Source: a virus. From it: a stretch of 21,881 bases of DNA. The DNA is taken from positions 1 through 21,881 of IMG/VR virus record IMGVR_UViG_3300025120_000646, one strand, 5' to 3'. This document shows, piece by piece, positions 1 to 21,881 of the stretch. The notes beneath the pieces were generated by a model. It saw only the letters and a list, made by a program, of their open reading frames with translations. It was not told the DNA's origin and searched no databases. Numbering within the stretch: position 1 is the stretch's first letter; each line of letters begins with the position of its first letter. The translations under genes were made by a program, and so were the position numbers.

Positions 1-96
1 GAACTTATGTGGGACCCAGAAACAGCCGGACTTATGAGCGCAGTTTTAGCATTCTGGTTTGGAAATAGAGCAATCTCTAAATATGCGGGGAAGTAG
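1..96 (+). CDS. Holin, C-terminal end (GTA-type three-TM family), partial
   Basis: The window opens inside a gene. Reading frame 1 runs from base 1 to a TAG at 94-96 and gives a 31-residue C-terminus ending in FWFGNRAISKYAGK. A hydrophobic stretch (GLMSAVLAFWFGNRAI) followed by a short basic tail is the usual ending of small phage holins of the three-transmembrane, gene-transfer-agent type, where the FWFG-R-I-K pattern is typical. Holins accumulate in the inner membrane and open it at the end of infection so that the endolysin reaches the wall. The M15 peptidase gene begins 2 bases after the stop, which supports a lysis role. Only the last helix is visible, so the family call rests on this motif and the neighbour. 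Another small membrane protein is possible. Confidence 0.6.
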   Translation, partial: ELMWDPETAGLMSAVLAFWFGNRAISKYAGK

Positions 97-98
97 TT

Positions 99-551
99 AT
101 GGGATACAAGTTAGGAAAGCGAAGCCTATCAAGGCTAGAAGGTGTCAACGACGATCTGGTAACGGTCGTGAAATACGCTATCGGCGTAACGAAACAGGAC
201 TTCTCGGTCATCTGCGGGTTGAGAACAATAGACGAGCAACGCGCATTGGTTGCAAAAGGGGCCTCGCAAACCATGAAATCAAAACACATTGACGGCAACG
301 CCGTTGATTTAATGGCTTATTGCGATGGTGGGCGTTGGGAACTCAACCTATATGATGAGATTGCCGATGCTATGAAAGAAGGCGCAGAGGCGGCGGGTGT
401 AAAGCTCCGTTGGGGCGCGGCGTGGACGGTAGATGATCTTGGTGCGTGGGAGGGTAGCGCAGAAAATGCAATGAACAGCTACATTGACATTCGCAGATCA
501 CAGGGTCGCAGGCCGTTTATCGACGCCCCACACTTTGAAGTTATGTTTTAA
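99..551 (+). CDS. Endolysin: M15-family zinc peptidase (VanY / L-Ala-D-Glu peptidase type)
   Basis: The 150-residue protein has the zinc-peptidase layout of family M15. A GLRT..EQ segment at residues 40-47 is followed by SKHIDGNAVDL at 61-71, which supplies the zinc ligands His63 and Asp70. The third ligand is His145 in APHFEVMF at the C-terminus. The length and ligand order match the compact phage endolysins related to the T5 L-alanyl-D-glutamate peptidase (about 137 aa). It should cut the peptide stems of peptidoglycan to release progeny. There is no signal peptide, so it depends on a holin, and the holin end lies 2 bases upstream. The ATG at 99 follows a GGGGAAG ribosome site. The stop overlaps the next start by one base (TAATG). 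The family call is firm; the exact bond cut is inferred. Confidence 0.9.
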   Translation: MGYKLGKRSLSRLEGVNDDLVTVVKYAIGVTKQDFSVICGLRTIDEQRALVAKGASQTMKSKHIDGNAVDLMAYCDGGRWELNLYDEIADAMKEGAEAAGVKLRWGAAWTVDDLGAWEGSAENAMNSYIDIRRSQGRRPFIDAPHFEVMF

Positions 552-763
552 TGTACGCGTTCGTTCTCATGCTGTATCTCGGCTACGGGAGCGAACGTAA
601 ATTAGTTGTGGATGATCTGTATTTTTCCCAGTTAAACGTTTGCAATAGGGTAGCCGAGGCTCTTGTAGAGCGTTACAGCACTCACGGTATAGCGACAGCG
701 GACAGAGCGGTTGCATATTGCTTGCCAATAAAAATTATGGACGACTCGTTGCACGTTTACTAA
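551..763 (+). CDS. Small conserved phage protein next to the lysis genes, function unknown
   Basis: A 70-residue protein starts on the last base of the endolysin stop codon (TAATG), so translation is probably coupled. It begins with a short hydrophobic run (MYAFVLMLYLGYG), then a soluble stretch with Cys31 in VCNRVAEAL and a second Cys in AYCLPIKI near the end, which could form a disulfide. The hydrophobic N-terminus is borderline for an export signal or anchor. Small proteins of this shape, with a hydrophobic start, a C...A helix and a closing YC-P-K, accompany lysis genes in marine phages. Its position would suit a spanin or lysis accessory role, but no lipobox or coiled coil is present. 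I do not assign a function. Confidence 0.65.
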   Translation: MYAFVLMLYLGYGSERKLVVDDLYFSQLNVCNRVAEALVERYSTHGIATADRAVAYCLPIKIMDDSLHVY

Positions 764-775
764 AAAACAAGTAGG

Positions 776-801
776 TTTCCCATATAAGATTAAATGGGAG
801 A
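776..801 (+). promoter_or_regulatory. Hairpin that would cover the ribosome binding site of the next gene
   Basis: TTTCCCAT at 776-783 can pair with ATGGGAGA at 794-801 (8 pairs, one G-U, loop of 10). The 3' arm contains the GGGAGA that lies just upstream of the ATG at 810. Folding would hide part of that purine-rich region, though a second GGGA at 805-808 stays free. No T-run follows, so it is not a terminator. It may tune translation or be chance. Confidence 0.3.
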
Positions 802-809
802 ATCTGGGA

Positions 810-1007
810 ATGGATGAGATACGCGTTGCAGAAGCTGTTTTTCGCGTTATAAGGGAAAGAAGACAGGGCGTTGTCGATCTAATGCAGTACGGCAACGTTA
901 AATCACTAGAGCAATATCGTGAGCTTATGGGCAACTTAGAGGCCCTGAATCATGTGGAACAGGAACTCAAGGGCCTGCTAGATAAACAGGAGCGTAGTGT
1001 TGACTAA
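810..1007 (+). CDS. Small helical protein of unknown function
   Basis: This 65-residue, charged, all-helical-looking protein starts at the ATG after GGGAGAATCTGGGA. It has the sequence pattern of a single long amphipathic helix or helical hairpin: alternating hydrophobic residues through IRVAEAVFRVIRERRQG and again through LEALNHVEQELKGLLDKQ, which could form a short coiled coil. No enzyme motif is visible. Its last 11 bases overlap the start of the GroES-like gene, so the two are likely expressed together. Position between lysis genes and head genes suggests a small morphogenesis or accessory factor, but I do not recognise a family with an assigned role. Confidence 0.65.
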   Translation: MDEIRVAEAVFRVIRERRQGVVDLMQYGNVKSLEQYRELMGNLEALNHVEQELKGLLDKQERSVD

Positions 1008-1452
1008 AGCACATGCAATAGACTTAGCCGCTGCCAAAAAGGGCGTGGCGAACTTAGAAGATGCTTATAAAGAGAAAGTACAGACAACTTTAGACCCTTC
1101 AGCTTTGGGTCAATCTCTTTTAGAAAAAATGCCTAGTCCTACGGGATGGCGTCTGTTGATTCTCCCATACAAGGGAAAGGGTCAGACAGAGGGCGGCATA
1201 TATCTACCGGATAAAGTAGTTGAGGAACAATCTGTGTCTACGCAGGTTGGGTATGTCTTGAAGGTCGGGGAACTGGCGTATCAGGACGGGGACAAGTTTC
1301 CAGATGGTCCGTGGTGCGCGAAGGGTGATTGGGTAATGTTTGCTCGTTACGCGGGTTCGCGGTTCAAGATCGACGGTGGCGAGGTCCGTATTCTTAATGA
1401 TGACGAGGTTTTGGCTAAAATCTCTAATCCTGAAGATATTTTGCATTTCTAG
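997..1452 (+). CDS. groES: GroES-like co-chaperonin (Cpn10) with an N-terminal extension
   Basis: The 151-residue protein has the Cpn10 core from about residue 47. It contains TGWRLLILPYKGKG, then the mobile loop with EGGIYLPD (GGIYL at 66-70, equivalent to the GroES hydrophobic GGIVL tripeptide region that docks on GroEL), and the second half of the barrel with GDWVMFARYAG at 110-120 and a closing ILNDDEVLAKI. The first ~46 residues have no counterpart in the ~97-residue bacterial GroES and look helical. No GroEL gene is in the window, so it presumably pairs with host GroEL, as T4 gp31 does. It lies 9 bases before the scaffold gene and two genes before the capsid block, which fits capsid-protein folding. 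GTG at 997 follows CAGGAGCG and overlaps the preceding stop; TTG at 1000 is an alternative start. Confidence 0.87.
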   Translation: MLTKAHAIDLAAAKKGVANLEDAYKEKVQTTLDPSALGQSLLEKMPSPTGWRLLILPYKGKGQTEGGIYLPDKVVEEQSVSTQVGYVLKVGELAYQDGDKFPDGPWCAKGDWVMFARYAGSRFKIDGGEVRILNDDEVLAKISNPEDILHF

Positions 1453-1461
1453 GAGAAAAAA

Positions 1462-2301
1462 ATGGCAGAAAACGATCAAATTGAGTTAGAACTAGAGAGT
1501 TCTGAAGAAACGGAGGTTTCGGTAGAGCCTAACGTTGACGCGGACTCGGGGGATCAGTTCGAACAAGCGGAAAGCGCCACGCAATCGCGCATAAATCGTC
1601 TTACAAAGAAGATGAGGGAGGCGGAACGTCGTGAAAACGAGGCTTTGAACTACGCAAAGCAGGTTCAGGCCGAGGCAAATTCGTTAAAACAGCGTATGTC
1701 CAGCTTGGATAACAGTTACGTCAACGAATATACCACGCGTGTGGAGACACAGCTTGCTCAGACTGAAAAAGAGATGGCCCGTGCTATGGAGTTGGGCGAT
1801 ACTCAGGCCGCGGTAGAGGCTCAACGTAAGTTAACGTCGCTATCTATAGAGAACGACAGGGCTTCTCAGGCTAAAATGCAGCAAGAGCGTCAAAAAGAGG
1901 CTGCGTCACAACAACCGCAGCAACAGGCTCAACCGCAGCAACAGCAGATGCGCCGTCCTGACCGAAAGGCCGAGGATTGGGCAGAAAAGAACGAGTGGTT
2001 TGGTCAAGACGAAGCCATGACTTTTGCGGCTTTTGGAATCCACAAGAAGTTGGTGGAGGAAGAAGGGTTTGACCCGCAGAGCGATGACTACTATACTGAA
2101 TTAGATCAGCGCATTTCTGAAAAGTTCAGAACGCCTGCAAATAACACCAGTAGACGGCCCGCACAGACGGTTGCTGGAGTTTCAAGAAGTACCTCTGGGC
2201 GCAGCACTGGAAAGAAGGTTAGACTCACTCCTAGCCAAGTCGCAATAGCGAAAAAATTGGGTGTGCCACTAAGCGAATACGCGAAATACGTGAAGGATTA
2301 A
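1462..2301 (+). CDS. Capsid scaffolding protein
   Basis: This 279-residue protein has scaffold architecture. It has an acidic, disordered start (residues 1-40, rich in Glu), two predicted coiled-coil stretches (about 43-85 and 92-145), a Gln/Pro-rich linker (149-163), a conserved block with AEKNEWFGQDEAMTFAAF (174-191), and a basic C-terminus closing in LTPSQVAIAKKLGV...YAKYVKD. Scaffolds typically bind the capsid protein through a small basic C-terminal helical element, and residues 254-279 look like that. It begins after AGGAGAAAAAA, 9 bases beyond the co-chaperonin gene, and precedes the decoration and capsid genes. No serine protease domain is visible, so it is probably a non-proteolytic scaffold that leaves the shell. 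The role is inferred from composition, conserved block and order. Confidence 0.8.
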   Translation: MAENDQIELELESSEETEVSVEPNVDADSGDQFEQAESATQSRINRLTKKMREAERRENEALNYAKQVQAEANSLKQRMSSLDNSYVNEYTTRVETQLAQTEKEMARAMELGDTQAAVEAQRKLTSLSIENDRASQAKMQQERQKEAASQQPQQQAQPQQQQMRRPDRKAEDWAEKNEWFGQDEAMTFAAFGIHKKLVEEEGFDPQSDDYYTELDQRISEKFRTPANNTSRRPAQTVAGVSRSTSGRSTGKKVRLTPSQVAIAKKLGVPLSEYAKYVKD

Positions 2302-2305
2302 GGCT

Positions 2306-2764
2306 ATGACAGACAGAACTCCTCGCGCTAACAAAACTAGGGAAAAGACGGCTGCGCGTAAGCCGTGGGCTCCCCCGTCTATGCTAGACGCACCGCCTGC
2401 ACCGGAAGGTTACAAGCACCGTTGGATTCGTTCAGAAACTCGGGGCTTTGATGACACGAAGAACATTAGCGCCAAGATGCGCGAAGGTTGGGAACTTGTT
2501 CGTCAAGACGAATACCCTGACTTTGAGTCTCCGGTAGTTGAAACAGGTAAATATGCGGGTGTGTTTGGGGTTGGCGGATTGATGCTGGCTCGTATCCCCG
2601 AGGAAACAGTAGCGGAAAGAACGGCTTATTTCTCCAGTAGAAATAGGGACCAGATGGACGCGGTTGACTCTGACATGTTACGAGAGAATGCACATTCTAC
2701 CATGACGATCACTAAACCTGATCGTCAATCTCGTGTAACCTTTGGTGGACCTAGAAAGAATTAG
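2306..2764 (+). CDS. Conserved head-region protein, unknown function
   Basis: The 152-residue protein starts 4 bases after the scaffold stop. Residues 1-25 are basic and probably disordered (RANKTREKTAARKPWAPP). A more ordered part follows, with YKHRWIRSETRGFDDTKNI and MREGWELVRQDEYPDF, then a Gly-rich GKYAGVFGVGGLMLARIP. The pattern YKHRWIR...N...M..GWE.V is common in marine phage proteins located between scaffold and capsid genes and is usually reported only as a conserved structural or hypothetical protein. Position suggests a minor head component or assembly partner of the scaffold. No membrane segment or catalytic motif is visible. The gene is certain; the function is open. Confidence 0.75.
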   Translation: MTDRTPRANKTREKTAARKPWAPPSMLDAPPAPEGYKHRWIRSETRGFDDTKNISAKMREGWELVRQDEYPDFESPVVETGKYAGVFGVGGLMLARIPEETVAERTAYFSSRNRDQMDAVDSDMLRENAHSTMTITKPDRQSRVTFGGPRKN

Positions 2765-2781
2765 CTCCACCTTTAATGGAG
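2765..2781 (+). promoter_or_regulatory. Small hairpin overlapping the Shine-Dalgarno of the decoration-protein gene
   Basis: CTCCA at 2765-2769 can pair with TGGAG at 2777-2781 around a 7-base loop. The 3' arm holds the GGAGA ribosome site of the ATG at 2789. A 5-pair stem is weak and may be chance, but it lies in one of the few gaps between genes, directly after the stop at 2764. Confidence 0.25.
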
Positions 2782-2788
2782 AAAGATA

Positions 2789-3433
2789 ATGGCGAATACA
2801 GACACGTCTTATGGTCTTCGTCCGATAAGCAGACAGGGTTCTTCTGTTTCTTCTACGGGCATGACCGAGTATCGTATCGCATCTGACAACTCTAACCCTA
2901 TCTTCAACGGCATGGCGGTTATTCCGTTAGCTGGTGGTGTTATTGACGATCTGCAAGCTGCGGCTGGTGGTAACGTTTCAATAGCAGGGGTTTTTGGTGG
3001 ATGTGAGTACGTTTCAAGCACTACCGGAAAACCAGTGTTTTCTAACTTCTGGCCCGGATCAGGCGCTGACAGCGACTTTCCCGTAAGGGCTTTCTTGTAT
3101 GACGATCCTAATCAGTTGTTTCGGATTGCAACATCTAATGTTGTATCTGCGGCAAATACTGAAGCAGAGATTCGTGCGGCGGTTTTTGCAAACATTGCGT
3201 TTGCAACAGGTAACAGCGGTTCGACTTCTACTGGATTGTCTTCAGCCACGGCTGACTTGAACACAATCGCAACCACCAACACTTTGGCTCTCAGAATTAT
3301 GGGTATCTTAGACGATCCTGCTAATAATGACTTCACAAGTGCGGGTATCCCTCTCATTGTTCGTATAAACAACCACTTCAATGCGCCTACGGGCTCTATT
3401 GCGGCGGGCACTGTTTCTACGACAGGCGTATAA
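2789..3433 (+). CDS. Head decoration / capsid-associated protein (predicted)
   Basis: A 214-residue, Ser/Thr/Ala-rich, beta-type protein. It opens with MANTDTSYGLRPISRQGS, a start common in marine phage decoration-type proteins placed just before the major capsid gene. It continues with alternating hydrophobic stretches such as NPIFNGMAVIPLAGG and GVFGGCEYVSS...FSNFWPG, a pattern of small beta barrels that sit on HK97-fold shells. No transmembrane segment or catalytic motif is seen. The start ATG follows GGAGAAAGATA. The capsid gene starts 12 bases after its stop with its own AAGGAG. A role in stabilising the shell is inferred from position and composition. A head fibre or minor head protein is the main alternative. 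Confidence 0.7.
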   Translation: MANTDTSYGLRPISRQGSSVSSTGMTEYRIASDNSNPIFNGMAVIPLAGGVIDDLQAAAGGNVSIAGVFGGCEYVSSTTGKPVFSNFWPGSGADSDFPVRAFLYDDPNQLFRIATSNVVSAANTEAEIRAAVFANIAFATGNSGSTSTGLSSATADLNTIATTNTLALRIMGILDDPANNDFTSAGIPLIVRINNHFNAPTGSIAAGTVSTTGV

Positions 3434-3445
3434 GGAGCTTAAATT

Positions 3446-4354
3446 ATGGCTATTTCTCGCGCACAACTAGCGAAAGAGCTAGAACCGGGACTGAACGCAT
3501 TGTTTGGGCTTGAGTACGGACGTTACGAAAACGAACATAGCGAAATCTTTGAAGAAGAAAGCTCGGATCGGGCGTTCGAAGAAGAAGTTATGCTCGGAGG
3601 TTTTGCAACGGCACCTGTAAAAAGTGAAGGCGGCGCGGTTTCTTTTGACGATGCTCAAGAGACATACACTGCACGTTATTCCCACGAAACCATTGCGCTT
3701 GCGTTCTCTATCACAGAGGAAGCAATCGAAGACAATCTTTATGATCGTCTGGCTTCGCGGTACACTAAAGCGTTGGCTCGTTCGATGGCTACGACAAAGC
3801 AAATCAAGGCTGCGTCTATCCTGAACAACGCGTTTTCGACGGGTGCTAATGCAATAGGTGACGGCGCAGCATTGTGTTCTTCGGCTCACCCTTCACTGTC
3901 CGGCAACCAGCGAAACTTGCTGTCTACAGCGGCTGATCTTAACGAGACTTCGTTGGAGCAGATGTTGATTGACATTGCAGGGTTCACTGACGAGCGTGGT
4001 TTAAAAATCGCGGTTCGTGGTACGAAGCTCATTATTCCAAAAGAGCTTCAGTTTATTGCAGAGCGGGTTATGAACTCCAATCTGCGTAGCGGCACTGCGG
4101 ACAACGACAACAACGCGATGAAGAACATGGGCATGTTGCCAGAAGGAGCGGTTGTAAACCACTTCCTTACTGACACAGACGCGTTCTTTATTAAGACGGA
4201 TGCCTCTAACGGCTTCAAGTACTTTAACCGTGCTGCGATCAAGACTGCTATGGAAGGCGATTTTGATACGGGCAACATGCGGTTTAAAGCGCGTGAGCGT
4301 TACTCGTTTGGCGTATCAGATTGGCGTTGCGTCTTCGGAACACCCGGAGCGTAA
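3446..4354 (+). CDS. Major capsid protein, HK97 fold, Mu gpT-like
   Basis: This 302-residue protein has the hallmarks of the Mu gpT-like head-subunit group. It has an acidic N-terminal arm (YENEHSEIFEEESSDRAFEE, residues 27-46), a VSFDDAQETYTARYSHETIALAF stretch (65-87) that would carry the E-loop and following strand, SITEEAIEDN (88-97), a long spine-helix region with ALARSMATTKQIKAASILNNAF (109-130), then GDGAALCSSAHPS (138-150) and a late IIPKELQF...VMNS segment. It lacks an N-terminal protease or delta domain, consistent with the separate scaffold gene. AAGGAG precedes the ATG. The gene is followed directly by a strong terminator, a common way to set capsid dosage. It should form the icosahedral shell. 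The fold call is based on motif pattern and gene order. Confidence 0.87.
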   Translation: MAISRAQLAKELEPGLNALFGLEYGRYENEHSEIFEEESSDRAFEEEVMLGGFATAPVKSEGGAVSFDDAQETYTARYSHETIALAFSITEEAIEDNLYDRLASRYTKALARSMATTKQIKAASILNNAFSTGANAIGDGAALCSSAHPSLSGNQRNLLSTAADLNETSLEQMLIDIAGFTDERGLKIAVRGTKLIIPKELQFIAERVMNSNLRSGTADNDNNAMKNMGMLPEGAVVNHFLTDTDAFFIKTDASNGFKYFNRAAIKTAMEGDFDTGNMRFKARERYSFGVSDWRCVFGTPGA

Positions 4355-4376
4355 ATTACGCACAGTCTTGTGTTTT

Positions 4377-4407
4377 AAGGGGCGGCTTCGGTTGCCCCTT
4401 TCTTTTT
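4377..4407 (+). terminator. Rho-independent terminator after the capsid gene
   Basis: AAGGGGCGGC (4377-4386) pairs with GTTGCCCCTT (4391-4400) through ten pairs including two G-U, closed by a TTCG tetraloop and followed by TCTTTTT (4401-4407). GC-rich stem, UUCG loop and T-run make this a textbook intrinsic terminator. It begins 22 bases after the capsid stop and is the only strong one I see in the window. It probably partitions head transcripts from the following virion genes, with partial read-through likely. Confidence 0.9.
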
Positions 4408-4485
4408 GTTTAAATATTGTGTATTCTTTTGTTATCCCTGACAGGCGCATAATGTGTCTGACACTAGCCACGACAGGAGTATAAC

Positions 4486-5034
4486 ATGGCTAATACAACT
4501 TTTTCGGGTCCGGTTCGTTCCGAGAACGGATTCCAAGTCGTTTCTAAAAATGCTACTACGGGCGCACTTACTACCGTTGCAAACACCGCTTCTACAGGAA
4601 TTGTTACTAACAAGTATGTAAAGCACGTTGGTTTTGCCACTGGAGTTACAGTAAACACTACCGCGGGCGACAGCCCTACGATTGGTGAGTTCACACAACC
4701 AGCCAACACGATTATCACGGACATTAAAATCTTTTGTGATACGTCGCCCGTAATCGGCACGGGTGATATTGGTTATGAGGTTGGGACTTCTAGCTCTGGC
4801 GCACAGATCGTTGCGGCTCAGACTGATGAAATCTTAGACGGCGGTACAACTGTTGTTGAGCATAACGTAACTGTAACCGCGTTGGTTTTGCAAACTCAGG
4901 ACGGCACTACTGCTCCGGCCTCTGTTCAATACACCTCGGCAGAACGTACAATCTACTGCAACATTACCAACACGGTTGACGCCACTACCGCGGGTTCGTT
5001 TACGTTCATCATTGAGTATGTGCAAATCGCATAA
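4486..5034 (+). CDS. Beta-rich virion protein (decoration-type), unknown exact role
   Basis: A 182-residue Thr/Ala/Val/Gly-rich protein and the first gene after the terminator. AGGAG lies 8 bases before the ATG. The N-terminal MANTTFSGPVRSENGFQ is typical of marine phage proteins next to the capsid gene. The rest alternates hydrophobic and polar residues (TIITDIKIFCDTSPVIGTGDIGYEVG, then TIYCNITNTV...SFTFIIEYVQIA), as in beta-sandwich or jelly-roll virion proteins. There is no membrane segment. It could be a second decoration protein or a head spike. It shares style but no obvious sequence identity with the proteins at 2789 and 5048. The structural role is inferred from neighbours. Confidence 0.65.
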   Translation: MANTTFSGPVRSENGFQVVSKNATTGALTTVANTASTGIVTNKYVKHVGFATGVTVNTTAGDSPTIGEFTQPANTIITDIKIFCDTSPVIGTGDIGYEVGTSSSGAQIVAAQTDEILDGGTTVVEHNVTVTALVLQTQDGTTAPASVQYTSAERTIYCNITNTVDATTAGSFTFIIEYVQIA

Positions 5035-5047
5035 ATAGGAGCGTGAT

Positions 5048-5452
5048 ATGGCAGATGCTGTAACGTCACAGACACTTATCGACGGCGGCAAACAAGTCGT
5101 TATGAAATTCACAAACGTTTCGGATGGAACGGGTGAAAGTGCTGTAACCAAGGTAGATGTTTCTGCGTTAGAAACCAGTGTGGATGGTGACACTTGTACT
5201 GGTGTTGTTATTGAGCGCATTTGGTGGCAGTGCATTGGTATGAAAGTCAAGATTTTGTTTGACGCAACTACTGACGCGTTTTGCATTGAGCTTGGTGAGA
5301 ACCAAAGTGGGGATCACGATTACACTTCTTTTGGCGGCTTAACTAACAACGCGGGCAGCGGAAAGACGGGTGATATCAACTTTACAACGGTGGGTCACAG
5401 TAGCGCGGACACCTACACGATAATTTTGTACATGCGTAAGAAGTATGACTAA
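5048..5452 (+). CDS. Small beta-rich virion protein, unknown role
   Basis: The 134-residue protein is probably an all-beta domain: DGGKQVVMKFTNVSDGTGE, then VVIERIWWQCIGMKVKILFD, and a closing YTIILYMRKKYD. The IERIWW...MKVKILFD core followed by a Gly/Asn-rich loop (GGLTNNAGSGKTGDI) recurs in virion proteins of marine phages, where it is usually listed as a structural protein. It starts after AGGAGCGTGAT and ends inside the start of the first basic-cassette gene (8-base overlap). Its size and position after the capsid suggest an outer capsid or head-tail joining component. I see no enzymatic motif. Confidence 0.65.
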   Translation: MADAVTSQTLIDGGKQVVMKFTNVSDGTGESAVTKVDVSALETSVDGDTCTGVVIERIWWQCIGMKVKILFDATTDAFCIELGENQSGDHDYTSFGGLTNNAGSGKTGDINFTTVGHSSADTYTIILYMRKKYD

Positions 5453-5723
5453 GGGCAAGATGCCTGCGCGAAACAAGAAGAATTTCCGCTCCACTAAATC
5501 TGGGGCGGGAATGACTGAAAAAGGTGTGAAAGCCTACAGGGCTAAGAACCCCGGATCAAAGTTACAAACGGCGGTTACAGGAAAGGTTAAAGCGGGAAGC
5601 AAAGACGCCAAGCGGCGCAAGTCGTTCTGCGCAAGGTCCGCGGGTCAGATGAAGAAGTTTCCAAAGGCTGCTAAAGACCCAAACAGTCGTTTGCGGCAGG
5701 CTAGAAAAAGGTGGAAGTGCTAA
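5445..5723 (+). CDS. Basic phage protein, DUF6321-like
   Basis: A 92-residue, Lys/Arg-rich protein. The core GAGMTEKGVKAYRAKNPGSK at residues 21-40, then KAGSKDAKRRKSFCARSAGQM and DPNSRLRQARKRWKC, matches the pattern I know as DUF6321, found in many phages next to virion genes and without an established function. The composition suggests nucleic-acid contact, with Cys62 and the terminal Cys92 as possible metal or disulfide residues. ATG 5445 overlaps the upstream stop. A second ATG at 5460 (MPARNKK) has AAGGG four bases upstream and could be the real start, giving 87 residues. It leads a run of four touching basic genes. Confidence 0.75.
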   Translation: MTKGKMPARNKKNFRSTKSGAGMTEKGVKAYRAKNPGSKLQTAVTGKVKAGSKDAKRRKSFCARSAGQMKKFPKAAKDPNSRLRQARKRWKC

Positions 5724-5917
5724 TGTCTTATTCTCGAAAATCTAAGGGCGCTTCAAAGAAATCTAAGGGTAGCAAGATTTGTCCTGCGGGAAAAGCTTGG
5801 GCTCAAAGAACTTTTGACACATACCCTTCGGCATATGCTAATATGGCTGCATCTAAGTACTGCAAAGACCCCAATTATGCCAAGGGGGCCAAGGGTAAAA
5901 AGAAGGCGTCAGCGTAA
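5723..5917 (+). CDS. Small Lys-rich phage protein with a CPAGKAWAQRTF...PSAYANMAASKYCK motif
   Basis: The 64-residue protein starts at ATG 5723, overlapping the previous stop by one base (TAATG), with AGGTGG about eight bases upstream. A GTG at 5711 would add four residues but has no better ribosome site. The body is a conserved-looking block: ICPAGKAWAQRTFDTYPSAY and then ANMAASKYCKDPNYAK, flanked by low-complexity Lys/Ser/Gly tails. The Cys...F..YPSAYAN..A..YC pattern occurs in small proteins of marine phages and cyanophages, usually without a function. The two Cys residues about 30 apart could form a disulfide or metal site. Basic tails suggest DNA or RNA binding; this is inference. Confidence 0.7.
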   Translation: MSYSRKSKGASKKSKGSKICPAGKAWAQRTFDTYPSAYANMAASKYCKDPNYAKGAKGKKKASA

Positions 5918-6291
5918 TGGGTGCTTTAAAGGATTGGGTAAAACAAGATTGGGTTAGGATTGGGACCGATGGAAAGATTAAAGGTAAGTGCGGCACTTCA
6001 AAAGATAAGAAGAACCCTGACAGATGCTTGCCTCGGTCTAAAGCGGCTTCTCTTTCCCAATCTCAAAGAGCTTCAACGGCTAAGAAGAAAAAACGAGAAG
6101 GCTCTAAAGGTAAAACAAACGTTAAAAACACCAAAGCCGCTGAAGTTAAATTTGCGCGGCTCGGAGGTGAAATTAAAACCACTCAAGCCAAAAGAAAGCC
6201 GCCGCCGCCCAACAAAAACGGGGTAGTCCCTCGGGGGTGTGGCATTGTTTTAAACAACCGACGTAAACGAGCAAAAGGATCAGTAGCATGA
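5917..6291 (+). CDS. Lys-rich phage protein with N-terminal KDW...DWVRIGTDGKIKGKCG block
   Basis: The 124-residue protein starts on the last base of the previous stop (TAATG). Residues 1-45 form a conserved-looking domain: GALKDWVKQDWVRIGTDGKI, GKCGTSKDKKNPDRCLP, SKAASLSQSQRA. Residues 50-100 are low-complexity and Lys-rich with a poly-Pro spot. The end carries VPRGCGIVLNNRRKRAKGS, a second recognisable short block (RGCG..L.NRRKR). Such KDW-DWV-I proteins are widespread near capsid genes of marine phages and have no settled function. Cys25 and Cys37 could be metal ligands. A nucleic-acid-binding virion or assembly role is plausible. The stop overlaps the next gene (ATGA). Confidence 0.7.
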   Translation: MGALKDWVKQDWVRIGTDGKIKGKCGTSKDKKNPDRCLPRSKAASLSQSQRASTAKKKKREGSKGKTNVKNTKAAEVKFARLGGEIKTTQAKRKPPPPNKNGVVPRGCGIVLNNRRKRAKGSVA

Positions 6292-6458
6292 AAAAAATGA
6301 AGAAAAAAGGTTACGCCAAGGGTGGTGCAGCAAAGAAGATGAAAGCGGGTGGTGCCGTTAAAAAAATGAAGGCTGGCGGCGCAGTAAAACGCCGCATGGG
6401 TGGCGCAATGATGAAGAAAAAAGGTTATGCTAAAGGCGGCGCGGTTAAAAGAAAATAA
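6288..6458 (+). CDS. 56-residue Lys/Gly repeat protein, protamine-like composition
   Basis: A short frame starts at ATG 6288, overlapping the preceding stop (ATGA), and ends at TAA 6458. The product has 19 Lys and 3 Arg in 56 residues and no acidic residue. It is built from near-repeats: KKGYAKGGA at residues 6-14 and again KKGYAKGGA at 44-52, with KKMKAGGAVK twice (16-25 and 25-34) in between. It resembles the GYAKGG-type small peptides seen in many marine phages. No fold is expected alone. The charge suggests DNA, RNA or capsid-interior binding. The overlap with its neighbour, the preserved frame and the encoded repeat argue that it is real despite its size. Function is not known. Confidence 0.65.
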   Translation: MKKMKKKGYAKGGAAKKMKAGGAVKKMKAGGAVKRRMGGAMMKKKGYAKGGAVKRK

Positions 6459-6463
6459 CCTGA

Positions 6464-7138
6464 ATGCCGTTTTTGCAGAGCAATATCCCACACTTCAAGT
6501 GCTGGGTTCGCCGCGAGTATACTGTAAACCATGAACGTTATCATGGTGAATTTTTACACGCTATGGCAATAGCCGTAACTACCATGCCTAACCGTTGTTT
6601 AAGCTTTCAGCTTATTTTTACGGGATGCGAGGTGGACGAAGAGGGGGGAGAGAACGTGCATGGCGGAGCTATGTGGGCCCGAATGCCCATAACGGCTTTA
6701 GTTGCAGACGAACCTTTAGAGGATTGGCCCAAACCAATGGCAGTACATGAAGCACAACCTTGGGACTGCCCTTCACATACTCACGCGGCGTATGTGTTAG
6801 AAAGGGCCTCTCCTTGTCCGTGGTTAGCCAAAATAGACGGAACGTTCTTCCCAGCAAAGTACATGTTTACTGTAGATTACACCGATACGGATGTTGCGGA
6901 TGATCCTGCGCAACACAAGCAGGCTCATGTATTGCAGCTATTAAACGCGGGGGATTGGACAGGAAACATTGTGGGTCTTCCTAATAACCGTGTGAGGGTG
7001 ACGCATCCCGCGTGGTTTGAAACGGGGGAAGGTGCGCCTGACTTCAAGCCGTCTCAGCATGTACATTACTCTAAATCTGATCTAGACTACACCTTAGACG
7101 TTAATCGAATATTCGATAATCTGTACAACGAGGAATGA
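6464..7138 (+). CDS. Conserved marine-phage protein (MPFLQSNIPHF family), unknown function
   Basis: A 224-residue protein beginning MPFLQSNIPHFKCWVRREY, a start I recognise from conserved proteins in marine phages, followed by NVHGGAMWARMPITALV (64-80), AQPWDCPSHTH (97-107), and LPNNRVRVTHPAWF (176-189). It is rich in His, Trp and Cys, with possible metal-binding clusters in WDCPSHTHAAY, but no enzyme family that I can name. Here it opens the neck block, directly before a connector-like protein. Compact soluble architecture and strong motif conservation suggest a dedicated virion or assembly role. The gene starts 5 bases after the basic cassette with no clear ribosome site, so coupling is likely. 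Confidence 0.75.
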   Translation: MPFLQSNIPHFKCWVRREYTVNHERYHGEFLHAMAIAVTTMPNRCLSFQLIFTGCEVDEEGGENVHGGAMWARMPITALVADEPLEDWPKPMAVHEAQPWDCPSHTHAAYVLERASPCPWLAKIDGTFFPAKYMFTVDYTDTDVADDPAQHKQAHVLQLLNAGDWTGNIVGLPNNRVRVTHPAWFETGEGAPDFKPSQHVHYSKSDLDYTLDVNRIFDNLYNEE

Positions 7139-7139
7139 C

Positions 7140-7808
7140 ATGGCAGTTTCTAACAGCGTGGATTTTGAGCTAGATGTAGCTGAGTACGTCGAAGAAGCCT
7201 TTGAGCGTTGCGGTTTGGAGGTTCGAACAGGCTATGATTTTAAAACGGCAAAACGGTCGTTAAATTTAATGTTGGCAGAGTGGGCCAACAGAGGTTTAAA
7301 TCAATGGACAATAGCGCAACGCACCGTGACCATGACACAAGGCACCGGAGAGTATTCGTTATTACCGGACGTTATTGATATTTTGTCTGCGGTTATCCGC
7401 AGGGACGGCACGGATTACGCGCTGCTTCGTTTAAGCCGAGAGGAATACCAAACGGTTCCCGACAAGTCTTCTCAAGGCAGACCCAACCAGTTTTTCTTGG
7501 ATCGTCAAATCACGCCTAGTTTAAAAATATGGCCTGCGCCAGAAAACAGTACGGATGTTGTGTATTACAACGCGCTTACTCGTATGAATGATGCGGATAC
7601 AGCTATAAACACGTTAGACATGCCCTTTCGATTTTATCCCTGTCTAGCTGCAGGTTTAGCGTATTACATTGCTATAAAGCGGGCCCCGCAACGCGTTCAG
7701 TTATTAAAGGCGGTGTATGAAGAAGAGTTTGAACGTGCCATGACTGAGGATCGTGACAGGGCTTCGTTTAACGTAGTACCTCAATACCAGTACTTTAGGA
7801 CAGGCTGA
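7140..7808 (+). CDS. Neck / head-tail adaptor protein (P22 gp4-like), predicted
   Basis: The 222-residue protein opens with FELDVAEYVEEAFERCGLEV, then KTAKRSLNLMLAEWANRGLN at 37-56, a helical-bundle start typical of podovirus portal-adaptor proteins (P22 gp4 type). A beta-rich middle (GTGEYSLLPDVIDILSAVIR) and a C-terminal helix pair (ERAMTEDRDRASFNV) complete the pattern. Adaptor rings sit under the portal and receive the nozzle. Short GAGGAATGAC precedes the ATG, and the stop overlaps the next ATG (TGATG). No lysozyme motif is visible, although P22 gp4 itself has wall-cutting activity. Assignment is from pattern and position. An SU10-type adaptor lies at 8590, so two stacked adaptors may be present. 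Confidence 0.72.
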   Translation: MAVSNSVDFELDVAEYVEEAFERCGLEVRTGYDFKTAKRSLNLMLAEWANRGLNQWTIAQRTVTMTQGTGEYSLLPDVIDILSAVIRRDGTDYALLRLSREEYQTVPDKSSQGRPNQFFLDRQITPSLKIWPAPENSTDVVYYNALTRMNDADTAINTLDMPFRFYPCLAAGLAYYIAIKRAPQRVQLLKAVYEEEFERAMTEDRDRASFNVVPQYQYFRTG

Positions 7809-8581
7809 TGGGTAAGTTTGCCAGCGGTAAAAACGCCCTTGCGATATCAGATCGTTCCGGTTTTCGGTACAGATATAAAGACATGCGGCGGGAGTGGAAT
7901 GGCCTGTTGGTTGGTAAGGACGAGTTTGAGCCCAAACAGCCGCAGCTAGGACCGTTTAGAACGGTTTCTGATCCACAAGCCTTAAAAGACGCTAGGCCAC
8001 AAACGCTAGATCGTACCGCGGCATTTCAAGTAATAACTACTAACGGTATCGTCTACGAGGGTAACGGCGTTTGGACAACCAGTGGTGTGACGGAAATGCC
8101 CTCTTCTATTGCGTCCTTACCCTCTTTAACGTCGGGCGTAGGCTCTGTTACGGTAAACACGTCGGGCGGAACATCCGTAGATGTGTCGGTTACGGGGGTA
8201 TCAGGCACAGCAGCATCAGGCTCTGTTACTGTTACCAGCAACGTCTATATTGTTACAGTGGCTAGTGGCACTAATCCTTATGGAACGGGCAATAAGTTCT
8301 ACATAGACGGGGTTGTTAGCCCGACGATTAGTTTAGCAGAGGGCAGCACGTTTAGGCTTGACCAATCGGCCTCGTCCAATAGTAGCCATCCATTACGGTT
8401 CAGCACCACTGCAAACGGTACACACGCGGGCGGCTCTGAGTACACTACGGGCGTAACCACGTCGGGAACGGCGGGTCAGGCTGGTGCGTATGTTCAAATA
8501 ACTGTCGCAAATTCTGCCCCAACCCTCTATTACTACTGCACCAACCATAGTGGTATGGGCGGAACGGCGAACACACCATAG
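7808..8581 (+). CDS. Virion protein with predicted C-terminal cupredoxin (type-1 copper) domain
   Basis: Three parts are visible in this 257-residue protein. Residues 1-65 carry a conserved-looking start (LAISDRSGFRYRYKDMRREW) common in neck-region proteins. Residues 105-145 hold one copy of a SVTGVSGTAASGSV unit like the repeats of the gene at 14766. Residues 146-257 look like a cupredoxin sandwich: GNKFYIDGVVSPTISLAEGS, TFRLDQ, SHPLRFST, then a TLYYYCTNHSGMGG ending. The four ligands of a type-1 copper site are present in order: His194, Cys244, His247, Met250. The C-x2-H-x2-M spacing equals that of amicyanin (C-T-P-H-P-F-M). Copper binding is predicted, not shown. The gene sits between two adaptor-like genes, so it is probably a virion surface or neck component. 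Confidence 0.75.
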   Translation: MGKFASGKNALAISDRSGFRYRYKDMRREWNGLLVGKDEFEPKQPQLGPFRTVSDPQALKDARPQTLDRTAAFQVITTNGIVYEGNGVWTTSGVTEMPSSIASLPSLTSGVGSVTVNTSGGTSVDVSVTGVSGTAASGSVTVTSNVYIVTVASGTNPYGTGNKFYIDGVVSPTISLAEGSTFRLDQSASSNSSHPLRFSTTANGTHAGGSEYTTGVTTSGTAGQAGAYVQITVANSAPTLYYYCTNHSGMGGTANTP

Positions 8582-8589
8582 GTGATTGA

Positions 8590-9237
8590 ATGAGCTATAC
8601 ATACGCAACATTAAAGCAAGCCCTCCAAGATTATACGGAGAATACGGAGACTTCGTTTGTAAATAATCTGCCCCTTTTCATACGGTCTGCAGAAGAACGC
8701 ATTTTAAAATCCGTTCAACTAAACCTGTTTAGAAGAAACGCTTCGGGAGTTATGTCGCAAGGTAATAAGTATCTTAGGGTGCCAGATGACTTTTTAGCGC
8801 CGTATTCCTTGAGCTATACCAGTGGTTCGGAAGAGGTGTTTGTAGAGTTTAAGGACGTTAGTTTTATACAGACGTACAACCCAGACTCAACGGTTACGGG
8901 TTTGCCGAAGTATTATGCCTCGTTTGATGTTAGTAATTTTATTTTAGCTCCGACTCCAAATGCGTCCTTTACTGCGGAGCTTCATTATTTGTACCGCCCT
9001 GCAAGCTTAACTGCAGGGTCGGACAGTGGCACGACATGGTTGAGTGAAAATGCAGAGTTAAGCATCCTGTACGCTTCGTTAATAGAGGCGTATATCTTTA
9101 TGAAAGGTGAGCAGGACGTTATGGCAATGTATGACAAGCGATATCAAGAGTCGTTGGTTGGCTTGAAGTTGTTGGGTGAAGCAAAAGAAACAACACAGAA
9201 CTATCGTGTCGGTCAGGTTGTGAGGGAGAAACAATGA
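8590..9237 (+). CDS. Head-tail adaptor, SU10-adaptor-like
   Basis: The 215-residue protein matches the pattern of the phage SU10-type adaptor family: helical start YATLKQALQDYTENTETSFV with NNLPLFIRSAEERILKSVQL (residues 24-43), a beta-sandwich middle (YLRVPDDFLAPYSLSYTSG, then LPKYYASFD and FILAPTPNASFTAELHYLY), and a C-terminal helical part with SLIEAYIFMKGEQDVMAMYDKRYQE. The series F(I/V)..AE.RI...V...R..NASG, P.DFL.P.SL and Y.FMKG is diagnostic of this group in marine phages. It would form a ring between portal and tail. AGGTGA at 8581-8586 serves the ATG at 8590. Its end overlaps the next start (ATGA). Confidence 0.8.
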   Translation: MSYTYATLKQALQDYTENTETSFVNNLPLFIRSAEERILKSVQLNLFRRNASGVMSQGNKYLRVPDDFLAPYSLSYTSGSEEVFVEFKDVSFIQTYNPDSTVTGLPKYYASFDVSNFILAPTPNASFTAELHYLYRPASLTAGSDSGTTWLSENAELSILYASLIEAYIFMKGEQDVMAMYDKRYQESLVGLKLLGEAKETTQNYRVGQVVREKQ

Positions 9238-9530
9238 ACATGTCCGTACAGGCGTCTATGGGAAGTGACTTTAAAGTTGAGGTTCATACCACCAACAACA
9301 GGGGGTCTACTCCCGAAGAGGTGGCTAACCGTTGCATAAATAAAATGGTTGTGGTTTCTGAAACGGCGCATCCTGTTTTACGAGAACAGGTAATAGAATA
9401 CAAAAGCAGCATAGAGAAGCTTTTGGTGCTATATATGAAACAGGCTATTCAAGGGGACCGTACTACTGTATATAATGCAATTAAACAGGCTGGTCACCCT
9501 GAACTGGCTGAACATATAAGGAAACTTTAA
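9234..9530 (+). CDS. Small conserved helical protein of the neck block
   Basis: A 98-residue protein that starts in the stop of the adaptor gene (ATGA; GGGAG upstream). A second ATG two codons in is possible. After a short beta-like start (DFKVEVHTTNNRGST), it is alpha-helical: PEEVANRCINKMVVVSETAH, then VIEYKSSIEKLLVLYMKQAI, and finally DRTTVYNAIKQAGHPELAEHI. The last block is a recurrent signature of marine phage proteins located just after the SU10-like adaptor. No function is established as far as I know. It may be an assembly chaperone or a small connector. No enzymatic motif is present. Confidence 0.72.
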   Translation: MNMSVQASMGSDFKVEVHTTNNRGSTPEEVANRCINKMVVVSETAHPVLREQVIEYKSSIEKLLVLYMKQAIQGDRTTVYNAIKQAGHPELAEHIRKL

Positions 9531-9531
9531 T

Positions 9532-10014
9532 ATGGCTTTTTCTGGAAATTTTCTTTGCACTTCGTTCAAAAAAGAACTTATGATAGGTGTTCATAACTTC
9601 ACGACTGCAAGTAATGTTTTTAAACTAGCGCTATTTACTAACAGTGCGGTTCCCTCAGACATGGGCGGCTCTGGCAGCACTATGAATGGAAGCGTTACAA
9701 CTTATGCCACTAGTAACGAAATTAGCAGCGGTGGTGGGTCAAACTACACTGCTGGAGGACAGCTATTAACTAGTGTAACGCCAACCACTAGTGGCACTAC
9801 GGCCTTGACGGATTTTGCGGATGAGGTTTTTTCTAATGTTACAATCTCTTCAGTTCGTGGTGCATTAATTTATAATTCAAACCCAGTATCGGGTGGTGGA
9901 ACACCCGCTGTTTGTGTTTTGGATTTTGGCAGCGATAAATCTGCTAGTTCGGGTGACTTTACGATTGTTTTCCCTACGCCTGACGCTAGCAACGCGATTA
10001 TTAGGATAGCCTAA
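9532..10014 (+). CDS. Conserved beta-rich virion protein of the tail-fibre block
   Basis: The 160-residue protein starts MAFSGNFLCTSFKKELMIGVHNF, continues with FKLALFTNSA, then a Ser/Thr/Gly-rich loop, and ends in VRGALIYNSNP...AVCVLDFGSDKSASSGDFTIVF and NAIIRIA. This string of elements (FxCTSFK.EL, KLALF/YT, RGALIYN, VLDFG.DK..SSG.F...FP) is a well repeated small-protein type in marine phages placed just upstream of fibre genes. It is presumably a beta-sandwich that sits at the base of a fibre or on the capsid. The ATG follows AAGGAAACTTTAAT. The next gene begins two bases after its stop. The structural role is inferred from context. Confidence 0.72.
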   Translation: MAFSGNFLCTSFKKELMIGVHNFTTASNVFKLALFTNSAVPSDMGGSGSTMNGSVTTYATSNEISSGGGSNYTAGGQLLTSVTPTTSGTTALTDFADEVFSNVTISSVRGALIYNSNPVSGGGTPAVCVLDFGSDKSASSGDFTIVFPTPDASNAIIRIA

Positions 10015-10015
10015 C

Positions 10016-11164
10016 ATGACCGTATCGCTAGGAAACCGTGCAAAAATGTCCACCAGTACCACGGGTACTGGAACGATTACATTGGGCAGCGCGGTTTCTG
10101 GCTTCCAAACCTTTGCGGATGCTGGCATCACTAATGGTCAGACGGTGCGTTATGCCATAGACGATGGCGCTAATTTTGAAATAGGCAGTGGTACTTATAC
10201 ATCTAGCGGCACCACGCTTACGCGGTCTGTTACGGAAAGTTCTAACTCTGACAGTGCTATCTCTCTTAGCGGTAGTGCCGAGGTATTTATTGCAGCAACT
10301 GTCGCGGATTTAAACCCTCTTTATGCTGCCAACGAAAGCAGTCCATCAGCGCAACCAAGTGCGACCGGAACAAATGCAGTAGCTATAGGTGATAGTGCTG
10401 CGGGTTCTGGTACAAATTCTATAGCACTTGAAAAATCAAGAGCAAGTGGCACAAGAAGTTTTGCGGTGCAAAATAACAGCACGGCTTATGGCGCTACGGG
10501 TACAGGATCAGTGGCAATAGGTAATGCTGCTTACTCAACAGGTAGTAACTCTGTAGCGATAGGACAGGGTACAAATGCAACTTCTACGGGTTCAATATGT
10601 ATTGGTCAATCTTCTTCCGCCTCAGCGCCCGGCAGTATTGCATTCGGAAATAACGTCTATCTGCAAGGTACTGGCTCTGTTGGTTTTGGTAAAGACGCCT
10701 ATGACAATGACATTGACGGTAAATTTGCTTTTGGTCGTGACCCTCTAAGTAATCAACGAGACGTTGGTGGTGGATTGTTTGTTTTAGGGTGTTCAACTAC
10801 TGACGCTACTGCAACTACTTTAACTACTTATAGCACAACCCCCACAGCAACTAACCAAATAACTTTAAAAAATAAAGCAGCCCTTGTTTTCAACGGATTA
10901 ATTGTAGGGCGTCAAGATTTTACAGACGGCACAGATACAGCCGCTTTTAAAGTTCAAGGTATTATTAGGCGAGAAGCTAATGCTGGAACAACTGTGTTGG
11001 TAAATTCTACTGTAGATACTATTCAAAAAACTGTATCTACTATGGCTTGTACTGTATCTGCTGATACTACTCTTGGGTGTGTAAAAATACAAGTTACAGG
11101 TATTGCTGGTCACAATATTAGGTGGGCAGGAAATATATCTACTGCAGAAATAGAGTACACATAA
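10016..11164 (+). CDS. Tail fibre A with YadA-head-like repeats
   Basis: Residues 1-95 form a fibre N-terminal module (GNRAKMSTSTTGTGTITLGS, FQTFADAGITNGQTVRYAID, GTYTSSGTTLTRSV). Residues 118-240 hold YadA-head-type repeats with the NSVAIG signature (NAVAIGD, GSVAIGN, NSVAIGQ, GSICIGQ, GSIAFGN, GSVGFGK), expected to fold as a trimeric left-handed beta-roll as in trimeric autotransporter adhesins. Residues 252-382 are a C-terminal domain (TTDATATTLTT...ATNQI, AFKVQGIIRRE, GHNIRWAGNISTAEIEYT) shared with the next gene. The protein is 382 residues and the module order fits a receptor-binding side fibre. It follows the upstream stop by one base, with no clear ribosome site. Confidence 0.82.
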   Translation: MTVSLGNRAKMSTSTTGTGTITLGSAVSGFQTFADAGITNGQTVRYAIDDGANFEIGSGTYTSSGTTLTRSVTESSNSDSAISLSGSAEVFIAATVADLNPLYAANESSPSAQPSATGTNAVAIGDSAAGSGTNSIALEKSRASGTRSFAVQNNSTAYGATGTGSVAIGNAAYSTGSNSVAIGQGTNATSTGSICIGQSSSASAPGSIAFGNNVYLQGTGSVGFGKDAYDNDIDGKFAFGRDPLSNQRDVGGGLFVLGCSTTDATATTLTTYSTTPTATNQITLKNKAALVFNGLIVGRQDFTDGTDTAAFKVQGIIRREANAGTTVLVNSTVDTIQKTVSTMACTVSADTTLGCVKIQVTGIAGHNIRWAGNISTAEIEYT

Positions 11165-11179
11165 CAGGAGTAATAAATA

Positions 11180-12628
11180 ATGGGTTCTATCAATTTAGAT
11201 CACGCAGGCTCTGGTGGAGCAATTACGTTATCTAGTGATGGCACTGATCTCTTACTAGGTGGTAGTGCTATTGGTGGCGGCGGAGCTTCTGCTTTAACTA
11301 TAGAATCCAAAACTTCTGCTTATACCGTAGTAGCAGGTGATCTTGGTAAAGTTATAAATTGTACTTCTGCTTCGTTTACTATCTCGCTGACTGCGGCAAG
11401 TACTTTGGGTGCGGGTTTTAATGTTGTTATTTGGAATACGTCAGATACTAATTCACATGCAATTACGATTGATCCAAACAGTTCTGAAACAATAGATGGA
11501 TTAGCTACCTTAATTCTTAGGCGTGGAGAGGGTATGCAAGTTGTCTGTGATGGTAGTAATTTCCAAACAGGCGATAAAAAAACAATGCGGGGTTATGCGG
11601 ATAATATACTCAGCACTGAAGCACGACCCGTTGCCTCTGGAAATAGAAGTATTAGTTTGGGGCCATTGTCTACGTCCACTCAAGCTGAGTCATTTAGTGC
11701 AGGTTATTATGCAAGAGGAACGGGTGCGTACTCTGTTGCCATAGGGGGAAGGCCGACAGCCTCTTCAACAGGGGCTATTGCGATTGGATTTGAAGCATCT
11801 GGTACAAGCGTAATGGCAACTGCCATCGGCGGCAATTCTAATTCTCAGGGTGCTAAAGCTTCGGGTTCTGGTTCAGTTGCGTTGGGTGGTTCGTATGTTA
11901 GTGGGGCTGACGGTTTCGCAGTAGCTGTAAAAAACAACACTTCAAGTTATGGGGCGAGTGGTGCTAACTCGCTGAGTATTGGCCTTAACGCAAAATCAAC
12001 GGCTGGGAACTCAGTAGCGATAGGTTCAAGAACTCTCTCTAGTAATGCTTCTATTGCTATCGGTACTAGCTATGCAAATTATGGTGTTGTCGCTTCTGGT
12101 ATGAATAGTATTGTGCTTGGTGACGGTAGTGCCGCTTCACAAACATCGTCCGTGGCTATTGGGTATGGTGCTAATTCAAACATAAAAGGTAAGTTTGTTT
12201 ACGCATCTAAAAGTTTTGGTGGTGGTAATGCAGAAGGCAGCGCACAAGGCGGCATGTTTATTTTGATGTCAGATACTACTGACGCCACAGCAGAAGCTAT
12301 GACAACAGATAAAGCAACAGCAGATGCAACTAATCAAATCGTAGCCGCTACAGATACGTGCATTACTTTTTCCGGCACAGTCGTAGCAATGCAAAATGGC
12401 GCTCAATCCTACAGTAGCTGGGAGATTAAAGGGCTGTTAGTCAATGATGGCGGGACTACGACAGTACCTACCAGCGCAATCACGGTGATTTCCAACACCT
12501 CAAGCTGGGGTTTAGCTTTGTCTGCGGATAACACAAACAATGCTTTGACAGTACAAGTAACTGGAGAAGCAGCACACAATATAAGGTGGGTGGCGAACAT
12601 TCAAACGGCGGAAGTCACCTATGCTTAA
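11180..12628 (+). CDS. Tail fibre B with YadA-head-like repeats and the same C-terminal domain as fibre A
   Basis: The 482-residue protein starts with a short docking-type module (MGSINLDHAGSGGAITLSSD, then LLLGGSAIGGGG), followed by a beta-rich phage-fibre domain at about 40-130 (AYTVVAGDLGKVINCTSASF, DPNSSETIDG, VVCDGSNF). About 150-345 carry YadA-head-like repeats (YSVAIGG, GAIAIGF, MATAIGG, GSVALGG, NSLSIGL, NSVAIGS, SIAIGTS, NSIVLGD, SSVAIGY). Residues 358-482 repeat the C-terminal domain of fibre A (TTDATAEAMTT...ATNQI, WEIKGLLVND, AHNIRWVANIQTAEVTYA). AGGAG at 11165-11169 precedes the ATG by ten bases. Tandem duplication with exchange of N-terminal modules is the likely origin. Confidence 0.82.
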   Translation: MGSINLDHAGSGGAITLSSDGTDLLLGGSAIGGGGASALTIESKTSAYTVVAGDLGKVINCTSASFTISLTAASTLGAGFNVVIWNTSDTNSHAITIDPNSSETIDGLATLILRRGEGMQVVCDGSNFQTGDKKTMRGYADNILSTEARPVASGNRSISLGPLSTSTQAESFSAGYYARGTGAYSVAIGGRPTASSTGAIAIGFEASGTSVMATAIGGNSNSQGAKASGSGSVALGGSYVSGADGFAVAVKNNTSSYGASGANSLSIGLNAKSTAGNSVAIGSRTLSSNASIAIGTSYANYGVVASGMNSIVLGDGSAASQTSSVAIGYGANSNIKGKFVYASKSFGGGNAEGSAQGGMFILMSDTTDATAEAMTTDKATADATNQIVAATDTCITFSGTVVAMQNGAQSYSSWEIKGLLVNDGGTTTVPTSAITVISNTSSWGLALSADNTNNALTVQVTGEAAHNIRWVANIQTAEVTYA

Positions 12629-12640
12629 AGGAGCAAGATA

Positions 12641-12946
12641 ATGGCTATTACACACAATATTACGCAAGCTAGTTCCCAATACGGGATAAACTTTGACGGG
12701 GCGTATTATCGGATCGTCACGGCAGCGGTGTCGCGACAACGCGGGTCCAACCCTAAATTTATCGTGATGATCGACCTTAGTGCTTACGCCACCTCATCAC
12801 CATCCGACGATACTCGCGAGGTGGATTTTAAGCGTTACCATGCGACCTTGGAGCAAGTTGAGGCTGCATCTGGTGCTACGTTCTTAGACAAATGTTATGC
12901 TTGGGTCATGGCGCAAAGTGATATGTCGGGCAGTAGCGCAGCATAA
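12641..12946 (+). CDS. Small protein of the tail-fibre block, unknown role
   Basis: A 101-residue protein between two fibre genes, with AAAGGAG before the ATG. It begins MAITHNITQASSQYGINFDG and continues with AYYRIVTAAVSRQRGSNPKF, MIDLSAYATSSPSDDTREVD, FKRYHATLEQVEAASGATFL and a final CYAWVMAQSDMSG. The first half looks beta-rich and the second half helical. I recognise the pattern YYRI...VxIDLSxYATSS.SDDTREVDFKRYH as a small protein repeatedly found with fibre genes of marine phages. It may be a fibre-base or fibre-attached domain, but no function is established. A 10-base palindrome, TTCAATTGAA, lies in the short gap that follows. Confidence 0.7.
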   Translation: MAITHNITQASSQYGINFDGAYYRIVTAAVSRQRGSNPKFIVMIDLSAYATSSPSDDTREVDFKRYHATLEQVEAASGATFLDKCYAWVMAQSDMSGSSAA

Positions 12947-12982
12947 AAAGGTTCAATTGAATCAAAATTGCAGGATAATACA

Positions 12983-14494
12983 ATGAGCCTTACCATAAAT
13001 CACCAGACAAATGACATTTCAGCGACTAGCGGTTCAGTAACGATTGGAGGGGCGGCTGTTGGAGCCGGAGGTGAACAGACATTTACTGCTACAGGCGCAG
13101 TGTCCAACGGGGATATTGTTGGTCTTAATTTTGATGGTACAATCAGTGTTATGTCACAGAAAGCGGGTTCTCCTACGGACGCTAGTTCTGCGGATGTTGA
13201 TAGCTCCCGCGCAACAGCTATTGCGTATGATAGCACTAACAACAAAGTGTTATATGTATATAACACCGCAGACCCCATCATGTCTGCGGTAGTTGGAACG
13301 GTTAGTGGCAATAGCATTAGTTTTGGAACTCCCGTGAACGTGGTTAGCTCAGGAGCGCAGTCTCCTACAGTTTGTTTTGATAGCAATGCTGGTAAATTTG
13401 CAATTATGTTTCGGGATTATACAGCTAGTGGAATAAGTGCAATAGTTGCAACGATCAGTGGCACATCAGTGTCTTTTGGATCAAAGGCAACGGTTGATTC
13501 GGAGCCGGCTGCTGTTGGCGTAGGAGCAGCTATATTTGATCCAGACCAAAATGCAATAATCTATGCGAGGATGGGAACAAGCAATCATGGTCGTATTAGT
13601 GCAGGAGCTATAAGTGGAACGTCAATATCTTGGGGTTCCACTGTTGAGTACAGCACGGATTATGTGGAAAACAATTTAAGTTTTGATCTGACTTATGACA
13701 CTTCAGCTAATAAAACAATTCTAGTTTATAAGAGGTTAATTAACAACACTAGCGGAGATATATACTATAGAACTGTTACGACTAGCGGCACCAGCATAAG
13801 CCTTGGTACTCAAAGAGTGCTTTATGCCAGCACCAGTACATATGCAGAGCCAAGGTGTGTTTACAGTCCAGCAGCCAATAAAACTTTCTTTGCTTACGCT
13901 CAGGGGTCTAGCCTTGAAACAGTAGTTGGGACTTTATCTGGTGACACGTTTAGCTTTGGAACAACAAAGAGTAATATTTCTGGAACTCCTGTTAGTGGCA
14001 CTGCTTACCACAGACTTTACAACTACAACCCAGATACAGAGGAAATTATAGAAAGCAGCATATATTACTATGGCACTGCTCAAACAGCTAATTATAAAAT
14101 AGTTGGTACAAACCATTATGCTCAAACATATATTAATATTGTTGAGGGTTTAGGTACAACGGCGGCTGACCATTTAGGGACTTGTTATGACACAGGTTCA
14201 AATAAAATGGTTATTTCCTTTAGAGATGATGCTAAAAGTGACAAGCCTCAAGCACTTGTTTATGACCCCGCAGTACCGACGAATTGGGTGGGTCTTGCTT
14301 CTGAAGCAATTTCCAATGGTGCAAGCGGAAAAGTCACCATAATTGGGGGCATTAACACTGCACAGTCTGGTTTAGTTGCAGGAGTTCCATATAAGGTTAG
14401 TTCAACATCTGCCAGTTTAAGTGAAGGTACTGGGACTATAGTTGGCACCGCACTTTCCGCATCATCTATTTATCTTACAAAGGCAGCAATCTAA
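12983..14494 (+). CDS. Tail fibre C with beta-propeller-like repeats
   Basis: Start ATG 12983 is preceded by AGGA with a 7-base spacer. A TTG at 12968 would add five residues but is less convincing. The 503-residue protein opens with a docking-type module (NDISATSGSVTIGGAAVGAG) similar in style to fibre B. It then has about six repeats of roughly 50-60 residues of the form AYDxxxNKxxxxY ... VxTxSGxSISxGT: YDSTNNKVLYVYN, FDSNAGKFAIMFRD, FDPDQNAIIYAR, YDTSANKTILVYKR, YSPAANKTFFAYA, then YNPDTEEIIESSIYY and YDTGSNKMVISFRDD. That is a beta-propeller blade pattern. The C-terminus (SGLVAGVPYKVSSTSASLSE...VGTALSASSIYL) is a common fibre ending. Carbohydrate or surface binding is the likely role. Confidence 0.78.
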   Translation: MSLTINHQTNDISATSGSVTIGGAAVGAGGEQTFTATGAVSNGDIVGLNFDGTISVMSQKAGSPTDASSADVDSSRATAIAYDSTNNKVLYVYNTADPIMSAVVGTVSGNSISFGTPVNVVSSGAQSPTVCFDSNAGKFAIMFRDYTASGISAIVATISGTSVSFGSKATVDSEPAAVGVGAAIFDPDQNAIIYARMGTSNHGRISAGAISGTSISWGSTVEYSTDYVENNLSFDLTYDTSANKTILVYKRLINNTSGDIYYRTVTTSGTSISLGTQRVLYASTSTYAEPRCVYSPAANKTFFAYAQGSSLETVVGTLSGDTFSFGTTKSNISGTPVSGTAYHRLYNYNPDTEEIIESSIYYYGTAQTANYKIVGTNHYAQTYINIVEGLGTTAADHLGTCYDTGSNKMVISFRDDAKSDKPQALVYDPAVPTNWVGLASEAISNGASGKVTIIGGINTAQSGLVAGVPYKVSSTSASLSEGTGTIVGTALSASSIYLTKAAI

Positions 14495-14670
14495 TGAGTA
14501 CAGCAGCAGAAGCTCGTACAAAACGAGATAATCTTTTGGTAGAAAGTGACGCCTATGCACTGGCTGATCGAATTACAAAAGAGTGGACGGACTATCGACA
14601 AGCCTTGCGTGATGTTCCTACACAACATGGATTTCCCGCGAATATTACATGGCCCCCAAAGCCTGTTTAG
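14494..14670 (+). CDS. Stand-alone tail-assembly-chaperone-like protein (58 aa)
   Basis: Starts on the last base of the fibre C stop (TAATG). The product has the signature of the short domain often annotated as phage tail assembly chaperone (Phage_tail_APC-like): RTKRDNLLVESDAYALADRI, then EWTDYRQALRDVPTQHGFP and NITWPPKPV at the end. That motif (R..R..LL..SD...L.D......W..YRQ.LRD...Q.GFP..I.WP..P) usually occurs at the C-terminus of longer proteins. Here it is the whole protein. Position after a fibre gene and before a repeat fibre suggests a role in fibre folding or attachment. The tryptophan usually found after SD is replaced by Ala. Confidence 0.75.
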   Translation: MSTAAEARTKRDNLLVESDAYALADRITKEWTDYRQALRDVPTQHGFPANITWPPKPV

Positions 14671-14679
14671 GAGTAAAAC

Positions 14680-14763
14680 ATGACCAAAGCCAGAGATTCG
14701 GACAGTAAGGTTTGGCCCGATGATCCTGACTTCATAGATAAAAATAAAATTAAGGAAAAATAA
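14680..14763 (+). CDS. Very small ORF (27 aa), possibly translated
   Basis: ATG 14680 to TAA 14763 encodes MTKARDSDSKVWPDDPDFID followed by seven mostly charged residues. It has a good ribosome site: AGGAG at 14669-14673, six bases before the ATG. It fills the gap between the chaperone-like gene and the repeat protein, starting 10 bases after one and ending 2 bases before the other. The peptide is charged, with the run VWPDDPDFID, and has no recognisable motif. Shortness makes it uncertain. The ribosome site and tight spacing are the support. Confidence 0.5.
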   Translation: MTKARDSDSKVWPDDPDFIDKNKIKEK

Positions 14764-14765
14764 CC

Positions 14766-15989
14766 ATGCTTGGTTTTTCCCCACTAGCTGGAGCGCCTCT
14801 TGCTAGTTCTGGTAGAGTTTCTGCGTCAGTATCTGTATCTGTTACGGGTGTAGCTGGAACAGGTGCGGTAGGCTCTGTAACTACCACAAGCGCGGCTGAT
14901 ATATCCGTAACAGGGGTCGGGGCAACAGGCGGTGTTGGCTCTGTAACCACCACAAGTGCGGTAGATATTACTGCCACAGGCGTGTCAGGCACGGGTTCTG
15001 TTGGTTCTTCTACAGTAACAGGCGATGCAAATGTCACTGCTACAGGCATATCAGGCACGGGCGGCGTTGGTTCTGTTACCACTACCAGCACTGCCGACAT
15101 ATCTGTTACAGGCGTCTCTGGCACAAGTGCAGTAGGCGGAGCGGCAGCTTCTACCGATTTAGAGATAGGTGTTACAGGCATTGCTGCTACGGGGTCTGTA
15201 GGTTCCGCGTCCATTACAAGTGAATCTAATCTTTCTGTTACGGGCGTGTCAGGCACAGGTTCTGTTGGCTCAGTATCCCCGGGCTTTAGACAATCTGTTA
15301 CGGGCGTGTCAGGCACAGGAGCAGTAGGAAGCGTATCTACAACAAGTAGCGCAGTTATATCCGTTACAGGTGTAGCGGCTACAGGCGCAGTAGGAAGCGT
15401 GTCCGCTAACAATGATTCTTCTATCTTTGTTACAGGCGTTGCTGCGACAGGTGCAATAGGCACCACCACCACAACATCTGATGCAGATATTTCTGTCACG
15501 GGAGTTTCGTCCACGGGTGCGGTTGGTTCCGCAACGACTACTTCTTCCGCAGACATATCGGTTACAGGCGTAGCAGGCACGGGTGCGGTTGGTTCTTCGT
15601 CCACTAGAGTTGACAACTCTATTTCGGTCACGGGCGTAGCAGGCACAGGTGTTGTTGGAACTGCTTCAATTACTGCAGACAGCACTCTATCGGTCACAGG
15701 CGTTTCTGGTACAGGTGCGGTAGGATCGTCTACAGTTAAGATTGATGTAGATGTACCCGTCACGGGCATTGCAGCTACAGGCGCAGTTGGTTCTTCTACC
15801 ATTAAAGTTGACAACTCTGTTTTCGTTACAGGCGTTGTTGGTACGGCGGAAGTAGGAAATGTTTTGGTTTGGTCAAAGATTGAACCAGATCAAACGTCTA
15901 ATTTCTCTAGTATAACGCCTTCGCAATCTTCGGGGTTTTCTAGTATAACCCCCTCACAAACCCCGTCTTGGACGGATATCGCTGCGTAG
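14766..15989 (+). CDS. Fibre-like virion protein built of sixteen 22-residue repeats
   Basis: A 407-residue protein. It opens MLGFSPLAGAPLASSG, a start common in marine phage virion proteins. Residues 24-367 are sixteen near-repeats of about 22 residues with the core SVTGVxxTGAVGS, e.g. SVTGVSGTGAVGSVSTTSSA. One unit (the seventh) is two residues shorter. Residues 368-407 are VWSKIEPDQTS, then FSSITPSQSSGF, FSSITPSQTP and SWTDIAA, a repeated W/F..I.P.Q ending. The repeat would give two short beta strands per turn, so a beta-solenoid or extended fibre shaft is likely. There are no Cys, few charges and many Thr/Ser/Gly. The chaperone-like gene just upstream fits a tail-fibre function. It starts 2 bases after the small ORF. 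Confidence 0.72.
   Translation: MLGFSPLAGAPLASSGRVSASVSVSVTGVAGTGAVGSVTTTSAADISVTGVGATGGVGSVTTTSAVDITATGVSGTGSVGSSTVTGDANVTATGISGTGGVGSVTTTSTADISVTGVSGTSAVGGAAASTDLEIGVTGIAATGSVGSASITSESNLSVTGVSGTGSVGSVSPGFRQSVTGVSGTGAVGSVSTTSSAVISVTGVAATGAVGSVSANNDSSIFVTGVAATGAIGTTTTTSDADISVTGVSSTGAVGSATTTSSADISVTGVAGTGAVGSSSTRVDNSISVTGVAGTGVVGTASITADSTLSVTGVSGTGAVGSSTVKIDVDVPVTGIAATGAVGSSTIKVDNSVFVTGVVGTAEVGNVLVWSKIEPDQTSNFSSITPSQSSGFSSITPSQTPSWTDIAA
14835..15866 (+). repeat. 66-bp coding tandem repeat array, about 16 units
   Basis: DNA units of about 66 bp encode the VTGVxxTGAVGS repeat. Divergence is mainly at third codon positions and in the 8-residue spacers. Neighbouring units share runs of identity. 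For example, a 26-base identical run begins at 15234 and again at 15294. The 60-base spacing there reflects the two-codon-short unit. Such arrays commonly change copy number by slippage or recombination. Confidence 0.85.
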
Positions 15990-16002
15990 TTGATTAAATG
16001 AC

Positions 16003-16031
16003 TTGGCATGGGTATAGTCCAAACATATTTA
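16003..16031 (+). promoter_or_regulatory. Possible sigma-70-type promoter before the long fibre gene
   Basis: TTGGCA (16003-16008) and TATTTA (16026-16031) are separated by exactly 17 bases, in the 58-base gap between stop 15989 and ATG 16048. The -35 has one mismatch and the -10 two. The implied start near 16038 would leave only about ten bases of leader and clip the GAGGT ribosome site, which lowers confidence. Confidence 0.3.
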
Positions 16032-16047
16032 TAGTTGAGGTCCCGTC

Positions 16048-17373
16048 ATGGCTACATACACCGCATCTAACGCTATTAAGAAAATAACCACTGGGGATGA
16101 ATCGGGTTCGTGGGGAAACAGCACCAACAACAACTTCGACATTATAGACCGTGCTGCGAACGGCTTTGTTTCTATCGCTTTGTCAGGCACTTCTTACACG
16201 TTGGCGTTATCAACTACGGCTGTTTTGTCTAACGGGCATTACAAAGCGATAAAGTTTACTGGAACTCCGGGCGGAACTTGCACGGTTACATTAGAGCAAA
16301 ATGACAAAGCTAGAATGTATATGATCCTTAACAGCACAAATCAAAGCCTGTCTATTACGCAAGGATCAGGATCAAACGTCACAATTCTTACTGGAAAGTC
16401 TGCAATTATTTTAGCTGACGGTGCGGGATCAGGGGCGGCTGTTACTGATTTTACTGCGCTTGTTAGTATTTCGGAATTGGACGGCATTACTGCGGGTACG
16501 GTAACCGCTAGTAAGGCGGTTGTCGTTGATGCCAACAAAGACATTACGGGCTTTAGAAATATTACAGCTACTGGAGAATTGGATGCAGCTACATTAGATA
16601 TATCTGGCGATGCCGATATTGATGGCACTACTAATTTAGACATAGTTAATATTGCTGAAACCACAACTATAGCAACTGATAATAAGATACAGTTTAGAGA
16701 TACGGGCCTGTACATTAATTCCAGTGCGGATGGTCAGCTTGATATCGTTGCAGACACTGAAATCCAAATCGCGGCAACAACGATAGACATTGATGGTGCA
16801 GTGGCTTTAAATGGCGCAATTACAGGGGCCACTAACATTACGCTGTCAGGTGAGCTAGATGCCGCAACATTAGATATATCTGGTAATGCAGATATAGACG
16901 GCACCCTTGAAACAGATGCTTTATCTATAGCTGGTACGGCAGTCACCAGCACAGCGGCTGAGTTAAACATTATGGACGGTGATACGTCTGCCTCAGATGT
17001 AACTATTGTAGACGCAGATCAGTTTGTTTTGAATGATGGCGGCACGATGAAGCAGGTTGCTGCTACTAAACTATCCGCTTACGTCGAATCAATCGGTGTT
17101 AATCAACAATGGTACGATGTAACAGGTTCAAGGTCTGTTGGCTCATCCTATGAAAACACTTATGGAAGAGCGATTATGGTCAGCGTTGGTACAACTATTT
17201 CTACCGAGGTTTACTTGCAAGTTTCTCATAACGGCTCATCATGGGTAAATGTTGGTACACTTGGCGGACACGGTGGTATTAACGATTCAGGATCATCTCA
17301 AGCCATTGTGCCTGCGGGTCATTATTACAAAGCAACTGGTGGTAGCGTCAAAGCTTGGGCAGAGTTAAGATAA
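16048..17373 (+). CDS. Long tail fibre with conserved C-terminal tip domain
   Basis: The 441-residue protein has a typical fibre N-terminus (ITTGDESGSWGNSTNNNFDI, then IDRAANGFVSIALSG), a central shaft with the marine-phage fibre pattern (SELDGITAGTVTASKAVVVD and DITGFRNITATGELDAATLD) and a repeated 19-residue block: GELDAATLDISGDADIDGT at nucleotides 16573-16629 and again, one residue changed, at 16849-16905. A linker VTIVDADQFVLNDGG leads to the tip. The last ~90 residues (QQWYDVTGSRSVGSSYENTY, IMVSV, QAIVPAGHYYKATG, KAWAELR) are a widespread fibre-tip domain of the WYDV...WAELR type. The tip probably contacts the host surface. Its stop overlaps the nozzle-like gene by one base. Confidence 0.83.
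   Translation: MATYTASNAIKKITTGDESGSWGNSTNNNFDIIDRAANGFVSIALSGTSYTLALSTTAVLSNGHYKAIKFTGTPGGTCTVTLEQNDKARMYMILNSTNQSLSITQGSGSNVTILTGKSAIILADGAGSGAAVTDFTALVSISELDGITAGTVTASKAVVVDANKDITGFRNITATGELDAATLDISGDADIDGTTNLDIVNIAETTTIATDNKIQFRDTGLYINSSADGQLDIVADTEIQIAATTIDIDGAVALNGAITGATNITLSGELDAATLDISGNADIDGTLETDALSIAGTAVTSTAAELNIMDGDTSASDVTIVDADQFVLNDGGTMKQVAATKLSAYVESIGVNQQWYDVTGSRSVGSSYENTYGRAIMVSVGTTISTEVYLQVSHNGSSWVNVGTLGGHGGINDSGSSQAIVPAGHYYKATGGSVKAWAELR
16573..16629 (+). repeat. Intragenic 57-bp repeat, copy 1
   Basis: Encodes the 19-residue GELDAATLDISGDADIDGT. Copy 2 lies at 16849-16905, 276 bp on, with one residue changed (D to N). The two copies share a 17-base identical core (ACATTAGATATATCTGG) but differ at many synonymous sites, so the duplication is old or kept by protein selection. 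Confidence 0.85.
16849..16905 (+). repeat. Intragenic 57-bp repeat, copy 2
   Basis: Encodes GELDAATLDISGNADIDGT, in phase with copy 1 at 16573-16629. Probably one turn of the fibre shaft each. Confidence 0.85.
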
Positions 17374-19577
17374 TGCCGCTCTTAGACCTTAAATTTAAAG
17401 CTGGAATAAACAAAGAAATTACGCCGTATTCTGAAGAAAACGGTTGGGTTGATTGTGATAAAATACGTTTTCGCTTTGGGTATCCTGAAAAGTTAAACGG
17501 TTGGGAAAAAAACTCAAACGAAGCTTTCTTAGGTCAATGCCGTGGGATGCACGAGTTTGTAGCGTTGAGTGGCGAAAAGTTTTTGGGCCTTGGGACAGAA
17601 TTAAAGTTCTATATTAAAGAGGGTGTTGATTTCAAAGACATTACTCCAATCAGACAGATTACTTCTGCAGGAGATGTCACCTTTTCTGCTTCAAATGGAT
17701 CACCTGTTATTACCGTTTCAGATACAAGTCACGGGTGCGTAGCAAATGATTTTGTAACCTTTTCTGGCGCGGTTTCTTTGGGTGGAAACATTACAGCAAA
17801 TGTTCTCAACCAAGAATATCAGATTACAGAAGTTGTAGATGGAAACACTTACAAAATATCAGCTAGAACAGTTAGCACTATATCAAGTGTTACGGCTTCG
17901 GGAGGAATAAGCGCCACGGCAGTAAATGCTACAGGTAGCGACACAGGCAACGGTGGTGGCAGTGTTGTTGGTACTTATCAAATTGGCACCGCTTTAAATA
18001 GTTCAGTCTTTGGCACTGGTTGGGGCGCGGGAGTTTGGGGTGGAACAACTACAGGCGCTCTTACTACAACGGTAAATGAGGGCGGTACACTTTCTGCTAG
18101 TGACACCACTATCACTGTGGCTAACACTGCTGGAATTGTAGCCAGTGACATTGTTTTAATAGATGACGAACTTATTCTGGTGGGGGGCATAAGTTCCAAC
18201 GATTTAACAGGATGTACCAGAGGACACAAAGGCACCGCCGCCGCAACACATGCAAACGGTTCTGCTGTTAGACTTGCAACGGGCAACGCGGATACAGCGG
18301 ATGATTTTTCTGGCTGGGGGCTGGCTCTTATTTCAGGGACAATTACGCCTTCTGCAAACTTACGCATTTGGGCGCAAGATAACTTTGGCGAAGACCTGTT
18401 GTTAAACGAAAGAAACGGTAGGATTTACTATTGGAATAAAACCAATGGTGTAAATACACGGGCTAAATTCTTAACAGATAGTAGCTTAGGACTTGGCACA
18501 CGGACCTCGGTTCCTACGATAGCTACGCAAGTTCTTTTGTCTGACAGGGACAGGCATGTGATTGCTTTTGGTGCAGACAGCCTTGGTCTTACTTCTTCTT
18601 CAACCGAGGGAAACGGCATTCAAGACCCTTTGTTAATAAGGTTTAGTAGTCAGGAAAACCCTGTAGATTGGTATCCTACCTCTACCAATACAGCGGGTGA
18701 TTTGCGTATAAGTTCTGGCTCTAAGATCATTCAAGCTCTTGAAACTCGGCAACAGATACTGGTGTTTACAGACGTTTCTATTCACGCAATGCAGTTTCTT
18801 GGACCGCCGTTTACCTTTGGTATAAACCTAATTTCCGAAAACATTACTATTGCTAGTCCGAAGGCTGCGGTTGCGGTAGACGATGCCGTGTTTTGGATGG
18901 GTACGGCGGAGTTCTATGCGTTTACGGGTGCGGTTCAAAGAATACCCTGCACTGTGCGAGATTATGTGTTTAACGACATGAACACGGCTCAGTCTGACAA
19001 GATTGTGGCAGGAGCCAACGTGTCATTTTCAGAGGTTTGGTGGTTTTATCCGTCTGCGGGCTCAACCGAGAACAACAGATATGTGGTTTACAATTACCTT
19101 GAGAAGCTTTGGTTCATAGGAAACCTAGCCAGAACGGCGTGGTTAGATCGTGGCATCTCTTCGTTGCCTCTTGCGGCGGGAACTAACAACTTTTTGTATA
19201 ATCAAGAGGTGGGCGCACAAGATGACGGCGCAGCTATGACTTCGTTTATTGAGTCTGGAGACATGTCTATTACAGACGGCAATCAGTTTTCTTTTATTAA
19301 CAGGGTAATACCGGACATTAATTTTAGAGAAACTGTGGACACCTCTTCTCTAAACATTATTTTAGAGACTAAAAACTTTCCGGGTCAAACCGATCAAAAC
19401 TCCTCGACAAACACTGTGTCCAAAACATCTAGTACGCCTGTAGATCAGTACACAAACCAGTACTTTACACGCTTACGGGGCCGCAGTTTTACGCTCAAGT
19501 TACAATCTACAGACGCGAACGTCCTGTGGAGATTGGGTGTGCCTCGTGTAGATATTAGACCTGACGGGAGAAGATAA
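17373..19577 (+). CDS. Tail nozzle-like protein (P22 gp10 / T7 gp12 functional type, predicted) with inserted module
   Basis: ATG 17373 overlaps the fibre stop (TAATG). A TTG at 17355 would add six residues but lies within the fibre gene. The 734-residue protein begins MPLLDLKFKAGINKEITPYS, with CDKIRFRFGYPEKLNGWEK (28-46), then LGLGTELKFYI and DITPIRQIT. This start is characteristic of the long tail protein found with podovirus-type adaptors in marine phages and is best interpreted as the nozzle or tail-tubular protein. A conserved core resumes at LRIWAQDNFGEDLLLNER (330-347) with IYYWN. Between GWGAGVWGG (217-224) and FSGWG (312-316) sits an insert with SASDTTITVANTAGI and DDELILVGGISSNDLTGCTR, a small module also seen in fibre proteins. 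Family assignment is inference from pattern and position. Confidence 0.72.
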   Translation: MPLLDLKFKAGINKEITPYSEENGWVDCDKIRFRFGYPEKLNGWEKNSNEAFLGQCRGMHEFVALSGEKFLGLGTELKFYIKEGVDFKDITPIRQITSAGDVTFSASNGSPVITVSDTSHGCVANDFVTFSGAVSLGGNITANVLNQEYQITEVVDGNTYKISARTVSTISSVTASGGISATAVNATGSDTGNGGGSVVGTYQIGTALNSSVFGTGWGAGVWGGTTTGALTTTVNEGGTLSASDTTITVANTAGIVASDIVLIDDELILVGGISSNDLTGCTRGHKGTAAATHANGSAVRLATGNADTADDFSGWGLALISGTITPSANLRIWAQDNFGEDLLLNERNGRIYYWNKTNGVNTRAKFLTDSSLGLGTRTSVPTIATQVLLSDRDRHVIAFGADSLGLTSSSTEGNGIQDPLLIRFSSQENPVDWYPTSTNTAGDLRISSGSKIIQALETRQQILVFTDVSIHAMQFLGPPFTFGINLISENITIASPKAAVAVDDAVFWMGTAEFYAFTGAVQRIPCTVRDYVFNDMNTAQSDKIVAGANVSFSEVWWFYPSAGSTENNRYVVYNYLEKLWFIGNLARTAWLDRGISSLPLAAGTNNFLYNQEVGAQDDGAAMTSFIESGDMSITDGNQFSFINRVIPDINFRETVDTSSLNIILETKNFPGQTDQNSSTNTVSKTSSTPVDQYTNQYFTRLRGRSFTLKLQSTDANVLWRLGVPRVDIRPDGRR

Positions 19578-19744
19578 TGGCTACCAGTACTCCTGTACCG
19601 TTTTTCCCTACTCCGCCTCAAGAGTACAACCAAGAGTACTTAAACGAGGTGGTTCGTTCTTTTTCCGTGTTTTTGAATCAATTCAACAACACTCAACAGG
19701 TGGCAGACGATGATACGACTGCCCTAAGCTGGTTTATGGGCTGA
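19577..19744 (+). CDS. Small protein in the tail block (55 aa)
   Basis: ATG 19577 overlaps the nozzle stop (TAATG) and its TGA overlaps the next ATG (TGATG), so it is tightly embedded in the operon. The product runs MATSTPVPFFPTPPQEYNQE, then a helix-like YLNEVVRSFSVFLNQFNNTQ and a short acidic tail ending ALSWFMG. A Pro-rich arm with one amphipathic helix is typical of small tail accessory proteins, possibly one that lies along the nozzle. No family with a known role is recognised. Confidence 0.7.
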   Translation: MATSTPVPFFPTPPQEYNQEYLNEVVRSFSVFLNQFNNTQQVADDDTTALSWFMG

Positions 19745-20067
19745 TGGCTAACGCATATATAAACGCAAAAGCGGACCTCACAACGACAGGCATAACCACG
19801 CTGTATACGTGCGGTCCGTTTGCTACGGCGGTAGTAAAGTCAATTTTGGTTTGCGATGACAGTAACAATGGTGATACCTTAACGCTTACAATAACAGACG
19901 CGTCAAACGCCGTGTTTGTTTTGTTTGACAGTAAAACTATTGCGGGTCATGCAACTGTAGAACTATTAACGGCACCACTTGTGGTTCAAGCCGATGAAGT
20001 CTTAAAAGTTACGGCTGCTACAGCCAATCGGCTGCACGTTGTAGCTAGTATTTTAGAGATTTCGTGA
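19744..20067 (+). CDS. Small beta-sandwich virion protein
   Basis: A 107-residue protein beginning MANAYINAKADLTTTGITTL, followed by alternating hydrophobic strands: AVVKSILVCDDS, DTLTLTITDAS, AVFVLFDSKTI, HATVELLTAPLVVQADEVLK and HVVASILEIS. The pattern TTLYT...V.SI.V.....  D...L..TDAS and ...VLKV.A......V.S.LEI is found in many marine-phage tail-block proteins. It looks like a single jelly-roll or immunoglobulin-like virion domain. Its stop overlaps a GTG (20064) of the next frame. Function not established. Confidence 0.72.
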   Translation: MANAYINAKADLTTTGITTLYTCGPFATAVVKSILVCDDSNNGDTLTLTITDASNAVFVLFDSKTIAGHATVELLTAPLVVQADEVLKVTAATANRLHVVASILEIS

Positions 20068-20093
20068 TAAAGTACGGTCAAAGGGGCAGTGTG

Positions 20094-21494
20094 ATGCAAG
20101 AACAGATGTATTTTCCCGAAGGTGGTGTGGGGTCTTTCTTAACCTCTAACATGGATGAAATGCCTGACAACGTACTTGCGTTTGGTCAGCCTCGCGGCAT
20201 TAACTCTATGGGCGACGTAGCAAACCGCATGGCTCAAATGGGTCGTAACGGCGATACGGAACTGGCTCACGTTAATCGTGACGAGATTATTATAGACCGG
20301 AACATGGCCCGCGATCCGCGGATCAGGAACGCTGTGGCGGAGGTTTTTAGTGACAATGACATGGACATGTCGCGTTACACGGTTGGCAACGCGGCTAACT
20401 CTGTAAACCCGTACACTGGTAACAGAGAGTTCTTTCTGAAGAAGATTATTAGCGGCGTTAAGAAGATCGTTAAGATGGCTGCGCCTATTGTTATTCCGCT
20501 GGCTATGAACGCTCTATTTCCCGGAATGGGTGCAATAGCTTCGGGCTTTATCGGTTCTGGCATTAGTTCTCTTGCGCAGGGCAATAGCTTTAAGGACAGC
20601 ATGAAGGCTGGCGTTATGGGCGGCTTGGTTGGTGGTATCGGTCAAGGCTTTAGGAACATGAGCGCGAACAAAGGGTTCCTTTCTGGTGGCGGCTTTAGGG
20701 GAAACAAAGACTTTGGGTTCTTTGAGCGCAACCGAAACTTTAAAGACACGTTGCTCAAAGGGGCTGCTCCTGTTGGCAGAGGAGGGGCTGCTCCCATTTC
20801 AACAGACATTTCTAATCGTGTAGATTTAGGTGGAGGAAATTACGGCGGATCGGTCGCTGAATCAGGTTCCACTGTTGACAAAAGTAACTTCTTTAAAGAC
20901 GTGTTTTACGACCAAGGGGTAAGCCAAGAAGAAGCTGCTAAACAAGTGTTAAAAATTCCAAACATGACGGTTGATAACCCCAACTTTGCAAAGTTGGTTG
21001 AAGAAGCTACGGTTAAGGGTGGCGTTAAGCTCCTACCAACAGTCGGGGCGGGCCTTGGCTCGTTAGCGTTAGCTGGTGGATTCGATCAAATACCCGCCGA
21101 AGAGATTGAAGACCCCTACGACAGCCCTTCGCCCGCCGAGGACCGCTTGGCAGCGAACCCTGAGATGTACACAACCGGAGTACCCGGAGCCCCGTCTTAC
21201 CGTTCCTTGTATGACGTAATGGTGCCCACGGTTCGCCAGCCGATTTACCAACAATTTGTTGAGCCCGTACAAACCGCGGCCCGCGGCGGCGAAATGCAGA
21301 ACTTCCCGCGCCGCACTGGTTACATAGCAGGCCCCGGAACCGAGACTTCCGATAGCATTCCAGCGATGCTTTCTGACGGTGAGTTTGTAATGAACGCCAA
21401 GGCCGTCCGCGGAGCGGGTGGCGGTAGCAGAGAGCGCGGCGTTAGAAAGATGTACGATATGATGAGAGCCTTTGAAGGGGGTGCAGTAGCATGA
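20094..21494 (+). CDS. Internal / ejection-type virion protein with glycine-zipper segment and conserved C-terminus
   Basis: I chose ATG 20094 because AAGGGG lies seven bases upstream. GTG 20064 overlaps the previous stop and would add ten residues. The 466-residue protein has GDTELAHVNRDEIIIDRNMA (53-72), then RYTVGNAANSVNPYTGNREF, a Lys-rich amphipathic stretch (FLKKIISGVKKIVKM) and a hydrophobic Gly-rich run (AAPIVIPLAMNALFPGMGAI...GVMGGLVGGIGQGF, ~129-186) suited to membrane insertion during DNA ejection. The C-terminus has GPGTETSDSIPAMLSDGEFV followed by MNAKAVRGAG and a basic helix RKMYDMM, a strongly conserved ending in marine phage tail or internal proteins. Ejection is inferred from the amphipathic and glycine-zipper segments and from gene order. 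Confidence 0.7.
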   Translation: MQEQMYFPEGGVGSFLTSNMDEMPDNVLAFGQPRGINSMGDVANRMAQMGRNGDTELAHVNRDEIIIDRNMARDPRIRNAVAEVFSDNDMDMSRYTVGNAANSVNPYTGNREFFLKKIISGVKKIVKMAAPIVIPLAMNALFPGMGAIASGFIGSGISSLAQGNSFKDSMKAGVMGGLVGGIGQGFRNMSANKGFLSGGGFRGNKDFGFFERNRNFKDTLLKGAAPVGRGGAAPISTDISNRVDLGGGNYGGSVAESGSTVDKSNFFKDVFYDQGVSQEEAAKQVLKIPNMTVDNPNFAKLVEEATVKGGVKLLPTVGAGLGSLALAGGFDQIPAEEIEDPYDSPSPAEDRLAANPEMYTTGVPGAPSYRSLYDVMVPTVRQPIYQQFVEPVQTAARGGEMQNFPRRTGYIAGPGTETSDSIPAMLSDGEFVMNAKAVRGAGGGSRERGVRKMYDMMRAFEGGAVA

Positions 21495-21881
21495 GTACTC
21501 AAACCCAATATGTAGTCAGTCGCCAAGACCCCGCGATTGAGGCTTATCGTCTGGGATTACTGGGCGACGTTCAGAAATACATCAAAGGTCAGATCGAACG
21601 CGGCGATGCACCGCCTGACTATCAGGTAGCGGGGCTTAGTCCCAGCGAACAGGCTTCTATTACCGCGGCACAAACAGGCGTGGGCGCATACCAGCCGTTT
21701 CTGACGCAAGGTTCGTCAACCATTGACCAAGCTGCGGGCCTAACGGGAACAGATGCTGCCGGATATATGGGTGACGCCTCGACAGCGTTGCAAAGCGGTA
21801 TTGGTGCTTTGGCGGGTACTGGGGCTATGTATGACCCTAACAGTTACCAATCCTTTATGAACCCTTACGAAGACCAAGTTA
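21491..21881 (+). CDS. Internal virion protein, N-terminal part, partial
   Basis: ATG 21491 overlaps the previous stop (ATGA). The frame is open to the end of the window, giving 130 residues of a longer protein. It begins MSTQTQYVVSRQDPAIEAYR, continues LGLLGDVQKYIKGQIERGD and AGLSPSEQASITAAQTGVG, then Gly/Ala-rich helices, and reaches MYDPNSYQSFMNPYEDQV at the cut. The SFMNPYEDQV motif followed by helical repeats is typical of large helical internal proteins of marine short-tailed phages. It is probably an ejection or inner-core component working with the preceding gene. The C-terminal part is outside the window. Confidence 0.65.
   Translation, partial: MSTQTQYVVSRQDPAIEAYRLGLLGDVQKYIKGQIERGDAPPDYQVAGLSPSEQASITAAQTGVGAYQPFLTQGSSTIDQAAGLTGTDAAGYMGDASTALQSGIGALAGTGAMYDPNSYQSFMNPYEDQV

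Follow-up and report, generated by a model that had tools for sequence, protein, structure and literature searches.

The best fold match to the phage domain described here is the N-terminal cupredoxin domain of the Hyphomicrobium denitrificans nitrite reductase (2dv6, 6tfo, and 6tfd; Z 8.4–8.8, rmsd 2.8–2.9 over 97 aa), which has a type-1 copper fold but shares ~16% amino acid identity and forms part of a bacterial enzyme, not of a virion protein. Rusticyanin also matches in fold (Z 6.7–7.7) and shares the C..H..M loop, although it is a cellular electron carrier with a longer ligand-loop spacing. All four ligands of the Pfam family PF00127 (Copper-bind; plastocyanin, azurin, pseudoazurin, and amicyanin) align with the phage domain, where the first ligand His is followed by HP instead of HN. 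Multicopper oxidases (CueO, laccases), in which the type-1 His sits in an HPF-type motif, are the top Foldseek matches, but the phage protein carries a single such domain without type-2/3 copper motifs. A plant-named family, PF25489 (At5g54830-like domain), is weakly matched by 21 of the 78 members of the domain alignment (best E 7e-4). Among phages, PSS2 gp080 belongs to the same fold family as a stand-alone 112-aa protein encoded in the tail gene region, in which other residues stand in place of the first His, the Cys, and the second His (states D, A, T, M). The HxH iron sites of T4 gp37 and the fibre of alterophage R22Y are likewise metal sites on tailed-phage virion proteins, and marine phages are discussed alongside them (PMC11705849); as described there, these sites bind iron through His-only motifs on trimeric fibres, whereas the domain reported here has another fold and another predicted metal.

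The window analysed here is the 21,881-base virus record IMGVR_UViG_3300025120_000646. The DNA is that of a marine phage and encodes a 257-aa protein whose C-terminal domain (aa 146–257) belongs, judged by sequence and predicted fold, to the blue-copper (cupredoxin) superfamily and keeps all four copper-binding residues (Table 1). A literature search of limited scope and partial coverage returned no report of a virion cupredoxin, an absence that is not proof. PHROGs label relatives merely as tail fibre, baseplate wedge, or structural proteins, and no Pfam family covers the window domain.

Table 1 Features of the cupredoxin-carrying gene and its flanking genes, in window coordinates.
Feature	Position	Strand	Basis
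SU10_adaptor-family gene, upstream	7140..7808	+	PF24175, E 1.5e-17
Cupredoxin-carrying gene, probable neck/virion protein	7808..8581	+	ORF, 257 aa; homologues share the architecture
N-terminal small beta module, aa 4-45	7817..7942	+	Modelled beta segments; zinc-ribbon-like without cysteines
Linker, aa 48-143	7949..8236	+	pLDDT <50; SVTGVSGTxxxGSVTV-type repeats
Cupredoxin domain, aa 146-257	8243..8578	+	AlphaFold2 model; matches to solved cupredoxins and, by profile, to members of the PF00127 family
His194, predicted first copper ligand (SHPLRF)	8387..8389	+	Invariant in 78-sequence alignment; aligned with ligand His of cellular cupredoxins
Cys244, predicted copper ligand	8537..8539	+	Alignment conservation and profile comparison; sole Cys of the protein
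His247, predicted copper ligand	8546..8548	+	Alignment conservation and profile comparison
Met250, predicted axial ligand	8555..8557	+	Alignment conservation; Gln in one P-RSM6 copy
Stop codon of the 257-aa gene	8579-8581	+	
SU10_adaptor-family gene, downstream	8590..9237	+	PF24175, E 5.9e-20

The full-length AlphaFold2 model of the protein divides into three parts: the beta module, the linker, and a separate C-terminal domain. The N-terminal module is modelled with pLDDT values of mostly 86–88 over aa 11–40 and matches PHROG 28581, for which PHROG assigns no function. Four relatives (L022, L024, L048, and L184) contain CxxC..CxxC where the window module reads SDRS..VGKDEF, while most relatives resemble the window in having SDRS..VGxDE in place of the cysteine pairs. 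The module therefore resembles a zinc ribbon stripped of its four cysteines, and the cysteine-bearing form in L024 itself gives a weak Pfam match (DZR, E 0.023). At 8129–8250 the linker region is similar to the SVTGVSGTxAVGSVTTTS repeats found in another ORF, of 407 aa, at 14766–15989, and in three relatives (L046, L052, and L065) a repeat protein of the linker type begins with the cupredoxin domain. In pelagiphage HTVC027P the equivalent gene product, gp65, has the N-terminal module, and a profile search found no cupredoxin domain anywhere in that genome.

An earlier note on this DNA, made from the sequence alone, had proposed that aa 146–257 carry the cupredoxin ligands in the correct order, and reading the ORF bears this out: H194 is followed by C244-x2-H247-x2-M250. 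The only His residues of the protein are at positions 194, 206, and 247. This arrangement conforms to the sequence pattern of a type-1 copper site (a His followed, on the last loop, by Cys-x(2-4)-His-x(2-4)-Met). The C-x2-H-x2-M spacing is as the note had described it; it is found in the ligand loop of amicyanin and also in a solved copper nitrite reductase, 2vmj (CTPHPFM). The three sequence blocks that had been taken for strands are modelled as such at residues 181–185, 228–232, and 240–244 in the full-length prediction, with which the model of the isolated domain agrees.

The C-terminal domain was modelled by AlphaFold2 from an alignment of 78 sequences, giving a metal-free model of high confidence (pLDDT 94.8, pTM 0.87). 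In VIA-align searches of solved structures 2dv6 ranked first (Z 8.8, rmsd 2.8), followed by rusticyanin, laccases, and CueO, and the 50 entries listed all belong to the cupredoxins, the multicopper oxidases, or proteins related to these, such as SufI. Foldseek against the PDB placed CueO first with a probability of 0.98, although its E-values are weak (0.028 for CueO). The confident model and its best solved matches both describe a Greek-key beta sandwich of the ~100–120 aa expected of a cupredoxin, so that structure comparison, which could have overturned the proposal by returning another fold, upheld it. The VIA Z scores are moderate and could reflect a common arrangement alone, and the sequence evidence therefore matters. 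Two short proteins of pithovirus-like giant viruses, annotated as “beta-sandwich proteins” in BFVD (A0A481Z6J5 and A0A481Z7Q7), also match the domain fold (E 3.6e-4 and 2.8e-3).

A relationship to cellular cupredoxins is detectable in sequence. When the 78-sequence phage alignment was compared by hhalign with four or five cellular PF00127-matching proteins, probabilities were 95.5–96.7%, and the four phage residues (His, Cys, His, and Met) fell on the cellular ligands. This register lends indirect support to the prediction that the four side chains converge on a single type-1 site. Copies in two cultured phages bridge the remaining distance: those of P-SSM5 (E 5e-4) and P-HM2 (E 1e-3) fall just under the curated cut-off of PF00127 and match plastocyanin, amicyanin, rusticyanin, or a Cupredoxin 1 entry in the PDB. 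A Flavobacteriaceae domain (L267) that lies above the PF00127 cut-off is close to these two copies (1.5e-23, small set). The window protein itself does not reach that cut-off and has no Pfam match, and PF00127 is weakly matched by 6 of the 78 relatives (best E 0.0062). Nor does the window domain match the amicyanin family TIGR02657, for which two of the 78 give weak matches (best E 0.029); the C-x2-H-x2-M loop is one amicyanin feature and does not make the domain an amicyanin. Searching the PDB directly with the full 257-aa sequence gave no relevant match, and the profile of 78 sequences retrieved just three weak chains, one of them a pseudoazurin (E 0.22). Antibody heavy chains matched by a first, small profile were rejected as chance hits through a YYC motif.

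The other members of the 78-sequence alignment are 35–97% identical to the window domain, and the sole invariant columns are H194, Y242, C244, H247, and M250, although the seed patterns of the scans contained the Cys and the second His, which inflates the conservation of these two positions. Both codons are in use at H194 (CAT 95, CAC 89), C244 (TGT 126, TGC 58), and H247 (CAT 97, CAC 87); therefore, the amino acids are conserved while silent sites vary. Free variation of the Cys and the two His residues among homologues, which the earlier note had named as a ground for rejecting its proposal, is not what the alignment contains. Because the domain forms a homologous family in which the four ligands are invariant across 78 sequences, the ligand set is more than a chance occurrence.

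An alignment restricted to the N-terminal part, with which the Cys/His/Met could have been assessed free of the bias of the seed patterns, contained no block sufficiently conserved for searching. To avoid that bias, 20 complete phage records were therefore searched by profile, which recovered copies in 19 of them. Once one duplicate and three cut fragments are set aside, every Cys-bearing copy (25/25) also keeps the first His; 23 have the full ligand set, one carries Gln in place of Met, and one differs in spacing. Among copies without the Cys, the first His is absent too in 16 of 21. The association of His and Cys has a Fisher p of 2e-8, which is not readable as a probability because the copies are related, and on a tree of poor resolution the losses cluster into some six changes or groups, which leaves too few pairs for a tree-aware test. 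Joint retention is accordingly described here as a pattern and not as a claim of significance. Gln in the place of the axial Met, seen in the P-RSM6 copy, also occurs in stellacyanin-type cupredoxins. Across these sequences the fold survives without the ligands, yet the ligands, where retained, stay together as a complete group, an argument for selection on a metal site.

This pattern bears on an improbable alternative, in which the domain is a purely structural, cupredoxin-like beta sandwich that binds no metal; its ligand residues would be fossils, or would be retained as a surface motif or because they aid packing. Virions are commonly decorated with beta-sandwich domains, and paralogous baseplate and fibre copies that lack all or most of the ligands indicate that phages do use the fold structurally. 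Fossil ligands, however, would decay singly, whereas all four occur together in the 23 complete copies (with the Met-to-Gln and altered-spacing cases besides), and the four are the most conserved positions of the domain. That ligand-free copies exist while intact copies keep the full set weakens the case for incidental ligands.

Relatives of the domain were found in >500 viral contigs and in 107 phage records, which are marine phages wherever a name or host is given, with cyanobacteria, Pelagibacter, Methylophilales, and Roseobacter as hosts. A further 31 contigs are assigned to marine bacteria or archaea, some of which are probably phage pieces. Cellular-looking relatives include a SAR86 protein of 167 aa that begins with a lipobox-like sequence (L191) and surface-type Flavobacteriaceae proteins of very great length (L188); among the plasmids searched there was no relative. 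In phages, the module occurs in tail fibres (near the C-terminus in those of pelagiphages), in the S-TIM5 “virion structural protein and packaging”, in baseplate gp7 of P-HM2, in an S-MS29 protein annotated as baseplate wedge and tail pin, and in several PHROG tail families. Phage 023Pt_psg01 has it as an N-terminal fusion to the homologue of the window’s upstream adaptor gene (35% identity over 231 columns). Shuffling of the module between proteins of the neck, adaptor, tail fibre, and baseplate is the strongest evidence for a virion location of the domain, which is very probable, and we regard the domain as a mobile surface module that marine phages carry on their virion proteins.

The position of the gene between two adaptor-like genes, also remarked on in the earlier note, is confirmed by the Pfam SU10_adaptor matches of both flanks, and its product is probably a neck or head-tail-junction protein. 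PMC9509320 describes the SU10 adaptor as a dodecamer that is placed between the portal and the nozzle and holds the long tail fibres. For P-SCSP1u, the cryo-EM account in PMC10575957 leaves distal fibre parts unresolved and so has no bearing on the domain. Elsewhere in the window, a 224-aa gene product (6464–7138) matches PHROG 3704 “ferredoxin” (E 2.7e-28), a label that is doubtful because the protein has no CxxC motif. YadA head repeats occur in the neighbouring ORFs at 10016–11164 (E 2e-14) and 11180–12628 (E 7e-16), which suggests that the products are trimeric and fibre-like. At 997–1452, ahead of the capsid genes, lies the gene for a GroES-type co-chaperonin (Cpn10, E 7e-12), an order also seen in 023Pt_psg01 and HTVC027P.

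Our preferred overall explanation, to which we assign a probability of roughly 0.6, is a neck protein with a mobile cupredoxin domain that binds copper and is used for docking or adhesion. Copper would be the metal predicted from the ligand set and the modelled fold. The domain would bind a single copper ion, acquired from seawater or in the course of lysis; the ion would fix the two ligand-carrying loops, and the metal-locked domain, presumably exposed on this particle, could then offer a rigid surface for docking or adhesion during adsorption. Taken by itself, the docking role is tentative, with the odds leaning slightly against it.

We favour such a copper-stabilised docking or adhesion module over electron transfer. 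A redox-active blue copper domain that exchanges electrons with a partner on the host surface or in the periplasm at adsorption or ejection, for example as a tail-opening trigger, would agree with the complete type-1 ligand set, which is typical of electron carriers, and with the presence of rusticyanin and the nitrite reductase N-terminal cupredoxin domain among the closest structural matches. It is nevertheless very unlikely: no virion partner or enzyme is known, the clearly cellular relatives examined resemble surface proteins and lipoproteins rather than soluble carriers, and the ligand His is followed by HP-type sequence where many carriers have HN.

Equally hard to credit is a copper version of the iron “Trojan/Ferrojan horse”, in which a host metal-uptake or metal-binding surface protein would recognise virion copper and direct attachment. 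The iron-binding HxH motifs of T4 gp37 and a related marine-phage hypothesis, both described in PMC11705849, speak for it. The location of the domain near the C-terminus of pelagiphage fibres would also suit it, but the window copy is on a neck-associated protein and not at a fibre tip, a type-1 site largely buries its copper, and no receptor is known. Least probable of all is a structural site for another metal such as zinc: His2-Cys-Met sets can bind other soft metals and one copy has Gln replacing Met, but the fold and ligand order match copper proteins specifically.

Returning to the proposed copper-binding docking module, the recurrence of the domain on tail and baseplate proteins in many ocean phages raises the possibility of copper-carrying particles. 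A more sweeping proposal holds that the neck, tail-fibre, and baseplate proteins of numerous ocean phages bear type-1 cupredoxin domains loaded with copper, and that this copper is required for attachment or for triggering ejection. It is speculative and probably goes too far; if true, it would define a class of virion metalloproteins without a report in the literature searched. If copper is bound, many abundant marine phages would bear a metal cofactor on their particles, copper would become part of the debate on phages and marine trace metals, and the way in which cyanophages and pelagiphages interact with their hosts would gain a testable point of entry. Hundreds of virion proteins that lack annotation also acquire a recognisable module, for which the naturally ligand-free copies serve as built-in controls.
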